64,000 bases of DNA, from contig NZ_CP029190.1 in the NCBI RefSeq assembly GCF_008642295.1, positions 5,129,501 to 5,193,500 on the forward strand, read 5' to 3'. A model generated the notes under the pieces. That model did no database searches. It was not told where the DNA came from and saw only the letters and a list, made by a program, of their open reading frames with translations. The translations under genes were made by a program, and so were the position numbers. Source of the stretch: Streptomyces venezuelae. GTDB lineage: Bacteria > Actinomycetota > Actinomycetes > Streptomycetales > Streptomycetaceae. Positions 1-64,000 of the stretch are shown here, in pieces (position 1 is the stretch's first letter; each line of letters begins with the position of its first letter).

Positions 1-193
1 GGGTGCACCGGCTCCGTCATGAACCGATCCTGACGGGCGCAGGTTGCCGGGCCGTTGCACGGGGGTGACGGGTGTTTTCCGGACGCTCACTCGGTCATTC
101 GTACGAGTGAAAGGGGGCGGGGGCGGAACTGGGGGCCGGGCCCGCTCGTCCGATCTTGTGCAAGGGCAGGGGACTGACAGGTGGGGGCGGGCT
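1..193. other. Left-edge intergenic region
   Basis: No complete gene is supported here. On the minus strand an ATG at position 20 has an AGGA-like ribosome site about 9 bases upstream and opens a frame reading MTEPVH that leaves the window at once. It may be the start of a divergently transcribed gene, but six codons cannot prove that. The plus-strand frame from position 44 is open but reads as a Gly/Arg-rich leader, so the first real gene is placed at 194. Confidence 0.3.
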
Positions 194-931
194 ATGGGCT
201 GGGGCTGGCGTTGGGGCAGCGGCAAGGGCAGGGCCGGGGGCGAGGCCAAGGTCAGGGACAAGGCCGAGGTCAAGAGCAAGGGCAGGGCCGGGCGGCGGTG
301 GGCCGTGCAGGCGGTGATGCTGGGCTGCGTGCTGGCGCTGCTGCCCTCGGCCTGGACCCACGCGGTGGCCGAGGACCGGCTGCACACCACGGCGGACGTG
401 CCCGCCACCGAGGTCGCGATGGTGTTCGGGGCGGGGCTGCTGGGCGAGCGCCCCACCCCGTATCTGGCCCGCCGGCTGGACGCGGCGGCCGAGCTCTACC
501 GGACCGGCCGGGTCAAGGTGGTCCTGGTCTCCGGGGACAACAGCCGCGAGGAGTATGACGAGCCGGACGCGATGCGGGCCTACCTGGTCTCCCGCGGGGT
601 GCCGGACGCGCGGATCGTCAGCGATTTCGCGGGCTTCGACACCTGGGACTCGTGCGTGCGCGCCAAGAAGATATTCGGCGTCGACCGGGCGGTGCTGATC
701 AGCCAGGGCTTCCACATACGCCGGGCGGTTGCGCTGTGCCGGGCAGCGGGCGTCGAGCCGTACGGGGTCGGCGTCTCCGACGTGCACGACGCGACCTGGT
801 ACTACGGCGGCGCCCGGGAGGTCCTGGCGGCGGGCAAGGCCGCGCTGGACGCCGTGTTCACCCCGGAGCCGACCTTCCTGGGGCCCAAGGAGCAGGGGGT
901 GTCGCAGGCCCTGGGCGCTCTGGCAGACTGA
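194..931 (+). CDS. SanA/YdcF-like DUF218 membrane protein
   Basis: This 245-residue protein has a DUF218 (SanA/YdcF) domain, a family linked to cell-envelope barrier function in E. coli SanA; the biochemical activity is not settled. A basic, Gly/Lys-rich N-terminus (about residues 1-30) is followed by one hydrophobic segment (about 34-55), so the protein is probably a membrane-anchored protein with an outward-facing domain. Family motifs include the strand-loop VVLVSGDN, the DEPDAM stretch, DTWDSC and the ISQGFHIRRA strand. The start at 194 is chosen because the upstream in-frame stretch (from 44) looks non-coding. A 16-base segment is directly repeated within the basic leader (near 225 and 277). 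It is followed by a 63-base gap before an SDR gene. Confidence 0.8.
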   Translation: MGWGWRWGSGKGRAGGEAKVRDKAEVKSKGRAGRRWAVQAVMLGCVLALLPSAWTHAVAEDRLHTTADVPATEVAMVFGAGLLGERPTPYLARRLDAAAELYRTGRVKVVLVSGDNSREEYDEPDAMRAYLVSRGVPDARIVSDFAGFDTWDSCVRAKKIFGVDRAVLISQGFHIRRAVALCRAAGVEPYGVGVSDVHDATWYYGGAREVLAAGKAALDAVFTPEPTFLGPKEQGVSQALGALAD

Positions 932-949
932 CCGCGCTATTCCGAATAG

Positions 950-1777
<828 letters not shown>

Positions 1778-1817
1778 GGCGGAACACCCCCGCTCTTAAC
1801 GCAAGCCGAGGGCGGGC

Positions 1818-1833
1818 GTAACACCCGCGCCAC
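1818..1833 (+). promoter_or_regulatory. Possible GlnR-type box upstream of nitrate reductase
   Basis: GTAAC, six bases, then GCCAC lie just upstream of the molybdoenzyme start. Streptomyces GlnR sites are recalled as GTnAC-N6-GaAAC, so the left half fits and the right half has two mismatches. A TTAAC half-site lies at 1796-1800. Assimilatory nitrate reductase is a known GlnR target in Streptomyces, which makes the position sensible, but the motif is weak. Confidence 0.3.
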
Positions 1834-1844
1834 ACGCTGGGCCC

Positions 1845-3944
1845 ATGCACACCACCGCGACCCACTGCCCGTACTGCGCACTCCAGTGCGGCATGAACCT
1901 GCGACCCGCCGCCGGGGAAGCCGGGGAATCGGCGGTCGAAGTGGTGGAGCGCGAGGACTTCCCCGTCAACCGGGGAGCGCTCTGCGGCAAGGGCCGCACC
2001 GCTCCCGCCCTGCTCTCCTCCCGGGTGCGCCTGACCGAGCCGCTGATCCGCACCCACGCCACCGGCACGCTCGAACCGGCCACCTGGGAGGAGGCCCTCG
2101 ACGCCATCGCCGAAGGCCTCGGCCGCACCCGCCGCGCCCACGGGCCGGACGCGGTCGGCGTGTTCGGCGGCGGCGGCCTCACCAACGAGAAGGCCTACGC
2201 CCTGGGCAAGTTCGCCCGGGTCGCCCTCGGCACCTCGCAGATCGACTACAACGGCCGCTTCTGCATGTCCTCGGCCGCCGCCGCCCACCAGCGGGCCTTC
2301 GGCCTGGACCGCGGCCTGCCCTTCCCGCTGGAGGACATCCCGCGCACCGGCTGCGTCATCCTGGTCGGCTCCAACCTGGCCGAGACCATGCCGCCCGCGC
2401 TGCGCTACCTCACCGAACTGAAGGAGAACGGCGGCACGCTGATCGTCATCGACCCGCGCCGCACCCGCACCGCCGCCCAGGCCGATCTGCACCTGGCCCC
2501 CCGCCCCGGCACCGATCTGGCCCTCGCCCTCGGCCTGCTCCACCTGGTCGTCGCCGAGGGCCACACCGACGAGGCCTTCATCGCCGAGCGCACCACCGGC
2601 TGGGAGGAGGCACGGGCCGCCGCCATGGCCCACTGGCCGGAGCTGGTCGAACGCATCACCGGGGTGCCCGTCCCCCGGCTCCGCGAAGCCGTCTCGATGT
2701 TCTGCACCCCCTCCAGCGCCATGGTGCTCACCGCCCGCGGCCCGGAGCAGCAGGCCAAGGGCACCGACACCGTCTCCGCCTGGATCAACCTCTGCCTGGC
2801 CACCGGCCGGGCCGGCCGCCCCCACTCCGGCTACGGCTGCCTCACCGGCCAGGGCAACGGCCAGGGCGGCCGGGAACACGGCCAGAAGGCCGACCAGCTC
2901 CCCGGCTACCGCAAGCTCACCGATCCGGCCGCCCGCGCCCATGTGGCCGCGGTCTGGGGCGTGGACCCCGACTCCCTGCCCGGCCCGGGCCGCAGCGCGT
3001 ACGAACTCCTCGACGCCCTCGGCGGGGACGTCCGCGCGCTCCTCCTGATGGGTTCCAACCCGGTGGTCTCGGCCCCGCACGCCTCCCGCATCGAGGACCG
3101 CATCCGCTCCCTCGAGTTCCTGGCCGTCGCCGACGTGGTCCTCTCCGAGACCGCGGCCCTCGCCGACGTGGTCCTCCCGGTCACCCAGTGGGCCGAGGAA
3201 ACCGGCACCACCACCAACCTCGAAGGCCGTGTCCTGCTCCGCCGGCAGGCCCTCACCCCGCCCCCCGGCGTCCGCAGCGACCTGCACGTCCTGCACGGCC
3301 TGGCCGCCCGCCTGGGCATCGACAAGGGCTTCCCGGAAGACCCCGAGGAAGTCTTCGCGGAACTCCGCCGGGCCTCCGCCGGCGGCCCGGCGGACTACTC
3401 CGGCATCTCCTACCGCGCCATCGAGGAGCACCAGGGCGTCTTCTGGCCCTGCCCCGAGGACACCCCGGGCCCCGGCACCCGCCGCCTCTTCCTGGACCGG
3501 TTCGCCACCGACGACGGCCGCGCCCGGTTCATCCCGGTCGCCCACCGCGAATCCGCCGAACTCCCCGACGCGGACTACCCGGTCCTCCTGACCACCGGCC
3601 GGGTGGTCTCCCAGTACCAGTCCGGGGCCCAGACCCGCCGCGTGCCGGAACTCAACGCCGCCGCCCCCGAGGCCTTCGTGGAAATCCACCCCCGCCTGGC
3701 CGACCGGATCGGCGCGGTCGAAGGCGCCCCACTGGCCGTCACCTCCCGCCGCGGCCGGGCCGTGGCCCCGGCCCGCATCACGGACACGATCCGCCCGGAC
3801 ACGGTCTTCATGCCGTTCCACTGGCCGGGCGAAGGCCGCGCCAACACCCTCACCAACCCGGCCCTGGACCCGGTCTCCCGAATGCCGGAGTTCAAGACCT
3901 GCGCAGTCCGCGTGGAACCGGCGGACGCTGCTGCCGGTTCCTAG
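1845..3944 (+). CDS. narB: Molybdopterin oxidoreductase, assimilatory nitrate reductase-like
   Basis: This 699-residue enzyme belongs to the DMSO-reductase superfamily. It most resembles the single-subunit assimilatory nitrate reductase (NarB/NasA) that reduces nitrate to nitrite in the cytoplasm. The N-terminal [4Fe-4S] site is CPYCALQC (C8, C11, C15), with the fourth ligand C47 in the ALCGKG loop. C140 in NGRFCMSS is the likely molybdenum ligand. The GQGNGQGGREHG and GSNPVVSAP segments are molybdopterin contacts, and the C-terminal domain (about 570-690) is the dinucleotide-binding domain. There is no Tat signal, which fits assimilatory function, and no FAD or [2Fe-2S] extension, so a separate electron donor is needed. 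Formate dehydrogenase is less likely because the active site has Cys, not Sec. Nitrite reductase genes are not in the window. Confidence 0.82.
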   Translation: MHTTATHCPYCALQCGMNLRPAAGEAGESAVEVVEREDFPVNRGALCGKGRTAPALLSSRVRLTEPLIRTHATGTLEPATWEEALDAIAEGLGRTRRAHGPDAVGVFGGGGLTNEKAYALGKFARVALGTSQIDYNGRFCMSSAAAAHQRAFGLDRGLPFPLEDIPRTGCVILVGSNLAETMPPALRYLTELKENGGTLIVIDPRRTRTAAQADLHLAPRPGTDLALALGLLHLVVAEGHTDEAFIAERTTGWEEARAAAMAHWPELVERITGVPVPRLREAVSMFCTPSSAMVLTARGPEQQAKGTDTVSAWINLCLATGRAGRPHSGYGCLTGQGNGQGGREHGQKADQLPGYRKLTDPAARAHVAAVWGVDPDSLPGPGRSAYELLDALGGDVRALLLMGSNPVVSAPHASRIEDRIRSLEFLAVADVVLSETAALADVVLPVTQWAEETGTTTNLEGRVLLRRQALTPPPGVRSDLHVLHGLAARLGIDKGFPEDPEEVFAELRRASAGGPADYSGISYRAIEEHQGVFWPCPEDTPGPGTRRLFLDRFATDDGRARFIPVAHRESAELPDADYPVLLTTGRVVSQYQSGAQTRRVPELNAAAPEAFVEIHPRLADRIGAVEGAPLAVTSRRGRAVAPARITDTIRPDTVFMPFHWPGEGRANTLTNPALDPVSRMPEFKTCAVRVEPADAAAGS

Positions 3945-4128
3945 GGGCGTTCCTCGGACGGATGTCGCCGGACGTGTGTGCGAAAGGCATCGGAGTTCCG
4001 GTCAGCGGGTAACCATCCGGTCACGCACCGGACTCAGAAAGTGCTCGCACGCCCCTCGTGGCGGCGATGTGCCGTGCCCCACACTGAGTTGCGGTGCTTG
4101 AGTCCTCGGAGCCCTGGAGGTCGCCCCC

Positions 4129-5223
4129 GTGCAGACCCAGATCCTGACCGAAACCGCAGAGCACACCGCTGCCGCACATGCCCCAGACGAGCCCGAGGTC
4201 GAGGCCGTGGACGATGACGAGCCGCAGCCCCTCGAGCCGCTCGAGCCGCTGGAACTGATCGAGCGGATGCCCGAGCCACGTCGGCGCGCCGACAGCGGCA
4301 GCGGGGGCGGGGGACCGTCCGCCGACCTGTTCCGGCAGTACCTGCGCGAGATAGGCAGGATTCCGCTGCTTACCGCGGCGGAGGAAGTGGAGCTGGCCCG
4401 GCGGGTCGAAGCCGGGCTGTTCGCCGAGGAGAAGCTCAGGCTGACCCCGGATCTGGATTCGCAGCTCGCCGTGGACCTCGACAAGCTCGTCGTCATGGGC
4501 CGGATGGCCAAACGCCGGCTCATCGAGGCCAACCTGCGGCTCGTCGTCTCCGTGGCGAAGCGGTACGTCGGACGCGGACTCACCATGCTGGACCTCGTCC
4601 AGGAGGGGAACCTCGGACTCATCCGGGCCGTCGAGAAGTTCGACTACGCCCGCGGCTACAAGTTCTCCACCTACGCCACCTGGTGGATCCGGCAGGCCAT
4701 GTCCCGCGCCCTCGCGGACCAGGCCCGGACCATCAGAGTGCCCGTCCATGTGGTCGAGCTCATCAACCGGGTGGTCCGGGTCCAGCGCCGGATGCTCCAG
4801 GAGCGCGGGTACGAGCCCACCGCCGAAGAGGTCGCCCTGCACCTGGAACTGACCCCCGAACGGGTCAGCGAGGTCCTCCGGCTCGCCCAGGAACCGGTCT
4901 CGCTGCACGCCCCCGTGGGGGAGGAGGACGACGTCGCCCTCGGGGACCTCATCGAGGACGGGGACGCCGCCTCGCCCGTCGAGTCCGCCGCCTTCTTCCT
5001 GCTGCGCGAACACCTGGAGGCCGTGCTCTCCACGCTCGGCGAGCGGGAGCGGAAAGTGGTCCAGCTCCGGTACGGGCTGGCCGACGGCCGCCCCCGCACC
5101 CTGGAGGAGATCGGCCGCATCTTCGGGGTCACCCGCGAACGCATCCGGCAGATCGAGTCCAAGACCCTCAACAAACTCCGCGACCACGCCTTCGCCGACC
5201 AGCTGCGCGGATACCTGGACTGA
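4129..5223 (+). CDS. hrdA: Group-2 principal-like RNA polymerase sigma factor (HrdA-like)
   Basis: This 364-residue sigma-70 protein directs RNA polymerase to promoters. Residues 1-65 are an acidic, Pro/Leu-repeat leader. Region 1.2 is at about 66-95 ([11 protein letters not shown]), regions 2.1-2.4 at 133-205 ([34 protein letters not shown]), region 3 at about 205-275 and region 4.2 at the end ([19 protein letters not shown]). It lacks the long N-terminus of HrdB, which places it among the non-essential Hrd paralogues. The choice of HrdA over HrdC/HrdD rests on length and on the neighbouring nitrate reductase and ABC exporter genes, as I recall for S. coelicolor. The GTG start has a GGAGG site at about 4114. 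A lipoprotein gene follows after 30 bases. Confidence 0.85.
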
Positions 5224-5253
5224 CGGAGTCGACAGACTCAGGGGGGAACGACC

Positions 5254-5775
5254 ATGGGGCAGCACACCCGACGGGCAGCAGGCATCGCGGCGATGGCGCT
5301 GGCCGTCGCGCTGGTTCTGGCCGGCTGCGAGGAGCCGTCCCCGGATCCGAAGCCCGGCCGGTCATCCACCTCGGACGGAGGTGCGAAGCCCACCGGGAAA
5401 CCGGATCCGAAGCCGAGCCGGAAGAGCACTCCGCCCACATCGCCGGGGCCCGAGGACTCGCCGAGCCCCGAAAAGCCGTCGCCGACACCGTGGGTGCCGA
5501 AGGGGCCGGCCAGGCTCGCAGGGTGCGGCACCCATGCATCCGGCTACCAGTGCTCCTTCCGAGGGTCCAACTTCGAACCCGGCGAGAAGATCCGCCTGAA
5601 CCGGGACGGCGGCAACACCGGCGGGAACGTCCTCACCGCCGACGAGAACGGCGAGTTCGCCATCGACCTGGTCAGCAGCACCCCCTCGGGCACCTACACG
5701 TACGTCGCCCACGGGCAGCGCTCCAACCGCCGGGCGACCGCCGAGGTCCGGATCATCCCGGGCCTCTGGGGCTGA
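5254..5775 (+). CDS. Secreted lipoprotein downstream of sigma factor
   Basis: This 173-residue protein has a clear lipoprotein signal: MGQHTRR, a hydrophobic stretch, then the lipobox LAGC with Cys at residue 25. Residues 26-80 are Pro/Ser/Lys-rich spacer (EPSPDPKPG, SPSPEKPSPT) typical of actinobacterial surface lipoproteins. The C-terminal part (about 88-173) looks like a small beta-sandwich with two cysteines (GCGTH, QCSF), FEPGEKI and a GTYTYVAHG strand. I do not recognise a named family. The gene starts 30 bases after the sigma-factor stop and is probably co-transcribed with it. Function is unknown; it could be an envelope-stress output gene, but that is inference. Confidence 0.75.
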   Translation: MGQHTRRAAGIAAMALAVALVLAGCEEPSPDPKPGRSSTSDGGAKPTGKPDPKPSRKSTPPTSPGPEDSPSPEKPSPTPWVPKGPARLAGCGTHASGYQCSFRGSNFEPGEKIRLNRDGGNTGGNVLTADENGEFAIDLVSSTPSGTYTYVAHGQRSNRRATAEVRIIPGLWG

Positions 5776-5789
5776 GGCCCGACCACCAC

Positions 5790-5836
5790 AGGGGCGGGGG
5801 CCCGGTTCCACCACCGGACTCCCGCCCCCCGCCCCT
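5790..5836. terminator. GC-rich hairpin between convergent genes
   Basis: An 11-bp stem (5790-5800 with 5826-5836) encloses a second small CCGG hairpin. It lies between the convergent lipoprotein and ABC transporter genes and could stop transcription from both sides. There is no U-tract, as is common in Streptomyces. Confidence 0.5.
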
Positions 5837-5848
5837 CGCCCGGCGGGA

Positions 5849-7774
5849 TCAGTCGACCTCGGCGACCGCCTGCGCGAACTGCGCCGCGTACAGCCGGGCG
5901 TACGCCCCCTCGGCCGCCAGCAGTTCCTCGTGGCCGCCCTGTTCCACGATCGAGCCGTTCTCCATCACCAGGATCACGTCCGCGTCGCGGATCGTGGACA
6001 GCCGGTGGGCGATCACGAACGAGGTCCGGCCGTGCGACAGCCGCGCCATCGCCTTCTGGATGAGCACTTCGGTCCGCGTGTCCACCGAGCTCGTCGCCTC
6101 GTCCAGCACCAGGATCACCGGATCTGACAGGAACGCCCGCGCAATGGTGATCAGCTGCTTCTCACCCGCGCTGACCCCGGTGCCCTCGTCGTCCAGCACC
6201 GTGTCATAGCCCTCCGGCAGGGTACGGACGAACCGGTCCGCGTGCGCCGCCCGCGCCGCCGCCTCGATCTCCGCCCGGGTCACCTCGCGCGAGGCGCCGT
6301 ACGCGATGTTCTCCGCGATGGTGCCGCCGAACAGCCACGTGTCCTGGAGCACCATGCCGATCGCGCCGCGCAGCTCCTCGCGGGTCATCTTCGCGATGTC
6401 CACCCCGTCCAGCGCGATCCGCCCGCCGGTCACCTCGTAGAACCGCATCAGCAGATTGACCAGGGTGGTCTTGCCGGCACCCGTCGGACCGACGATCGCG
6501 ACCGTGTGCCCCGGCTCGACCGTCAGCGACAGGTCCTCGATCAGCGGCCGGTCCGGCTCGTAGCGGAAGGCCACCTTGTCCAGGGTCACCTGGCCGCGGA
6601 TCTTCTCCGGGCGCTCCGGAACCACCGCGTCCGGCTCCTGCTCCGCCGCGTCCAGCAGCTCGTACACCCGCTCGGCCGAGGCCACCCCCGACTGCACCAG
6701 GTTCGCCATCGACGCCACCTGCGTCAGCGGCATCGAGAACTGCCGCGAGTACTGGATGAAGGCCTGCACATCACCGATCGACAAGGTGCCCGAGGCCACC
6801 CGGAGCCCGCCGACGACCGCCACCAGCACATAGTTGATGTTCGAGACGAACAGCATCACCGGCTGCATGAGACCGCTGACGAACTGCGCCTTGAAGCTCG
6901 CCCGGTACAGCGCCTCGTTCTCCTCGGCGAAGGCCGCCGCCGATTCCCGCTGCCGGCCGAACACCTTCACCAGGGTGTGCCCCGAGTACATCTCCTCGAT
7001 ATGGGCGTTCAGCGTGCCGGTGGTCTTCCACTGCGCGACGAAGTGCGGCTGCGACCTCTTGCCGATCTTCGCGGCGATGACCACGGACAGCGGCACGGTC
7101 ACCAGCGCGACCAGCGCCAGCAGCGGCGAGATCCAGAACATCATCGCCAGCACGCCGACGATGGTCAGCAGGGAGTTCATCAGCTGGCCCAGGGTCTGCT
7201 GCAGGGTCTGGCCGATGTTGTCGATGTCGTTGGTCGCCCGGCTCAGCACCTCGCCGCGCTTCTGCCGGTCGAAGTACGACAGCGGCAGCCGCGACAGCTT
7301 CGCCTGGAGCTCCTCGCGCATCCGGTACACGGTGCCGTTCATCACATGGTTCGACAGCCGGGTCGCCACCAGCATGAACAGCGCGGCCAGCGCGAAGACC
7401 ACCAGCGCCGAGACCGCCACCGTGCCGACCGCACCGAAGTCGATGCCCTGCCCGGGGGTGAAGTCGGTGCCCGACAGCATGTCGGCCGTGCCGCCCTCGC
7501 CCCTGGCGCGCATCTCCTCCAGGGCCTGCTCCTTGGTGAGCCCGGCCGGCATCTCCCGGCCCACGATCCCCGCGAAGACCAGGTCGGTGGCCTCGCCGAG
7601 GATCTTCGGGCCGATCACCGTCATGGCCACGCTGCCCACCACGGCCAGCACCATGCCCCACAGCTTCGCCCGGTCCTTGGCGATCTGCCGCAGCAGCCGC
7701 CTGCCCGAGTTCTTGAAGTCGAGGGCCCCCTGGCCCGAGGACCCCATCATCATCCGTCCGCCGGGCCCGCTCAT
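5849..7774 (-). CDS. ABC exporter half-transporter (membrane + ATPase), second gene
   Basis: This 641-residue protein fuses a six-helix exporter membrane domain (about 30-370) to an ATPase domain (about 400-635). Walker A is GPTGAGKT, the signature is VSAGEKQ (a variant of LSGGQ), Walker B is VILVLDEA and the switch histidine is in VIAHRLS. A long periplasm-side insert (about 75-125, with EEMRARGEGG) follows helix 2. The start at 7774 overlaps the stop of the upstream ABC gene by ATGA, so the two are translationally coupled and should form a heterodimer, as in other actinobacterial BmrCD/TM287-288-like pairs. An open frame extends further upstream but it is a shadow of the first ABC gene. The substrate is unknown; drug or lipid export is typical. 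Confidence 0.87.
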   Translation of the reverse strand: MSGPGGRMMMGSSGQGALDFKNSGRRLLRQIAKDRAKLWGMVLAVVGSVAMTVIGPKILGEATDLVFAGIVGREMPAGLTKEQALEEMRARGEGGTADMLSGTDFTPGQGIDFGAVGTVAVSALVVFALAALFMLVATRLSNHVMNGTVYRMREELQAKLSRLPLSYFDRQKRGEVLSRATNDIDNIGQTLQQTLGQLMNSLLTIVGVLAMMFWISPLLALVALVTVPLSVVIAAKIGKRSQPHFVAQWKTTGTLNAHIEEMYSGHTLVKVFGRQRESAAAFAEENEALYRASFKAQFVSGLMQPVMLFVSNINYVLVAVVGGLRVASGTLSIGDVQAFIQYSRQFSMPLTQVASMANLVQSGVASAERVYELLDAAEQEPDAVVPERPEKIRGQVTLDKVAFRYEPDRPLIEDLSLTVEPGHTVAIVGPTGAGKTTLVNLLMRFYEVTGGRIALDGVDIAKMTREELRGAIGMVLQDTWLFGGTIAENIAYGASREVTRAEIEAAARAAHADRFVRTLPEGYDTVLDDEGTGVSAGEKQLITIARAFLSDPVILVLDEATSSVDTRTEVLIQKAMARLSHGRTSFVIAHRLSTIRDADVILVMENGSIVEQGGHEELLAAEGAYARLYAAQFAQAVAEVD

Positions 7775-9504
7775 GCGGCTTCCGCCTCCGTCAGCTGGGA
7801 GAGCACGATCTCCCGGTAGGTCTCGTTGCCGGCCATCAGCTCGTGATGCCGGCCGACGCCCACGACCTGGCCCTCGTCGAGGACCACGATCCGGTCGGCG
7901 TCGCGGATGGTCGACACCCGCTGCGCGACGATCACCACGGTCGCGTCCTCGGTCTCGCGGGCCAGCGCCGAGCGCAGCGCCGCGTCCGTCGCGTAGTCCA
8001 GGGCCGAGAAGGAGTCGTCGAACAGGTAGATCTCCGGCCGCTGCACCAGGGTGCGGGCGATCGCCAGACGCTGCCGCTGACCGCCGGAGACATTGGTTCC
8101 GCCCTGGCTGACGGGCGCCTCCAGGCCGCCCTCCAGCTGCTCCACGAACTCCCTGGCCTGCGCCACCTCCAGGGCCTGCCACAGCTCCTCGTCGGAGGCG
8201 TCCGGGCGCCCGTACCGGAGGTTGGAGGCGATGGTCCCGGAGAACAGGTACGGCTTCTGCGGAACCATGCCCACCGTCCGCGCCAGCAGGTCCGGATCGA
8301 TGCGCCGTACGTCCTCCCCGTCGACCAGCACCTCGCCGCCGGTCGCGTCGAACAGCCGGGGCACCAGCCCCAGCAGGGTGGACTTGCCGCTGCCGGTGGA
8401 CCCGATCACCGCGGTGGTCTCACCGGGCCGGGCCACCAGGTCGACCCCGCGCAGCACCGGGGCCTCGGCCCCCGGGTAGCGGAAGTCGGTGCCGCGCAGC
8501 TCCAGCTGCCCGCGCCTTGCGAGGGTGCGCACCGGGTCGGCGGGCGGGACCACGCTGGAGGAGGTGTCGAGCACCTCCTGGATCCGCTCCGCGCACACCT
8601 CGGCGCGCGGCATCATCATGAACATGAAGGTGGCCATCATCACGGACATGACGATCTGCAGCAGATAGGCCAGGAACGCGGTCAGCTGGCCGATCTCCAT
8701 GCCGCCGCTGTCGATCCGCATGGCCCCGAACCAGACCACGGCCACCCCGGCGACGTTGATCACCAGGATCACCGTCGGGAACATCAGCGCCAGCCAGCGG
8801 CCGGCCGCCAGCGAGACCTCGGTGAGGTCCTCGTTGGCCCGGCGGAAGCGTTCCTTCTCGTAGTCGTCGCGGACGAAGGCGCGGATCACCCGGTTGCCGG
8901 TGATCTGCTCGCGCAGCACCCGGTTCACCGTGTCCAGCCGCTCCTGCATCTGCCGGAACAGCGGGCGGGTCTTCATCACGATCGCACCGACCGCGATGCC
9001 GAGCACCGGCACCACCGCGACCAGCACGCCCGACAGCGGTACGTCCAGCGAGAGCGCCATCACGATGCCGCCGACGCACATGATCGGCGCCGACACCACC
9101 AGGGTGAAGCCCATCAGCACCAGCATCTGGACCTGCTGCACGTCATTCGTGCTGCGGGTGATCAGCGAGGGGGCCCCGAACTGCCCCAGTTCCCGCGCGG
9201 AGAAGCTCTGGACCCGGCCGAACACGGCCGCCCGGACGTCCCGGCCGAGCGCCGCCGCGGTCCGGGCGCCGTAGTAGACGGCACAGACATTGCACACCAG
9301 CTGCACCAGCGACACCGCGAGCATCAGGGCGCCGAAGCCCAGGATGTAGCCGGTGTCGCCGTGGACGACACCGTTGTCGATGATGTCGGCGTTCAGCGTG
9401 GGCAGGTACAGGCTGGCACTGGTCTGGAACAGCTGGAGCAGCACCAGCAGGCCGATGGGTTTCCGATACGGACCGAGGTGCGTCCGTAGAAGTTGTATGA
9501 GCAC
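7771..9504 (-). CDS. ABC exporter half-transporter, first gene
   Basis: This 577-residue protein has the same architecture as its partner: membrane domain about 1-310, ATPase about 340-575. Walker A is GSTGSGKS, the signature is NVSGGQRQR, and the Walker B stretch reads IYLFDDSFSALD, where the usual catalytic Glu is Asp. That replacement is the hallmark of the degenerate ATP site in heterodimeric exporters, so this subunit supplies the non-hydrolytic site. The GTG at 9504 (reading VLIQLLRTHLGPYRKP) is chosen over an upstream in-frame start at 9630 because a GGAG site lies just before it and the extra 42 residues look non-coding. Its stop overlaps the next gene. The upstream neighbour on the same strand is a sugar kinase, 132 bases away. 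Confidence 0.87.
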   Translation of the reverse strand: MLIQLLRTHLGPYRKPIGLLVLLQLFQTSASLYLPTLNADIIDNGVVHGDTGYILGFGALMLAVSLVQLVCNVCAVYYGARTAAALGRDVRAAVFGRVQSFSARELGQFGAPSLITRSTNDVQQVQMLVLMGFTLVVSAPIMCVGGIVMALSLDVPLSGVLVAVVPVLGIAVGAIVMKTRPLFRQMQERLDTVNRVLREQITGNRVIRAFVRDDYEKERFRRANEDLTEVSLAAGRWLALMFPTVILVINVAGVAVVWFGAMRIDSGGMEIGQLTAFLAYLLQIVMSVMMATFMFMMMPRAEVCAERIQEVLDTSSSVVPPADPVRTLARRGQLELRGTDFRYPGAEAPVLRGVDLVARPGETTAVIGSTGSGKSTLLGLVPRLFDATGGEVLVDGEDVRRIDPDLLARTVGMVPQKPYLFSGTIASNLRYGRPDASDEELWQALEVAQAREFVEQLEGGLEAPVSQGGTNVSGGQRQRLAIARTLVQRPEIYLFDDSFSALDYATDAALRSALARETEDATVVIVAQRVSTIRDADRIVVLDEGQVVGVGRHHELMAGNETYREIVLSQLTEAEAA

Positions 9505-9636
9505 GCGCAGGCTCCGGGTCGGCAAGATCGGGGGTCCACCCCATCTTCGACCACCCGTGTCCCGATACCCACCGCTTTTGGCAAAGCCGGTCCAAAAGCC
9601 GGACCGGACCCGGACCGTGGACCTACGCACCCACGC

Positions 9637-11094
9637 CTACGCCGTGAAGGCTCCGGGGTGCACCGACTCGCGGGTGGCCGCGTACTGCTGCCGCACCGCC
9701 TGCCAGGCCGGCAGCAGCTCCTCGTCCACCTCCAGCACCCGGGCCGCGGCCGGAGGCCAGACCGGCGGGGTGTGCGGGGCCAGCGTGCCCTGCGCCACGC
9801 CCAGCGCCCAGGCCGCCTGCCGGGCCGCGCCCAGCGCCGCGTAGTCGGCCGGCTCCGGCACCACGATCTGGGTGCCGAACAGCCCCGGTGCCGCGGCCTG
9901 TACGGCGGGCAGCTCGGCCGCCGCGCCCAGCAGGAACACCCGCCGGATCTCCACCCCGCGGGTGCGCAGCACGTCCAGCGCGTCCACCAGCCCGCACAGC
10001 ATGCCCTCGAAGGCCGCCTGCGCCAGGTGCTCCGGCTTCATCGAGTCCCGGCGCAGCCCGGACAGGGTGCCGGCGGTGTGCGGCAGGTTCGGGGTCCGCT
10101 CGCCCTCCAGGTAGGGGAGGAGTACGAGGCCGTGGGCGCCCGGGGTGGACTGCAGCGCGAGCTCGCTCAGCCCCTCCAGATCGGTGCCCAGCAGTTCGGC
10201 GGTGCCGCGCAGCGTCCGTACCGCATTGGAGGTGTTCACCACCGGCAGGTGCAGGCCGGCCGCGTCGGCCAGCGAGGTGATCAGGCCGCCCGGCTCCGAC
10301 AGCGCCTCGTGGTGGACGGCCATCACCGATCCGGAGGCGCCCAGCGAGACCACCGCGTCGCCCGGTCCGAGGCCCAGCCCCAGCGCGGCGGCCATGGTCT
10401 CCCCGGTTCCGGCGGAGATCAGCAGTCCCTCCGGGGTGGTGCCGGCGGCTTCGGCCGGACCGAGCACCTCCGGCAGCATCGCCCGGTGCCCGAGGGCCAG
10501 CTCGACCAGGTCGGGCCGGTAGGAGCCGGTGGCCGCCGACCAGTAGCCGGTGCCGGAGGCCCCGCCCCGGTCGGTGGTGCGCCGGGCCGGCCGGCCCAGC
10601 AGCTGCCAGACCAGCCAGTCGTGCGGCTGCATCAGCACGGCGACCCGGCGGGCCGCATCGGGTTCGGTCTGGGCCAGCCAGGCCAGCTTCGCGATGGGCT
10701 GCGGATGCTGCGGGACGGACCCGACCGCCTCCACCCAGCCGGCCCGGCCGCCGAGCCGCTCCACCAGATCCGCCGCGGCCACCTGGGCCCGCTTGTCGTT
10801 GCCGACCAGGGCCGGCCGGACCAGCGCACCCTGTGCGTCCAGCGGCAGCAGCCCGTGCCCCTGCGCGGAGACCCCGATGGCCTGGACCCCTTCGAGCAGC
10901 CCGCCGCCGGCCGCCTCGCCGAGCGAGAGCAGCCAGGCCTGCGGGTCGATCTCGTGCGGGCCCGGGCCATGGGGGTCATCGGCCGGCAGCGGATGGGGTG
11001 CGTACCCCTGGCGGAGCACCGCCCCGGTGTCCGTGTCGCAGACGACGATGCGAGTGAAGGCGGAAGAGCTGTCCAGCCCGGCGACTATCCCCAT
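9637..11094 (-). CDS. FGGY-family carbohydrate kinase (xylulokinase-like)
   Basis: This 485-residue protein is a two-domain FGGY sugar kinase that transfers phosphate from ATP to a sugar or polyol. The N-terminal phosphate strand is GLDSSSAFTR. VSAQGHGLLPLD and the RGGASGTGYW segment (with the likely catalytic Asp just before it) match D-xylulose kinases. SLGASGSVM and the C-terminal FLLGAAAELPAVQ and DYAALGAARQAAWA blocks form the ATP site. Xylulokinase is the best guess; L-ribulose or glycerol kinase is less likely. No xylose isomerase or sugar transporter gene lies beside it. It uses an ATG start at 11094. It may be read through into the ABC exporter genes, but the 132-base gap leaves room for a separate promoter. 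Confidence 0.8.
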   Translation of the reverse strand: MGIVAGLDSSSAFTRIVVCDTDTGAVLRQGYAPHPLPADDPHGPGPHEIDPQAWLLSLGEAAGGGLLEGVQAIGVSAQGHGLLPLDAQGALVRPALVGNDKRAQVAAADLVERLGGRAGWVEAVGSVPQHPQPIAKLAWLAQTEPDAARRVAVLMQPHDWLVWQLLGRPARRTTDRGGASGTGYWSAATGSYRPDLVELALGHRAMLPEVLGPAEAAGTTPEGLLISAGTGETMAAALGLGLGPGDAVVSLGASGSVMAVHHEALSEPGGLITSLADAAGLHLPVVNTSNAVRTLRGTAELLGTDLEGLSELALQSTPGAHGLVLLPYLEGERTPNLPHTAGTLSGLRRDSMKPEHLAQAAFEGMLCGLVDALDVLRTRGVEIRRVFLLGAAAELPAVQAAAPGLFGTQIVVPEPADYAALGAARQAAWALGVAQGTLAPHTPPVWPPAAARVLEVDEELLPAWQAVRQQYAATRESVHPGAFTA

Positions 11095-11133
11095 GCGGAG
11101 AATTCTGCCGCACCCCGCGCACCCTCAGGTGAC

Positions 11134-11433
11134 TCAGGTGTTGCTGGTTCCCCAATCGTCCTCGGCTCCCTGCCCCCGGTCGCGCAGCGACCGCACCCGC
11201 TGGGTCACGGAGGCCGGCATGTGGTCCCCGACCTTGTCGCTCACCGTGGCGAAGGCCTTCCCGGCGAACTGCCGCGAGGTCTGCCCGGCCTGCTCGGCCG
11301 CGTTGCGGACCGCCGGGTTCTGCGCCAGCTCCCGTGCGGACTTCTTCATCTGCTCGTACCGCTCCCGCCCCGCCCGTGTACCGAGGACGTAGCCGAGGGC
11401 CAGTCCGGCGGCGAACGTGACCTTGTACCGCAT
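11134..11433 (-). CDS. YtxH-like small membrane-associated protein
   Basis: This 99-residue protein begins with a Gly-rich hydrophobic segment (VTFAAGLALGYVLGTRAGRE) followed by a charged, probably helical tail with Ala/Gln repeats (AEQAGQTSRQFAGKAF). That layout is typical of YtxH-domain proteins, which are small stress-related membrane-anchored proteins of unknown mechanism. The ATG at 11433 is preferred to an in-frame start at 11493 because an AAGGG ribosome site precedes it and the homology-like part starts there. It is divergent from the tRNA-Asn pair and sits 39 bases downstream of the sugar kinase start, on the same strand. Confidence 0.75.
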   Translation of the reverse strand: MRYKVTFAAGLALGYVLGTRAGRERYEQMKKSARELAQNPAVRNAAEQAGQTSRQFAGKAFATVSDKVGDHMPASVTQRVRSLRDRGQGAEDDWGTSNT

Positions 11434-11481
11434 GCCTGCCACCCTTCGTCGAGTCGGTGCCCGGCCTGCTGTCGATACCGA

Positions 11482-11513
11482 TTGGCGGAGCACCCCCCTG
11501 CTTGCGCTAATCT
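11482..11513 (+). promoter_or_regulatory. Possible promoter of the tRNA-Asn pair
   Basis: TTGGCG (11482-11487) and TAATCT (11508-11513) precede the tRNA genes by about 65 bases. The 20-bp spacer is longer than the ideal 17-18, so this is only a candidate. No other promoter-like pair stands out between the YtxH gene and the tRNA genes. Confidence 0.3.
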
Positions 11514-11579
11514 ATGTCTCGCAGCGAGCGACCGCCCCCCGGCAAGGCCGGAGGAGGGCTGTTCGGTGCAACGCAGCAA

Positions 11580-11652
11580 TCCCCTGTAGCTCAATTGGCA
11601 GAGCAGCCGGCTGTTAACCGGCAGGTTACTGGTTCGAGTCCAGTCGGGGGAG
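11580..11652 (+). tRNA. tRNA-Asn (GTT), copy 1
   Basis: This is a 73-nt cloverleaf. The acceptor stem TCCCCTG pairs with CGGGGGA. The D-arm is AGCTCAATTGGCAGAGC, the anticodon loop CTGTTAA carries GTT, and the T-arm contains GGTTCGAGTCC. The discriminator base is G. The 3' CCA is not encoded. It reads AAC/AAU codons. Confidence 0.96.
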
Positions 11653-11657
11653 CGCGA

Positions 11658-11730
11658 TCCCCTGTAGCTCAATTGGCAGAGCATTCGGCTGTTAACCGGA
11701 GGGTTGCTGGTTCGAGTCCAGCCGGGGGAG
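11658..11730 (+). tRNA. tRNA-Asn (GTT), copy 2
   Basis: This is a second 73-nt tRNA-Asn only five bases after the first. It has the same acceptor stem, D-arm and anticodon loop but differs in the anticodon stem (TTCGG/CCGGA), variable loop and T-stem. CCA is not encoded. The two genes must be processed from one precursor, and they look like a tandem duplication that has since diverged by compensated changes. Confidence 0.96.
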
Positions 11731-11736
11731 CGGTGA

Positions 11737-11766
11737 AGAAGAGGACCCCCGAGTGGGTCCTCTTCT
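11737..11766 (+). terminator. Intrinsic terminator after tRNA-Asn pair
   Basis: A perfect 12-bp stem (11737-11748 with 11755-11766, AGAAGAGGACCC/GGGTCCTCTTCT) has a six-base loop and is followed by a T-rich stretch (TTTCCGTTCATTTTTT). This is an unusually canonical rho-independent terminator for this organism. Confidence 0.9.
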
Positions 11767-11928
11767 CGTTTCCGTTCATTTTTTCCGCCCGGCATGGAAC
11801 CGGGCAGCCCTCAGCGCGGTCTCTCTGGACGGACGAAGCCGATCATGCGGGGCAGCCGGAGCAGGAGATCGTATGAGCGGCTATGCTGCGGCAGACGGCG
11901 CGCACACATGTACGCGCCACGCCGTGGA

Positions 11929-12002
11929 GGGGCGGTAGCTCAGCCGGTTAGAGCAGCGGACTCATAATCCGTCGGCCGTGGGTTCGAGTCCCACCCGCCC
12001 CA
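11929..12002 (+). tRNA. tRNA with CAT anticodon (Ile2 or elongator Met)
   Basis: This 74-nt cloverleaf has acceptor stem GGGGCGG/CCGCCCC, discriminator A, and anticodon loop CTCATAA with CAT. CCA is not encoded. The anticodon stem (GCGGA/TCCGT) with the G27-U43 pair and A31-U39 resembles bacterial tRNA-Ile2, whose C34 becomes lysidine so that it reads AUA. Elongator tRNA-Met shares the same loop, so identity is left open. It lacks initiator-tRNA features: the anticodon stem has no GGG/CCC run and the first acceptor pair is matched. Confidence 0.9.
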
Positions 12003-12006
12003 CTGC

Positions 12007-12042
12007 AAGCCGCAGGTGAAGAATCGTTTTCACCTGCGGCTT
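12007..12042 (+). terminator. Intrinsic terminator after the CAT tRNA
   Basis: A perfect 14-bp stem (12007-12020 with 12029-12042) around an eight-base loop, followed by TTTGTCATT, ends the tRNA transcript. Its stem is nearly repeated 850 bases downstream at 12858-12889. Confidence 0.88.
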
Positions 12043-12170
12043 TGTCATTGGCGCGACTCGGGTGCGGACACGGGTGGCCGGGAGGGGGCGTTCTTGTGTG
12101 GCTCCGGGTACGGTCGGTGACGAAGCGGGTGATATCGCCCGCTGCCCCTTGAGGAGACCGGGGTGATGGC

Positions 12171-12839
12171 ATGCCGTACGAGCCGGAGCCGCGGCGGGAT
12201 CCGTTCGGCGAGACCCGCTGGCCGATGGCCGGTGCCGTCGTCGTCGCCATGGCGCTGCTCCTGCTGACGCCCGACGACCTGCGCCTGGGGCCCCGCTGGC
12301 TGCTCCCGTGCATCGAAGGGCTGCTGCTCGTGACGCTGATCGCGGGCGACCCCGGCCGGATCAACCGGCGCTCGGCCGTTCTGCGCTTCGTGTCGATCGC
12401 CCTCGTCGGTGTGCTGGCCGTCAGCGCCATCTGGTCGACCGTCAGGCTGGTCGACGACCTCATCCACGGCGGGGCCGAGACGAACTCCGCCACCGGGCTG
12501 CTCCAGGCGGGCGGCGTCGTCTGGGCCTCCACCGTGCTGGCGTTCTCCCTGCTGTACTTCGAACTCGACAGCGGCGGAGCGGCGGCCCGGGCCCACCGGA
12601 TGCCCGCCACCCCGGAACTCGCCTTCCCCCAGCAGCTCAACCTCGACCTGAACGCCGTGCACTGGCGCCCCCGGTACGTCGACTACCTCTACCTCGGGCT
12701 CACCAACTCCACCGCCTTCAGCCCCACCGACGTCATGCCGCTGGCCCCCTGGGCGAAGATCGCCATGGCCGTACAGTCCCTTGTCTCGCTGCTCATCCTC
12801 GGGCTCGTGATCGCCCGAGCCGTGAACGTCCTCGCCTGA
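12171..12839 (+). CDS. Four-helix integral membrane protein of unknown function
   Basis: This 222-residue protein has four predicted membrane segments: about 18-35, 44-58, 71-89 and 107-126, with a fifth hydrophobic segment at the C-terminus (about 200-220). The soluble stretch at 127-195 contains PELAFPQQL and the motif DYLYLGLTNSTAFSPTD, reminiscent of DUF1345-type predicted membrane proteins. No catalytic motif is evident. A GAGGAG ribosome site about 14 bases upstream supports the ATG at 12171. It stands alone, bracketed by two nearly identical hairpins at 12007-12042 and 12858-12889, between tRNA genes and a convergent ligase gene. Confidence 0.72.
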   Translation: MPYEPEPRRDPFGETRWPMAGAVVVAMALLLLTPDDLRLGPRWLLPCIEGLLLVTLIAGDPGRINRRSAVLRFVSIALVGVLAVSAIWSTVRLVDDLIHGGAETNSATGLLQAGGVVWASTVLAFSLLYFELDSGGAAARAHRMPATPELAFPQQLNLDLNAVHWRPRYVDYLYLGLTNSTAFSPTDVMPLAPWAKIAMAVQSLVSLLILGLVIARAVNVLA

Positions 12840-12857
12840 GAGCGGGCCCCGCCGTGG

Positions 12858-12889
12858 GCCGCAGGTGAAGGATCGCTGTCACCTGCGGC
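12858..12889. terminator. Hairpin terminator, near-copy of the tRNA terminator
   Basis: An 11-bp perfect stem GCCGCAGGTGA/TCACCTGCGGC (12858-12868 with 12879-12889) encloses a ten-base loop. It lies between convergent genes and can serve both. About 30 of 34 bases match the terminator at 12007-12042 after the CAT tRNA, including most of the loop. Confidence 0.75.
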
Positions 12890-12895
12890 TTCGGG

Positions 12896-14065
12896 TCAGA
12901 AGGCCTCGGTGGTGTCCGCCAGGTGGCGGAGGACGTCCGTGAGGTCTCCTCTGCGGGCGTAGGCCGCGCGCTGGCGGTGGGCGCCGGAGCCGTCACGCAG
13001 GAGAGCGGCCAGGGTGGTGGCGGCGTGGTCCAGGTCACCGGCCGCCGCCAGTTCCGGGGCGATGTGGTCGAGCAGGGCCTCCGCGAGGTCCGCCGCGGGG
13101 AGCTCGGTGCCCGTGTAGGGGTCCAGGCCGAAGCCCTCCAGGCCGTCGTGGGCGGCCCGCCAGCGGGCCAGCCGCAGTACCTCGTCCCGGGCCTCCGGGG
13201 CCGGGTGGTGCCCGGCGATCTCGCGCAGCGCGGTCGCGACCAGGGCGCGGGCCAGTTCGGCCTGGAGCACCGCGGTCTCGATGTCCGGGGACATGTCGGG
13301 CGCCCGGATCTCGAGCGTGGGCCAGTTCCCGGACGGGCGGAGGTCCCAGTAGACCATCTTGGTGTCGAGCGCCGCCCCGGAGCCGAGCAGGGTCTGGACC
13401 GAGCGCCGGTAGTGGGCGGTGGAGGTGAAGTGCGGCGGCAGGCCCGCCGAGGGCCAGGCGGACCAGGCCATGGCCCGCCAGCTGGCGTGGCCGGTGTCGC
13501 GGCCCTGCCAGTACGGCGAGTTGGCGGCCAGCGCGATCAGCGTCGGCAGCCACGGGCGGACCCGGTTGGCCACGGCCACGGCGGTGTCCACGTCGAGGGT
13601 GCCGATGTGGATGTGCCGGCCGCAGCCGACCAGGGTGTCGGTGAGGGCGCCGAAGCGGCGGTGCTGTTCGCGCTGGCGCGGTTCGTCGTCGGTCAGGTGC
13701 AGGGGCCCGTCCAGGGCCACCACCGGAGAGGGGCTGGCGAGCAGCCGGCAGCCGTGCGTCCGGGCCGCCTTGGCGAGGGAGCGCCGCAGCGCGCCGAGTT
13801 CCTCGCGGAGGGTCGTGGCCGAGTCGGCGATGGGGGTGGAGATCTCCACCTGGTACCGGGTTCCCTCGGCGTGCAGATGGTGCGGTTCCCCGCCGGCGGT
13901 GGCGAGGACGAGCGGGGCGGCCGGGACCACCTTGAAGGTCCGGGCGTCGACGAGGAGGAACTCCTCCTCCACCCCGACCGTGAGCGGAACGGCGCCGGCC
14001 CGGCCGCCGGCCCGCCCGATGGTGCGAAGAGTGTTGCTCGCGGTTCCTTTGCCAGGTTCGATCAC
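12896..14065 (-). CDS. YbdK-family carboxylate-amine ligase (GCS2-like)
   Basis: This 389-residue protein belongs to the glutamate-cysteine ligase type-2 family (YbdK), which joins a carboxylate to an amine with ATP. The signature VGVEEEFLLVD lies at about 30-40. QVEISTP (about 94-100), GRHIHIG (metal/ATP site) and LEIRAPD follow in the expected order. YbdK proteins have weak glutamate-cysteine ligase activity; actinobacteria use mycothiol, so the true substrate is uncertain. The GTG start at 14065 is preceded by GGGAGG. It is monocistronic, divergent from the MFS gene across a 516-base spacer and convergent with the membrane-protein gene. Confidence 0.83.
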   Translation of the reverse strand: MIEPGKGTASNTLRTIGRAGGRAGAVPLTVGVEEEFLLVDARTFKVVPAAPLVLATAGGEPHHLHAEGTRYQVEISTPIADSATTLREELGALRRSLAKAARTHGCRLLASPSPVVALDGPLHLTDDEPRQREQHRRFGALTDTLVGCGRHIHIGTLDVDTAVAVANRVRPWLPTLIALAANSPYWQGRDTGHASWRAMAWSAWPSAGLPPHFTSTAHYRRSVQTLLGSGAALDTKMVYWDLRPSGNWPTLEIRAPDMSPDIETAVLQAELARALVATALREIAGHHPAPEARDEVLRLARWRAAHDGLEGFGLDPYTGTELPAADLAEALLDHIAPELAAAGDLDHAATTLAALLRDGSGAHRQRAAYARRGDLTDVLRHLADTTEAF

Positions 14066-14581
14066 TGCGCCTCCCTGGACATACGAGTCTTTTCATCATG
14101 AGCTGAGCGCCAGGTGGGGAGCGCACGCCGATTCAGTCAAATCTCCAGGAACCATGGCGGGTTACCGGCCCGGAGTGGCCGGCTCCGCGACCCAGGGGTC
14201 CGGTGGGGTGACTGGTGCCGCTGGGTGCCGGGCCGTGCGGCCGGGCCGTGCGGGGTGCCGTGGCGTGCGGCCGGCCCGGCCCGGGCCGGGCGCCGACCCG
14301 TGCCGCCGGCCCCGCGCCGGGTGCCGGGTCGGCGGCAGCGGCCGGGCCGGTGGCACGGGTCGGGGTGGTGGGGAGGTCGCCGGGGCGGCGTACCGGTCCG
14401 GCGGATGCCGGATGCCGGATGCCGGATGCCGGTCCGGCTGGGTGCCTTGGCGTGGCGCCAGCGGTCGCCGGGGCCGTGGGTGCCCGGCCGGCGGCACGCG
14501 CCCGGCGCAGGGCCGGGCCGGGGGCGTGGGGCGGCGGAATAATGGCCGGTGCTTGGATGCGGTGCCCGGTTAGCATCCCGT
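14066..14581. other. 516-bp low-complexity intergenic spacer
   Basis: This gap separates the divergent ligase and MFS genes. It is very G-rich on the plus strand, with reiterated GGTGCCGGG, CCGTGCGGCC and GGCCGGG words, and contains the tandem repeat at 14404-14431. Frames on both strands are open here only because the base bias removes stop codons; the translations are Arg/Pro/Gly/Ala strings without domain character. I see no gene or RNA. A T/A-rich patch near 14075-14150 may hold the ligase promoter. Confidence 0.6.
14404..14431. repeat. Four tandem copies of a 7-bp unit
   Basis: GATGCCG is repeated four times without interruption (14404, 14411, 14418, 14425). It is non-coding and may vary in copy number between strains by slippage. 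Confidence 0.9.
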
Positions 14582-15883
14582 GTGACGCGTACCCCCTCCT
14601 CCACCCAGCCGGAAGACCGGGCCCCGCGCGACGAGGGCCCGGCCCCGGACCGGCGGCGGATATTCGCCGACCTCACCCCGCTGCGGACCTCGCCCGACTA
14701 CCGGCGGCTGTGGATCGGGAACACCGTCTCCTGGATGGGCGCGGCGATGACCGTGCTCGCGGTCCAGCTCCAGGTGTACGACATCACCGGATCCAGCTTC
14801 TCGGTCGGCCTCGTCGGGCTGTTCGCGCTCGTCCCGCTGATCGTCTTCGGTCTCTACGGCGGAGCCATCGCCGACTCCGTCGACCGGCGCGCCCTGGGCC
14901 TCGCCAGTTCCGGCGGGCTGGGCCTGCTCTCGGTGGTGCTGGCCGCCGCCGCGCTGCTCGGCTATCACCGGGTGTGGCTCCTCTACACCGTGGTCGCCCT
15001 CCAGGCGGTGTGCGGTGCGCTGAACTCGCCCGCCCGGTCGGCGATGATCCCCCGGCTGCTGCCGCCCGAGCAGCTGCCCGCCGCCAATGCGCTCCAGTCG
15101 GTGACCACCACCTCCGGGTTCCTGGTGGGGCCGATGCTGGGCGGGCTGGTCGTGGGCCTGTGGGGGTACCAGGCCGCGTATCTGATCGACGCGGTCGCCT
15201 TCGTCGGAGCCTTCTACGCGATGTGGCGGCTGCCCTCGATGCGGCCGGAGCGGGCGGACGGCAAGCGGGGCCGGGCCTCGGTGCTGGACGGGCTGCGGTT
15301 CCTCGCCACCCGGCCCAACATCCGGATGACCTTCTTCTCCGACCTGTGCGCGATGGTGCTGGCCCAGCCGAAGGCGCTGTTCCCGGCCATCGCAGTGATC
15401 TGGTACGGCGGCGATGCCCTCACCGTGGGGCTGCTGGGCGCCGCCACTGCGGCAGGTGCGCTGCTCGGCGGCCTGTTCTCCGGCTGGCAGGGCCGGATCC
15501 GGCGGCACGGCCTGGCGATCCTGTTGTCGGTCGCGGCCTGGGGGCTGGCCATCGCGGTGTTCGGGCTCACCCGGAACCTCTGGCTCGGGCTGTTCTTCCT
15601 GGCCCTGGCCGGCTGGATGGACACCATCTCGATGGTGTTCCGCACCACCATGCTCCAGGCCGCCACCCCCGACGACATGCGGGGGCGGCTGCAGGGCGTC
15701 TTCATCGTGGTGGTCGCGGGCGGGCCCCGGCTGGGCGACTTCCTGGCCGGCACGGCCGCCGACCTCACCTCGCCGGAGCTTGCCATCACCGGCGGCGGAC
15801 TGGCCTGTGTCCTGGCGGTGGCCCTGCTCGCGGCCCGCTGGCGCGGCTTCGCCCGCTATGACGCGCGGTCGCCGGTGGCGTAG
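14582..15883 (+). CDS. MFS exporter (DHA3/EntS-like)
   Basis: This 433-residue membrane protein has about 12 hydrophobic segments starting near residue 38. The first-helix sequence SPDYRRLWIGNTVSWMG, the loop GAIADSVDRR after helix 2 and the ALNSPARSAMIPRLLP segment are typical of the DHA3 branch of the major facilitator superfamily, which includes enterobactin exporter EntS and macrolide pump MefA. It probably exports a small molecule by proton antiport; the substrate is unknown. The GTG start at 14582 is preferred over an in-frame ATG at 14549 because TAGCAT lies five bases upstream without a ribosome site, as in leaderless mRNAs. The gene ends at a repeat-rich junction with the convergent cupin gene. 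Confidence 0.85.
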   Translation: MTRTPSSTQPEDRAPRDEGPAPDRRRIFADLTPLRTSPDYRRLWIGNTVSWMGAAMTVLAVQLQVYDITGSSFSVGLVGLFALVPLIVFGLYGGAIADSVDRRALGLASSGGLGLLSVVLAAAALLGYHRVWLLYTVVALQAVCGALNSPARSAMIPRLLPPEQLPAANALQSVTTTSGFLVGPMLGGLVVGLWGYQAAYLIDAVAFVGAFYAMWRLPSMRPERADGKRGRASVLDGLRFLATRPNIRMTFFSDLCAMVLAQPKALFPAIAVIWYGGDALTVGLLGAATAAGALLGGLFSGWQGRIRRHGLAILLSVAAWGLAIAVFGLTRNLWLGLFFLALAGWMDTISMVFRTTMLQAATPDDMRGRLQGVFIVVVAGGPRLGDFLAGTAADLTSPELAITGGGLACVLAVALLAARWRGFARYDARSPVA

Positions 15884-15900
15884 CCCCCAGCCCCCGAAGC

Positions 15901-15966
15901 CGGAGCCGGCCTCCGGAGCCGGAGCCGGCCTCCGGAGCCGGAGCCGGAGCTGGCCTCCGGAGCCGG
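15901..15966. repeat. GGAGCC/GGCCTCC repeat tract between convergent genes
   Basis: Three imperfect 18-25 bp units, each built from GGAGCC hexamers and ending in GGCCTCC, abut the cupin stop codon. CCGGAG and CTCCGG arms alternate, so the tract can fold into several competing hairpins and may act as a two-way terminator. Confidence 0.75.
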
Positions 15967-16338
15967 TCAGGCGTCCACCGGTTCGCGGGTGCGGTCGCCG
16001 CCCGCCGATCCGGTGTTGACCGTGCCGGCCGGCTCGAACAGCAGGACCGACACCTCCTCCGAGGCGGCCGGGCAGTGCTCGACCCCGCGCGGTACGACGT
16101 ACAACTCGCCTGGTCCGAGCACCACCTGCCCGTCCCGCAACCGGATGGTCAGCTCCCCGCTGACCACCAGGAACATCTCATCGGTGTCCTCGTGTGCGTG
16201 CCACACGAACTCGCCCTGCAGTTTGGCGGCCTTGATTTCGTAGTCGTTGATCCGCGCGATGCGGCGCGGCGCCCAGTGCTCGTCGAACCCGGCCAGTTTC
16301 TCCGCGATGTCGACCTTGCCGACTCGGTTCACAGTCAT
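15967..16338 (-). CDS. Cupin-domain protein
   Basis: This 123-residue single-domain beta-barrel protein carries the two cupin motifs. Motif 1 is around VWHAHEDTDEMFLVVSGEL (about 46-64) with the metal-ligand set His-His-Glu, and motif 2 is LGPGELYVVPRGVEHCP (about 75-91) with the final His. The residues support metal binding, but no reaction can be named. The ATG at 16338 begins the recognisable domain; an open frame extends much further upstream, where it is only the shadow of the AraC gene. It is divergent from the AraC gene with 48 bases between the start codons, so the regulator may control it. Confidence 0.85.
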   Translation of the reverse strand: MTVNRVGKVDIAEKLAGFDEHWAPRRIARINDYEIKAAKLQGEFVWHAHEDTDEMFLVVSGELTIRLRDGQVVLGPGELYVVPRGVEHCPAASEEVSVLLFEPAGTVNTGSAGGDRTREPVDA

Positions 16339-16374
16339 GGCGGCAGCCTGCCGGGGCCGCCGACGGCCGTCTTG

Positions 16375-16380
16375 TACGTT
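16375..16380 (+). promoter_or_regulatory. -10 element of a probably leaderless AraC-family gene
   Basis: TACGTT ends six bases before the ATG at 16387, and no ribosome site intervenes. This TAnnnT-N6/7-start arrangement places transcription initiation at the start codon. Confidence 0.55.
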
Positions 16381-16386
16381 CCTGAC

Positions 16387-17178
16387 ATGACCGTCTCGGC
16401 GTGGCAGCCCGAAGTGCCGGGGATCACCGAGGTGTTCCACGCCCGGTTCACCGCCCACGCCTATCCGGCCCATGTCCACGACACCTGGACGCTGATGATC
16501 CTGGACAGCGGCCGGGTCGATTTCGCGCTCGATCGCGAGCGGCACGGTGCCGGGGTGCCGGAGACCGTGGTGCTGCTCCCGCCGGGGGTGGTGCACGACG
16601 GCCGTACGGTCACCGAATCGGGGTTCCGTAAAAGGGTGCTGTACCTGGACACCTCGGTGCTGCCGGCCGGGCTGACCGGGGCCGCCGTGGACACCCCGCT
16701 GCTGCACGACGCCGCCCTGCGGGACCGGGTCCACGGACTGCACCGGGCGCTGGGCGGGCGGGAGCTGTTCGAAGCGGAGTCGCGGCTGGCCTTCGTACGG
16801 GAACGGCTGCGCGACCGGCTGGCCGGGTGGGGCCCCGCCGGGCCGCGGCCCCCGGGCGCCGGGCTCGCCGTACGGCTGCGGGAACTGCTGGACGCCCGGA
16901 CCGTCGAGGGGATCACCCTGGCGGAGGCGGCCGATGAGCTGGGGGAGGCCCATACGACCCACCTGATCCGGTCGTTCGGCCGGGCCTTCGGGCTGCCGCC
17001 GCACGCCTATCTGACCGGGCGGCGGGTGGCGGCGGCGCGGCGGCTGCTGCTCGCCGGGATGCGGCCGGCGGAGGTGGCGGTGGCGGTGGGATTCCACGAC
17101 CAGGCCCATTTGACCCGGCACTTCCGGCGGTATGTCGGAACCAGCCCGGCACGGTTCGCCCGATCAGGCCGAGTGTGA
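16387..17178 (+). CDS. AraC-family transcriptional regulator
   Basis: This 263-residue protein has an N-terminal AraC-type cupin sensing domain (about 1-140: FTAHAYPAHVHDTWTLMIL, LLPPGVVHDG) and a C-terminal double helix-turn-helix (about 165-263). In the second HTH, VAVAVGFHDQAHLTRHFRRYVGTSPARF is interrupted here only to note that the key F-x-D-Q-x-H-x-x-R-x-F-r-r pattern is complete. It should bind DNA in response to a small ligand. The ATG at 16387 is preferred; a longer open frame upstream overlaps the divergent cupin gene. The two genes probably form a regulator-target pair. Confidence 0.9.
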   Translation: MTVSAWQPEVPGITEVFHARFTAHAYPAHVHDTWTLMILDSGRVDFALDRERHGAGVPETVVLLPPGVVHDGRTVTESGFRKRVLYLDTSVLPAGLTGAAVDTPLLHDAALRDRVHGLHRALGGRELFEAESRLAFVRERLRDRLAGWGPAGPRPPGAGLAVRLRELLDARTVEGITLAEAADELGEAHTTHLIRSFGRAFGLPPHAYLTGRRVAAARRLLLAGMRPAEVAVAVGFHDQAHLTRHFRRYVGTSPARFARSGRV

Positions 17179-17196
17179 ACGGAAGTTGGCCGGATT

Positions 17197-18330
17197 TTGT
17201 CCGTCCTGTTGCGAGGTCTTCCCCTTTCCCTTCGTACGCTCGCCGCCACCGCCGTGGCCACCGCTGCCGTGTTCGGCACGCTCGTCCAGCCCGCCGGGGC
17301 GGCCCACGCCGGAGGCGCTCATGCCGGGGGCGGACGCGGCGCCTGCTCTCCGTACCTCTCCGTCACCGGCTACTCCGACGCGCTCGACAAGACCACCGTC
17401 GACGGGCGGCCGGTGGGCGGGATTTCGGGTCTCGCGGTCCGGCGGGACGGCACCGTCGCCGCGGTCTCGGACCGCTCGGTGCTGTTCACGCTGAAGACCG
17501 GGCGCGGCGGCAGTCTCTCGGACGGGCCGCCCACCGCCACCGCGCAGCTGCCACTCGCCGACGGCGCCGGGAAGCCGGTGGATTCCGAGGGCATCGTGAT
17601 CGACCGCGACGGCTCGTACCTGGTCACCGACGAGTTCGCCCCCGCCGTCAACCGCTACAGCCGCACCGGGCGGCTGATCGGCACCCTGCCGGTGCCGGAC
17701 GCGTTCAGGCTCGCGGCGCAGGGCGGCCGGGCCACCGCCAACCAGACCTTCGAGTCGCTGACCCTGCTGCCCGGCGGCCGGACCCTGGTGGCGGGCGTCG
17801 AAGGCCCGCTCGCCGGGGACGGCAAGGACGCCGAGGGGCGCACCCTGCAGCGCATCCAGACCTGGGAGCGGAAGCCGAACGGGGAGTTCGTGCTCGGCCC
17901 GCAGTACGCCTACGCCGTCGACCCCGGGCACGGCCTGGTCGAGCTGGCGGCCACCCGGGACGGCCGGCTGATCGTCCTGGAGCGCGGCTTCACCCGCGAA
18001 TTCGCCATCACCGTACGGCTGTACGTGGCGGACCCGCTGCGCGCCACCGACACCCGGGGCATCGAGCAGCTCGCCGAGGGGCCGGGCCTGCGGACCGCCC
18101 GCAAGACCCTGATCGGCGACTTCGACACCTGCCCCACGCTGGGCGCGCCGTCCAGGCTGCCGCAGAACCATCCGCTGGTGGACAACATCGAGGCCATGGC
18201 CGTGACGGCGGAGGACGGCGGGCGCGGGCGGGTGCGGCTGCTGCTGGCCAGCGACGACAACGAGCTGCCGCAGCAGATCACCCGCCTCTACACGGCCGAG
18301 GTCCGGCTGCCGGCCCGCAGCCGGCACTGA
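17197..18330 (+). CDS. Secreted esterase-like/phytase-family protein
   Basis: This 377-residue exported protein has an N-terminal Sec signal (hydrophobic [16 protein letters not shown], cleavage near PAGAAHA). The mature part matches the 'esterase-like activity of phytase' family, a beta-propeller-like fold: [70 protein letters not shown] and NIEAMAVT are its characteristic blades with acidic metal-binding positions. Substrate and true activity are uncertain; phosphate-ester release outside the cell is a reasonable guess. The TTG start at 17197 has GGAAG at 17181-17185. It begins 18 bases after the AraC gene and may be co-transcribed with it. Confidence 0.8.
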
Positions 18331-18355
18331 CGCAGCCTGTACTGACGGAGCCCGT

Positions 18356-19714
18356 TCACCGGTCCTTGCGGTGCTCCACGATGCCCCGGGCGACCCCCAG
18401 CTCCACCAGGTCCTGGGGGCGCAGCCGGAGCTGGTCGGCGGTGGCCGGGGCCTGGTCGGCGGGGCGCTTGAGGATGGCGGCGGCCAGCTCGGGGGCGATC
18501 ACCGAGAAGTAACTGTCGGGGGTGACCCAGGTGTTGCCGGGGGCGGCCAGGGCCAGCGCGCCGCCCGAGCCGCCCTCGCCGATCAGCAGGGTGGTGACCG
18601 GCACGGCCGCCGCGGCCAGTGCCGCGAAGGTGTCCGCGATGGCCGCGCCGGCCCCGGCGTGCTCGGCCGCCGCGTCGTTGGCGGCGCCCGGGGTGTCCAC
18701 CAGGGTGAGCACCGGGATGCCGAGCCGGTCCGCGAGCCGGATCAGCCGGGCGGCGGTCCGGTAGCCGGCCGGGCGGGTTGCGGTGCCGCACTGGGCCGCG
18801 TACCCGATGGCCCGGCCCTCGCGGAAGCCGAATCCGCACAGCATGCCGGGGTCGGTGCCGCCGGCCCGGTCCCCGGAGAGGGGCAGGCGCGTCTCGAAGT
18901 AGGCGTCCAGGTAGGCCCCGGCGCGCGGCCGGTCCGGGTGCCGGGCCCGGCGTACGGCCTCCCAGCCGGTCGCCGGTGCCGGTACGCCGTCCGGGGCGCC
19001 GAGGGCGGCCGGCGGCTCGGGGCGGTGCGAGCCGCCGCCGGTCAGCAGGCCCAGCCAGGTGCCCAGGGTGGTGCGGAGCTCCGCGGCCGGCACGACGGCG
19101 TCCACGTGCCCGGCGGCGTACTGGCCCTCGGCGGTGTACGCGGCCGGATCGGCATCGGCCGGTCGTACCCGGGACCCGGCGAAGCCCACCTGGGCACCGG
19201 GGAGCGCGAGCACCACGTCCGCGCCCGCGCCGAGGGTGGCCCAGCCGCCGCCGGTGGTCGGATCGCGCAGCACGGCGATCTGCGGCAGCCGGGCGGCGCG
19301 GGTGAGCACCGACTGGCGGGCCACCCGTTGCAGCTGGGTGAGCGCGAGCATGCCCTCCTGCATGCGGGAGCCGCCGGTGGCGATGAGGGAGACCAGGGGG
19401 AGGCGGTGGGCGCGGGCGTGTCCGTAGGCGGCCTCCAGGCGGTCGCCGGTACGCCGGCCCAGGGACCCGCCGAGGAAGCCGAACTCGAAGGAGATCAGGA
19501 CGGTTTCGCGACCGTCGATGCGGGCGGTGCCGACGACCGCGGACTCCTGCTCGCCGGTACGGGCGGTGGCGCGGGCCCGGGACTCGTCGTAGCCGGACCA
19601 GCCGAGGGGGCCGTCGGGGGCGGACCGGGCTTCGGGGACGGTGAGTTCGGCGAAGCTGCCGGGATCGGCGACGGAGGCGAGGGCCGCACGGGCGGACAGG
19701 CGGGTCACGGTCAC
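18356..19714 (-). CDS. Acyl-CoA carboxyltransferase, fused AccD/AccA type
   Basis: This 452-residue protein joins beta-like (about 60-230) and alpha-like (about 270-445) halves of acetyl-CoA carboxylase carboxyltransferase, which moves CO2 from carboxybiotin to acyl-CoA. The N-half has GGSRMQEG (114-121) and the C-half has GEGGSGG (379-385) followed by YFSVIAPELAAAIL, closely like bacterial AccA. The zinc-finger of AccD is absent, and at 452 residues it is shorter than the roughly 530-residue AccB/PccB proteins that serve Streptomyces primary metabolism. It may be an alternative carboxylase for an odd acyl-CoA. No biotin carrier or carboxylase gene is adjacent. It lies 9 bases downstream of the LysE stop in the direction of reading only if that gene is ignored: the LysE gene is upstream on the same strand, so they are likely one operon. 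Confidence 0.78.
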   Translation of the reverse strand: MTVTRLSARAALASVADPGSFAELTVPEARSAPDGPLGWSGYDESRARATARTGEQESAVVGTARIDGRETVLISFEFGFLGGSLGRRTGDRLEAAYGHARAHRLPLVSLIATGGSRMQEGMLALTQLQRVARQSVLTRAARLPQIAVLRDPTTGGGWATLGAGADVVLALPGAQVGFAGSRVRPADADPAAYTAEGQYAAGHVDAVVPAAELRTTLGTWLGLLTGGGSHRPEPPAALGAPDGVPAPATGWEAVRRARHPDRPRAGAYLDAYFETRLPLSGDRAGGTDPGMLCGFGFREGRAIGYAAQCGTATRPAGYRTAARLIRLADRLGIPVLTLVDTPGAANDAAAEHAGAGAAIADTFAALAAAAVPVTTLLIGEGGSGGALALAAPGNTWVTPDSYFSVIAPELAAAILKRPADQAPATADQLRLRPQDLVELGVARGIVEHRKDR

Positions 19715-19723
19715 GGGGCCACC

Positions 19724-20455
19724 CTAGGCGGACCAGGGGAGGGGCAGGGCCACTTTCAGGGCGTAGGCGGCGACCAGGCCGTAACCGAGACGGAAGCTCC
19801 AGTTCCGCACGGTGGGGGAGATCCGGGCCCCGGCGAAGGCGCCGACCGCGGCGAGGAACTGCTGCCAGGCGAGGGAGGCGAGCAGCACCCCGCCGACAAA
19901 GGCGGTGGCGGCTGCGCCGCTGCGGAGCTCGCTGCCCTGGGCGGTGGTGAGGGCGGCGAAGTAGAGCGCGGTGGTGGGATTCACGGCGGTGAGCGCGACA
20001 TACCGCCCAAACACCCGCCCGGCCCCGCGTGCCCCGCCGGCCCCGCCGGCCCGACCCTCCGGCCCGGGGCCCGCGGGTCGGGGCTTCGTCCCGGCCGTGA
20101 CGCGTGCCCCGGCGGCGCCGCCGGTCGCCGCGGGGCGGGCCTCTGGCCCGGCCGTGCGGGGGCGGGGCCAGAGGCCGTGGGTGGCTATGGTCAGGAGGAT
20201 GGTGGCGGCGGCCAGGCGGACCCAGGCCTCGACCGGGGCCACGTGCGAGGCCACCCACGGGCCCACCGCGACCGCCAGCGCCGCATAGCCGAAGTCCACC
20301 ACCGCGATGCCCGCCGCCCCCGCGACCGCCGCCCGGCGGGAGCGGATCGCCTCCTGGAGCAGCAGCACGCTCATCGCACCCATCGGCATCGCCACGCCCA
20401 GGCCCGCAGCCGCGCCCGCCAGCCCGGGGCTCATCCATACGCTCAGCTCGCTCAT
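19724..20455 (-). CDS. LysE-family amino-acid exporter
   Basis: This 243-residue membrane protein has six predicted helices. The N-terminal GLGVAMPMGAMSVLLLQEAIR matches the GPGP-type opening of LysE/RhtB exporters, and the FGRYVALTAVNPTTALYFAAL segment is the conserved second half (NP motif). A long Gly/Ala/Pro/Arg linker (about 95-145) between helices 3 and 4 is unusually extended for the family. It probably exports an amino acid or derivative. The ATG at 20455 opens the family-like part. It is divergent from the Lrp/AsnC gene with 70 bases between starts, the classic arrangement in which an Lrp-type regulator controls a LysE exporter. The carboxyltransferase gene follows after 9 bases. Confidence 0.85.
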   Translation of the reverse strand: MSELSVWMSPGLAGAAAGLGVAMPMGAMSVLLLQEAIRSRRAAVAGAAGIAVVDFGYAALAVAVGPWVASHVAPVEAWVRLAAATILLTIATHGLWPRPRTAGPEARPAATGGAAGARVTAGTKPRPAGPGPEGRAGGAGGARGAGRVFGRYVALTAVNPTTALYFAALTTAQGSELRSGAAATAFVGGVLLASLAWQQFLAAVGAFAGARISPTVRNWSFRLGYGLVAAYALKVALPLPWSA

Positions 20456-20525
20456 GCCGGGCAGCCTGCGCGGGCAGCGCACAAACACGCGGGTGAATAC
20501 CGGCCCCGGCTGCGACAATCGCGGC

Positions 20526-20966
20526 ATGGACCGCCTGGACAGGGAAATCCTCGGCATCCTCCAGCAGGATGCGCGGATCTCGTACCGCGACCTCGGTGTC
20601 CGCGTCGGGCTCAGCGCCAACGCCGCCGCCGACCGGGTGCGCCGGATGCGCCGGGACGGGGTGATCCGCGGGTTCACCGTCCTGGTCGACCCGGCCGCCG
20701 ACACCCGCGGCGGACTGGTGGTCTTCATCGACGTCACGCTGCGGCTCGACACCACCAACGACGCCTTCGAGCAGGCCATCACCCGGCTGCCCGGCATCAC
20801 CGAGGCGGTGCACGTCACCGGCGCGTACGACTACCTGGTCCGGGCCCGCGCCGCCGACCCCGCCGCCCTCGACGTGCTGCTGCGCCGCCTCAAGACCGAG
20901 GCCGGGGTCGCCCAGTCCAGCACCCGGATCGCCCTGCGGGCCGCCAACCGTCCGGACCGGATCTGA
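20526..20966 (+). CDS. Lrp/AsnC-family transcriptional regulator
   Basis: This 146-residue protein has the family architecture: an N-terminal winged HTH (MDRLDREILGILQQDARIS, YRDLGVRVGLSANAAADRVRRM; residues 1-60) and a C-terminal RAM ligand-binding domain (about 65-140, with GITEAVHVTGAYDYLVRARA). It likely senses an amino acid and regulates the divergent LysE-type exporter. The ATG at 20526 begins the HTH directly and no ribosome site is visible upstream, so the mRNA may be leaderless. It ends 2 bases before the stop codon of the convergent histidine kinase gene. Confidence 0.92.
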   Translation: MDRLDREILGILQQDARISYRDLGVRVGLSANAAADRVRRMRRDGVIRGFTVLVDPAADTRGGLVVFIDVTLRLDTTNDAFEQAITRLPGITEAVHVTGAYDYLVRARAADPAALDVLLRRLKTEAGVAQSSTRIALRAANRPDRI

Positions 20967-20968
20967 CC

Positions 20969-22600
20969 CTAGAGGGCGGACCGCCAGGTCAGCGTGGTGC
21001 CCCTGGTGCCCGACTCGGTCCGGCCGTCGTCCGCGACCGTCAGCCGGACGGCCGAGGGGTCCGCGTCCACCTCCACCTCCACCGAGCTGACCCCGGCCCG
21101 CCGGTGCGCCGCGGCCAGTGCGCTCCGCAGGGCCGCCAGCAGGTCCCCGGCCACCGGGTCCGTCACCAGCGTGTCCACCGCCCCCGCGAACCGCACCGAG
21201 GGCTGGAAGCCGAGCAGCGCCCCCGCCCCGCCGGTCTCCCGCAGGACCCGCCCCCGGAACGTGGCCGGCGCGTCGGCCGGCGGCTGCTGGAGCGCGAAGA
21301 TGGCGGTGCGCACGTCCTGGATGGTGGAGTCCAGCTCGTCCACCGCCCGGCCCAGCTCCTCGCCGACCGTGTCCCCGGCCGGAGCGGCCGAGGACCGCCG
21401 CCGGGTGCTCTCCAGCATCATCTCGGTCGCGAACAGCCGCTGGACCACCAGGTCGTGGAGGTCCCGGGCGATCCGGTCGCGGTCCTCGTAGACCGCCAGC
21501 TGCTCCCGGTCGTGCTGGGCGTCCGCCAGGACCAGCGCCAGCGCCGCCTGGGAGGCGAACTGCGAGGCCAGCAGCCGGTCCACCGCATCGTACGGGCGTC
21601 CCCCGCGCTCCCGCGGCAGCGCCAGCGTGCCGATCAGCTGTCCGCCGCTCTGCAGCGGCAGCATCATGCTGGGGCCGAATCGTTCCCGCACATGTGTGGT
21701 CATCCGCGGATCGGTCGCCGAGTCCTCGATGAAGACGGGTTCGCCGCCCAGCAGTTGTTCCAGCACCGCGCTCCCGGGGGCGATGGCGGTGCCGACCAGG
21801 TCCCCGGGGTCGCCATGGGTGGAGGCGGCCACGATTTCCATACCGCCCTCCGGGGTCGGCTGGAGCACCACCCCGGCCGCCGCATCGGCCAGCAGCCGGG
21901 CCCGTTCCGCCACGCACATCAGCGCATCCGCCGCCGGCCGTCCGGTCAGCAGGGCGGTGGTGATGGCCGCCGCGCCCTCGATCCAGTGCTCCCGGCGCCG
22001 GGCGGTGTCGTACAGCCGGGCGTTGCCGATCGCTATGCCGGCCTGGGAGGCGAGGACCCGCAGCAGTGCCAGGTCCTCGTCGGTGAACGGCCCGCCGCCC
22101 TGCTTGTCGGCCAGGTAGAGGTTGCCGAAGACATCGGTGTGGACCCGGATCGGCACTCCGACGAAGGATTCCATCGCGGGGTGGCCGGGCGGGAAGCCCA
22201 CCGAGCGCGGGTCCTCGCTGATCCGGTCCACCCGCAGCGGGCGCGGATCGGTGACCAGGGTGCCCGGCAGGCCGGAGCGGCCGTCCGGCAGGTGCGGGAT
22301 CCTCGCCCGCTCCTCCTCGGTCAGGCCGGCCGTGAACAGTGCGGTCAGCCCGCCGCGCTCGGGGTCCACCACCCCCAGCGCGGCGTACCGGGCCCCGCTC
22401 AGCTCGGCCGCGGAGTCCACGAGGTGCTGGAGGGTGGTGTGCAGTTCGCGTTCCGAACCGACACCGAGTACGGCCTCCAGCAGCACGGGCAGGCGGGGCG
22501 GCCCGGCGGGCCGCCCCGGTGCCGAGGCCTCGCCGGCCGGGCCACTCGTGCGGTTTCCGCCGTCGGCGGTGCCGGTGCCGCCTTCCTCCGGCATGGTCAT
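20969..22600 (-). CDS. GAF-domain sensor histidine kinase with degenerate ATPase domain
   Basis: This 543-residue protein has two GAF domains (about 40-190 and 205-360) and a HisKA_3 dimerisation helix with the phospho-acceptor His in RIARDLHD (H382), as in DosS/DevS oxygen and redox sensors. The catalytic domain is abnormal. The N-box Asn region reads RSALAAAHRRA, so the Mg-binding Asn is missing. After DDG (about 524-526) roughly 30 residues that normally hold the ATP lid and the G2 box (GGxGLxNL) are absent, and the protein closes with TTLTWRSAL. It is therefore predicted not to bind ATP normally. The stop of the Mbl gene lies 4 bases before its ATG, so the pair is an operon. The ATG at 22594 is an equal alternative start. 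Confidence 0.85.
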   Translation of the reverse strand: MTMPEEGGTGTADGGNRTSGPAGEASAPGRPAGPPRLPVLLEAVLGVGSERELHTTLQHLVDSAAELSGARYAALGVVDPERGGLTALFTAGLTEEERARIPHLPDGRSGLPGTLVTDPRPLRVDRISEDPRSVGFPPGHPAMESFVGVPIRVHTDVFGNLYLADKQGGGPFTDEDLALLRVLASQAGIAIGNARLYDTARRREHWIEGAAAITTALLTGRPAADALMCVAERARLLADAAAGVVLQPTPEGGMEIVAASTHGDPGDLVGTAIAPGSAVLEQLLGGEPVFIEDSATDPRMTTHVRERFGPSMMLPLQSGGQLIGTLALPRERGGRPYDAVDRLLASQFASQAALALVLADAQHDREQLAVYEDRDRIARDLHDLVVQRLFATEMMLESTRRRSSAAPAGDTVGEELGRAVDELDSTIQDVRTAIFALQQPPADAPATFRGRVLRETGGAGALLGFQPSVRFAGAVDTLVTDPVAGDLLAALRSALAAAHRRAGVSSVEVEVDADPSAVRLTVADDGRTESGTRGTTLTWRSAL

Positions 22601-22604
22601 CCGG

Positions 22605-23642
22605 TCATTCGGACAGCGGGTTGAGGACCATCGGGGCGATCTTTCCTTCCAGCATGGCGCCCAGACCCAGGACGGCACACACATCGGGCCGTTCCGCGAT
22701 GGCCACCGGCATCCCGGTCGCGTCGCGCAGCATCTGGTCCAGCCCCGGCAGCAGCGCGCTGCCGCCCACCATCATGATTCCCCGGTCCGTCAGGTCGGCG
22801 ACCAGGTCCGGCGGGCAGTCGCGCAGCACCTTGCCGATGCCGTCCAGGACCGCGGTCAGCGGGGTGTGGATGGCGTCCCGGACCGCCGCCGTGTCCACAT
22901 GCACCGAGCGGGCCAGGCCGGTGGCCACGTCCCGGCCGTGGATCAGGGTGGACGCGGGGCCCTCGTCGGTGATGCCGTTGCCGTGCAGGGCCAGTTGGAG
23001 CGGCCGTACGGCCTGGCTGGGCAGCATCAGCTCGTGGGCGTGCCGCAGGTGCTGGACCACCGCGTGGTCGATGGCCTCGCCGCCGACCGGTACCCGTTCC
23101 GCGGTCACGATGGAGCCGAGGGAGAGCACCGCCACCTGGGTGGCGGCGGCCCCGCACACCATGATCATCGTCGCGGTGGGCTGTTCCACGGGCAGGCCGC
23201 AGCCGACGGCCGCCGCGATCAGGGTGTCGACCAGTTCGACCCGGCGGGCGCCGAGTCCGACCAGGGTCTCCACCGCAGCCCGCTGGGCCAGCGGATCGGC
23301 GTCGTGCGGGGTGCAGGCGGCGGCGCGCAGCCGGGGCTTGCGGCGCAGGGCGCGCCGGAGCTTCTCGCCCAGCAGGTGGCGCAGCATCCGCTGGGCCATC
23401 TCGATGTCGACGACGGTGCCGCCCGAGACGGGGCGGACCACCCGGATGTAGTCGGGGGTGCGGCCGGTCATCCGCTCGGCGAAGGTGCCGACGGCGATGA
23501 GTGCGCCGGTACGTGTGTTGACCGCGGCGACGCTGGGCTCGTCGACGACCAGGCCGGCGCCCTTGACGTACACACGGGTGCGGGCTGCCCCCAGGTCGAC
23601 GCCGACGTGGCAGCGGCGCAGCTGCTCAAGACTGAAGGTCAC
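22605..23642 (-). CDS. mbl: MreB-like actin homologue (Mbl) with altered ATP site
   Basis: This 345-residue actin-fold protein resembles Streptomyces Mbl, a divergent MreB paralogue that contributes to spore-wall synthesis together with MreB. Phosphate-1 is GVDLGAARTRVY (14-25; MreB usually has DLGTANT). The phosphate-2 region reads VCGAAATQVAVLSLGSIV (162-179), where MreB has a DIGGGTT motif, so the Asp and the Gly-Gly-Gly-Thr turn are lost. The Glu that activates the nucleophilic water in MreB (IEEP) is replaced (VELVDTL). The adenosine-side GGSALLPGLD is kept. ATP hydrolysis is thus doubtful. The GTG at 23642 follows GGGAGG. The same frame stays open far upstream but is a shadow. It is followed by the GAF kinase gene. 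Confidence 0.87.
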   Translation of the reverse strand: MTFSLEQLRRCHVGVDLGAARTRVYVKGAGLVVDEPSVAAVNTRTGALIAVGTFAERMTGRTPDYIRVVRPVSGGTVVDIEMAQRMLRHLLGEKLRRALRRKPRLRAAACTPHDADPLAQRAAVETLVGLGARRVELVDTLIAAAVGCGLPVEQPTATMIMVCGAAATQVAVLSLGSIVTAERVPVGGEAIDHAVVQHLRHAHELMLPSQAVRPLQLALHGNGITDEGPASTLIHGRDVATGLARSVHVDTAAVRDAIHTPLTAVLDGIGKVLRDCPPDLVADLTDRGIMMVGGSALLPGLDQMLRDATGMPVAIAERPDVCAVLGLGAMLEGKIAPMVLNPLSE

Positions 23643-23843
23643 GGCAGATCCTCCCGAGTGCGCTGACGCAAGAAGGCCGGCGGACTGCCGGTCACATCTG
23701 TCATCTTTCACGGCAAAGCGGGCGGACTGCCTGTTGGGTTGCTCCGGTCGGGGTGCTGCACAGGGGTGGATTTCTGTACCGACAGGCAGCAGCATGCCCC
23801 CACCAACCGTGCTACTCGCGCGTAACAAGGTAAGGGGGACCCG
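23643..23843. promoter_or_regulatory. Divergent promoter region of mbl and lipase genes
   Basis: This 201-base gap separates two divergent genes. It is less GC-rich than its surroundings near 23690-23830. An AAGGGGG ribosome site (about 23830) serves the lipase. I could not identify a confident -35/-10 pair in either direction. Confidence 0.45.
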
Positions 23844-24530
23844 ATGCTGACGGCCCGCCAGAAGATTGCGGCACTCCTGACACTCTGCCTTGCACTCTGC
23901 CTGGCCCTGCTCGCGCCGCTGCCCGCCCGGGCCGCCGCCCGCAATCCGGTGGTCTTCGTGCACGGTTACAACGCGGACCCCGGCGTCTGGGGCGCGCTCC
24001 GAGCGGACCTGCGCGCCGCCGGCTACACCGACGCGGAGCTGTTCTCCTGGGGCTACGACACCCACCAGTCGGTCAACGAGGTGCTCTCCGGCCGGTTCGC
24101 CTCGTACGTCGAGGAGGTGCGCCGGCAGACCGGCGCGGCCAAGGTCGACGTGGTCGCCCACTCCTTCGGGTCGCTGGTCAGCCGCTGGTACGTGAAGTTC
24201 GGCGGCGGCACCGCGACCGTCGGCCACTGGGTCTCGCTGGCCGGCCCCAACCACGGCACCTCGACCGCCTGGGCCTGCGCCCTGTGGGACCAGGCCTGCC
24301 GGGACATGACCCCGAACTCGTACGTCCAGAAGAACCTCGCCGCCGGGGACGAGACCCCGGGCGCGGTGAAGTACGCGACCTTCTGGTCGAACTGCGACGA
24401 GGTCGTCAATCCGGACGGCAGCGTCCCGCTGACCGGCGCCCAGAACACGGGCGTCGGCTGCCTGGCCCACAACGACCTGCTCGGGGACGACCCGACCTCG
24501 GCCGGGGTCCGCGCCTTCCTCGCCTCCTAG
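23844..24530 (+). CDS. Secreted lipase/esterase (lipase class 2-like)
   Basis: This 228-residue alpha/beta hydrolase carries a Sec signal ([20 protein letters not shown], cleavage after ARA near residue 30). [12 protein letters not shown] supplies the oxyanion HG motif, AHSFG holds nucleophile S107, and the probable acid and base are the Asp in [11 protein letters not shown] and the His in CLAHNDLL. Four or more cysteines in the mature protein suggest disulfides. It matches Streptomyces exported triacylglycerol lipases of the EstA/LipB type. It is well supplied with an AAGGGGG ribosome site and a standard ATG. Its last four bases overlap the stop codon of a convergent hypothetical gene. Confidence 0.87.
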
Positions 24531-25147
24531 GCGGTGTCGGGGCCGGGTGCCGCGGCGCTGGGCCCCGGGGGGTGTCCGACCGAGACCCGCTGGAGGAGGC
24601 CGTGGGTGAACTCGGCCACGCAGGGCTGCCCGGCCGCGGTGAAGGACAGCCGCCAGCGGGTCGGCGCGGTCCCCTCCATGGGGCGGACCGGAGCGAAGGC
24701 CCGCGCCACCTCGTCCACCGTCGCCGACCACGGCCGCAGGTCCTCCGGGCCCTGCAGGACGGGCCCCGGCGCACCCGGGGCCCGTACCAGCCACTCGTTC
24801 CACACCGCCCCGTCCGGCCCGGCCAGCACCTCGAACCGCAGGTCGGGCCAGAGCGGCACCGGCCAGAGCAGCGCCTCGCACTCCAGGTCCCCGACGGTGC
24901 GGGCGGATACCGACTCGGGCGGGCCGAGGACCGAGCGGTAGCGGGCCAGGGCACCGCGCGAGCGCGGTTGGGGGCCCCTCCCGGACGAAGTCTGGGGGAG
25001 GACCATGGCCTGCCAGTGTTTGTTGGCCGCGCGCTGCTCGGCGAGGGTGGCGCCGAGCCGGAGCCGGGCCTCCTCGGCGAGGTCCGGCTGGAAGTCGGCC
25101 ATCCGGCGCAGGAGGACCAGCTGAAAGGCGGTGGCGTCGAATCTCAC
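24527..25147 (-). CDS. Hypothetical protein with in-frame palindromic repeat
   Basis: This 206-residue cytosolic protein is not one I recognise. It has a helical N-terminus ([25 protein letters not shown]), a central strand-rich part ([30 protein letters not shown]) and a C-terminal [19 protein letters not shown] segment. Codon bias and conserved-looking hydrophobic spacing support it as a real gene. The GTG at 25147 has an AAGGAT ribosome site. Residues around [13 protein letters not shown] (about 49-61) are encoded by a dispersed palindromic element at 24977-25001, which seems to have been inserted in frame. It converges with the lipase gene, overlapping by four bases. Confidence 0.65.
24977..25001. 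repeat. Streptomyces dispersed palindrome, decayed copy
   Basis: CCTCCC-GGAC-GAA-GTCT-GGGGGAGG resembles the perfect palindrome CCTCCCCCAGAC/GTCTGGGGGAGG around GAA that I recall as common in Streptomyces genomes, with the left arm shortened. It lies inside a coding sequence. Confidence 0.6.
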
Positions 25148-25208
25148 ACAGGATCCTTACGTTCTCGGGATACGGATGTTGCGGTAGACGGCATAGCCTG
25201 CGGGCGCC

Positions 25209-26138
25209 ATGGACTACTGCCACGCCTGTCGCAGGTACCTCAACGGCGCACTCGCGTGCGCCGGATGCGGGACGCCGGCCGAATACCTGACCGCCGCGCC
25301 GTCAGCCGCCGCGCCCGGGGCCACGCCCGTGCCCATGCCCGCGCCGGTGGACCCGTATGCGGCAGGCCCGGGAGCGAGTCCGTACGCCTCCTCCAACGCT
25401 CCGTACGCCACCAACGCTCCGTACGCCGCCGATGCCCCGTACGCCGGGTACGCGCCGGACGTGCCGGCCGCCCCGCAGGCGCCCGGCGGCACCCCGCCGG
25501 ATGCGGACGAGCCGCCGCCCGGCGAGCTCGCGATCGTGCTCGGCGGGCCCTACCAGGGCAACGGGCGGGCCCGCGGCCAGGCACGCCGCCGGGCCCTGCA
25601 CCGCCGTCGCCGCCGGACCCTGCTCACCATCGCGCTGGGCATGGCGATCGCCGCGGGCGGCTCGCTGGCGCTGGCCCGGCTCACGGCTGACGGCGAGCAC
25701 CGGGACCGGGCCTCCACGGTGCTCCTGCAGGACGACATGGAGCAGCCGGACCAGCCGGCGCCGCAGGGCTCGGTGGCGGCGCCGACCGTGGCGCCCTCGC
25801 TGGGGAAGGCCCCGAAGGCCTCGGCCAAGCCCGGCAAGTCCGCTGCGGTGTCCCCGACGGCGGAGGCCGAGGGCGAACCGGGCCCGACGCGTGCGGCCCA
25901 GTCCGGGGTGCCGGGGCCGGAGCTGCCGGAGCCGTCCGACGAGGCGAGCGAATCGGGGACGGCCGAGCCGACCGGGTCGCAGAGCACGGGGGCTTCGCCG
26001 AGCGGCTCCGGCAAGCCGGGCAAGCCCAAACCGGGCGGCAGCAAGACGCACACGCCCAAGCCGCCGGCCCCGCCGGAACCCGAGCCGGAGCCCGAGCCCG
26101 CGCCGGAGGAGACGTGCTTCCTCTTCTTCTGCTGGTAA
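25209..26138 (+). CDS. SCO2400-like zinc-ribbon, single-pass membrane protein
   Basis: This 309-residue protein starts with a compact zinc ribbon (MDYCHACRRYLNGALACAGCG, two CxxC pairs within 21 residues; written here only as the pairs C4/C7 and C17/C20). Then comes a Pro/Ala/Tyr region with four NAPYA-type repeats (about 55-80), a basic patch RRRALHRRRRR, one membrane helix (LLTIALGMAIAAGGSLALA, about 140-158), and a Pro/Glu/Ser/Gly-rich extracytoplasmic tail ending CFLFFCW. I recall this layout as the SCO2400 family, of unknown function. It is probably a cytoplasm-sensing, wall-spanning protein. The ATG at 25209 begins the zinc ribbon. It is monocistronic and convergent with a MarR gene. 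Confidence 0.72.
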   Translation: MDYCHACRRYLNGALACAGCGTPAEYLTAAPSAAAPGATPVPMPAPVDPYAAGPGASPYASSNAPYATNAPYAADAPYAGYAPDVPAAPQAPGGTPPDADEPPPGELAIVLGGPYQGNGRARGQARRRALHRRRRRTLLTIALGMAIAAGGSLALARLTADGEHRDRASTVLLQDDMEQPDQPAPQGSVAAPTVAPSLGKAPKASAKPGKSAAVSPTAEAEGEPGPTRAAQSGVPGPELPEPSDEASESGTAEPTGSQSTGASPSGSGKPGKPKPGGSKTHTPKPPAPPEPEPEPEPAPEETCFLFFCW

Positions 26139-26161
26139 CCCAGGAGGGGTGAGCCCCGGGC

Positions 26162-26584
26162 TCAGTCCAGCATGCGCCGGAGCAGGTCCCGCAGGACCGC
26201 CCGCTCGGCCGTGGACAACCCGGCGAGCGGCTCCCGCGCGAAGTCGAGCGCATCGCGCAGCTGCTCGGCGGTGGCCAGGCCCTCCTCGGTGGGGGCGGCC
26301 AGTTTCACCCGGCGGTCGGCCGGGTCCGGCCTGCGTTCGACCAGGCCCCGGCTCTCCAGCCGGTCCACGATGCCGGTCACGTTCGACGGCTCGCACCTGA
26401 GCTTGTCCGCGAGGCGTCGCATCGGCAGCGGTTCCAGGGACAGCAGGCCGAGGAGTTTGGCCTGCGCTCCGGTGAGCTGGAAGCGGGCAGCCGCGTGCTC
26501 GTACTCCTCGTGGTACCGGGCGACGACGGCGGCGATGAGGTCCACGACTTCGAGGGTGACGGGGTCGATGCGGCTCTGGGGCAT
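26162..26584 (-). CDS. MarR-family transcriptional regulator
   Basis: This 140-residue winged-helix repressor has the family core: FQLTGAQAKLLGLLSLEPLPMRRLADKL (helices 2-3), the recognition helix EPSNVTGIVDRLESRGLVER and the wing PADRRVKLAAPTEEG. It has a single Cys (C64), placed at the start of the recognition helix and not at the N-terminal position of OhrR sensors. It is divergent from the MDR oxidoreductase gene with 92 bases between, and an Ohr gene follows that oxidoreductase. It probably represses this divergent oxidoreductase and may sense an electrophile. TAGGCT lies six bases before its ATG, so the mRNA could be leaderless. Confidence 0.9.
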   Translation of the reverse strand: MPQSRIDPVTLEVVDLIAAVVARYHEEYEHAAARFQLTGAQAKLLGLLSLEPLPMRRLADKLRCEPSNVTGIVDRLESRGLVERRPDPADRRVKLAAPTEEGLATAEQLRDALDFAREPLAGLSTAERAVLRDLLRRMLD

Positions 26585-26676
26585 GGGACCAGCCTACCCA
26601 TTTACTTGACAACATGAAATATCCAGGAGCATGGTTGTTTCACCACCTGAAGTAATTTCTTCGATCGGGAGCCCTC
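26585..26676. promoter_or_regulatory. MarR/oxidoreductase divergent control region
   Basis: The 92-base gap is AT-rich for this genome. TTTACTT at 26601-26607 and AAGTAATTT at 26650-26658 form an inverted pair about 50 bases apart, and TTGACA (26606-26611) is a consensus -35 for the plus-strand gene. These are candidates for the MarR operator and the promoter it covers. Confidence 0.45.
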
Positions 26677-27705
26677 ATGTCCGACCTTTCCGCGATTCCT
26701 GCCGTCAGCCGCGAGTGGCACCTGGTCGCCCGCCCGCAGGGCTGGCCGACCGCCGCCGACTTCGCCCTGCGCGAGGTACCGGTCGCCGCCCCCGCGCCCG
26801 GCCACATCCTGGTGCGCAACCTCCACATGTCCGTCGACCCCTACATGCGCGGCCGGATGAACGACGTGAAGTCGTACATCCCGCCCTTCGAGCTGGACCG
26901 CCCGATGGACGGCGGCGCGGTCGGCGAGGTCATCGCCTCCGCCGCCGAGGGCTTCGAGGTGGGCGACCATGTGCTGCACGGCCTGGGCTGGCGCGAGTAC
27001 GCCGATGTGGAGGCGGGACAGGCCACCAAGGTGGACGGCTCCCTCGCGCCCCTCTCGGCGTACCTCGGCGTCCTGGGCATGCCGGGCATGACCGCGTATG
27101 CCGGCCTCTTCGAGACGGCCTCCTTCAAGGAGGGCGACGCGGTGTTCGTGTCCGGCGCGGCGGGCGCGGTCGGCAGCCTCGTCGGCCAGTTCGCGAAGAT
27201 CAAGGGCGCCTCGCGGGTCATCGGCTCGGCCGGCTCGGACGAGAAGGTGAAGCTGCTCACCGAGAAGTACGGCTTCGACGCCGCCTTCAACTACAAGGCC
27301 GCGCCCGTGGCCGAGCAGCTGAAGGGCGCGGCCCCCGAGGGCATCGACGTCTACTTCGACAACGTCGGTGGTGACCACCTCGAGGCCGCCATCTCCTCCC
27401 TCAAGGTGCACGGCCGGGCCACCCTCTGCGGTGCGATCGCCCAGTACAACGACACCGAGCCGGCCCCCGGCCCGCGCAACCTGGTCGCCGTCATCGGCAA
27501 GCGGCTGCGGCTCCAGGGCATCCTGGTCAACGACCACTGGGGGCTGAAGGACCAGTTCGTCAAGGACGTGGCCGGCTGGCTGCGCTCCGGCGAGCTCCGG
27601 TACGACGAGACGGTCGTCGAGGGCATCGAGAACGGGGTCGACGCCTTCCTCGGAATGCTGCGCGGCGAGAACACCGGAAAGATGATCGTTTCTTTCACCG
27701 GATAG
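26677..27705 (+). CDS. MDR-family NADPH-dependent oxidoreductase (CurA-like)
   Basis: This 342-residue zinc-free medium-chain dehydrogenase/reductase reduces activated double bonds of alpha,beta-unsaturated aldehydes and ketones with NADPH. It matches the 2-alkenal/curcumin reductase branch: HMSVDPYMRGRM (43-54), GEVIASAAEGFEVGD, the cofactor loop VFVSGAAGAVGSLVGQ, AGSDEKVKLL and DVYFDNVGGDHLEAA. The length is normal for the family. It is divergent from the MarR gene and 65 bases upstream of the ohr gene, so the three probably form an electrophile and peroxide detoxification unit. It is cytosolic. The start ATG lies after a GGGAG site. Confidence 0.9.
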   Translation: MSDLSAIPAVSREWHLVARPQGWPTAADFALREVPVAAPAPGHILVRNLHMSVDPYMRGRMNDVKSYIPPFELDRPMDGGAVGEVIASAAEGFEVGDHVLHGLGWREYADVEAGQATKVDGSLAPLSAYLGVLGMPGMTAYAGLFETASFKEGDAVFVSGAAGAVGSLVGQFAKIKGASRVIGSAGSDEKVKLLTEKYGFDAAFNYKAAPVAEQLKGAAPEGIDVYFDNVGGDHLEAAISSLKVHGRATLCGAIAQYNDTEPAPGPRNLVAVIGKRLRLQGILVNDHWGLKDQFVKDVAGWLRSGELRYDETVVEGIENGVDAFLGMLRGENTGKMIVSFTG

Positions 27706-27770
27706 GCTCTCCTCACACCGCCACGACCCGTGGGCGCGAGTCGCGGCGCACATCAGGAGGATTTCCTTAC

Positions 27771-28196
27771 ATGTCCATCCAGCAGTCCGACGTGCTGTAC
27801 ACCGCTGTCGCCACCGCCGAGAACGGCCGTGACGGCCGCGTCGCCTCCAACGACGGTCAGCTCGAGGTCGTCGTGAACCCGCCGAAGGAGATGGGCGGCA
27901 GCGGCGCCGGCACCAACCCGGAGCAGCTGTTCGCCGCCGGTTACAGCGCCTGCTTCCAGGGTGCGCTCGGCGTCGTCGCCCGCAACGAGAACGCCGACAT
28001 CACCGGCGCCACCGTGACCGCCGAGGTCGGCATCGGCAAGAACGACGACGGCTTCGGCATCATCGTCAAGATCGTCGCCTCCATTCCGACCGTGGACCAG
28101 GAGCGCGCGAAGGACCTCGTCGAGAAGGCCCACCAGGTGTGCCCCTACTCCAAGGCCACCCGCGGCAACATCACCGTCGAGCTCGCCGTCGCCTGA
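27771..28196 (+). CDS. ohr: Organic hydroperoxide resistance protein Ohr
   Basis: This 141-residue thiol peroxidase of the Ohr/OsmC family reduces organic and lipid hydroperoxides. Catalytic C61 (GYSACFQ) and resolving C124 (HQVCPYS), together with R20 and E51 (NPEQLFAAG), make the complete active site. The length is exactly typical. An AGGAGG ribosome site precedes the ATG at 27771. It is 65 bases after the MDR oxidoreductase gene, probably in the same transcript, and ends at a strong hairpin terminator. The nearby MarR regulator is not an obvious OhrR because the sensing Cys is not at the usual place. Confidence 0.95.
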   Translation: MSIQQSDVLYTAVATAENGRDGRVASNDGQLEVVVNPPKEMGGSGAGTNPEQLFAAGYSACFQGALGVVARNENADITGATVTAEVGIGKNDDGFGIIVKIVASIPTVDQERAKDLVEKAHQVCPYSKATRGNITVELAVA

Positions 28197-28222
28197 CGCC
28201 TGACGCCGGCATCTGCGTGACC

Positions 28223-28257
28223 GGAGGCCGCACCCCCCGCCGGGGGGTGCGGCCTCC
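28223..28257 (+). terminator. Strong hairpin terminator after ohr
   Basis: A perfect 16-bp GC-rich stem (28223-28238 with 28242-28257) around a three-base loop lies 26 bases after the ohr stop codon. There is no U-tract. Confidence 0.85.
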
Positions 28258-28273
28258 GCCGTAAGCTGCCACC

Positions 28274-29176
28274 ATGCGTGATTTCGGTGGGGGATTCGGC
28301 TATCTGCTGGCCGGACAGAAGTGGGTGTTCCGGCACGGCCGGTGGTTCGGATTCGGGCTGCTGCCCGGACTGGTGGCATTCGTCCTGTATGCGGCGGCGC
28401 TGACCGCACTCGGCTTCGGTGCCGATGACGTGGTCGGCTGGGCCACCCCGTTCGCGGACGACTGGTCCTCCCCGTGGGACGGCCTCTTCCGCGGGTTCCT
28501 GACCGCCCTGCTGTTCAGCCTCGGCCTGTTCCTCGCGGTGATCACCTTCACCGCCGTGACCCTGCTGATCGGCGAGCCGTTCTACGAGTCCTTGTCCGAG
28601 CAGGTCGAGCGCAGCGAGGGCGGTACCGTCCCGGAATCGGGCCGCTCCCTGGCCCAGGAGCTCTGGATCTCGCTCCGGGACAGCCTGCGGGTGCTCGGCC
28701 GGGTGCTGCTCTACGGCATCCTGCTCTTCGCCCTCGGCTTCATCCCCCTCATCGGCCAGACCGTGATCCCGGTGATCGGCTTCTGCGTCTCCGGCTTCTT
28801 CCTCACCCTCGAACTCACCGCCGTGGCCCTCCAGCGCCGGGACATAGACCTGGACCGGAGACTCGCCCTGCTGCGCGCCCGCCGCGGGCTGGCCCTCGGC
28901 TTCGGGGTCCCGCTGGTGCTGGCCTTCCTGGTCCCGCTGGTCGCGGTCTTCCTGATGCCGGGCGCGGTGGCGGGCGCCACCCTGCTGGCGCGGGACCTGC
29001 TGCCCGAGGAGCCGGAGACCGGCTCTGCCACCGAGTCCGGGGACGGCGCGGGGGAGGCTCCCGCCCAGGCCTGGCCCGAGGCTCCCGGGCAGGGGTCCGC
29101 TGCCGCCCAGACCTGGCCGTCGGGCCAGGGCCCGGAGACCTCCCCGGGCTTCGGCCCGCCCCCGGCCTCCTTCTAG
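28274..29176 (+). CDS. EI24/CysZ-like membrane protein
   Basis: This 300-residue integral membrane protein matches the EI24 domain family, which includes the E. coli sulfate permease-associated CysZ. The opening GFGYLLAGQKWVFRHGRWFG, two helices at about 25-48 and 75-102, the conserved LIGEPFYESLSEQVE amphipathic stretch, and paired helices at about 137-175 and 205-240 follow the family plan. The last 55 residues are a Pro/Ala/Glu/Gly-rich cytosolic tail (PEAPGQG, WPSGQGPE) peculiar to actinobacteria. Sulfate transport is not established here, since no cys genes are adjacent. TAAGCT (28262-28267) lies six bases before the ATG with no ribosome site, the leaderless pattern. It is convergent with the reductase gene. 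Confidence 0.82.
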   Translation: MRDFGGGFGYLLAGQKWVFRHGRWFGFGLLPGLVAFVLYAAALTALGFGADDVVGWATPFADDWSSPWDGLFRGFLTALLFSLGLFLAVITFTAVTLLIGEPFYESLSEQVERSEGGTVPESGRSLAQELWISLRDSLRVLGRVLLYGILLFALGFIPLIGQTVIPVIGFCVSGFFLTLELTAVALQRRDIDLDRRLALLRARRGLALGFGVPLVLAFLVPLVAVFLMPGAVAGATLLARDLLPEEPETGSATESGDGAGEAPAQAWPEAPGQGSAAAQTWPSGQGPETSPGFGPPPASF

Positions 29177-29201
29177 GCCCGGCCGTAGGGCTGCGCCGCC
29201 G

Positions 29202-30059
29202 TCAGGCTCCGTCGGCCGGGTGGCGCAGCAGTGCCACCGCGTCCGGCTCGCCGGCCGCCACCTGCCGGTCCATGAGCCGGAAGTAGGGGTCGAGCAGTTC
29301 GGAGCCGACTCCTTGCTCGGCGGCCGTGCGCAGCAGGGTCCGGTTTCCCGCGGCCTGCATCTCCAGGTTGGCGTCCTCGGAGGCCGCCCCGCCGGAGGCG
29401 ACGTAGAAGGGCGCCATCGCCGCCAGCCACTCCGTGAGCAGCCCCGCGAAGCCCTCCATGTCGACCTTCTCGTCGCGGACCAGCGCATAGGCGTGCGTCA
29501 TCCCGGCGAACAGGCCGCTCATGGCACTCAGCAGCGCCACATCGTGCAGGGCGGCAAATCCGGGGTCGGTGCCCACGAAGCGGGCGCCGGCCGGCACCTC
29601 CAGGGCGGCCCGGTGCGCCTCGAAGGCCTCGCGGGACCCGCTGTAGAACACGTACCCGCCGGACTCCGGAACGCCGATCATCGGCGGTACGGCCATGATG
29701 CCGGCGTCCACGAACCGGGCCCCGCGGGCCTCGGCCCAGGCGGCCCGCGACCGCCCCTCGGCGGGGGTCCCGGTGGTCAGGTTCACCAGGTCCCGCCCGG
29801 CCAGGTCGACCCCGTCCAGGGCCTGTCCGACCGAGGCGTCGTCCAGCAGGCACAGGACGACGAGGTCGCCCGCCGCCACCGCCTCGGCGGGACTCGCCGC
29901 GACCGCGGCCCCTTCACCGGCCAGCGCGGCGGCCTTGGCGGCGGTGCGGTTCCATACGGTCAGCGGGTGCCCGGCGGCGAGCCAGGTCCGGGCGAGCGCG
30001 GTGCCCATGGCGCCGAGCCCGAGCAGCGAAATGCGGGTCTTCCCCGTGGTGTCGGTCAT
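29202..30059 (-). CDS. Imine-reductase-like NADP-dependent oxidoreductase
   Basis: This 285-residue protein has an N-terminal Rossmann domain (LLGLGAMGTALA, 12-23; VWNRT, 35-39, NADPH-preferring) and a helical dimerisation domain. It belongs to the beta-hydroxyacid dehydrogenase superfamily but fits best with imine reductases. Markers are NLTTGTP (93-99), the DAGIMAVPPMIGVPES block (118-133) and LHDVALLSAMSGLFAG (171-186), where D173 sits at the position of the catalytic Asp/Tyr of characterised Streptomyces IREDs. The usual lysine of hydroxyisobutyrate dehydrogenases is not seen. It would reduce cyclic imines to amines; the physiological substrate is unknown. It is divergent from an HxlR regulator over a palindromic operator. 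Confidence 0.82.
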   Translation of the reverse strand: MTDTTGKTRISLLGLGAMGTALARTWLAAGHPLTVWNRTAAKAAALAGEGAAVAASPAEAVAAGDLVVLCLLDDASVGQALDGVDLAGRDLVNLTTGTPAEGRSRAAWAEARGARFVDAGIMAVPPMIGVPESGGYVFYSGSREAFEAHRAALEVPAGARFVGTDPGFAALHDVALLSAMSGLFAGMTHAYALVRDEKVDMEGFAGLLTEWLAAMAPFYVASGGAASEDANLEMQAAGNRTLLRTAAEQGVGSELLDPYFRLMDRQVAAGEPDAVALLRHPADGA

Positions 30060-30092
30060 GCCCTTAGCCTTGATCCGGACCGCAGGGTGATC

Positions 30093-30118
30093 AAGTACGC
30101 ACTTCGAAGTGGGTGCTT
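30093..30118. promoter_or_regulatory. HxlR-type operator between the IRED and hxlR-like genes
   Basis: Two AAGTnnGnnCTT half-sites (30093-30104 and 30107-30118) meet at a perfect 12-bp palindrome CACTTCGAAGTG (30100-30111). It lies in the 98-base gap between divergent starts, exactly where an HxlR dimer would act. HxlR regulators typically bind such short palindromes. Confidence 0.65.
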
Positions 30119-30157
30119 ACCCTGGGGTGAGCGTGCAGGCCGGAAGGGGGTAGGGCG

Positions 30158-30529
30158 ATGACGGCGCACCGTCCGGGAGCGAGTCACTGCGGCATCGACG
30201 CGGCCATGGAGATCATCAGCGGCAAGTGGAAGGTGCTCATCCTGTGGGCACTGGCGGAGCGTCCCCGGCGCTTCGGGGAGCTCCGCCGGATGATCCCGGG
30301 GGTCACCGAGAAGGTCCTCGCGGCGCAGCTCCGCGAACTGGAGACGGACGGCATCCTGCACCGCGAGGCGTACGACGAGGTCCCCCCGCGGGTGGAGTAC
30401 TCGCTCACCCCGCTCGGGGTGGAACTGAACGAGGCGCTGGCGCCCCTCGGCGCCTGGGGCGGCAAGCACCTCGTCCCGGACGCCCACCGGCCGGTTCAGG
30501 CGATGCCGACGGTGAACGCGGCCCGGTAG
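30158..30529 (+). CDS. HxlR-family transcriptional regulator
   Basis: This 123-residue winged-helix protein has the HxlR hallmarks: a conserved N-terminal Cys (SHCGIDAAM, C11), then ISGKWKVLILWALAE, RRFGELRRMIPGVTEKVLAAQLRELE and the wing RVEYSLTPLG. In YodB, HypR and related proteins the N-terminal Cys senses quinones or electrophiles. It likely controls itself and the divergent imine-reductase gene through the palindrome at 30093-30118. The ATG at 30158 follows AGGGCG. Its 3' end overlaps the end of the convergent dioxygenase gene by 34 bases. Confidence 0.92.
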   Translation: MTAHRPGASHCGIDAAMEIISGKWKVLILWALAERPRRFGELRRMIPGVTEKVLAAQLRELETDGILHREAYDEVPPRVEYSLTPLGVELNEALAPLGAWGGKHLVPDAHRPVQAMPTVNAAR

Positions 30530-31209
30530 CCGGTGCCCTCCGTGACCGGGGCCAGGGTCATGGCGCGGCCGTGGTCCCGGTACCGGGCGTCCCGGCCGTT
30601 GGGCTGGGCCGGGGCCTTGCGGCGGGCGTACGGCTGGGCCGCGTACACCTTCAGCAGCATGTCCTCGGGGAGGTAGAACACCGAGGTGGTGTGGCTGCGG
30701 GCATCCGGGCGCACCTTGAAGTGGATGTGCGGGGCCAGCCCCGCGTACCAGCCCGGGACGATCGTCCGGAACACACAGCGGCCGGAGCCGTCGGTGACCT
30801 GGGTGCCGCGGAGCCAGGAGGCCTTGCCGATGGAGTACTCGCCGTCGGAGCCGGCCTGCCAGACGTCGATCTCGACCCCCGGCATCGGACGGCAGCCCGA
30901 GGCCATCCCGACCACCGTCAGGTCCAGCCGCAGCGGTACCCCCGTCTGCCCCTCGGTGATGTCCGAGCGGATCCGCTCCTTGGCGACGTAGTACGGTCCC
31001 TCGCCCGACTCGGGGGTCAGGACGCAGCCCGGGGTGCTGCCGGTGGTGGCGCGCCCCGCCGCCCCCGCGGGCTGCCGGGCCGCCGCCCCGCCGGATGCGG
31101 CCGGGCCGGAGCAGGCCGTGGCCAGCCCGGCCAGACCGGCGAGCCCGGCCGATCCGGCGGCCAGCAGAAGTGTCCGGCGGCTCGTCCGGGAGGTGTCGTC
31201 GTCGGTCAT
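30496..31209 (-). CDS. Tat-exported intradiol ring-cleavage dioxygenase
   Basis: This 237-residue protein starts with a twin-arginine signal (TSRRTLLLAAGSAGLAG) and a lipobox-like LATAC, so it is exported folded and probably lipid-anchored. The mature domain (about 60-237) is an intradiol dioxygenase beta-sandwich: GEGPYYV, VPLRLDLTVVG, EIDVWQAGSDGEYS and GWYAGLAPHIHFKV contain the Tyr and His residues that bind Fe(III). Such enzymes open catechol rings between the hydroxyls. Secreted actinobacterial members act on catechols outside the cell, likely from lignin or plant phenolics. The ATG at 31209 gives the proper signal; a longer frame to 31341 is non-coding in look. Its 3' end overlaps the HxlR gene. 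Confidence 0.87.
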   Translation of the reverse strand: MTDDDTSRTSRRTLLLAAGSAGLAGLAGLATACSGPAASGGAAARQPAGAAGRATTGSTPGCVLTPESGEGPYYVAKERIRSDITEGQTGVPLRLDLTVVGMASGCRPMPGVEIDVWQAGSDGEYSIGKASWLRGTQVTDGSGRCVFRTIVPGWYAGLAPHIHFKVRPDARSHTTSVFYLPEDMLLKVYAAQPYARRKAPAQPNGRDARYRDHGRAMTLAPVTEGTGYRAAFTVGIA

Positions 31210-31345
31210 GGCCAACCCCTCATACGCGCTCCGGGGGCCGCAGCGTCCGTACGGCCGCCCACCGCGCCCACCGTGCCGCACGGGCCCCGCCCGGCCCGCG
31301 GCCGACACGGCCGGCCCGCCCGGATGCCCGCCCGGATCCACCCGG

Positions 31346-31987
31346 TCAGGCGGGGGCGGATCCCTGCAACAGGGTGACGAAGGCCCGGAAGGCGGCCGGC
31401 ATGTCCACTGCGGCGGGGTCCAGCAGCCACTGGTACTGGAGGCCGTCCATCACCGCCGTCAGCAGCGGGGCCGCCGCCTCCGGGGTGAGACCGGAGGGCA
31501 GCCGGTCGCCGAACTCCGTGCGCAGCACCTCCGCCATCTCCGCCCGGACCTGGGCGTAGCGGTCGGTGAAGAACTCCCGGGCCGGATGGCCCTCCGTCAC
31601 GCTCTCGCCCAGCAGGGCCGAGAAGGTCTGCACAATGCCCGGCCGCATCGCGTTGTAGTCCACCAGCGAGGCCAGCAGGTCCAGCCGCCACTGCCCGGCC
31701 GCGGTGCGGGAGCCGCCGCCGGTGTCCCACCGGTCGCGTTCCTCCAGCACCGCGACGAGCAGGGCCTCCTTGGTCGGGAAGTAGTGCAGCAGGCCCTGCT
31801 GGGTGAGGCCCACCCGCTCCGCGACGGTGTTCAGGGAGGCGCCCCGGTAACCGCGTTCCGCGATCACTTCGAGGGCGGCGCGCACGATCTCGCCCCGCCG
31901 CTCCTCGCTCCTGGCCCTCGGCATCCGCGTCAGCGCCCCTTCCGGTCTCGCTCGGCCCCTCGCCTCGTCAGAAGGACCGTACGGCAT
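31346..31987 (-). CDS. TetR-family transcriptional regulator
   Basis: This 213-residue repressor has the TetR DNA-binding domain (ARSEERRGEIVRAALEVIAERGYRGASLNTVAERVGLTQQGLLHYFPTKEALL is summarised as helix 1 at about 27-44 and HTH at about 48-70). The ligand-binding part follows with no recognised class. It is divergent from a GH3 beta-glucosidase, and a palindrome lies between the two starts, so it probably represses that gene in response to a sugar or aglycone. TAGGGT six bases before the ATG at 31987 suggests a leaderless start; an ATG at 31924 (MPRARSEE) with GGAAGGGG upstream is the other possible start and would remove 21 residues. Confidence 0.87.
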   Translation of the reverse strand: MPYGPSDEARGRARPEGALTRMPRARSEERRGEIVRAALEVIAERGYRGASLNTVAERVGLTQQGLLHYFPTKEALLVAVLEERDRWDTGGGSRTAAGQWRLDLLASLVDYNAMRPGIVQTFSALLGESVTEGHPAREFFTDRYAQVRAEMAEVLRTEFGDRLPSGLTPEAAAPLLTAVMDGLQYQWLLDPAAVDMPAAFRAFVTLLQGSAPA

Positions 31988-32028
31988 CCGCCCACCCTAG
32001 AAGTCACGAATGCATAACAAGACCTACC

Positions 32029-32046
32029 ACTTGCCAGGTGGCAGGT
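32029..32046. promoter_or_regulatory. Palindromic operator between the TetR and GH3 genes
   Basis: AC-n-TGCCA-GG-TGGCA-n-GT is a perfect interrupted palindrome of 18 bases in the 104-base divergent gap. It is 45 bases upstream of the beta-glucosidase start and is the best candidate for the TetR regulator's binding site. Confidence 0.6.
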
Positions 32047-32091
32047 CCACGATGGGGCCACCCGCACAGCACTCGATGAGGAGGCCCGGCC

Positions 32092-34530
32092 GTGACCGAT
32101 GCCGATCAGATCCGCAACGACGTCGTGGAAGCCGCGCTCGGCAAGCTCGACCTCGACACCAAGGCCCGGCTCCTGGCCGGCCAGGACATGTGGAGCCTGC
32201 CCGCGATCCCCGGGATCGGTCTGGCGTCCCTGGTGATGTCCGACGGCCCGATCGGGGTCCGCGGGGTCCGCTGGACCGCCGACGACCCCTCGATCGCCCT
32301 GCCCTCCCCGACCGCGCTCGCCGCCGCCTGGGACCCCGAGACGGCCCGCCGGGCCGGCCGGCTGCTCGCCCAGGAGGCCCGCCGCAAGGGCGTCCACGTG
32401 CTGCTCGCCCCCACCGTCAACCTGCACCGGTCCCCGCTGGGCGGCCGGCACTTCGAGTGCTACTCCGAGGACCCCCACCTCACCGGCGAGACCGGGACCG
32501 GCTACGTCCGCGGCGTCCAGGAAGGGGGCGTGGGCACCATCGTCAAGCACTTCGTCGGCAACGACGCCGAGACCGAGCGCTTCACCGTCGACAGCGTCAT
32601 CGCCCCGCGCCCGCTGCACGAGCTCTACCTGGCCCCCTTCGAGGCCATCGTCAGGAACGCCCGCCCCTGGGGCATCATGACGGCCTACAACCAGGTCAAC
32701 GGCACCACCATGACCGAGCACCGCCACCTGGTGGGCGAAGTGCTCCGCGGCGCATGGGGATTCGACGGCTGCAACGTCTCCGACTGGATGGCCGCCCGGT
32801 CCACCGTCCGCGGCATCCTCGGCGGGCTGGACGTGGCCATGCCCGGCCCGCAGACCGTCTACGGGCCCGCCCTCGCCGATTCCGTCCGCTCCGGCGCGGT
32901 CCAGGAGAGCGCCGTGGACGAGGCCGTCCGCAATGTGCTGCGGCTGGCCGCCCGGGCCGGTCTGCTGGAGGGCGCCCCGGCCGTGGTCACCGAGGCCCCG
33001 CCGGCCGTGGACGGGCAGGCGCTGGCCCGGGAGATCGCCGCCCGCGGCATGGTCCTGGTCCGCAACGAGGGCGGCGCCCTGCCCCTGGACCCCGGGCAGG
33101 GCCGGACGGTCGCCCTCATCGGCGCCGCCGCCCGCGATGCCCGCGTGCTCGGCGGCGGATCCGCCACCGTCTTCCCCGAGCGGGTGGTCTCCCCGCTCGA
33201 CGGCCTCACCGCCGCCCTCCCGCCCGGCACCCTCCGCTACGCCGTCGGCGCCGACCCCGGCGATGAACCCGTCCCCGCCGGCCAGGGCTTCGTCCTGCGC
33301 GCCGTCTGCCGGGACGCCGCCGGTACCGTGCTCGGCGAGGGCAGCCTGCCCTCCGGCCAAGTGCAGTGGATCGGGGACGACCTGCCGGCCGGAGCCACGT
33401 ACGAGACCATGGCCACCATCGAGGTCACCGGCACGTTCACCCCGCGCGAGACCGGCGAACACGCCTTCGGCACCCGCGGGCTGGGCGCCTTCACCCTCTC
33501 CGTCGGCGGCAGGGTGCTGTGGGAGGGCGTCCAGCAGATGGGCGACGAGGCCGACCCCTTCGAGGCCTTCTTCGGCGCCCCCAGCGAGCGCGGCCGGGTC
33601 CACCTCACCGCGGCCGAGCCCACCGAGGTCTCCCTGGTCTTCACGGTCCCCGACACCAGCGCACTGCCCCTCAAGGCCATCATGTTCTCGCTGCTCCACC
33701 TCGGGCCGCGGCGGGACGCCGACGAACTGATCGCCGAGGCCGTGGCCGCCGCCCGGTCCGCGGACACCGCCGTCGTGGTCGTCGCCACCACCGAGCGCGT
33801 GGAGTCCGAGGGCTTCGACCGCAAGGACCTGGCCCTGCCGGGCCGCCAGGACGACCTGGTCCGGGCGGTGGCCGCGGTCAACCCGAACACCGTGGTGGTC
33901 GTGAACGCCGGCTCCCCGGTGGAACTGCCCTGGCGCGAGGAGGTCGCCGCCGTACTGCTGACCTGGTTCCCCGGCCAGGAGGGCGGGGCCGCACTGGCCG
34001 ACGTCCTGCTCGGGGCCGTAGAGCCGGGCGGGCGGCTGCCCACCACCTGGCCGGCCGTGCTCGCCGACGCGCCGGTGACCGAGGTGGTCCCGACGGAGGG
34101 CCGGCTGGAGTACTGCGAGGGCCTGTTCATCGGCTACCGCGCCTACGAGCGGCAGGGCATCACGCCCGCCTACGCCTTCGGGCACGGACTCGGCTACACC
34201 GACTGGAGGTACGAGTCCCTGGAGGTCACCGGCAGCACCGCACGGGTCCGCCTCACCAACACCGGCAGCCGCCCCGGCCGCGAGGTGGTCCAGATCTACC
34301 TGGCCCCGGACGGGGACGCCCACGGCCGCCCGGCCGCCTGGCTGGCCGCGTTCGCGGGCGTCGAGGCGGGCCCCGGCGAAAGCGTCGAGGCCGAGATCGC
34401 GCTGCCGGTCCGGGCCTTCGAGATCTGGGACGAGGAGGCCGCCGGTTGGCGGCGGATCGGCGGGCGCTACGAGGTCCGGGCGAGCCACTCCTCCGCCGAC
34501 ACCCGGCTGAGGGCCACCCTGGAACTCTGA
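32092..34530 (+). CDS. Glycoside hydrolase family 3 beta-glucosidase with PA14 insert
   Basis: This 812-residue enzyme hydrolyses terminal beta-linked glucose. It has the GH3 N-terminal barrel (about 20-290) with KHF (152-154) and catalytic nucleophile D231 in GFDGCNVSDWM. A PA14 domain (about 395-535) interrupts the alpha/beta sandwich domain, and a C-terminal fibronectin III-like domain runs from about 700. The order matches DesR-type and bglX-type beta-glucosidases; DesR removes a resistance glucose from macrolides, so a role in metabolite activation cannot be excluded. No signal peptide is seen, so it is probably intracellular and acts on imported cellobiose or glucosides. The GTG at 32092 follows GATGAGGAGG. 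It is controlled, most likely, by the divergent TetR protein. Confidence 0.93.
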   Translation: MTDADQIRNDVVEAALGKLDLDTKARLLAGQDMWSLPAIPGIGLASLVMSDGPIGVRGVRWTADDPSIALPSPTALAAAWDPETARRAGRLLAQEARRKGVHVLLAPTVNLHRSPLGGRHFECYSEDPHLTGETGTGYVRGVQEGGVGTIVKHFVGNDAETERFTVDSVIAPRPLHELYLAPFEAIVRNARPWGIMTAYNQVNGTTMTEHRHLVGEVLRGAWGFDGCNVSDWMAARSTVRGILGGLDVAMPGPQTVYGPALADSVRSGAVQESAVDEAVRNVLRLAARAGLLEGAPAVVTEAPPAVDGQALAREIAARGMVLVRNEGGALPLDPGQGRTVALIGAAARDARVLGGGSATVFPERVVSPLDGLTAALPPGTLRYAVGADPGDEPVPAGQGFVLRAVCRDAAGTVLGEGSLPSGQVQWIGDDLPAGATYETMATIEVTGTFTPRETGEHAFGTRGLGAFTLSVGGRVLWEGVQQMGDEADPFEAFFGAPSERGRVHLTAAEPTEVSLVFTVPDTSALPLKAIMFSLLHLGPRRDADELIAEAVAAARSADTAVVVVATTERVESEGFDRKDLALPGRQDDLVRAVAAVNPNTVVVVNAGSPVELPWREEVAAVLLTWFPGQEGGAALADVLLGAVEPGGRLPTTWPAVLADAPVTEVVPTEGRLEYCEGLFIGYRAYERQGITPAYAFGHGLGYTDWRYESLEVTGSTARVRLTNTGSRPGREVVQIYLAPDGDAHGRPAAWLAAFAGVEAGPGESVEAEIALPVRAFEIWDEEAAGWRRIGGRYEVRASHSSADTRLRATLEL

Positions 34531-34617
34531 TCCACCGGTGGCCGGAAATCACCCACGAACCGGACCGGGAGCGGCACCTGACGGTCCCTCCCGGTCCTCC
34601 GGCACCCCTCCCGGTCC

Positions 34618-34637
34618 CCCCGGCACCCCTGCCGGGG
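34618..34637. terminator. Small hairpin between the GH3 and GDSL genes
   Basis: An 8-bp CCCCGGCA/TGCCGGGG stem with a CCCC loop lies in the convergent gap. It follows repeated CCCTCCCGGTCC words (34585-34620). Confidence 0.6.
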
Positions 34638-34645
34638 CACCACAC

Positions 34646-35566
34646 CTAGATCGGTGGTTCGGCCGCCGTCACCTGGCGGTGCGCCAGCTCCGCGAGCCGG
34701 GCCTGCCCGTTCTTGCCCGGATGGAACCAGTCCCACTTGCTCAACTGCTCCACCGAGAACGGGTACTGGAACACCGCACCCCCGTCCCAGCGGCACAGCG
34801 TGTCCTTCGCGCACACCTCGCGCAAGACCTCGTTGTACGCCACCACCCGCGCCCGCACCTGCTCGCGGCGGGCCACCGCGGCCGGCGTCACCGACCCTGC
34901 GTCCGCCAGCATCGACGGGCAGATCCCCAGCTTCCAGATCTGCCGGCCCAGCGGGCTGTCCTTGCCGGTCTGCCACAGCCGCAGCAGGTCCGGCACGCTG
35001 GAGACGTACACCTGGGTCTTCGGGGCGGTCTTGCGCAGTTCCGCCAGCCCCTTCTCGAAATCGGCCCGGAACTCCGCCACCGGCGTCATCGCCGAAGCCG
35101 TCGGACGGCAGGCGTCGTTCGACCCGACCATCACCGTGACCAGATCGGGCCGGTTCCCGGCCGCCGCCGCCAGCTGCCCGGGCAGGTCCGCCATCCGGGA
35201 ACCGGTGGCGGCGTGGTTCCAGCTCCGCGACGGGGCCTCGGTGCTGCCCAGCAGCCGGCTGGCCAGGGACTGGACCTCCGGGTCGTCCCCGGTGGCCCAG
35301 GAGGCCTCCGGGCAGTCCGCGAGAACCGAACAGGCATCGAAACCGCGGGTGATGGAGTCACCCACAGCGGCGATGGACGCGGGAGAGGTGTTCCAGCGCG
35401 GGGTGGGGGAGGGAGAGGGGCGCACGGCGTTCTGCGCGCCCCGCTCCCCGCCGGCCCCCGGTCCCTCGCTCTGACAGCCTGTCACCGCCCCCACCAGGAC
35501 CGCTGCTGCTGCCGCCGCCCCCGCGAACGCCGTCCGCGCACGCCGGCGCTCGGTGGTGGTGCGCAT
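34646..35566 (-). CDS. SGNH/GDSL-family hydrolase lipoprotein
   Basis: This 306-residue esterase-like protein has a lipoprotein signal (basic TTTERRRART, hydrophobic stretch, GAVTGC with Cys at about 31). The SGNH blocks are present: block I VGDSITRGFD with the nucleophile Ser, block III GSNDAC with Asn, and block V WFHPGKNGQ with Asp-x-x-His spacing given by DWFHP. It therefore acts at the outer face of the membrane on an unknown ester, with lipase or acyl-sugar esterase as typical options. The ATG at 35566 follows GAGGGGAGC and begins the signal; the frame extends upstream to 35662 without coding character. Several cysteines suggest disulfides. Confidence 0.88.
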   Translation of the reverse strand: MRTTTERRRARTAFAGAAAAAAVLVGAVTGCQSEGPGAGGERGAQNAVRPSPSPTPRWNTSPASIAAVGDSITRGFDACSVLADCPEASWATGDDPEVQSLASRLLGSTEAPSRSWNHAATGSRMADLPGQLAAAAGNRPDLVTVMVGSNDACRPTASAMTPVAEFRADFEKGLAELRKTAPKTQVYVSSVPDLLRLWQTGKDSPLGRQIWKLGICPSMLADAGSVTPAAVARREQVRARVVAYNEVLREVCAKDTLCRWDGGAVFQYPFSVEQLSKWDWFHPGKNGQARLAELAHRQVTAAEPPI

Positions 35567-35817
35567 CGCGTGCTCCCCTCCCTCGTCCTCGCCGGTCCGC
35601 CCGGGACGTCCCGCCGAGTGAAAGCTCTGTGTTTCCCTGGCCCTGGACCGACCGTACGTCACACCGGGACCCCCGGCGCACGGTAGCTTTTTCCCGTGGC
35701 GTTTCGGCCGCGGGGCCCGTAACGCAATGTCTGATCGTTTCCGGTAAATTACATCACGTCACATACTGTCCGTTTTCAGGAGTTTCTTCCCGACCTCGTC
35801 CCACACTGGAGGTCCCG
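35567..35817. promoter_or_regulatory. Divergent promoter region (GDSL lipoprotein / DUF3145)
   Basis: This 251-base gap lies between divergent genes. Around 35715-35770 it is unusually AT-rich (GTAAATTACATCACGTCAC), the best place for the DUF3145 promoter. GGAGG at about 35808-35812 is the ribosome site for the GTG at 35818. No clear operator was found. Confidence 0.45.
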
Positions 35818-36312
35818 GTGACGACACGTGGAGTTCTGTACGTGCACTCCGCACCGCGCGCGCTCTGCCCGCATGTGGAATGGGCGGTCGCGGGCGTGCT
35901 CGGAGTACGGGTGAACCTCGACTGGATCAGGCAGCCCGCCTCGCCGGGCACCTGGAGAGCCGAGTTCTCCTGGCAGGCCGAACCCGGCACCGCCTCGAAG
36001 CTCGCCTCCGCCCTGCGCGGCTGGCACCTGCTGCGCTTCGAGGTCACCGCCGAACCCTGCTCCACGGCCGAAGGCGAACGCTACAGCTCCACCCCGGAGC
36101 TGGGGATCTTCCACGCCGTCACCGGAATGCACGGCGACATCCTGATCCCCGAGGACCGGCTGCGCGCCGCCCTGGCCCGGTCCGCCCGCGGCGAGACCGA
36201 ACTGGAGGGGGAGATCGCCAAGCTGCTCGGCAAGCCCTGGGACGACGAGCTGGAGCCCTTCCGGTACGCCGGCGAAGGCGCCCCCGTCCGCTGGCTCCAC
36301 CAGGTGGTCTGA
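35818..36312 (+). CDS. DUF3145-family protein
   Basis: This 164-residue cytosolic protein belongs to the actinobacteria-specific DUF3145 family. Family-like features are the opening TRGVLYVHSAPRALCPHVEW, the RVNLDWIRQPASPGTWRAEF block (about 35-54), LRFEVTAEPC and the C-terminal PFRYAGEGAPVRWLHQVV. Function is unknown and there is no catalytic motif that I can point to. The gene is conserved next to the fab operon in Streptomyces as far as I recall, though it is transcribed towards it. The GTG start at 35818 is fixed by GGAGG at the right distance; an upstream in-frame start at 35629 lacks coding character. A strong bidirectional terminator follows. Confidence 0.85.
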   Translation: MTTRGVLYVHSAPRALCPHVEWAVAGVLGVRVNLDWIRQPASPGTWRAEFSWQAEPGTASKLASALRGWHLLRFEVTAEPCSTAEGERYSSTPELGIFHAVTGMHGDILIPEDRLRAALARSARGETELEGEIAKLLGKPWDDELEPFRYAGEGAPVRWLHQVV

Positions 36313-36319
36313 TCACGCA

Positions 36320-36355
36320 GCAGGCCCCCGCCCGGTTCCCCGGGCGGGGGCCTGC
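36320..36355. terminator. Bidirectional terminator between DUF3145 gene and fabF
   Basis: A perfect 16-bp stem (36320-36335 with 36340-36355) with a TTCC loop lies between the two convergent stop codons and can end both transcripts. Confidence 0.88.
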
Positions 36356-36382
36356 GCATGTGTCTCACACGGTTCAGACGGT

Positions 36383-37648
36383 TCAGAGGGTCCGGAACGC
36401 CAGGGTGACGTTGTGGCCGCCGAAGCCGAAGGAGTTGTTGATCGCGGCGATCTGGCCGTCGGCCGGCAGCTTGCGCGGCTCGCCGACCACGATGTCCGCG
36501 TCGATGTCCTCGTCCAGCTCGTCCACGTTGATGGTCGGCGGGGCGGTCCGGTGGTGCAGCGCCAGCACGGTCGCGACGGTCTCGATACCGCCCGCACCGC
36601 CCAGCAGGTGACCGGTCATCGACTTGGTGGCGGAGATCGCCACGTGGTCGAGGTCGTCACCCAGCACCTTGCGCAGCGCCTTGATCTCGGCGATGTCGCC
36701 CTGCGGGGTGGACGTGGCGTGCGCGTTGAGGTGGACCACCTCGGCCGGCTTCAGACCCGTGTTGTCGAGCAGGTTCTGGACCGCCGCCGCGACACCGCGG
36801 CCGGTCGGCTCTGGCTGCGCGATGTGGTGGGAGTCGGCCGACAGGCCCTGGCCCAGCACCTCGCAGTACACCCGGGCACCGCGCGCGGCGGCGTGCTCCG
36901 CGGACTCCAGCACCACGACACCCGCGCCCTCGCCGAGGACGAAGCCGTCCCGGCCCTTGTCGTACGGGCGGGAGGCCTTGGTGGGCTCCTCGTTGTTCTT
37001 GGACATCGCCATCATGTTGGCGAACGCGGCGATCGGCAGCGGGTGGATCGCCGCCTCGGTACCGCCGGCGACGACCACGTCGGCCCGGCCGGTACGGATC
37101 ATCTCGACGGCGTAGCCGATGGCCTCGGCACCCGAGGCACACGCGGACACCGGGGTGTGCACGCCCGCCTGGGCGTTCACCTCCAGGCCGACGTTGGCGG
37201 AGGGGCCGTTCGGCATGAGCATGGGGACGGTGTGCGGGGAAACCCGGCGCACACCCTTTTCCTTCAGTACGTCGTACTGGTCGAGCAGCGTGGTGACACC
37301 GCCGATACCGGAGGCGATCACGGTGCCCAGGCGCTCCGGGGCGACCGAGGCGTCCTCGCCCGCCGGAGCGGTGTATCCGGCGTCGGCCCACGCTTCCTTG
37401 GCGGCGATCAGCGCGAACTGCGCCGAGCGGTCCAGCTTGCGGGCCAGCGGCCGGGGCAGAACCTCGCTCGGGTCGACGGCGGCCGGCGCGGCGATGCGGA
37501 CCGGGAGTTCGGCGAAGCGCTCGCCCTCCAGGGGCTTCACTCCGGAACGGCCGGCAAGCAGACCTTCCCAGGTCGATGCGCTGTCGCCACCCAGCGGAGT
37601 GGTTGCGCCGATACCGGTGACGACCACGGTGCGATTGGTCGGGCTCAC
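36383..37648 (-). CDS. fabF: Beta-ketoacyl-ACP synthase II
   Basis: This 421-residue enzyme performs the elongating decarboxylative condensation of malonyl-ACP with acyl-ACP in type II fatty-acid synthesis. The Cys-His-His triad is complete: C170 in VSACASG, the His in LNAHATSTPQGD and the His in KSMTGHLLGGAGG. The N-terminal VVVTGIGATTPLG and the gatekeeper/late GFGGHN loop near the end (FGFGGHNVTLAF) are standard. It is the last gene of the fabD-fabH-acpP-fabF operon, 78 bases after acpP with a hairpin in the gap. FasR is expected to activate it from the operon promoter. Confidence 0.97.
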   Translation of the reverse strand: MSPTNRTVVVTGIGATTPLGGDSASTWEGLLAGRSGVKPLEGERFAELPVRIAAPAAVDPSEVLPRPLARKLDRSAQFALIAAKEAWADAGYTAPAGEDASVAPERLGTVIASGIGGVTTLLDQYDVLKEKGVRRVSPHTVPMLMPNGPSANVGLEVNAQAGVHTPVSACASGAEAIGYAVEMIRTGRADVVVAGGTEAAIHPLPIAAFANMMAMSKNNEEPTKASRPYDKGRDGFVLGEGAGVVVLESAEHAAARGARVYCEVLGQGLSADSHHIAQPEPTGRGVAAAVQNLLDNTGLKPAEVVHLNAHATSTPQGDIAEIKALRKVLGDDLDHVAISATKSMTGHLLGGAGGIETVATVLALHHRTAPPTINVDELDEDIDADIVVGEPRKLPADGQIAAINNSFGFGGHNVTLAFRTL

Positions 37649-37691
37649 AGGAATTCTTTCTCCACGTGTAGAGGGTGCTGAATTGTCACGG

Positions 37692-37709
37692 CGCCACCGC
37701 CGGGTGGCG
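37692..37709 (-). terminator. Hairpin between acpP and fabF (possible attenuator)
   Basis: A 7-bp stem (CGCCACC/GGTGGCG) with a four-base loop follows the acpP stop in the transcript. It could partly stop transcription or protect the acpP 3' end, making carrier protein more abundant than FabF. Confidence 0.5.
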
Positions 37710-37726
37710 ACAAACGCTCGTCAGGC

Positions 37727-37978
37727 TCAGGCAGCCTGGTGCTTCAGGATGTACTCCGTGGCGTCGCCGACGGTCTTCAGGTTCTTGACGTCCTCGTCGG
37801 GGATCTTCACCTCGAAGCGCTCTTCGGCGGCGACGACGACCTCGACCATCGACAGCGAGTCGACGTCCAGGTCATCGGTGAAGGACTTGTCGACCTGGAC
37901 GTCCTCGACCGGGATACCGGCGATCTCGTTGACGATCTCGGCGAGGCCCTCGACGATCTCTTCCTGCGTGGCGGCCAT
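37727..37978 (-). CDS. acpP: Acyl carrier protein
   Basis: This 83-residue, strongly acidic four-helix protein carries growing acyl chains in fatty-acid synthesis. The phosphopantetheine site is S41 in DVDSLSMVE. Helix 3-4 sequence PDEDVKNLKTVGDATEYI is standard. The length and the TDDLDVDSLS motif match the Streptomyces primary FAS carrier and not polyketide ACPs. It lies between fabH and fabF, with GGAG-type ribosome site (AAGGAG in the minus strand) before its ATG. Confidence 0.97.
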   Translation of the reverse strand: MAATQEEIVEGLAEIVNEIAGIPVEDVQVDKSFTDDLDVDSLSMVEVVVAAEERFEVKIPDEDVKNLKTVGDATEYILKHQAA

Positions 37979-38037
37979 GTGGCGCTCCTTCTCTAGCTGT
38001 CTGGGTAGATCTCGGGCGGGGAAACGATCCCCCGGCC

Positions 38038-39042
38038 CTAGGGGAGGGTAACGACCGTCGCGGCGTAGACGAGTCCCGCCCCGAAGCCGATGACGAGTGC
38101 GGTGTCGCCGCTCTTCGCCGCTCCGGTCGCCAGGAGCCGCTCCATCGCGAGCGGGATCGAGGCGGCCGAGGTGTTGCCGGTGGTTTCCACGTCACGGGCG
38201 ACCGTCACGTGCTCCGGCAGTTTCAGAGTCTTCACCATCGAGTCGATGATCCGCATGTTTGCCTGGTGCGGAATGAAGACGTCCAGGTCGTCCGCGGTGA
38301 TCCCGGCCGCGTCGAGCGCCTGCTGGGCCACCTTGGCCATCTCGAAGACGGCCCAGCGGAACACCGCCTGGCCCTCCTGCGTGATGGCCGGGAACTTCTC
38401 GCCGCCGTCGGCGCCGCGGTACTCGTCCCACGGCACGGTCTGCTTGATGGTCTCGGACTTGTCGCCCTCCGAACCCCACACCGTGGGGCCGATGGCCGGC
38501 TCCGGCGAGGGGCCCACGACCACGGCACCGGCACCGTCACCGAACAGGAAGGCCGTCGCGCGGTCCTCCAGGTCGGTCAGGTCCGAGAGCCGCTCCACGC
38601 CGATGACCAGCACGTACTCGGCGGATCCTTCAACGACCAGCCCCTTGGCCAGGGTGAGGCCGTAGCCGAAGCCGGCGCAGCCCGCCGAGATGTCGAACGC
38701 CGCGGGCTTGCCGGCACCGATCCGGTCGGCGATCTCGGTCGCCACGGCCGGGGTCTGCTTGAAGTGCGAGACCGTCGAGACGATCACGGCACCGATCTGC
38801 TCCGGGGAGATCCCGGCGTCGGCAAGAGCCTTGCCCGACGCCTCCACCGACATCGCGGCCACGGTCTCCTGCGGAGAGGCCCAGTGGCGGGTGGCGATAC
38901 CGGACCGGGAGCGGATCCACTCGTCGGACGAGTCGATCGTCTCCAGGATCACCTCGTTGGGCACCACCCGGGTCGGCCGGTATCCGCCGACCCCGAGGAT
39001 GCGTGCGTAGGGGGAGCCCTTGGCAGGCTTGATCTTCGACAT
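38038..39042 (-). CDS. fabH: Beta-ketoacyl-ACP synthase III
   Basis: This 334-residue enzyme starts fatty-acid synthesis by condensing an acyl-CoA primer with malonyl-ACP. The thiolase-fold triad is C122 (SAGCAGFGYG), the His in FIPHQANMRI and the Asn in TGNTSAAS. Streptomyces FabH accepts branched primers (isobutyryl-, isovaleryl-CoA), which explains the branched lipids of the genus. It starts with an ATG preceded by AAGGAG, 19 bases after the fabD stop, so fabD-fabH are tightly linked, and acpP follows after 59 bases. Confidence 0.97.
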   Translation of the reverse strand: MSKIKPAKGSPYARILGVGGYRPTRVVPNEVILETIDSSDEWIRSRSGIATRHWASPQETVAAMSVEASGKALADAGISPEQIGAVIVSTVSHFKQTPAVATEIADRIGAGKPAAFDISAGCAGFGYGLTLAKGLVVEGSAEYVLVIGVERLSDLTDLEDRATAFLFGDGAGAVVVGPSPEPAIGPTVWGSEGDKSETIKQTVPWDEYRGADGGEKFPAITQEGQAVFRWAVFEMAKVAQQALDAAGITADDLDVFIPHQANMRIIDSMVKTLKLPEHVTVARDVETTGNTSAASIPLAMERLLATGAAKSGDTALVIGFGAGLVYAATVVTLP

Positions 39043-39061
39043 GCTGTGTGGGCTCCTTCTG

Positions 39062-39982
39062 TCAGACCGTGAGCGAGGCGACGAGCGCCTTGGCCTGCTC
39101 GAGGTCGTCCGGGGTCTTGAGGGCCACGGAGGGCACGCCCTTGAGGGCGCGCTTGGCCAGCCCCGTCAGGGTGCCACCGGGGCACAGCTCGATGATCCCG
39201 GTGACGCCGAGTCCGGCGAAGGTCTCCATGCACAGGTCCCAGCGGACCGGGTTGGCGACCTGACCGACCAGACGGGCGACGACCTCGGCGCCCGTGGCGA
39301 CGGCCTGACCGTCCTTGTTGGAGATGTACGCGACAGCCGGGTCGGCGGGGGACAGGGCCTGGGCGGCCTCCTCCAGCCGGGCCACCGCAGGCGCCATGTG
39401 GTGCGTGTGGAAGGCGCCCGCGACCTTGAGGGCGACGACCTTCATGCTGCCCTCGGGCTTGTCGGCCGCCAGGGCGGCCAGCTGCTCCTCGGTGCCGGCG
39501 GCCACGATCTGTCCGGCGCCGTTGATGTTCGCCGGGGTCAGCCCCAGCTTCTCCAGGTGCGCGACGACCACGTCCTGGTCACCGCCGAGCACCGCGGACA
39601 TGCCGGTCGGCGTGACCTTGGCGGCCTCCGCCATGCCCAGCCCGCGGGTGCGGACGAAGGACAGCGCGTCCTCGTGGCTCAGCACACCGGCGTACGCGGC
39701 GGCCGTGATCTCACCGACGCTGTGACCGGCGACGGCGCCGGGCGTGATGCCGTCGAGGTGGGCGGCTGCCAGCAGCCCGGCGGCCACCAGCAGCGGCTGC
39801 GCCACCGCGGTGTCGCGGATCTCGTCCGCGTCCGCCTTCGTGCCGAAGTGGGCAAGGTCGAGCTCAATGGCCTCGGACCAGGCGGCGACACGGTCGGCGG
39901 CGCCGGGCAGTTCGAGCCAGGGGGTCAGGAAGCCGGGCGTCTGAGCGCCTTGGCCGGGAGCGACGAGTACGAGCACCCTCAC
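39062..39982 (-). CDS. fabD: Malonyl-CoA:ACP transacylase
   Basis: This 306-residue enzyme loads malonate onto the carrier protein. The active-site Ser is S88 in GHSVGE, the N-terminal oxyanion Gln lies in VAPGQGAQ, and the His is H192 in AGAFHTHHM. In Streptomyces the same enzyme also supplies malonyl units to type II polyketide synthases. It is the first gene of the fab operon and lies 83 bases after fasR. That gap (39983-40065) is comparatively AT-rich, with AACA and TGTT arms around 40030-40050, and should contain the operon promoter and the FasR site. The GTG/ATG choice follows an AGAGAG ribosome site. Confidence 0.96.
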   Translation of the reverse strand: MRVLVLVAPGQGAQTPGFLTPWLELPGAADRVAAWSEAIELDLAHFGTKADADEIRDTAVAQPLLVAAGLLAAAHLDGITPGAVAGHSVGEITAAAYAGVLSHEDALSFVRTRGLGMAEAAKVTPTGMSAVLGGDQDVVVAHLEKLGLTPANINGAGQIVAAGTEEQLAALAADKPEGSMKVVALKVAGAFHTHHMAPAVARLEEAAQALSPADPAVAYISNKDGQAVATGAEVVARLVGQVANPVRWDLCMETFAGLGVTGIIELCPGGTLTGLAKRALKGVPSVALKTPDDLEQAKALVASLTV

Positions 39983-40065
39983 ACTCTCTCTTGTTGTCGG
40001 TCCGCCCCGCCCGTGGGGACAGGGACGAAGAACAGTCGGGGGAATTGTTGATGTCCGACAAAAGT

Positions 40066-41301
40066 CTAGGACTGCTGATCTCCGTCGGCCAGACGCCCGA
40101 GAATCAGCGCGATCCGCAGAGTGAACGCTGAGCGGACATCGGAGGGTGACCAGCCGGTGACGTCGGTCACACGTCGGAGCCGGTAGCGCACGGTGTTGGG
40201 GTGCACAAACAGCATCCGAGCTGCGCCTTCGAGACTGCTCGCCTGCTCCAGGTACACGCTGAGCGTCTCAAGCAAAGCTGAGCCCGCTTCTTCAAGCGGT
40301 CTGTAGATCTCCTCCACCAGCTGCTCGCGCGCCGAAGGGTCGGAGGCGATCGCGCGCTCCGGCAGGAGATCGTCCGCGAGGACCGGCCGGGGCGCGTCCT
40401 GCCAGGCCGAGCAGGCCTTCAGCCCGGCCGTGGCGGCCTGCGCGGACCGGGTCGCCGCCATCAGGTCCGGCACCACCGGCCCCGCCACCACCGGGCCGGC
40501 CGCGAACGGCCCGATCAGCGACTTCGCAACCTGGAGCGGATTGTCGCTGCCACCGGCGATGACCACGAGCCGGTCGCCGAGCACCCCGGTGAGCACCTGC
40601 AGCTTGGCGTGCCGGGAGGCCCGCCGGATCGCCTCGACGGTCAGTTCGCTGTCCCCGTCCGGGGCCGTGCCCAGCACCACGCACACGTGCTCCGGCGAGT
40701 TCCAGCCCAGCGCCGCGGCCCGGGACAGAGCGCCCTCGTCGGCCTCCCCGGACAGCACCGCGTTGACCACCAGCGACTCCAGCCGGGCGTCCCAGGCACC
40801 GCGGGCCTCGGCGGCCTGCGCGTACACCTGGGCGGTGGCGAAGGCGATCTCCCGGGCGTAGACGAGCAGGGCCTCGCGCAGGATCGACTCGTCGCCGGGG
40901 GCGGCGACCTCCTCGATGGCCGTTTCCATGACCTCGATGGTCGTCCGGACCATCTCCACGGTCTGGCGCAGGGTGATCGCCCGGGTCAGCTCGCGCGGAG
41001 CGGTGCCGAAGACATCGGTCGAGATCGCCTGCGGGGTCTCGGGGTGCCGGAACCACTCGGTGAACGCGGCGATGCCGGCCTGGGCGACCAGGCCGATCCA
41101 GGACCGGTTCTCCGGGGGCATCGCCCGGTACCACGGCAGCGTCTCGTCCATACGGGCGATCGCGTTCGCGGCCAGCCGCCCGGAGGACTTCTCCAGCCGG
41201 CGCAGCGTCGCGGTGTGCGGATGGGCGGGCTGCGCGGGCAGGTGCGCGGGCGCAGCCTCGGGCACCTGCTCGGGGGAATGCTCACGTTCGGGTTGGGGCA
41301 C
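40066..41301 (-). CDS. fasR: FasR, PucR-type activator of fatty-acid synthesis
   Basis: This 411-residue regulator has a central GGDEF-like/PucR sensory part (about 150-300) and a C-terminal PucR helix-turn-helix (about 340-400; ASSLEGAARMLFVHPNTVRYRLRRV is given only by its ends, ASSLEGAARM and PNTVRYRLRRV). FasR of S. coelicolor is known to activate the adjacent fabD-fabH-acpP-fabF operon and is needed for normal growth. Location, orientation and length here match that gene. The N-terminus (1-30) is Pro/His-rich and probably disordered. The ATG/GTG at 41301 is accepted, though a later start is possible. It is divergent from the pirin gene by 62 bases. Confidence 0.93.
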   Translation of the reverse strand: MPQPEREHSPEQVPEAAPAHLPAQPAHPHTATLRRLEKSSGRLAANAIARMDETLPWYRAMPPENRSWIGLVAQAGIAAFTEWFRHPETPQAISTDVFGTAPRELTRAITLRQTVEMVRTTIEVMETAIEEVAAPGDESILREALLVYAREIAFATAQVYAQAAEARGAWDARLESLVVNAVLSGEADEGALSRAAALGWNSPEHVCVVLGTAPDGDSELTVEAIRRASRHAKLQVLTGVLGDRLVVIAGGSDNPLQVAKSLIGPFAAGPVVAGPVVPDLMAATRSAQAATAGLKACSAWQDAPRPVLADDLLPERAIASDPSAREQLVEEIYRPLEEAGSALLETLSVYLEQASSLEGAARMLFVHPNTVRYRLRRVTDVTGWSPSDVRSAFTLRIALILGRLADGDQQS

Positions 41302-41350
41302 GGGACAAGACTGCCTTATCCGGGCGGCCGGTCGGAGGCCCGGGGTTCGC

Positions 41351-41356
41351 TACCGT
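41351..41356 (+). promoter_or_regulatory. -10 element of a probably leaderless pirin gene
   Basis: TACCGT is followed by seven bases and the ATG at 41364. No ribosome site is present. This decides the start in favour of 41364 (or 41367) over the in-frame GTG at 41355. Confidence 0.5.
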
Positions 41357-41363
41357 GGCGGTC

Positions 41364-42047
41364 ATGATGGAAGTACGCCGAGGCGCGGACCGGTACCGGG
41401 GCGGGGACGAGGCGGCCGGGATCGACACCCGGCACGCGTTCTCCTTCGGAAATTTCTACGACCCGGACAACCTGCGGTTCGGCCCGGTCCTCGCGGTCAA
41501 CGAGGAGAGACTGGCCCCGGGCGCGGGCTTCGACGAGCACCCGCACAGCCACACGGAGATCGTCACCTGGGTGGTCGAGGGCGAGCTGACGCACAAGGAC
41601 ACCGCCGGTCACACCGGCACCGTCCGGCCCGGCGACCTCCAGCACCTGAGCGCGGCCGGCGGGGTGCGGCACATCGAGCGCAACGAGGGCACCGAGCCGC
41701 TGCGGTTCGTGCAGATGTGGCTGGCGCCCGCCGATGCCGCCGCGCAGGCCGGCGCGGATCCCTCGTACGGGATCGTCCGCCGGATCGCGGACGCCACACC
41801 GTACGAGCTGCCGGCCGCGGCGGCGGTGCTCCACATCCGGCGGCCGGGCGCGGGCGAACGGATCGCCCTGCCGGCTGCACCCCGGGTGTACGTGCACGTG
41901 GTGCGCGGGGACCTGCGGCTGGACGGGACGGAGCTGGGGCCCGGGGACTCGGTGCGGATCACCGGCACGGGGTCCCCGGAGGAGAGCAAGGACCTCGCGA
42001 TCCTGGCCGGGTCCCCGGGGGAACTGCTGATCTGGGAACTGCCCTAG
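41364..42047 (+). CDS. Pirin-family protein
   Basis: This 227-residue double-cupin protein has the pirin metal site in its N-terminal domain: FDEHPHSHTEIVTWVVEGEL and RHIERNEGTEPLRF provide the His-His-His-Glu ligands (about residues 53-57, 97 and 99-101). Bacterial pirins such as YhhW are quercetinases; in Streptomyces a pirin has been reported to affect acyl-CoA dehydrogenase and redox balance. The C-terminal cupin (about 135-225) is metal-free, as is usual. Length is a little short of E. coli YhhW (231). It is divergent from fasR and converges with a serine-hydrolase gene. Confidence 0.9.
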   Translation: MMEVRRGADRYRGGDEAAGIDTRHAFSFGNFYDPDNLRFGPVLAVNEERLAPGAGFDEHPHSHTEIVTWVVEGELTHKDTAGHTGTVRPGDLQHLSAAGGVRHIERNEGTEPLRFVQMWLAPADAAAQAGADPSYGIVRRIADATPYELPAAAAVLHIRRPGAGERIALPAAPRVYVHVVRGDLRLDGTELGPGDSVRITGTGSPEESKDLAILAGSPGELLIWELP

Positions 42048-42076
42048 CGGGTGTCCGGTGGACGCAGCCCCGTCCG

Positions 42077-42925
42077 TCAGGCGGAGCGCGCGAGTTCCGC
42101 CAGCACCCCGTCGGTGAACGGCGGCCAGGCCTCGACCGCCCACGGGCCGAACGCGCGGTCGGTCAGCGCCACGCAGGCGGCGCCGGCCTGCGGGTCCACC
42201 CACAGGAAGGTGCCGGACTGGCCGAAGTGCCCGAAGGTGCGCGCGGAAGAGCCGGATCCGGTCCAGTGCGGGGACTTGCCGTTGCGGATCTCCATCCCGA
42301 GGCCCCAGTCGTTGGGGGACTGGATTCCGTAGCCGGGCAGCACCCCCTTGAGGCCCGGGTGGACCACCGAGGTGGCCTCGGCGACCGTCGACGCATCGAG
42401 CAGCCGGGGCGACTGGAGCTCGGCGGCGAACCGCACCAGGTCGGCGACGGTGGACACGCCGTCCTTCGCCGGCGAACCCTCCAGCGCGGTCGAGGCCATG
42501 CCCAGCGGCTCGAACACGGCCTGCTGGAGGTATTCGGCGAAGGGGATGCCGGTGGCCTTGGCGATGTGGTCGCCGAGGACCTCGAAGCCGGCGTTGGAGT
42601 AGAGCCGGCGCTGCCCGGCCGGGGCCATGGCGCGGTGCTCGTCGAAGGCCAGTCCGCTGGTGTGGGCCAGCAGGTGACGGACCGTCGAGCCCTCCGGGCC
42701 GGCCGGCTCGTCGAGTTCGACCGCGCCCTCCTCGTAGGCGACCAGGGCGGCGTACGCGGTCAGCGGCTTGGTGACGGAGGCCAGCGGGAAGCGGTGGTCC
42801 ACCGGTCCGTGCGCACCGGCGATGCTGCCGTCCGCCCGGACGACGGCCGCGGCGGCGGTCGGCACCGGCCAGTTCTCGATGACGCGCAGACTTTCCATGC
42901 TCTCCAGGCCCTCCAGGCTCTCCAT
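42077..42925 (-). CDS. Beta-lactamase-family serine hydrolase
   Basis: This 282-residue protein has the penicillin-binding/class C beta-lactamase fold: SxxK is SVTK (within FPLASVTKPLTAY, about residue 51), YxN is YSN (RLYSNAGFEV, about 110) and the late HFGQSGT replaces the KTG/HxG triad. It is cytosolic, as no signal peptide is present. Such proteins are usually esterases or D-aminopeptidases and not true beta-lactamases. Two ATGs nine codons apart (42925 and 42898) are both possible; the intervening MESLEGLES is a near-duplicate of the following MESLRV. Its 5' end abuts the MerR promoter, so the MerR regulator may affect it too. Confidence 0.87.
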   Translation of the reverse strand: MESLEGLESMESLRVIENWPVPTAAAAVVRADGSIAGAHGPVDHRFPLASVTKPLTAYAALVAYEEGAVELDEPAGPEGSTVRHLLAHTSGLAFDEHRAMAPAGQRRLYSNAGFEVLGDHIAKATGIPFAEYLQQAVFEPLGMASTALEGSPAKDGVSTVADLVRFAAELQSPRLLDASTVAEATSVVHPGLKGVLPGYGIQSPNDWGLGMEIRNGKSPHWTGSGSSARTFGHFGQSGTFLWVDPQAGAACVALTDRAFGPWAVEAWPPFTDGVLAELARSA

Positions 42926-42939
42926 GCCGCCGAGCCTAC

Positions 42940-42970
42940 TTGCTTGGAGTGCGCTCCAGGGATTTAGCGT
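42940..42970 (+). promoter_or_regulatory. MerR-type promoter and operator
   Basis: TTGCTT (42940-42945) and TAGCGT (42965-42970) are separated by 19 bases, the overlong spacer typical of MerR-activated promoters. Inside it lies the dyad TGGAG-TGCG-CTCCA (42945-42958). TAGCGT ends seven bases before the ATG at 42978, so the mRNA is predicted to be leaderless and the regulator autoregulated. Confidence 0.78.
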
Positions 42971-42977
42971 GGGCGCC

Positions 42978-43361
42978 ATGAGCCTGACGGAGACGCGGTA
43001 CACGATCAGCGAGGTCGAGGCCCGGACCGGTCTGAGCCAGCACACGCTGCGCTGGTACGAGCGGATCGGGCTGATGCCCCAGGTGGACCGCTCGCACTCC
43101 GGGCAGCGCCGGTTCACCGACCGGGACCTGGACTGGCTGGCCTTCGTGGGCAAGCTGCGGGCCACCGGGATGTCGGTGGCGGACATGGTCCGGTACGCGG
43201 AACTGGTCCGCGCCGGCGAGCACACCTCCGGGGCCCGGCGGGAGCTGCTGGAGCGGACCAGGGACGAGGTGCGGGCGCGGATCGCGGAACTGTCGGACGC
43301 GCTCGCCGTACTGGACCTCAAGATCGGAACGTATGCGGGGAGGAACTGCGGTGGGCAGTAA
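42978..43361 (+). CDS. MerR-family transcriptional regulator
   Basis: This 127-residue protein has a MerR winged HTH (YTISEVEARTGLSQHTLRWYERIGLM; given by its start YTISEVEART and key LRWYERIGL, residues 7-36), the wing with RFTDRDLDWLAFV, and a coiled-coil dimerisation helix (about 80-118) in the order expected. There is no metal-binding Cys pair near the C-terminus; one Cys (C125) is found in the tail GRNCGGQ. Its own 19-bp-spacer promoter lies upstream. The downstream aldo/keto reductase gene overlaps its 3' end by 11 bases, so they form an operon, a common MerR-AKR pairing for toxic aldehyde responses. Confidence 0.92.
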   Translation: MSLTETRYTISEVEARTGLSQHTLRWYERIGLMPQVDRSHSGQRRFTDRDLDWLAFVGKLRATGMSVADMVRYAELVRAGEHTSGARRELLERTRDEVRARIAELSDALAVLDLKIGTYAGRNCGGQ

Positions 43362-44382
43362 CGGAATAGGTGCCGGGACCGGGATCGGGCGGGTACGGCT
43401 GGGGGCGGACGGCCCGGAGGTCGGCGTCCAGGGCCTCGGCTGCATGGGCATGAGCGAGTTCTACGGGGACACGGACGAGGCGGCGGCCCGGGACACCCTG
43501 GACGCGGCCCTGGCGGCCGGGGTGACCCTGCTGGACACGGCGGACATCTACGGCCGCGGGCGGAACGAGGAGTTCCTGGCGCCGTTCCTGGCCGCGCACC
43601 GGGAGGAGGTGGTGCTGGCGACCAAGTTCGCCATCGAGCGCACCGACGACCCGCACCACCGGGGCATCCGCAATGACCGCCGGTACCTGCGGCAGGCGGT
43701 GGAGGCCAGTCTGAAGCGGCTGGGAATCGAGACCATCGACCTGTACTACATGCACCGGCGGGACCCGGCGGTGCCGCTGGCCGAGTCGGTGGGGGCGATG
43801 GCCGAGCTGGTGGCCGAGGGCAAGGTGCGGCACCTCGGCCTGAGCGAGGTCACCGGCGCGGAGCTGCGCGAGGCGCACGCGGTGCACCCGATCGCCGCGC
43901 TGCAGTCGGAGTGGTCGCTGTTCAGCCGGGATGTGGAGCGCAGCGCGGTGGCCGCGGCGGCGGAGCTGGGGGTGGCCTTCGTGCCGTACTCCCCGCTCGG
44001 GCGGGGCTTCCTGACCGGTGCGTTCGCGGATGCCGGTGCCGATCTGTCCGCGGGTGACTTCCGGCGCTTCCAGCCCCGGTTCACCGGCGACAACGCCCGG
44101 TCCAATGCGGCCCTGCTGGCCCCGGTCCGGGAGATTGCGGCGGGCCACGGGGCCACCCCGGCACAGATCGCGCTGGCCTGGGTGCACCAGCGGGCCGAGG
44201 TCCACGGTCTGACCGTGGTCCCGATCCCGGGCACCCGGCACTCCGGCCGGCTCGCGGAGAACGTGGCAGCCGCCCGGATCACCCTGACGCCCGCGGAGCT
44301 GGCGGCCCTGGAACCCCTGGCCGCCGAGGTCGCGGGCGACCGCTACCCGGACATGAGCTCCACCTCGGCGGCCCGCGAATAG
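43351..44382 (+). CDS. Aldo/keto reductase
   Basis: This 343-residue NADPH-dependent oxidoreductase folds as a TIM barrel. The catalytic tetrad is readable: Asp in LLDTADIYG, Tyr in the same motif (DIYGRGRNEE), Lys in LATKFAIE and His in YYMHRRD. GLGCMGMSEFYG and IPGTRHSGRLAENV are the AKR13/YajO-like start and cofactor ends. It would reduce aldehydes or ketones. The GTG at 43351 with GAGGAA upstream is preferred to an in-frame ATG at 43333. It overlaps the MerR gene and shares its inducible promoter. Confidence 0.9.
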   Translation: MGSNGIGAGTGIGRVRLGADGPEVGVQGLGCMGMSEFYGDTDEAAARDTLDAALAAGVTLLDTADIYGRGRNEEFLAPFLAAHREEVVLATKFAIERTDDPHHRGIRNDRRYLRQAVEASLKRLGIETIDLYYMHRRDPAVPLAESVGAMAELVAEGKVRHLGLSEVTGAELREAHAVHPIAALQSEWSLFSRDVERSAVAAAAELGVAFVPYSPLGRGFLTGAFADAGADLSAGDFRRFQPRFTGDNARSNAALLAPVREIAAGHGATPAQIALAWVHQRAEVHGLTVVPIPGTRHSGRLAENVAAARITLTPAELAALEPLAAEVAGDRYPDMSSTSAARE

Positions 44383-44451
44383 CCACGGGGGCCGGGGCCG
44401 GGGCCGGGGTGAAGCCACGGCCCCGGCGCCCCGCCGGGCCCGCTCAGCGGG

Positions 44452-45297
44452 TCAGCCGGCCTCGGTGGAGAAACGATCCCGCAGGGCCGTGTACTCCGCG
44501 TCCGTCAGCAGTCCCGCCCCGTGCAGCTCGCTCAAGTGCCGCATCCGGTCCGAGGTTTCGGGCGACAGCCGGGCCGCCGGCACCGAGGCCACCGGGGTCC
44601 GCGCCCGCACGGCGGCCAGCACCGCCGCCGCGAACGGCAGCGACTCGTGCACCGCCCCGTACCCCACCGCGAAGACCACCGCGGCCGGATCCTGGTCCGG
44701 CGCGGTGTCCGGGCCGCCGCCGTCCTCGCGCAGCCGCAGCCGCAGATGCCCGCCCGGGCGCTCCGGGGAGTGCCACTCCACCCCGCTCAGCGCGGTCAGC
44801 GGGTACTCCCGGTCGCCGGTCTTCCACTTGGTGCTGCTGGCGCCCGTACGGGACCAGCGGAACGTGACGGCGGAGCCGTCGAAAGCGGCCCGCGCGTCGT
44901 ACGCCTTGAGCACAACGGGCGGCTCCGGCACCTCCACCAGGAAGGCCGGGGCCTCCTCGGCCGGGCCCAGCTCCGGGCGCACCGCCTCGATCAGGGAAGC
45001 GGCCTGCGGCGCCCGGTCGCCCGGCAGCACCAGCCGGTACGGGTCGCAGACCTCCTTGAGCTGCCCGTCGGCGAGCTCCATCAGCGGGTCCGCGCCCGGT
45101 CTCGGCGCGGCTCGCAGCACGCTGGTGTCCCGCTTGCCCGGAGTCAGGCTCAGCCCGGACAGCGCCTCGTACGGGATACGCCGCTCCCCGAGCGCGTTCC
45201 ACAGTCGCCGTGTCCTGATCCCCCGTGCGAAGCGGATGAGCACCGAGTCCGAGTCGAACTCCCAGACGGCATGATTTCCGGCCAGTACGTCACCCAT
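44452..45297 (-). CDS. DUF4429 protein with SHOCT tail
   Basis: This 281-residue protein contains two tandem PH-like repeats of the DUF4429 family (about 5-120 and 130-235), each with the AFDGSAVTFRW or VWEFDSDSVLIRF style opening. It closes with a SHOCT-type short helix pair (HLSELHGAGLLTDAEYTALRDRF, about 255-277; key Leu, Gly-Leu-Leu-Thr and Phe positions conserved). Such proteins are thought to be membrane- or nucleic-acid-tethered scaffolds, with no known enzymatic role. The ATG at 45297 (MGDVLAGNHA) gives the family N-terminus; an ATG at 45306 is a near alternative. It is monocistronic, convergent with the aldo/keto reductase gene, and sits downstream of the DUF1023 gene. Confidence 0.8.
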   Translation of the reverse strand: MGDVLAGNHAVWEFDSDSVLIRFARGIRTRRLWNALGERRIPYEALSGLSLTPGKRDTSVLRAAPRPGADPLMELADGQLKEVCDPYRLVLPGDRAPQAASLIEAVRPELGPAEEAPAFLVEVPEPPVVLKAYDARAAFDGSAVTFRWSRTGASSTKWKTGDREYPLTALSGVEWHSPERPGGHLRLRLREDGGGPDTAPDQDPAAVVFAVGYGAVHESLPFAAAVLAAVRARTPVASVPAARLSPETSDRMRHLSELHGAGLLTDAEYTALRDRFSTEAG

Positions 45298-45383
45298 GCG
45301 GGCCATGGTAAGGGGCGGCGGGCTCGGCCGGGAGTCTCGCTGCCAAGACCGGTTTCCTGACGATTCCCCGGTCTCTACCCGCG

Positions 45384-46607
45384 TCAGTCCGCTTCTGTCC
45401 CGGAAATACCGCGGAGGCACGCCTCATCCTGAGGTGCGCACACCACGGAAGCGTATGAGCCGGTTCCGATTTTGGCGAAGTTGTCCACCGAGACCGTGCC
45501 TGGCTCGAAATAGCCGGTGTGGTTCTTCGCCCCGGCCGAGGACAGCAGCCGTGCCCCGAAGTCCTCGGACATCGGGTCCGCCCCGTGGCCCACGCCGCCG
45601 ACCTCCAGGTGCGGCACGTCCGCGATCCAGTCGCCCTGGGCCCGGGTCGCCCACACCTGGGCGGTGGCACCCAGCTCGTCCACGTTCCCGGCCCGCATGC
45701 CGGGGCTGCCCGCCACCACGATGTCGGTGACCCGGCGCGGCAGCCGGGACGCCGCGACCCCGCAGACCACGGAGCCGTAGCTGTGGCAGAACAGGGTCGT
45801 GGTGGCGTCCGAGGGCAGCGCCGCGGTGAGGGCCACCAGCCGTACCCCGCCGTCCACGGCCATCCGGCCGGTGGCCGCGTCCACCCCGACGCCGCCCGGC
45901 GCGGTGTAGTCGGCCCAGGCGATCACCGCGGTCGGCAGGCCGGGGGCCGCCGCGCGCTGGGCGGCGTACAGCGACTCGGCCATCCCCACCGGGGCGGTCC
46001 AGCGGCGCGCCGTCCGCTCGAAGGTCAGCAGGTCGGTGTCGACCCCGGGAACGATCACGGAGATCCGGCGGGCCCGGTCGAGATCGCCGAACACCTCGGC
46101 GGCCCGGCCGCCGCCCGTCGGGTCGAAGGCGAGGATCTGCCGGCCTTCGGTCATCATCGATCCGAAGCGGTGCACCCGCCGGCCCGCCTCGCCACGGACG
46201 GCCGGCGACAGCCGGACGTCCCGCGCCCGGGTCCGCTCCACCGCGCGCGCATGGTCGAGGGCGACCCGGTTGGCGCGGTAGCGCACCGGCGCGGGCGCGC
46301 CGTTCAGGTTGCCGACCACCAGCGGGTACCGGTCGGCCAGCCGGGCCTGCTGCGCTCCGTCGAGGCTCGCGAAGAACCGCGCGACCGTCCGCACCGGTGC
46401 ATCGGCGGGCGGCACCGGCCGGCCGTCGGCCCGGGCTCCGGCCCATTCGGTGAGGGCCGTAGCCCGCGGGGAGACCCCCGCCTCGGGCCGGTACACGCTG
46501 GTCCACCCGGTGATCGCCAGCATGACGAACACCACCGCGAGCGCCAGCAGGGCGCGCAGGGTGGTGGGAGAAGCGGGGAGGGGATGGGCGGGGCCGGGCA
46601 CGTTCAC
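45384..46607 (-). CDS. DUF1023-family alpha/beta hydrolase, membrane-anchored
   Basis: This protein (407 residues from the GTG at 46607) has one N-terminal membrane helix (TTLRALLALAVVFVMLAITG) and an outward-facing alpha/beta hydrolase domain of the DUF1023 family, common in actinobacteria. The nucleophile elbow is CHSYGS, the acid/base region includes AGSPGMRAGNVDELG and GHGADPMSEDF, and a strand ISVIVPGVDTD precedes the fold core. The substrate is unknown; exported esterase or lipase-like activity is likely. An in-frame start at 46664 would lengthen it by 19 residues. I prefer 46607 because TAGGGT lies eight bases upstream and the added residues have no function that I can see. Confidence 0.78.
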   Translation of the reverse strand: MNVPGPAHPLPASPTTLRALLALAVVFVMLAITGWTSVYRPEAGVSPRATALTEWAGARADGRPVPPADAPVRTVARFFASLDGAQQARLADRYPLVVGNLNGAPAPVRYRANRVALDHARAVERTRARDVRLSPAVRGEAGRRVHRFGSMMTEGRQILAFDPTGGGRAAEVFGDLDRARRISVIVPGVDTDLLTFERTARRWTAPVGMAESLYAAQRAAAPGLPTAVIAWADYTAPGGVGVDAATGRMAVDGGVRLVALTAALPSDATTTLFCHSYGSVVCGVAASRLPRRVTDIVVAGSPGMRAGNVDELGATAQVWATRAQGDWIADVPHLEVGGVGHGADPMSEDFGARLLSSAGAKNHTGYFEPGTVSVDNFAKIGTGSYASVVCAPQDEACLRGISGTEAD

Positions 46608-46704
46608 TGGGAAATACCCTAGGAGACGTTTTCCGGACGCGGTGCACAGGGTGGCAGGACTCACGTCCCCGGGGGGTGTGTTGTGTGTCGCCGTGCGCCT
46701 CCGG

Positions 46705-47376
46705 TCAGGCCGGCCGGCCGTGCCAGCCGGCCGCCAGGGCCGGGCCGATCTGGTCCAGGCAGTCCTCGGTCATCCGCCGGATCGCCGCCACGCTGGTGTC
46801 CTCGCCCCGCCCCCAGAGCCGTCCGGTCATCCGGATCACCCCGGAGAAGGCGGCCACCGCCACCCGGGGACGCGGGTCGGTGTCCAGGTCCAGGCCCTCG
46901 CGGTGGGCGATCAGCCGGGCGATGCGCTCCTCCAGCTCGGTGGACCGGCGCAGGTGCACGGCCAGCAGTGCGGGAGTGGACTCGATCAGCCGGTAGGCGC
47001 GCATGTGCAGCTCGACCGGGACCACGTCGGAGAGCGCCTCCTCGAGGGTGTCCCAGGCGGCGAGCACGGAGTTGCGGAGGGCCTCCATGGGGCCCTCGGC
47101 GGCGGGCCGGGCCGCCAGCGCGGCCACGAAGTGCGCCTCGACCAGGTCCTGCACCGCGAAGGCCGCCTCCTCCTTGTTGGCGAAGTACCGGAAGAAGGTG
47201 CGCTGGGAGACCTCGACCGCCTCGGTGATCTCGTCGACGGTCGTCTGCTCGTAGCCCTGCGAGGTGAAGAGCAGGAGGGCGGAGCGGAGCAGGGCGTCAC
47301 GGGTGCGCTGCTTCTTGCGTTCGCGCAGTCCGGCCGTCGCCGCCCTCGCCGTCGCGGGCCGCTGGTGGGTGATCAC
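46705..47376 (-). CDS. TetR-family transcriptional regulator
   Basis: This 223-residue TetR repressor has a DNA-binding domain at about 17-68 (RERKKQRTRDALLRSALLLF, then TTVDEITEAVEVSQRTFFRYF with the FFRYFANKEE turn). The large C-terminal ligand domain has no recognised class (MftR-like helices ALRNSVLAAWDTLEEAL). Its regulated gene is not obvious: the upstream 368-base gap contains two short palindromes that could be its operators, with an I36 inhibitor gene divergent beyond. The ATG at 47376 opens the basic N-terminus. It converges with nothing; downstream at 46607-46705 is the DUF1023 hydrolase gene on the same strand, 97 bases away. Confidence 0.88.
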   Translation of the reverse strand: MITHQRPATARAATAGLRERKKQRTRDALLRSALLLFTSQGYEQTTVDEITEAVEVSQRTFFRYFANKEEAAFAVQDLVEAHFVAALAARPAAEGPMEALRNSVLAAWDTLEEALSDVVPVELHMRAYRLIESTPALLAVHLRRSTELEERIARLIAHREGLDLDTDPRPRVAVAAFSGVIRMTGRLWGRGEDTSVAAIRRMTEDCLDQIGPALAAGWHGRPA

Positions 47377-47744
47377 CGCATGGTCCTCTCCGTGCCTTCA
47401 GTGCTGTGCTCGCCGACCCCGGGTGAGCGGTCAGGGTACCGGTGCCCGAGCCGGCCGCGGCGGACCCGTTGAGCCGTTCGGGAGCGGTGTCGCGCCTGAC
47501 ACGATCGGGGCATCCCCGAGGTGGCCCCGGCCCCCGCGTTCCGGCGCGGAAGGGTCAACTCCGCGCGCCCGCGGTGCCCACCCGGGCGGCCCGGGCGGGC
47601 CTTCCCCTATTCGGATGATCCGCTCCCGGCGGTCTTCCGCCCGGCATCTTCGCAGGTCAGCGTGGTGTCACGGCGATCCGTACGGGCCCCTCGGCCACCC
47701 TGGCCACCCGTGCGGGGGACTCGCCGTAGAAGGAGTTGACCGTG
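47377..47744. promoter_or_regulatory. 368-bp divergent control region (TetR / I36 gene)
   Basis: No gene is supported here. It contains two short palindromes, TCGGGG-CAT-CCCCGA (47505-47519) and CGGAT-G-ATCCG (47612-47622), which are candidate TetR operators, and GAAGGAG (47729-47735), the ribosome site of the downstream gene. Confidence 0.45.
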
Positions 47745-48197
47745 ATGCGTACCCCTTCCCTGGCCCTGGCCCTCGCCGCCGGCGTGCTGGCCGCCGCTGC
47801 CACCGCCACCGCCGCCCTCGCCCTCGTCCCCCAGACATCCCCGGAAGCCACCGCGACGCAGGCCGTCCCGGCGGGCCGGGACAAGCCCGGCGCCCGGGCC
47901 GGCGCCCCGCCGGCGCTCGGGCCCTGCGCCACCGGCCAGCTCTGCCTGTGGGCCAAACCCGCCTTCCAGGGGACCCGGCAGGTCCACGAGCTGAGCGGGG
48001 TCGACGTGGACGGCTGCACCCCGCTGCCCGCCGGGAAGACCGTGCAGTCCCTGGCCAACCGGCTCGGCCGGCCGGTGACCACGTACCAGTCGGAGGTGTG
48101 CGCCGAGACGGGGGAGTTCCAGACCTATCCCGGTGACGGGGTCTGGCTGCCGCAATCCCCGTACCAGATCCGCGCGTTCAAGGTCTGGGAGAACTAG
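47745..48197 (+). CDS. Secreted peptidase inhibitor I36-like protein
   Basis: This 150-residue secreted protein has a Sec signal (SLALALAAGVLAAAATATAALALV, cleavage near residue 30-40) followed by a Pro/Ala/Arg linker and a beta/gamma-crystallin-like I36 domain (about 58-150). Four cysteines (GPCATGQLCLW, VDGCTPLP, SEVCAETG) can form two disulfides, as in the Streptomyces metalloprotease inhibitor SMPI. The C-terminal AFKVWEN matches the family end. It may inhibit the organism's own extracellular proteases or bind the wall. The ATG at 47745 is chosen for its GAAGGAG site; GTG 47742 and TTG 47736 are also in frame. Its stop overlaps the K+ channel stop by four bases. Confidence 0.78.
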   Translation: MRTPSLALALAAGVLAAAATATAALALVPQTSPEATATQAVPAGRDKPGARAGAPPALGPCATGQLCLWAKPAFQGTRQVHELSGVDVDGCTPLPAGKTVQSLANRLGRPVTTYQSEVCAETGEFQTYPGDGVWLPQSPYQIRAFKVWEN

Positions 48198-49027
48198 ACA
48201 GCGCCCACCGTCGGCCCGTGGGCCGATCCGGGGGCCGGTCCGGAGGCCGCCCCGTCCGGGGCCTGTGCGGGTACGCCGCCGGGCCCGGGCGGGACGGCGG
48301 GGCCGCCCGCGGACAGCCGGCCGAGCTCGGCGCGCAGCGCGCGCACCTCTCCCTGGAGCTCCCGGATCGCCGCCAGCTGCGCCCGCTCCACCTGGTCGTC
48401 CCGCTCGAAGCGGGAGATGAACCAGGCGGCGATATTGGCGGTGACCACACCGAGCAGGGCGATCCCGGACAGCATCAGCCCCACCGCCAGCACCCGGCCG
48501 AGGCCGGTGGTGGGGGAGTGGTCCCCGTAGCCGACCGTGGTCATGGTCGTGAACGACCACCACACCGCATCGCCGAGGTTCTTGATGTTGCCGCCCGGCG
48601 CGTCCCGCTCCACGCTCAGCACGGCCAGCGAGCCGAACATCATCAGCCCCACCACCGAGCCCGCCACATAGGTGGTCAGCTGCACCTGCGGAGCCATCCG
48701 GGCCCTTCGGCCCACCAGCAGCAGGGTGGACACCAGCCGCAGCAGCCGCAGCGGCTGGATCAGCGGCAGCAGGACCGCGGCCAGATCCAGCCAGTGGGTG
48801 CGGACGAACAGCCGCCGGTCCTCCGCCAGGCGCAGCCGGACGCAGTAGTCCAGCGCAAAGGCTCCCCACACCGCCCATTCGGCGTGCAGGCACGCCCGCT
48901 GTACCGCGGGGCTCGCCTCCGGCACCACGATCGGCACGGCATAGGCCACCGCGAACGCCACGGCGAGCAACAGCAGGGGGAGCTGGGTGCGCCGCTCCCA
49001 GCGCACCTGGCGGGACTCTTCCTTCAT
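48194..49027 (-). CDS. Voltage-gated-like potassium channel
   Basis: This 277-residue membrane protein has the K+ selectivity filter TTVGYGD (163-169) between pore helix and the last membrane helix. Four upstream helices (about 15-35, 52-66, 80-105 and 120-138) resemble a voltage-sensor domain with Arg-rich segment RLRLAEDRR and LRLLRLVSTLLLVGRRAR (S4-like). After the last helix comes a coiled coil (FERDDQVERAQLAAIRELQGEVRALRAELGRL; a heptad pattern from about 212 to 243) that probably tetramerises the channel, then a Pro/Ala-rich tail. It belongs to the one-pore KvAP-like bacterial family. TACGAT seven bases before the ATG at 49027 marks a leaderless start; the ATG at 49036 is less likely. 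Confidence 0.87.
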   Translation of the reverse strand: MKEESRQVRWERRTQLPLLLLAVAFAVAYAVPIVVPEASPAVQRACLHAEWAVWGAFALDYCVRLRLAEDRRLFVRTHWLDLAAVLLPLIQPLRLLRLVSTLLLVGRRARMAPQVQLTTYVAGSVVGLMMFGSLAVLSVERDAPGGNIKNLGDAVWWSFTTMTTVGYGDHSPTTGLGRVLAVGLMLSGIALLGVVTANIAAWFISRFERDDQVERAQLAAIRELQGEVRALRAELGRLSAGGPAVPPGPGGVPAQAPDGAASGPAPGSAHGPTVGAV

Positions 49028-49218
49028 GCAGGGCATCGTAAAGAACCCGTAAACGCACACACCGACGCAGCCCCGGCCGGACCGGAGCTGCGTCGGCGAA
49101 GAACTCAGCGCGAGGAGCGAGGACGGGGGGCAGGGAGGCGGGGCGGGGGCGGGGCAACGCCCCGCGCCCCGGCACCGGGAGCCGAGCCGGCCCCGGTCGC
49201 CCCGCCGCCCCGCGGCGG

Positions 49219-51951
49219 TCAGGCGTCGCCGCCCGCCGCACCCGGGTCGGCCGCGGCCACGTCCAGCAGCTGGTACCGGTCGACGGCCTGCTTCAGCACC
49301 GAGCGGTCGATCCGGCCCTCCTTGGCGAGCTCGGTCAGCACCGCCAGCACCACCGACTGCGCGTCGATGTGGAAGAACCGGCGGGCCGCACCCCGGGTGT
49401 CGGCGAAGCCGAAGCCGTCCGCACCCAGTGAGGTGTACGCCCCCGGAACCCACCGGGAGATCTGGTCCGGCACCGAGCGCATCCAGTCGGAGACCGCCAC
49501 GAACGGGCCCTCCGCGCCCGACAGCTTCCGGGTCACATACGGAACCCGCTGCTCCTCCTCCGGGTGGAGCATGTTGTGCTCCTCCACCTCGACGGCCTCC
49601 CGGCGCAGCTCGTTCCAGGAGGTCGCCGACCAGACGTCCGCCCGCACGTTCCACTCCGCCGCCAGCAGCCGCTGGGCCTCCAGCGCCCACGGCACGCCCA
49701 CGCCCGAGGCCATGATCTGCGCCGGGATGGCACCCGTCTGGCCCACCGACACCCGGTGGATGCCCTTGAGGATGCCGTCCACGTCCACATCGGCCGGCTC
49801 GGCCGGGTGCTGGATCGGCTCGTTGTAGACGGTCAGGTAGTAGAAGACGTCCTCCGCCTCGGGCCCGTACATCCGCCGCAGACCGTCCTTGACGATGTGC
49901 GCGATCTCGTAGCCGTAGGCCGGGTCGTAGGCCACACAGCCCGGGTTGGTCGAGGCCAGCAGCTGCGAGTGGCCGTCGGCGTGCTGGAGGCCTTCACCCG
50001 TCAGGGTGGTCCGGCCGGCCGTGGCACCCAGCACGAACCCGCGCGCCAGCTGGTCGGCCATCTGCCAGAACTGGTCGCCGGTGCGCTGGAAGCCGAACAT
50101 CGAGTAGAAGACGTAGACCGGGATCAGCGGCTCGCCGTGGGTGGCGTACGCCGAGCCGGCGGCGATCAGCGAGGCCGTGCAGCCCGCTTCCGAGATGCCG
50201 TCGTGCAGCATCTGGCCGGTCGGCGACTCCTTGTACGCGAGCAGCAGGTCGCGGTCGACCGCCTCGTACTGCTGGCCCAGCGGGTTGTAGATCTTGGCGC
50301 TCGGGAAGAAGGCGTCCATGCCGAAGGTGCGGTACTCGTCCGGGGCGATCAGCACGAACCGCTTGCCGATCTCCTTGTCCCGCATCAGGTCCTTCAGGAT
50401 GCGGACGAAGGCCATGGTCGTCGCGATCGACTGCTGGCCGGAGCCCTTCTTGGCCGCCGCGTAGGTCTTGTCGTCCGGCAGCGCCAGCGGCTTGGCGCGC
50501 ACCACCCGGGTCGGTACGTACCCGCCCAGCGCGCTGCGCCGGTCGTGCATGTACTGGATCTCCTCGGACTTCGGGCCCGGGTGGTAGTACGGCGGCAGGC
50601 CGCCCTCCAGCTGCGCGTCCGTGATCGGGAGGTGCAGCCGGTCCCGGAAGCCCTTGAGGTCGTCGACCGTCAGCTTCTTCATCTGGTGGGTGGCGTTGCG
50701 GCCCTCGAAGTTCGGACCCAGCGTCCAGCCCTTGATGGTCTTGGCCAGGATCACCGTCGGCTGGCCCTTGTGGGCCTTGGCCGCCGCATACGCCGCGTAG
50801 ATCTTCTTGTGGTCGTGGCCGCCGCGTCCCAGGTGCAGGATCTGGGCGTCGGTCATGTTCTCGACCATGGCGCGCAGCCGGTGGTCGTCGCCGAAGAAGT
50901 GGTCGCGGATGTATCCGCCGGTCTCGGTCGCGTACGTCTGGAACTGCCCGTCCGGCGTGGTGTTCATCTTGTTGACCAGGATGCCGTCGCGGTCCTGGGC
51001 CAGCAGCGGGTCCCAGGAGCGGTCCCAGATCAGCTTGATCACGTTCCAGCCGGCGCCGCGGAAGACGGACTCCAGCTCCTGGATGACCTTGCCGTTGCCG
51101 CGGACCGGACCGTCGAGCCGCTGCAGGTTGCAGTTGACCACGAAGGTCAGGTTGTCCAGGCCCTCGCGGGCGGCGAGGGTCAGCTGGCCGAGCGACTCCG
51201 GCTCGTCCATCTCGCCGTCGCCGAGGTACGCCCAAACGTGTGACTTGGAGGTGTCCGCGATCCCGCGCGCCTCCATGTACCGGTTCATCCGGGCCTGGTA
51301 GATCGCGCCGATCGGGCCCAGGCCCATCGAGACGGTCGGGAACTCCCAGAAATCGGGCATCAGCCGCGGGTGCGGGTAGCTGGACAGGCCGTACGGGGCC
51401 TTCGACTTCTCCTGGCGGAAGGCGTCCAGCTGCTGCTCGGAGAGCCGGTCCAGCAGGTAGGCGCGGGCGTACACACCGGGGGAGGCGTGGCCCTGGAAGA
51501 AGATCTGGTCGCCGCCGTCCCCCTCGTCCTTGCCCCGGAAGAAGTGGTTGAAACCCACGTCGTAGAGGGAGGCGGAGGAGGCGAAGGTGGCGATGTGGCC
51601 GCCCACCCCGATGCCCGGGCGCTGGGCGCGCGAGACCATCACGGCCGCGTTCCAGCGGGTGGCGTTCAGGACCTTCCGCTCGATCTCCTCGTTGCCGGGG
51701 AAGAACGGCTCGTCCTTGGTGGCGATGGTGTTGACGTAGTCCGTGCTGCGCATCTCCGGCACGGCCACGCGCTTCTCGCGGGCCCGCTCGATCAGCCGCA
51801 GCATCAGGTACCGGGCCCGCTCACGGCCCCGCTCGTCGACGGCAGCGTCCAGGGAGTCGAGCCACTCCCGGGTCTCCTCCGGATCGAAGTCCGGGACCTG
51901 ACTCGGCAGGCCGCCAATGATGATCGGGTTGCGATCGGATGCGGAAGCCAC
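49219..51951 (-). CDS. aceE: Pyruvate dehydrogenase E1 component (homodimeric)
   Basis: This 910-residue thiamine diphosphate enzyme decarboxylates pyruvate and transfers the acetyl group to lipoyl-E2. The TPP-binding [12 protein letters not shown] motif (about 243-254), ending with NNs [21 protein letters not shown], and the AceE-type blocks [19 protein letters not shown] and [15 protein letters not shown] are all present. Actinobacteria use this gamma-proteobacterial-type AceE with an E2 encoded elsewhere; no E2 or E3 gene is seen here. The GTG start at 51951 follows AACAGC with a weak ribosome site (AAGGAA on the minus strand). It is monocistronic and divergent from the DUF3052 gene across 437 bases. 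A GC-rich hairpin tract lies beyond its 3' end (49080-49215). Confidence 0.95.
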
Positions 51952-52388
51952 GCTGTTCCTTCGCTGTCGGGGGAGTCGTGCCCTGAGTCACACCGCCTCC
52001 CATCGTGTACCGCCAGGCCGTCATCGTCACCTGTACCGCTAGGTAACCCCTGGAACTTCCGGCGACTGCGTCTGGTGCCGGGGACGTGCCGGGGGACCGG
52101 TTCGGGACGGGTCCGGCCAAATCGCAACCTTACGCCCAACCCATTCAGCAGGTCCGTAGGGCCGTTCGTCCCTCAAACAGGTAAGAAAGTCCTCAACGAT
52201 GCCGAATAGGCTGCAATGGTGTGGGATGAGTCACCGGAGTGCGTCGAGACAGCCGTAATCGTCACCGTTTCGACGGTCTTGACGGCCGGGTACTTGCGCG
52301 ATCCGCCGCGCCCGTGTGGACTACGCCCAATGCTGCGCGTACGCGCGCGGCCCGAAGACAATCACCGAACATGAGCAGGAGGCACCCC
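51952..52388. promoter_or_regulatory. 437-bp divergent region between aceE and the DUF3052 gene
   Basis: No gene is supported. The region is the least GC-rich stretch of its neighbourhood, especially 52120-52215. A perfect 12-bp palindrome GCGCGTACGCGC lies at 52335-52346, and CTAGGTAACC at about 52050 could be part of an aceE promoter on the other strand. AGGAGG (52377-52382) is the ribosome site that fixes the DUF3052 start. Confidence 0.45.
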
Positions 52389-52820
52389 GTGAGCGCGACC
52401 GCGGACCACGCGGAGACCAGTCTGGCCGCCCGGCTGGGTTTCCAGTCCGACCAGGTGGTCCAGGAGATCGGCTACGACGAGGACGTCGATCAGGATTTCC
52501 GCGAGGTCATTGAGGACCACATCGCCAACGACCTCGTCGACGAGGACTACGACGACGTGGCCGACGCCGTGGTGCTGTGGTTCCGTGAGGACGACGGCGA
52601 TCTGACGGACGCCCTGGTCGATGCCACCGAGCTGGTCGAGGACAACGCCCTGATCCTGCTGCTGACCCCGAAGACCGGCCGGCCCGGTTACGTGGAGGCC
52701 AGTGACATCAGCGAGGCCGCCTCGACCGCGGGGCTGTCGCAGACCAAGAGCGTCAGCGTCGGCAAGGAGTGGGTCGCCAGCCGCCTGATGACCCCCAAGG
52801 CCGCAAAGTCCAAGCGCTGA
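52389..52820 (+). CDS. DUF3052-family small acidic protein
   Basis: This 143-residue, very acidic cytosolic protein belongs to the actinobacteria-specific DUF3052 family. Family marks are LAARLGFQSDQVVQEIGYDEDVDQDFREVIE, ALVDATELVEDNALILLLTPKTGRPGYVE and the C-terminal VSVGKEWVASRL. Function is unknown. GTG 52389 is preferred to the ATG at 52371 because AGGAGG (52377-52382) is six bases upstream of it and would fall inside the coding sequence of the longer form. It is divergent from aceE and ends at a strong terminator, so it is a single-gene transcript. Confidence 0.88.
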   Translation: MSATADHAETSLAARLGFQSDQVVQEIGYDEDVDQDFREVIEDHIANDLVDEDYDDVADAVVLWFREDDGDLTDALVDATELVEDNALILLLTPKTGRPGYVEASDISEAASTAGLSQTKSVSVGKEWVASRLMTPKAAKSKR

Positions 52821-52844
52821 CACAAGCGCCCGCAATCCAGCGGA

Positions 52845-52878
52845 CGGGCCCCCGCCGACACCGGTCGGTGGGGGCCCG
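52845..52878 (+). terminator. Strong terminator after the DUF3052 gene
   Basis: A 15-bp stem (52845-52859 with 52864-52878, one G-T pair) with an ACCG loop is followed by AGGCTTTTCTCC. Confidence 0.9.
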
Positions 52879-52955
52879 AGGCTTTTCTCCCGCCCCGCGC
52901 GGGGGTGTCTAAGCTTTGCCCTGACAGCCCCATGCCCACCGAAGGGATGCGAGAG

Positions 52956-53414
52956 ATGGCGATCGAGGTCGGAAACAAGGCCCCGGACTTCGAGCTCAAG
53001 GACAACCACGGCGCGACGGTCCGGCTCTCGGACTTCCGCGGCGAGAAGAACGTGGTCCTGCTCTTCTACCCCTTCGCCTTCACCGGTGTGTGCACCGGCG
53101 AGCTCTGCGAGCTGCGCGACCAGCTGCCGCGCTTCCAGAACGACGAGGTCCAGCTGCTCGCCGTCTCCAACGACTCCGTGCCCACCCTGCGCGTCTTCGC
53201 CGAGCAGGAGGGGCTGGAGTACCCGCTGCTCTCGGACTTCTGGCCGCACGGCGAGACCTCCCGCGCCTACGGCGTCTTCGACGAGGAGAAGGGCTGCGCG
53301 GTGCGCGGCACCTTCGTCATCGACAAGGACGGCATCGTGCGCTGGACCGTCGTCAACGGCCTGCCGGACGCCCGGGACCTGAACGAGTACATCGCGGCCA
53401 TCGACAGCCTCTGA
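52956..53414 (+). CDS. Peroxiredoxin, AhpE/BCP-like
   Basis: This 152-residue thiol peroxidase reduces peroxides and peroxynitrite. The peroxidatic Cys is C46 in [11 protein letters not shown] and the preceding YPF-FT pattern is of the AhpE class. A second Cys, C51, follows five residues later (CTGELC). That spacing is found in BCP-type peroxiredoxins, whose two Cys form an intrahelical disulfide, while mycobacterial AhpE has only one Cys here. The catalytic Thr and Arg appear as T43 and in [15 protein letters not shown]. The ATG at 52956 ([10 protein letters not shown]) begins the standard N-terminus; ATGs at 52905 and 52947 are in frame. It is monocistronic between a terminator and the terD genes. 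Confidence 0.92.
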
Positions 53415-53545
53415 GCCGGTCGCCGGTGGCGCGTTCCGGTGCAAAGGGTGCCCATGTCGGGAACCCGTCACTAGGATCCAACCGTTGATCCGGTAGCAAC
53501 CGCACTACGGGGCCCCGCCCCACACAAGAACCCAATGGAGGATCC

Positions 53546-54121
53546 GTGGGAGTCAGCCTCAGCAAGGGCGGCAACGTCTCGCTGACCAAGGCCGCCCCCA
53601 ACCTGACGGCGGTCATCGTCGGTCTGGGCTGGGACGCTCGCACCACCACCGGCACCGAGTTCGACCTCGACGCCAGCGCGCTGCTCACCAACGACCAGGG
53701 CAAGGTCGCCGGCGACGGCAATTTCGTCTTCTTCAACAACCTCAAGAGCCCCGACGGCTCGGTGGAGCACACCGGTGACAACCTCACCGGTGAGGGCGAG
53801 GGCGACGACGAGCAGATCAAGGTGAACCTCGCCGGTGTCCCGGCCGACGTGCACCGCATCGTCTTCCCGGTGTCGATCTACGACGCCGAGACCCGCCAGC
53901 AGAGTTTCGGCCAGGTTCGCAACGCGTTCATCCGCGTGGTGAACCAGGCCGACAACACCGAGCTCGCCCGCTACGACCTGAGCGAGGACGCCTCGACCGA
54001 GACCGCCATGGTCTTCGGCGAGCTGTACCGCAACGGCGCGGAGTGGAAGTTCCGTGCCATCGGGCAGGGCTACGCCTCGGGCCTGCGCGGCATCGCGCAG
54101 GACTTCGGCGTGAACGTCTGA
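53546..54121 (+). CDS. terD: TerD-family protein, copy 1
   Basis: This 191-residue beta-sandwich protein is one of the TerD/TerE/TerZ-type Ca2+-binding proteins of the tellurite resistance and stress response system. The N-terminus [15 protein letters not shown], the Ca2+ motif [10 protein letters not shown] (about 37-46), the acidic [10 protein letters not shown] loop (about 83-92) and the end [26 protein letters not shown] are full family marks. These proteins are proposed to sense Ca2+ or metal stress at the membrane together with TerC. The GTG start has GGAGG seven bases upstream. The second TerD gene follows after a terminator. Confidence 0.94.
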
Positions 54122-54140
54122 GCCTGCGGAGCAGGTTCAC

Positions 54141-54181
54141 CCGTCCGGCGCCGTGCACTGACCGTGTGCGGCGCCGGACGG
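54141..54181 (+). terminator. Terminator between the two terD genes
   Basis: A 13-bp GC-rich stem (54141-54153 with 54169-54181) lies between the two terD genes and is followed by CTTTG. It suggests that the copies are at least partly separate transcripts. Confidence 0.75.
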
Positions 54182-54218
54182 CTTTGCCATCACCACGTCG
54201 TCCGGGGAGGACCACAAC

Positions 54219-54794
54219 ATGGGCGTCACACTCGCCAAGGGGGGCAATGTCTCCCTCTCCAAGGCCGCACCGAACCTGACCCGGATCCTGGTCGGTCTCG
54301 GCTGGGACGCGCGCTCCACCACGGGGGCGGACTTCGACCTCGACGCCAGTGCGCTGCTGTGCAACGGCGGCCGGGTGCTCGGGGACCAGTACTTCGTCTT
54401 CTACAACAACCTCAAGAGCCCCGAGGGCTCCGTCGAGCACACAGGTGACAATCTCACCGGCGAGGGCGACGGGGACGACGAATCGATCATCATCGACCTG
54501 ACCGCGGTGCCGGCCGAGGTGGACAAGATCGTCTTCCCGGTCTCGATCCACGATGCGGACGCCCGCCGGCAGACGTTCGGCCAGGTCACCAATGCGTTCA
54601 TCCGCGTGGTGAACGAGGCGGACAACCAGGAACTGGCCCGCTACGACCTCTCCGAGGACGCCTCCAGCGAGACCGCAATGATCTTCGGTGAGGTCTACCG
54701 GTACGGGGGCGAATGGAAGTTCCGTGCGGTGGGGCAGGGGTACGCGTCGGGCCTCAGGGGCATCGCTCTAGACTTCGGGGTCAACGTTTCGTAA
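54219..54794 (+). CDS. terD: TerD-family protein, copy 2
   Basis: This 191-residue paralogue of the preceding gene shares its length and almost all family motifs: [36 protein letters not shown] and [27 protein letters not shown]. It differs mainly between residues 45 and 60 ([18 protein letters not shown]). Both keep all Ca2+-binding acidic positions, so both should be functional and may form mixed assemblies. It begins at an ATG after GGGGAGGA. The TerC-like membrane protein gene follows after 19 bases, so they are likely co-transcribed. Confidence 0.94.
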
Positions 54795-54813
54795 AGCCGT
54801 ACAAGATCATGGG

Positions 54814-55941
54814 GTGCCAGTGGTCCTGAAAACCTTCGGCTGGTCGTTCGCCATCACGGCGCTCGGCCTTGCCTTCGCCGCATGGCAGTGGGGGTGGGAG
54901 GCGTTCGGGGTCGTACTGATCCTGTCGATCCTCGAGATCTCGCTGTCCTTCGACAATGCGGTCGTCAATGCCGGAATCCTGAAGAAGATGAATGCCTTCT
55001 GGCAGAAGATCTTCCTCACCATCGGCATTCTCATCGCGGTGTTCGGTATGCGACTGGTCTTCCCCGTCGCCATCGTCGCGATCAGCGCCCAGGTCGGGCC
55101 GATCGAGGCGATCCAGCTCGCGCTGGACGAGCCCGAGCGGTACGAGGCGCTGGTCACCGACGCCCACCCGGCGATCGCCGCGTTCGGTGGCATGTTCCTG
55201 CTGATGATCTTCCTGGACTTCATCTTCGAGGACCGTGACCACAAGTGGCTGGCCTGGCTGGAGCGGCCCCTGGCCAAGCTCGGCAAGGTCGACATGCTCT
55301 CGGTCTGCATCGCCCTGATCGCGCTGCTGGCCACGGCGATGACCTTCGCCACCAACGCCCACACCAGCACCGGTCATGCGGACAAGTCCTCCACCGTGCT
55401 GCTCTCCGGCGTCGCCGGTCTGATCACGTACCTCATCGTCGGCGGTCTCTCCTCCTACTTCGAGAACAAGCTCGAAGAGGAAGAGGAGCGCGAGCACGAG
55501 GAGGAGGAGAAGGCCAAGGCGGCCGGCAAGCCGGTCTCCGCGGTCGGCCTGGCCGGCAAGGCGGCGTTCTTCCTCTTCCTCTACCTCGAGGTCCTCGACG
55601 CGTCCTTCTCCTTCGACGGGGTCATCGGCGCGTTCGCGATCACCAACCACATCTTCTGGATGGCGCTCGGCCTCGGCATCGGTGCCATGTACGTCCGGTC
55701 GCTCACGGTCTACCTGGTCCGCCAGGGCACCCTGGACGACTACGTCTACCTGGAGCACGGCGCGCACTACGCCATCGGCGCGCTCGCCGTCATCCTGCTC
55801 ATCACCATCGAGCACGAGATCAGCGAGCTCATCACCGGCACCATCGGTGTCGTGCTGATCGCCGCCTCCTTCTGGTCCTCGGTCCGCCGCAACAAGCGGA
55901 TGGAACTGGAAGCAGCCACGGGGCCGGCCGCCAAGGCATGA
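54814..55941 (+). CDS. TerC/DUF475-family integral membrane protein
   Basis: This 375-residue membrane protein has about eight helices and the DUF475 (TerC/YkoY-like) architecture. Conserved membrane acidic motifs are ILEISLSFDNAVVNA (about 38-52) and LEVLDASFSFDGVIGA (about 260-275), which face each other as in TerC and Mn2+/Ca2+-exporting TerC-like proteins. A charged cytosolic loop between helices 4 and 5 is a Glu-rich coiled coil (KLEEEEEREHEEEEKAK, about 220-236). It probably moves or senses a divalent metal and pairs with the TerD proteins. The start at GTG 54814 is used; GTG 54820 is as likely. It ends at a strong terminator. Confidence 0.87.
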   Translation: MPVVLKTFGWSFAITALGLAFAAWQWGWEAFGVVLILSILEISLSFDNAVVNAGILKKMNAFWQKIFLTIGILIAVFGMRLVFPVAIVAISAQVGPIEAIQLALDEPERYEALVTDAHPAIAAFGGMFLLMIFLDFIFEDRDHKWLAWLERPLAKLGKVDMLSVCIALIALLATAMTFATNAHTSTGHADKSSTVLLSGVAGLITYLIVGGLSSYFENKLEEEEEREHEEEEKAKAAGKPVSAVGLAGKAAFFLFLYLEVLDASFSFDGVIGAFAITNHIFWMALGLGIGAMYVRSLTVYLVRQGTLDDYVYLEHGAHYAIGALAVILLITIEHEISELITGTIGVVLIAASFWSSVRRNKRMELEAATGPAAKA

Positions 55942-55965
55942 CCCACCCGCACATGCGGAACCATT

Positions 55966-55995
55966 GACAGGGGCGGCCTTCCGGCCGCCCCTGTC
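55966..55995 (+). terminator. Terminator after the TerC-like gene
   Basis: A perfect 13-bp stem (55966-55978 with 55983-55995) has a TTCC loop and is followed by GGGGTTTT. Confidence 0.88.
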
Positions 55996-56022
55996 GGGGT
56001 TTTCGAGGTGGGGGGAAATGGC

Positions 56023-56766
56023 ATGGGGTTCTTCGACGGGCTCCGGGGCGGCCGGGCGGCACAGTTCCAGTCGGGCAGCACGTCGTCGAGTGCGATCGAG
56101 CTGACCAGGCGGCATCCGACGGTCTCCCTGACCAAACAGGGGGCGGTCACCGGAAACCTGCGGGTCAACCTGTCCTGGCGGATGCGGAGCTCCGACTTCG
56201 ACGGCGGCCGGTCGGGCCAGAGCGGACAGCTGTTCCGCCATCCGTTCAAACTCTTCAAACCCGACATGGTCCAGGCGCACACCCAGGGCATGGTCAACGT
56301 CGACCTGGACATGGGCTGCCTGTACGAGCTGACGGACGGCACCCGGGGCGTGGTCCAGCCCCTGGGCACCCTGCTCGGCGACCTCAACGACCCGCCGTAC
56401 ATCAAGCTCAGCGGGGACGACCGGTTCGGCTCGGGCTCCGGGGAGACCCTGTACATCAACCTCGACCACGCCGAGGAGATCAAACGGCTGCTGGTCTTCG
56501 TCTACATCTACGACCAGACCCCGGCCTTCGACCGGACGCACGCCATGGTGACCCTGTACCCGAGCACCGGGCCGCGGATCGAGGTCCCGCTGGACGAGCG
56601 CGCCCCGGAGGCCCGTTCCTGCGCCGTGGTCTCCCTGGAGACCGTCAAGGGCGAACTGATCGTCCGCCGGGAGGTCCGGTTCGTGTACGGGTTCCAGGCC
56701 GAGCTGGACCGGCTGTACGGCTGGGGGCTCCAGTGGGGCCGGGGCTACAAGACCACCAAGAGCTGA
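56023..56766 (+). CDS. TerA-like tellurium resistance protein
   Basis: This 247-residue protein belongs to the Ter superfamily but is more divergent: HPTVSLTKQGAVTGNLRVNLSW (about 30-52), VNVDLDMGCLYELTDG (about 90-105), LYINLDHAEEIKRLLVFVYIYDQTP and the YGFQAELDRLYGWGLQW end match TerA-type proteins, which combine with TerD in a complex. The DLDMG Ca2+ position is partly kept. The first 25 residues (MGFFDGLRGGRAAQFQSGS) form a separate, possibly membrane-touching leader seen in this branch. GGGGGAA before the ATG at 56023 fixes the start. It converges with the TerD-variant gene, leaving 15 bases between stops. Confidence 0.85.
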   Translation: MGFFDGLRGGRAAQFQSGSTSSSAIELTRRHPTVSLTKQGAVTGNLRVNLSWRMRSSDFDGGRSGQSGQLFRHPFKLFKPDMVQAHTQGMVNVDLDMGCLYELTDGTRGVVQPLGTLLGDLNDPPYIKLSGDDRFGSGSGETLYINLDHAEEIKRLLVFVYIYDQTPAFDRTHAMVTLYPSTGPRIEVPLDERAPEARSCAVVSLETVKGELIVRREVRFVYGFQAELDRLYGWGLQWGRGYKTTKS

Positions 56767-56781
56767 CCCGGCCCCGGCCGG

Positions 56782-57609
56782 CTACCGCCGGATGAACTGC
56801 GGGCCCTGGAGCGGCAGCCGGAAGGAGGAATCGCCCCCCGGCACCGGCACCGGGGCCGGGGACACCGGCTGCGGGTACCCGTACGCGGGCTGCGCGGCCG
56901 GCGGGGCCTGGGTGGGCGGCGCGGCCGGCAGCGGCGGCACGGCCGGGGCCGGCGGTCGCATCGCCGTGGTCGCGGCCTCGGCGGGCTGCCGCCCTCCGGC
57001 CCCCGCGGGGGCCTCCGAGGAGGCCGGGGCATCGGCGGCTCCGGCGGATTCCGCGGCATCACCGGTTTCGTCCACCGAGATCCCGTGGTCGGTGGCGAGG
57101 CCCACCAGCCCGTTGGAGTAGCCCTCTCCGAGCGCCCGGAACTTCCAGGCATCGCCCCGCCGGTACAGCTCCCCGCAGATCAGCGCCGTCTCACCGCCGG
57201 TCTCGGGCCGTACGTCGAAGTAGGCGAGCGGCTCCGCGCCGCCCGCGCCCGTGGCGTCGTACAGCAGGATCCTCAGGTCCTGGACCCGTTCGAAGGGGAC
57301 GTCCTCGGCCGAGGCCACCACCAGGATCCGGTCCACCTGTGCCGTGACCGAGCCGAGGTCGGCCTGCACGGCGTCGGTGACCGCCTCGCCGATCCGCTTC
57401 TTCCCGAGCCGCCACACCGCCCCGGAGGGGTGCCGCGGCTGGTTGTAGAACACGAAGTCCTCATCCGAGCGCACCCGCCCGTCCGGGCCCACGAGCAGCG
57501 CCGAGGCGTCCACGTCCGGCACCTCGGGGCCGTTGGTCCAGCGCAGCACAGCCCGGACCGAGGCGGCGGTCACCGGGATGTTCGAGCCCTTCTGCATCGC
57601 GTGCGTCAT
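56782..57609 (-). CDS. TerD-variant with proline-rich C-terminal tail
   Basis: This 275-residue protein has a TerD domain (about 1-175) and a long low-complexity tail (about 180-275) of Pro/Ala/Tyr ([20 protein letters not shown] in part; repeated AP units) ending in [13 protein letters not shown]. In the TerD part [12 protein letters not shown] keeps the first Ca2+ motif, but the second acidic loop GEGnGDDE is replaced by [12 protein letters not shown], so Ca2+ binding is probably impaired. The tail may bind SH3-like or wall partners. The ATG at 57609 (MTHAMQKG) is used; 57618 and 57597 are close alternatives. It is the only ter gene of the group on the minus strand. Confidence 0.83.
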
Positions 57610-57835
57610 GCCCGTCATCCTGCCCTGGTGGGGCGGAGCGGGACAATGCGGCCCCCCGTAGCGGGGGCAAGGTGTTGTGCGGGGGCTGTGACGGCCCTTG
57701 TGGGGGGTCCGGGCCGCGTGCATGGTGCAAGAGGGTTACCTGGATTTCATGTACTTGAGGAACTCTTGAATCTCATTCGTACGTACTATTACCGGCCACG
57801 GCAGATGGGCCGCCGAAGCAGTACGGGGGAAGCAG
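57610..57835. promoter_or_regulatory. Promoter region of the Ter metabolite operon
   Basis: This 226-base gap between divergent genes contains the AT-richest local stretch, 57735-57795 (CATGTACTTGAGGAACTCTT, then ATTCGTACGTACTATTACC). GTACGTAC at 57778-57785 is palindromic. A -10 like TACTAT lies at 57783-57788, but no well-spaced -35 was found. GGGGGAAGC precedes the ATG at 57836. Confidence 0.5.
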
Positions 57836-59014
57836 ATGCGTCATTTCGGGCACATAGCGCCCGCGGTCCGCAAGGACCTCTTCCACCGGGAGCCGAACGA
57901 ATTCACCGCCGACTCGCCGGTGCGCATCCTCGCGGCTGCCCTCGGCGCCACCCTCTACAGCCCCGCGACCCGCCCCCGACTGGCCGCCGACATCCGCAAG
58001 CAGGCCGCCCGCGGAGTCGTGTCCATGGTGCTCTGCCTGGAGGATTCCATCGGCGACGCCGAGGTCGAGGGCGGTGAGGACAACCTGGTCCGGCAGTTCG
58101 CCGAGCTCGATGCGCAGACCGCGGACGCCGGGGCCGCCGAGCTCCCCCTGCTCTTCATCCGGGTCCGTACCCCGGAGCAGATCCCGGACCTGGTGACCCG
58201 GCTCGGCGGCAGCGTCCGCCGATTGGCCGGATTCGTTCTTCCCAAATTCACCGAGAACCGCGGAATCGCCTTCCTGGAGGCCGTCGAAGCCGCCGAGACC
58301 GCGGTCGGACAGCGGCTGTACGCCATGCCGGTCCTGGAATCCCCCGAGCTGCTGCACCTCGAAACCCGGGTCGAGGCTCTCGCCGGCATCTCGCGGACGG
58401 TCAACCTGCACCGCGAGCGGGTCCTCGCCCTCCGCCTCGGCGTCACCGACTTCTGCTCCGCCTACGGGCTGCGCCGCACGCCCGACATGACCGCGTACGA
58501 CGTCCAGATCGTCGCCGGCGTGATCGCCGACGTGGTCAACGTGCTCAGCCGGGCCGACGGCACCGGATTCACGGTCACCGGCCCGGTCTGGGAGTACTTC
58601 CGCCACCAGCAGCGCATGTTCAAGCCCCAGCTGCGCCGCAGCCCCTTCCTGGAGGGCCGGGCCGAGGAGCTGCGCACCGCGCTCATCGAGCACGACCTGG
58701 ACGGGCTGCTGCGCGAGATCGAGCTCGACCGGGCGAACGGCCTGCTCGGCAAGACCTGTATCCACCCCACGCACACCACCCCCGTGCACGCCCTGTCGGT
58801 GGTCTCCCACGAGGAATTCAGCGACGCCCAGGACATCCTGCGGCCGGAGCAGGGCGGCGGCGGGGTGCTGCGGTCGGCTTATACGAACAAAATGAACGAG
58901 GTGAAGCCCCACCGGGCCTGGGCCGAGCGCACCATGCTGCGCGCCGAGGTCTTCGGGGTGGCAAAGGAGGAGGTCGGCTTTGTCGACCTGCTCACGGCCG
59001 GACTCCAGGTGTGA
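57836..59014 (+). CDS. CitE-like HpcH/HpaI aldolase-citrate lyase family protein
   Basis: This 392-residue TIM-barrel protein has the CitE family residues: LCLEDSIGD (67-75, Mg/CoA-site), LPLLFIRVRTPEQ (substrate Arg), LPKFTE and MPVLESPELLHLE (metal Glu). The family makes or splits carbon-carbon bonds of acyl-CoA or 2-oxoacids. As recalled from comparative work on Ter systems, a CitE-like enzyme is one of the linked biosynthetic enzymes. Here it opens the four-gene operon, and its stop overlaps the next start (TGATG). Its N-terminal RKDLFHREPNEFTADSP and C-terminal TNKMNEVKPHRAWAERTML segments are particular to this subgroup. Confidence 0.83.
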   Translation: MRHFGHIAPAVRKDLFHREPNEFTADSPVRILAAALGATLYSPATRPRLAADIRKQAARGVVSMVLCLEDSIGDAEVEGGEDNLVRQFAELDAQTADAGAAELPLLFIRVRTPEQIPDLVTRLGGSVRRLAGFVLPKFTENRGIAFLEAVEAAETAVGQRLYAMPVLESPELLHLETRVEALAGISRTVNLHRERVLALRLGVTDFCSAYGLRRTPDMTAYDVQIVAGVIADVVNVLSRADGTGFTVTGPVWEYFRHQQRMFKPQLRRSPFLEGRAEELRTALIEHDLDGLLREIELDRANGLLGKTCIHPTHTTPVHALSVVSHEEFSDAQDILRPEQGGGGVLRSAYTNKMNEVKPHRAWAERTMLRAEVFGVAKEEVGFVDLLTAGLQV

Positions 59015-61581
59015 TGTCCGGGCGGGTGACGAAGGCGACGGAAGGCAAGACGATCGACACGGTGTGGTCGGGTACGTGGGTCGCGGAACGGCTGGGCATA
59101 CGGCTGGAGGGCGCGAGCGCCGGTGCGGCCGGGGGTGCGGGCGCGGGCGGGGGCGCGGATGCGGGGCCGACGGGGCTGACGGGGCTGCTCGGGCTGGCGC
59201 TGCGGCGCAACCCCAAGCGGGCCCACCTGCTGGTTTCGCAGGTGCTCGGCAAGCACGTCCCGCAGTCCCCGTCCGTGGTCCGTGCCGCCGGGTACGGGCT
59301 CGGCGAGCGGGTCCGGGAGCTGCTCGGCGAGGCCGCCGGGTCGGCGGTGGTCCTCGGCTACGCGGAGACCGCGACCGGGCTGGGCCACTGCGTGGCCGAC
59401 GGCCTGGGCGTCGCCCCCTACCTGCACTCCACCCGCCGCCCGGTCCCGGGCCTGACCCCGGCCGGCGGCTTCGAGGAGTCCCACTCGCACGCCACCTCCC
59501 ACCTGCTGCTGCCCGAGGACCCGCAGCTGCTGGCCGGGTCGGGGCCGCTGGTCCTGGTGGACGACGAGTTCTCCACCGGGAACACGGTTCTCAACACCAT
59601 CCGCGATCTGCACTCCCGGTACCCGCGCGAGCACTACGTGGTGGTGGCCCTGGTCGACATGCGTTCCCCGGCCGACCGGGACCGGCTCGCCGCCTTCGCC
59701 GCCGAGCTCGGCGCCCGGGTCGACCTGATCGCCCTGGCGAGCGGCACGGTGCACCTGCCGGAGGGCGTGCTGGAGCGCGGCCGGGCCCTGGTCGCGGAGT
59801 ACGAGGCGCAGCCGGCCGGAGCCGGAGCCGGAGCCCCGGCCGCGCCGTCCGGTCCGGGCGGAGTCCGGCGGGTCGTCCTCGACTGGCCTGCCGGTGTTCC
59901 GGACGGTGGCCGACACGGCTTCACGCCCGCGCACCGGGTCCGGCTGGACGAAGCGTTGCCCCGCCTCGGCGGACAGCTGGCCGCGGCACTCGGAGCGCGG
60001 CCCGGCCGGGTCCTCGTACTCGGCAACGAAGAGCTGATGTACGCCCCGCTGCGGCTCGCCACCGCCCTCGAGGAGAGCGGGGCGGCCACCGAGGTCCGGT
60101 TCTCCACCACCACCCGCTCGCCCGTGCTCGCCGTGGACGACCCCGGCTATGCCATCCGCACCCGGCTGGAGTTCCCCGCCCACGACGCTCCGGCCGACGG
60201 CCCCGGCGCCCGTTTCGCGTACAACGTCGCCGGAGCCGGGTTCGACACCGTGGTCGTGGTGGTCGACTCGGCCGGGGACACTCCCGAACTCCAGTCCGGC
60301 CTGCTGGCCGAGCTGCGCCCGCACACCGGCCGGATCCTGCTCGCGGTCGTCCCCTCGTACACGCCCCCGTACACGCCCCCGTACGCGCCTCCGTGCGCAA
60401 CCGACCGGCAGGAGCCGATCATGCTGCCCGAGCCGTTGCGCGGCCCCGCCTTCTCCTCGTACGCCCCGGAGGACGTCGGCTGGCTCCTCCAGGACCTCTC
60501 CGGCGTCGAGCTCGAGGCCCCGACCGAGGAGCGCGAGGAGGCCATCCAGGCGGGCGGCGCGCACTACGCCGAGTCGCTGCCCGTGGAGTACCAGCCCAGC
60601 GCCGCCTACCAGCGGCTCTACACCGAGGCGCTGACCGCCTCCGCCGCCCGGATCGCCCGCGCCGTCGGCACGGTCACCGAAACCGTCCTCGCCGAACGGT
60701 CCCCGCGTCCGGTCCTGGTCTCGCTGGCCCGCGCCGGGACCCCGGTCGGCGTCCTGATGCGCCGCTGGGCCGCCCACCGGCACGGCCTGGACCTCCCGCA
60801 CTACGCCGTCTCCATCGTGCGGGGCCGCGGCATCGACGCCAACGCCCTGCGCTGGCTGGCCGCCCACCACGACCCGGCCGACGTGGTCTTCGTCGACGGC
60901 TGGACCGGCAAGGGCGCCATCACCCGCGAACTGCGCGAGGCACTGCGGGCCCACAACCAGATCGAGGGGGGCCCGGGCTTCGACCCGGAGATCGTGGTCC
61001 TGGCCGACCCCGGCGGCTGCGTCTCCACCTACGGCACCCGCGAGGACTTCCTGATCCCCTCCGCCTGCCTCAACTCCACCGTGTCCGGACTCATATCCCG
61101 TACGGTGCTCAGATCCGACCTGGTCGGTCCGGCCGACTTCCACGGCGCGAAGTTCTACCGCGAGCTGGCCGCCGCGGATGTCTCCACCGCCTTCGTGGAC
61201 ACCGTCGCCGCCCGTTTCGACGAGGTCGCCGACGCCGTCGAGGCCGAGCTCAAGGACCTGCCGGCCGCCGACCGCGCCCCCACCTGGGAGGGCTGGGCGG
61301 CGGTGGAGCGCATCAGCGAGGAGTACGGCATCCACGATGTGAACCTGGTCAAGCCGGGCGTCGGCGAGACCACCCGGGTGCTGCTGCGCCGGGTGCCGTG
61401 GAAGATCCTGGCCCAGCGCGGTGCCGGGGCCGACCTGGACCACGTACGGCTGCTCGCCGAGCAGCGCGGGGTGCCGGTCGAGGAGGTCGACGGGCTGCCG
61501 TACACCTGCGTAGGACTCATCCACCCCCGCTTCACACGCGGCGCGACCGGCGCCGACGGAAAGGCTGTGGCCACCTCGTGA
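59014..61581 (+). CDS. PRTase/TRSP - StiP-like fusion protein of the Ter operon
   Basis: This 855-residue protein fuses two proteins that are usually separate. Residues about 10-250 are an orotate-PRTase-like domain (VLGYAETATGLGHCVADG; PRPP motif VDDEFSTGNT at 182-191) with an Ala/Gly-rich insert at 34-52. The TRSP domain follows (about 270-440, FTPAHRVRLDE, VLVLGNEELMYAPLRLA). After the linker PSYTPPYTPPYAPP comes the StiP/PRTase_1-like half (about 470-855: FSSYAPEDVGWLL, PHYAVSIVRGRGID, FVDGWTGKGAI). Both halves belong to enzymes linked to Ter systems and would make or cleave an N-glycosidic bond using PRPP. An ATG at 60421 with AGGAG upstream could restart translation of the second half. 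The GTG at 59011 is an alternative start. Confidence 0.8.
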   Translation: MSGRVTKATEGKTIDTVWSGTWVAERLGIRLEGASAGAAGGAGAGGGADAGPTGLTGLLGLALRRNPKRAHLLVSQVLGKHVPQSPSVVRAAGYGLGERVRELLGEAAGSAVVLGYAETATGLGHCVADGLGVAPYLHSTRRPVPGLTPAGGFEESHSHATSHLLLPEDPQLLAGSGPLVLVDDEFSTGNTVLNTIRDLHSRYPREHYVVVALVDMRSPADRDRLAAFAAELGARVDLIALASGTVHLPEGVLERGRALVAEYEAQPAGAGAGAPAAPSGPGGVRRVVLDWPAGVPDGGRHGFTPAHRVRLDEALPRLGGQLAAALGARPGRVLVLGNEELMYAPLRLATALEESGAATEVRFSTTTRSPVLAVDDPGYAIRTRLEFPAHDAPADGPGARFAYNVAGAGFDTVVVVVDSAGDTPELQSGLLAELRPHTGRILLAVVPSYTPPYTPPYAPPCATDRQEPIMLPEPLRGPAFSSYAPEDVGWLLQDLSGVELEAPTEEREEAIQAGGAHYAESLPVEYQPSAAYQRLYTEALTASAARIARAVGTVTETVLAERSPRPVLVSLARAGTPVGVLMRRWAAHRHGLDLPHYAVSIVRGRGIDANALRWLAAHHDPADVVFVDGWTGKGAITRELREALRAHNQIEGGPGFDPEIVVLADPGGCVSTYGTREDFLIPSACLNSTVSGLISRTVLRSDLVGPADFHGAKFYRELAAADVSTAFVDTVAARFDEVADAVEAELKDLPAADRAPTWEGWAAVERISEEYGIHDVNLVKPGVGETTRVLLRRVPWKILAQRGAGADLDHVRLLAEQRGVPVEEVDGLPYTCVGLIHPRFTRGATGADGKAVATS

Positions 61582-62405
61582 CTGTCCTGGTAGCAAGCGA
61601 TCTGGACCGTACGCTCATCTACTCGGCGGCGGCCCTCGGGCTGACCATGCCGGACCCGGAGGCCCCGCGGCTGCTGTGCGTGGAGATCCACGAGGGCAGG
61701 CCGCTCTCCTTCATGACGGAGACGGCAGCCGCGCTGCTGGCGGAACTCACCGAGGACCCCTCGGTGGTCTTCGTCCCGACCACCACCCGTACCCGCAAGC
61801 AGTACCAGCGGATCAACTTCCCCGGCCGCCCGGCCCCGTACGCCATCTGCGCCAACGGCGGACAGCTGCTGGTGGACGGGGTCCCGGACCGGGCCTGGCG
61901 GCGCACGGTCGCGGCCCGGCTGGCGGAGGAGTGCGCCCCGCTGGAGGAGGTGCACGCCCACCTGCTGGCCGTCGCGGACCCGGCGTGGCTGCGCAAGGCG
62001 CGGGTGGCCGAGGACCTGTTCGCCTACCTGGTGGTGGAGCGGGCGCTGGTGCCGGAGGAGTGGCTGAAGGCGCTGGCGGAGTGGGCCGAGTCCCGCGGCT
62101 GGACGGTTTCCCTCCAGGGCCGCAAGATCTACGCGGTGCCGCGCCCGCTGACCAAGAGCGCGGCGATGCGGGAGGTGGCCCGGCGCACCGGCGCGGAGCT
62201 CACCCTGGCGGCGGGCGACTCGCTGCTGGACGCGGACCTGCTGCTGGCCGCGGACCGGGCCTGGCGGCCCGGCCACGGTGAACTGGCGGATTCGGAGTGG
62301 ACCGCTCCGGGGGTGCGGGCGCTGGCCGAGGCGGGTGTCCTGGCGGGCGAGACGATCGTCAGGGAATTCGGCAGGACGGCGGGCGTTGGCACACTGGCCC
62401 CATGA
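61578..62405 (+). CDS. HAD-family phosphatase of the Ter operon
   Basis: This 275-residue protein has HAD motifs: DLDRTL (D8, D10) for the aspartyl-phosphate nucleophile, PTTTRTRKQY for motif II, Lys in LTKSAAMREVA for motif III and GDSLLDADLL for motif IV. A cap domain is inserted at about 85-175. It would dephosphorylate a small phosphorylated product, plausibly the nucleotide-like compound made by the neighbouring PRTases. Its GTG start overlaps the preceding stop (GTGA) and its stop overlaps the O-methyltransferase start (ATGA), so translation is coupled on both sides. Confidence 0.85.
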   Translation: MTVLVASDLDRTLIYSAAALGLTMPDPEAPRLLCVEIHEGRPLSFMTETAAALLAELTEDPSVVFVPTTTRTRKQYQRINFPGRPAPYAICANGGQLLVDGVPDRAWRRTVAARLAEECAPLEEVHAHLLAVADPAWLRKARVAEDLFAYLVVERALVPEEWLKALAEWAESRGWTVSLQGRKIYAVPRPLTKSAAMREVARRTGAELTLAAGDSLLDADLLLAADRAWRPGHGELADSEWTAPGVRALAEAGVLAGETIVREFGRTAGVGTLAP

Positions 62406-63061
62406 CCAAGGGCAACAGCACCAAAATCACCGATGAGTTGTACGCCTACATGCTCGCGCAGAACCCGCCGCTGGACCCGGTTCAGCGCGGGCTGATCGCG
62501 ACCACCTGGGAGAAGTTCCCGGACTCGGCCGGCATGCAGTCGGCGGAGGAGCAGGGCCCGCTGCTGGCCTTCCTGGTCCGGCTGACCGGCGCCCGGCACA
62601 TCGTGGAGGTCGGCACCTTCACCGGCTTCTCCACCCTGTCCATGGCCCAGGCCCTGCCGGCCGACGGCCGGATCATCGCCTGCGACATCTCCGAGGAGTG
62701 GACGGCGTACGGCCGCCGGGCCTGGGAGGAGGCGGGTGTCGCCGACCGGATCGACCTGCGGATCGCGCCGGCCCTGGACACGCTGCGCGCGATGCCCACG
62801 GAGCCGCACATCGACCTGGCGTACGTGGACGCGGACAAGGGCAACCAGATCGCGTACTGGGAAGAACTGGTTCCGCGCCTCCGCCCGGGCGGCCTGATCG
62901 TCACCGACAACACGCTGTTCCACGGCACGGTGCTGGACCCGTCCGAGACGGGTGCGGGCGCGGTCATCCGGGCGTTCAACGAGCATGTGCGCGCGGACCG
63001 GCGGATGGACAGCGTCCTGCTGGCCATCTCGGACGGCCTGACCCTGTCCCGCCGTGCCTAG
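62402..63061 (+). CDS. Class I O-methyltransferase (caffeoyl-CoA type)
   Basis: This 219-residue SAM-dependent enzyme belongs to the metal-dependent caffeoyl-CoA/catechol O-methyltransferase family. VEVGTFTGFSTLSMA (SAM site, motif I), ACDISEEW, YVDADKGN and VTDNTLFHG, with the Asp-Asp-Asn metal ligands D, D and N in the last two motifs, are intact. It methylates a vicinal hydroxyl or catechol-like group. The ATG overlaps the HAD stop, so it is part of the operon. I do not recall an O-methyltransferase in plasmid-borne ter operons, so it may tailor the Ter metabolite; it could also be an unrelated hitchhiker. No ribosome site is visible, which fits coupling. Confidence 0.87.
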   Translation: MTKGNSTKITDELYAYMLAQNPPLDPVQRGLIATTWEKFPDSAGMQSAEEQGPLLAFLVRLTGARHIVEVGTFTGFSTLSMAQALPADGRIIACDISEEWTAYGRRAWEEAGVADRIDLRIAPALDTLRAMPTEPHIDLAYVDADKGNQIAYWEELVPRLRPGGLIVTDNTLFHGTVLDPSETGAGAVIRAFNEHVRADRRMDSVLLAISDGLTLSRRA

Positions 63062-63091
63062 GTTCTGCCGCGCCCGGGGCGTCCGGGGCCT

Positions 63092-63313
63092 CTAGCAGCA
63101 GCCCCCGCCGCCGCAGCACCCGCCGCCGCCTCCGCCGGCCGGGGCGGCGGGGGCGCTGCCCGTCCCGCCGACGGCGACGGCGACGGCGGAGAGGAGCTTG
63201 ACGGTGTCGGCGTGCCCGGCGGGGCAGTCGGCGGGGGCGGAGGACTCGGCCATCGGACGGCTGACCTCGAAGGTGTCGTCGCAGGTCCGGCAGCGGTATT
63301 CGTAGCGAGGCAT
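63092..63313 (-). CDS. FmdB-family zinc-ribbon protein
   Basis: This 72-residue protein has an N-terminal FmdB zinc ribbon (MPRYEYRCRTCDDTFEV, CxxC at C8/C11; second pair C30 only as CPAGH) and a striking C-terminal Gly/Cys tail GGGGGGCCGGGGCC. The second ligand pair is unusual: CPAGH offers Cys-x3-His in place of CxxC, so the site would be Cys3His. The Gly/Cys tail might bind another metal. The ATG at 63313 begins the ribbon; an ATG at 63319 is also in frame. Function is unknown. It lies between the O-methyltransferase gene (convergent) and the DUF4383 gene (same strand). Confidence 0.8.
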   Translation of the reverse strand: MPRYEYRCRTCDDTFEVSRPMAESSAPADCPAGHADTVKLLSAVAVAVGGTGSAPAAPAGGGGGGCCGGGGCC

Positions 63314-63352
63314 GCGCACAGGCTAAGGTGCGCCGGCCCCGGCGGACCAGCT

Positions 63353-64000
63353 TCAGAGCCGGTGGGCGAGGCCGGCCCGCTGCTCGCGGGCGGCCTGCTC
63401 GGGGTGGCGGGCCCGCCAGTACGGGTTGTCGTGCGGCAGGGCGCTGCCCACCCGCCCGTACATCCCGAACCACATCAGCATCACGCCGACGACAAAGCTG
63501 AACAGCACGTTCTGGATCTCGAAGGCCAGGAAGTTGAGCCCGGTGTCGAGCAGCGCCAGGTTCACGAACCCGCTGGCGATGAACGCCAGGCCCAGCACGA
63601 TGTTCAGGGTCGAGGCGAAGGTCCCGCCGATGACCATCCCGGTGAACAGCAGCAGCCCGACGCAGATCGACAGCACGCTCAGCGCGCCGTTGGTGTTCAG
63701 CGCGAGCACCGTGTCGCCGCCGGTGTCGAAGAACCCGATGCGGTCGATGAGCCCCAGGATCCCGAAGACGACCAGCAGCAGGCCCGTCAGGCCGGCGCCG
63801 ACCCGGTAGACCTTGCTCAGCTTGTGATCGGTGGGCAGATGGTCGTCGAGCCGGGCATTGACCGGGTGCAGCAGGCGCCGGACCAGGTGGCTGCGTTCCG
63901 GTTCGTGGGTCTCGTACGGTTCGTGGGCCACGTAGGGCGCGTAATGCTCATGGGGCTCGGTGCACCCGTAGGCCGCGTGCGGTGCATACGACTCCGGAGG
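63353..64000 (-). CDS. DUF4383 membrane protein, 5' end outside the window
   Basis: This protein has four membrane helices (about 50-70, 80-105, 110-130 and 138-155 counting from a GTG at 63931) and the DUF4383 layout, ending in a short charged tail (HPEQAAREQRAGLAHRL). A GTG at 63931 is a possible start (192 residues), but the frame stays open to the window edge and reads His/Glu/Tyr/Pro repeats of the same character as the residues after 63931 (HEHYAPYVAHEPYETHEPE), so the real start probably lies beyond 64000. Function is unknown; such proteins are common in actinobacteria and often stress-inducible. Confidence 0.78.
   Translation of the reverse strand, partial: PPESYAPHAAYGCTEPHEHYAPYVAHEPYETHEPERSHLVRRLLHPVNARLDDHLPTDHKLSKVYRVGAGLTGLLLVVFGILGLIDRIGFFDTGGDTVLALNTNGALSVLSICVGLLLFTGMVIGGTFASTLNIVLGLAFIASGFVNLALLDTGLNFLAFEIQNVLFSFVVGVMLMWFGMYGRVGSALPHDNPYWRARHPEQAAREQRAGLAHRL

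Follow-up and report, generated by a model that had tools for sequence, protein, structure and literature searches.

Why should an actin-like gene and a sensor kinase gene, each deprived of residues normally used to handle ATP, lie four bases apart in Streptomyces venezuelae? The window (the whole stretch of 64,000 nucleotides analysed here, NZ_CP029190.1, positions 5,129,501 to 5,193,500) carries both genes on the minus strand. The mbl-like gene, which opens with GTG and codes for an MreB-family protein of 345 residues, occupies 22605..23642; after a gap of 4 bases (22601..22604) follows the gene of a GAF-GAF-HisKA_3 pseudo-kinase of 543 residues (20969..22600). This layout agrees with a preliminary description of the locus, which went on to propose that the pseudo-actin and the pseudo-kinase act together, as a structural or ligand-sensing pair, on spore-wall synthesis. 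The comparison of many genomes leads elsewhere: the pseudo-kinase seems tied less to its actin-like neighbour than to an intact kinase encoded far away, behind cydC.

Membership of the first protein in the family raises little difficulty, as it matches the MreB/Mbl profile over its full length (PF06723, 358 bits, residues 11-332), with scores below the cut-offs of the NCBI MreB-subfamily models (288 versus 293 and 255 versus 366 bits). The two other MreB proteins of the same genome read DIGGGTT in the phosphate-2 loop, and Mbl reads VCGAAAT (residues 162-168; 23139..23159, minus strand). Thr140 (23223..23225, minus strand) aligns with the glutamate of LIDEP in Caulobacter MreB, which we take to be the activating residue E140. 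Among the matches listed, an Mbl orthologue is found in 120 of the 121 genomes of the genus draw, our own included. The phosphate-2 aspartate, Asp162, is missing from 119/119 orthologues of this draw, from 23/23 copies of a family draw and from 80/80 named loci, three samples that may overlap, and the activating glutamate is present in none of 118 Streptomyces orthologues and none of the 23 family-draw copies. The degenerate form extends to nine genera besides Streptomyces (19 loci). The preliminary description had rightly seen both replacements; its view of the phosphate-2 loop as degenerate holds lineage-wide for Asp162, but not for Thr167, since position 167 is threonine in 53 of the 119 orthologues (alanine in 53, serine in 9). 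That every orthologue displays the same losses rules out chance, a sequencing error or a frameshift as their source. The predicted structure of Mbl, built with 34 close orthologues, has a pLDDT of 43.6, and hence we draw no argument from its fold.

The second protein, in which Pfam recognizes GAF and HisKA_3 domains above cut-off, is a mosaic of kept and lost elements. A first GAF domain (GAF1, residues 51-200; 22001..22450, minus strand) is of the DosS GAF-A type, with 48% identity to it, and has the heme-ligand equivalents His140 and Tyr162, kept in about half of the orthologues (36 and 33 of 63). It is followed by GAF2 (residues 205-356; 21533..21988, minus strand) and by a DHp domain (residues 366-450; 21251..21505, minus strand) that matches HisKA_3 with 49 bits. 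There, His382, within RDLHDL, and the DxxxQ motif spanning Asp383 to Gln387 (together 21440..21457, minus strand) are well preserved: the histidine in 62/62 and 73/73 matches covering the site, Gln387 in 62/62 and 72/73 (134/135), Asp383 wherever it is covered. What is left of the ATP-binding (CA) domain spans residues 451-543 (20972..21250, minus strand); there, the N-box asparagine has become Ala497 and is absent from 61/61 and 71/71 matches covering the site, and the SGLxN motif of the G2 box is absent from 63/63 and 76/76. No Pfam match to HATPase_c was found at E<=1, whereas the intact paralogue of the same genome matches above cut-off. A structure prediction for the protein (pLDDT 82.5) gives this CA remnant a compact fold, with pLDDT of about 89-95 along most of its length, although the VIA-align list obtained for this model consists mostly of GAF domains and hardly tests it.

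How dead is such a kinase? The retained His382 and the lost N-box asparagine stand as first described, and no orthologue with intact motifs came to light for either protein. The reported deletion of some 30 residues is also there, with 17 residues after DDG against 47 in the intact paralogue (net 30 fewer) and the G2 box gone, but a missing ATP lid is normal in the DosS/DosT kinase family, so that the telling losses are the N-box asparagine and the SGLRNL stretch. A review reports that kinase-core structures of DosS/DosT lack the lid as well as the conserved elements of the N, F and G boxes (PMC4082495), though the asparagine and SGLRNL are visible in the sequences of DosT and of the intact paralogue; that the mbl-side kinase is dead is therefore an inference from its motifs. 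Furthermore, DxxxQ is described as required for the phosphatase activity of NarX and as highly conserved in HisKA_3 proteins (PMC3510030). With the phospho-acceptor histidine and DxxxQ kept, phosphoryl chemistry that dispenses with ATP binding may have been retained. The claim that both proteins had lost ATP chemistry is thus sound for the conserved absence of ATP-handling residues, and too strong for the kinase.

The pair itself is far from general. Of 119 loci, no more than 60 have the kinase gene right behind mbl. All 60 of these near-complete genes lie on the strand of mbl; one contains an in-frame stop (L103), another is cut by a contig end (L106). Two loci offer little downstream sequence (none for L149, 1.3 kb for L154). 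No kinase gene was found beside mbl in the 19 loci of nine non-Streptomyces genera; it was found solely inside one Streptomyces clade, where it was lost repeatedly. It is broken in six loci (L052, L070, L103, L140, L179 and L313) and, if missing copies are included, the affected loci are L052, L070, L140 and L103 in the genus draw, L179 and L244 among the named loci, and L313. The gene is therefore dispensable. Conservation of the gene pair, whose absence the preliminary description would have counted against its proposal, holds for strand and adjacency in 60 loci and not for the remainder. Two side observations concern this neighbourhood. In one genome (G252) a kinase of the mbl-side type is present and its mbl was not found among the matches listed. 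Beyond the kinase, a gene that looks by eye to be of the Lrp type is seen in 21/60 kinase loci, 0/31 kinase-free loci of the clade and 0/25 others, counts from which no conclusion is drawn as the loci are short.

The intact paralogue lies 1.5 Mb from mbl, behind cydC, and shares the domain order of the mbl-side kinase with 58% identity. The gene cydC belongs to the cytochrome bd operon. Judging by gene order, we take this kinase to be of the SCO3948 type. A kinase of that type is described as the one most like OsdK (PMC5069765). The mbl-side kinases form a single clade (support 100/100) adjoining the cyd-side kinases, and 41/41 relatives away from mbl have the N-box asparagine and G2. Within the carrying clade of the genus draw, 60 genomes and our own hold both kinases, 31 hold neither and three have a broken mbl-side copy; in a second draw, 38/38 mbl-side kinases are accompanied by a cyd kinase. 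A near-complete mbl-side copy without the intact kinase was found in neither draw. The reverse is common: 20 of 25 genomes of divergent lineages have the cyd kinase and no mbl-side copy, so the cyd kinase does not need the mbl-side one. On the larger tree, drawn from mbl, 12 independent well-supported contrasts were available, 11 concordant and none opposed (p about 0.001); the first tree of 118 rows gave p 0.06 by itself. Loss of cytochrome bd was considered as a cause of joint kinase loss and rejected, cydA being found in 121/121 genomes of the genus draw among the matches listed. General richness in kinases was likewise rejected, as a further DosS-like kinase, inferred from counts among the matches listed, is present in 42/61 genomes with both kinases and 23/31 with neither, and this control trait is not associated on the tree.

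These counts depend on how presence was called. In the genus draw the cyd kinase was recognized, among the matches listed, by nearness to cydA (75/83) or by high identity (8/83); seven of the latter lie on contigs without a cydA match, and one (G012) is 5.7 Mb from the listed cydA. In the second draw the call was made solely by identity and distance from mbl. The larger tree includes 60 of 74 new non-basal genomes (30 with both kinases, 30 with neither) together with G280, G299 and G300; those not chosen comprised eight with both and three with neither, so that no discordant genome was omitted. In the second draw, absence of both kinases from 33 genomes rests on E <= 1e-105; a second look at the mbl side of 30 of them showed no fragment within 1.5 kb, and the cyd side was looked at again in G302 only. 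G280 was coded as lacking a cyd kinase because its gene is frameshifted, and, coded the other way, would add to the genomes that hold the cyd kinase alone; G300, coded as having the cyd kinase alone, has a cyd kinase that also matches in two frames; G299, coded as having both, has an mbl-side copy cut by a contig end.

Both mbl and the kinase gene are under purifying selection, distributed unevenly along the latter. In 21 genomes holding the two kinases, median dN/dS on the mbl and cyd sides is 0.51 and 0.18 for GAF1, 0.21 and 0.23 for GAF2, 0.17 and 0.08 for DHp, 0.42 and 0.18 for CA. Selection is thus relaxed in GAF1, and the CA remnant is likewise loose, while GAF2 stays constrained; among close relatives of the window's gene, GAF2 falls to 0.09 and DHp is at 0.13. 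Between the 21 mbl-side and 21 cyd-side sequences, residues 372-394 of DHp differ at two positions.

Taken together, these facts lead us to favour, at odds slightly better than even (about 0.55), two separate degenerations: an Mbl uncoupled from nucleotide and a kinase-dead partner in the pathway of the cyd kinase. Mbl would be a paralogue of MreB in the Streptomycetaceae that lost the aspartate and glutamate of ATP hydrolysis before the sampled members of the family diverged, most likely to become a partner trailing MreB in spore-wall synthesis. The downstream gene would be a kinase-dead relative of the kinase behind cydC, with GAF2 and a complete DHp kept and no ATP site. A link to that pathway is supported by the co-occurrence, and the protein is probably a regulator there, most likely as phosphatase of a shared response regulator or as trans-phosphorylated or heterodimeric partner; no cognate regulator was recognized by eye within 1.5 kb on either side of two DosS-like kinases of our own genome. 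Its place behind mbl probably makes expression sporulation-linked. A more elaborate scenario, which we offer tentatively, is that a kinase of hypoxia or redox type was copied from the cyd operon into the pseudo-actin operon and, once its ATP site was gone, came to serve as a brake in development. Produced together with Mbl as the spores form, it would dephosphorylate, or take phosphate from, the parent pathway, tying the state of respiration to spore maturation, and would be lost whenever the parent is lost.

Other readings share part of this evidence. Within the favoured explanation, the pseudo-kinase might be mainly a heterodimer partner of the cyd kinase, with His382 phosphorylated in trans, as suggested by the nearly identical block 372-394, the invariant histidine and the constant company of the intact kinase. 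However, the DHp domain as a whole has diverged, its dN/dS exceeding that of the paralogue, and these observations are accounted for by a phosphatase role as well; we consider this variant possible, if doubtful. That Mbl still binds nucleotide in a remodelled pocket, without hydrolysis, deserves a similarly guarded reception: Asp16 (118/118), Gly164 (119/119), Thr168 (118/119) and the adenosine GG (115-118 of 118) are kept, against the loss of Asp162, Glu140 and Gly165 in all orthologues and of Gly166 in 112/119. The joint unit proposed at the outset appealed to the short gap, the common strand and the loss of ATP residues in both proteins, and adjacency in all 60 near-complete copies does hint at some tie to Mbl. 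Yet 56/56 Mbl orthologues without a downstream kinase match are equally degenerate, a degeneracy older than, and independent of, the kinase gene, whose presence tracks the cyd kinase; moreover constraint is loose on GAF1, where the ligand would presumably bind, and only about half of the orthologues keep its heme ligands. This weakens the co-evolved pair to an unlikely reading. Least probable is a functionless duplicate decaying beside a stable gene. Broken or missing copies and the loose evolution of GAF1 and CA would fit it, but relaxed selection over the whole gene is not what is seen: purifying selection on GAF2 and DHp and the invariant histidine block already disfavour it, nor would a gene devoid of function follow the presence of the cyd kinase.

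Streptomyces has many orphan sensor kinases, for most of which no partner is known; in the present case the comparison of genomes supplies one. SCO2452, the likely counterpart in Streptomyces coelicolor, is listed there as an ordinary orphan kinase and would instead be a regulator without kinase activity, linked to one particular intact kinase. As for the spore-wall protein, the ATP-hydrolysis residues are absent across the orthologues read, and models that cast Mbl as another MreB driven by ATP should be re-examined.

The Mbl of S. coelicolor, presumably SCO2451, was reportedly the subject of a study by Heichlinger et al. in 2011. It is described as an MreB paralogue that takes part in making the spore wall (PMC4282423) and is, by gene order, probably the orthologue of the window's Mbl; in the literature searched we found no statement that it lacks ATP-hydrolysis residues. 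MreB proteins such as that of Caulobacter, or those of Geobacillus and Thermotoga known from structures, are homologous to Mbl over its full length, but keep the phosphate-2 aspartate and the activating glutamate that Mbl has replaced. DosS/DevS and DosT of Mycobacterium share the GAF-GAF-HisKA_3 layout with the mbl-side kinase, and His149 and Tyr171 of DosS have equivalents in its GAF-A; unlike them, it lacks the N-box asparagine and G2, and its heme ligands are not general among orthologues. Close as well is the kinase behind cydC, nearly the same in the DHp block, but with N-box, G2 and HATPase_c intact. To our knowledge, none of the non-kinase regulators BumS, DivL and RocA is known with this domain set, a cytochrome bd link or an actin-gene neighbour. 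As functional analogues they may nonetheless be likened to the mbl-side kinase: BumS is reported to act only as a phosphatase (PMC11796366), DivL is described as a regulator of CckA (PMC9430884), and RocA is reported to act on CovS.

The mbl-like gene (22605-23642, 345 aa) and the GAF-GAF-HisKA_3 gene lying four bases beyond it (20969-22600, 543 aa) are both on the minus strand, a spacing that the coordinates bear out. Membership of the encoded Mbl in the MreB family is clear, with a profile match of 358 bits, and the protein scores under the NCBI cut-offs for MreB. Its phosphate-2 Asp position is occupied by Val162, and alignment to Caulobacter MreB places Thr140 at the position of the activating Glu. 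The genome, a single contig of 7.5 Mb whose relatives place it in Streptomyces (S. lavendulae and S. goshikiensis are among the nearest named loci), encodes two more MreBs, each with normal DIGGGTT and Glu motifs: that of the main mreB (G000:C1:5003469-5004419, plus strand) and, about 3 kb away, a third MreB, full-length and likewise intact in its motifs (L003, G000:C1:4999436-5000401, minus strand). In most Streptomyces of the draw, the matches listed include only two to the MreB family, in contrast to this genome with its third.

An Mbl orthologue is found in 120/121 genomes of the genus draw, own genome included, among the matches listed; the exception, G102, is an assembly of 1,420 contigs where these matches hold an MreB-level one only. 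In the 119 orthologous loci fetched, own not counted, residue 162 is Val in 108, Ala in 4, Met in 3, Gln in 3 and Leu in 1, never Asp, while residue 140, in the 118 with a letter there, is Thr in 113, Ser in 3, Gly in 1 and Ala in 1, never Glu. Asp16, Gly164 and Thr168 are retained in all orthologues or all but one, and Thr167 in 53. Strong purifying selection acts on the gene (dN/dS about 0.07-0.10). At residue 163 (window region 23157-23159), Cys replaces the phosphate-2 Ile of MreB in 119/119 Streptomyces orthologues; some other genera have Ser or other residues. In the family draw, an Mbl copy at E <= 1e-85 is present in 66/121 genomes and 10/17 genera, and the 23 copies read (from 20 of these genomes, one belonging to the same genus and the rest to nine others) show the same degeneracy. 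The 15 genomes from other families of the order yield, among the matches listed, MreB-level matches at most and none at Mbl level, the best MreB-type E being 1e-72 to 1e-76 in 13, 1e-44 in one and absent in one. Because degeneracy is shared across genus and family while other families show MreB-level matches only, the motif loss is old and fixed. Elsewhere in the family, three genomes of one other genus (L162, L163, L164) carry a tandem pair of extra Mbl-like genes beside the usual one, and one copy of the pair is still more degenerate in its phosphate-2 loop (LANADST or LANSDST).

The kinase has an intact paralogue in the same genome (G000:C1:3672721-3674433), 58% identical and located behind cydC (matched at 634 bits, cut-off 329), hereafter the cyd kinase. 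Compared with it, the mbl-side kinase has Ala at the N-box Asn position and 30 residues fewer after DDG, SGLRNL being gone; the paralogue scores above the HATPase_c cut-off, and the mbl-side protein gives no match whatever to that profile. Both N-box Asn and SGLxN are present in 41/41 relatives read from elsewhere than behind mbl (on the tree, 40 fall among the cyd kinases and the remaining one among other kinases of DosS-like type). Among mbl-side copies covering the sites, Asn is found in 0/61 and 0/71 and SGLxN in 0/63 and 0/76. The motif losses described for both proteins are thus confirmed and conserved. The deletion also stands, with the exception that a missing ATP lid is not telling, since DosS and DosT have no classical lid either, according to part of a review (PMC4082495). 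As the same text has their kinase-core structures lacking conserved elements of the N, F and G boxes, we can only infer kinase death for the mbl-side protein; the DosT sequence nonetheless shows N-box Asn and SGLRNL. The mbl-side copies fall into a single clade (100/100); its sister group, the cyd kinases, has weak support (94/51). SCO2452, the likely S. coelicolor counterpart of the mbl-side kinase, appears in one paper of the literature searched, where a table lists it among orphan kinases of the classic kind.

Behind mbl stands a near-complete mbl-side kinase in 60/119 loci of the genus draw, of which one has an in-frame stop and another is truncated at a contig end; pieces remain in three more (L052, L070, L140). 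It was found only within one clade of 94 loci and not in the 25 other, more divergent Streptomyces, where Mbl is degenerate too (in one, L149, the downstream sequence is absent). Presence of the cyd kinase was called by direct search and by its distance from cydA (no more than 12 kb in 75/83, among the matches listed). In the clade, 60 genomes have both kinases and 31 neither, among the matches listed (own genome, with both, is additional); two have a broken mbl-side copy with a cyd kinase, whose match in one (G119) covers the second half only, and one has an mbl-side remnant without a cyd kinase. Outside the clade, 20 genomes have the cyd kinase alone and five neither, among the matches listed. 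cydA is found in 121/121 genomes, and therefore the cyd kinase was lost without loss of the oxidase.

Replication used 94 further Streptomyces genomes of the order draw, 74 of them outside the divergent kind. The mbl-side kinase is present in 38/74, adjoining mbl in 37; the other, G252, was assigned to this set on its kinase, as no mbl was found for it among the matches listed. All 38 have the cyd kinase (one, G214, on separate check). The remaining 36 comprise 33 with neither kinase, among the matches listed, and three exceptions: a contig end cuts the mbl-side copy of G299; in G300 (L300, L313) that copy is broken, and matches to the cyd kinase form two overlapping pieces in different frames; and in G280 (L301, L312) the cyd kinase is frameshifted, with no mbl-side copy seen. 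The latter two were apparently caught during loss of the kinases. Closely related to the window genome (mbl 97%), G302 showed neither kinase, although its contig stops 1.9 kb behind mbl. In a tree built from 181 rows of mbl DNA, 12 pairs differing in the mbl-side kinase could be placed on non-overlapping, well-supported paths; in most pairings the cyd kinase differs the same way in 11, the opposite way in none, and not at all in one (median p 0.001). The first 118 rows alone give six pairs, five concordant (p 0.06). A control trait, further DosS-like kinases, is not associated (42/61 against 23/31, among the matches listed).

The pseudo-actin and pseudo-kinase had been proposed as a joint unit acting on spore-wall synthesis. 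Both are indeed degenerate, but Mbl is degenerate without the kinase, which accompanies it in only 60/119 loci; one co-evolved unit is supported only in part, and regulatory dependence on the cyd-operon kinase has the better support. Such dependence seems likely since no near-complete mbl-side copy was found without the cyd kinase, and cyd kinases without an mbl-side copy are common outside the clade. Position behind mbl would suggest expression during spore-wall formation, because Streptomyces MreB and Mbl are described, in the part of the source seen, as working in spore development (PMC4282423). Our literature search returned nothing on this co-occurrence, nor on Mbl's lost motifs; it did not cover the primary Mbl paper, so that the latter may already have been reported. 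From gene order, we take the cyd kinase to be of the SCO3948 type. SCO3948 is presented as the kinase most like OsdK, with cross-talk still to be established, in the portion available of PMC5069765. Two more DosS-like kinases of the genome (L035, L036) are 42-43% identical to the mbl-side kinase, and no response regulator was recognised within 1.5 kb of either. With its phospho-acceptor and phosphatase motif invariant and its ATP site gone, the pseudo-kinase could act as phosphatase of a response regulator shared with the cyd kinase, or alternatively as a trans-phosphorylated or heterodimeric partner of that kinase. The sources, as far as seen, offer a model for the former in BumS, a phosphatase acting on BumR (PMC11796366), and a precedent in DivL, a pseudo-kinase steering a real kinase (PMC9430884).
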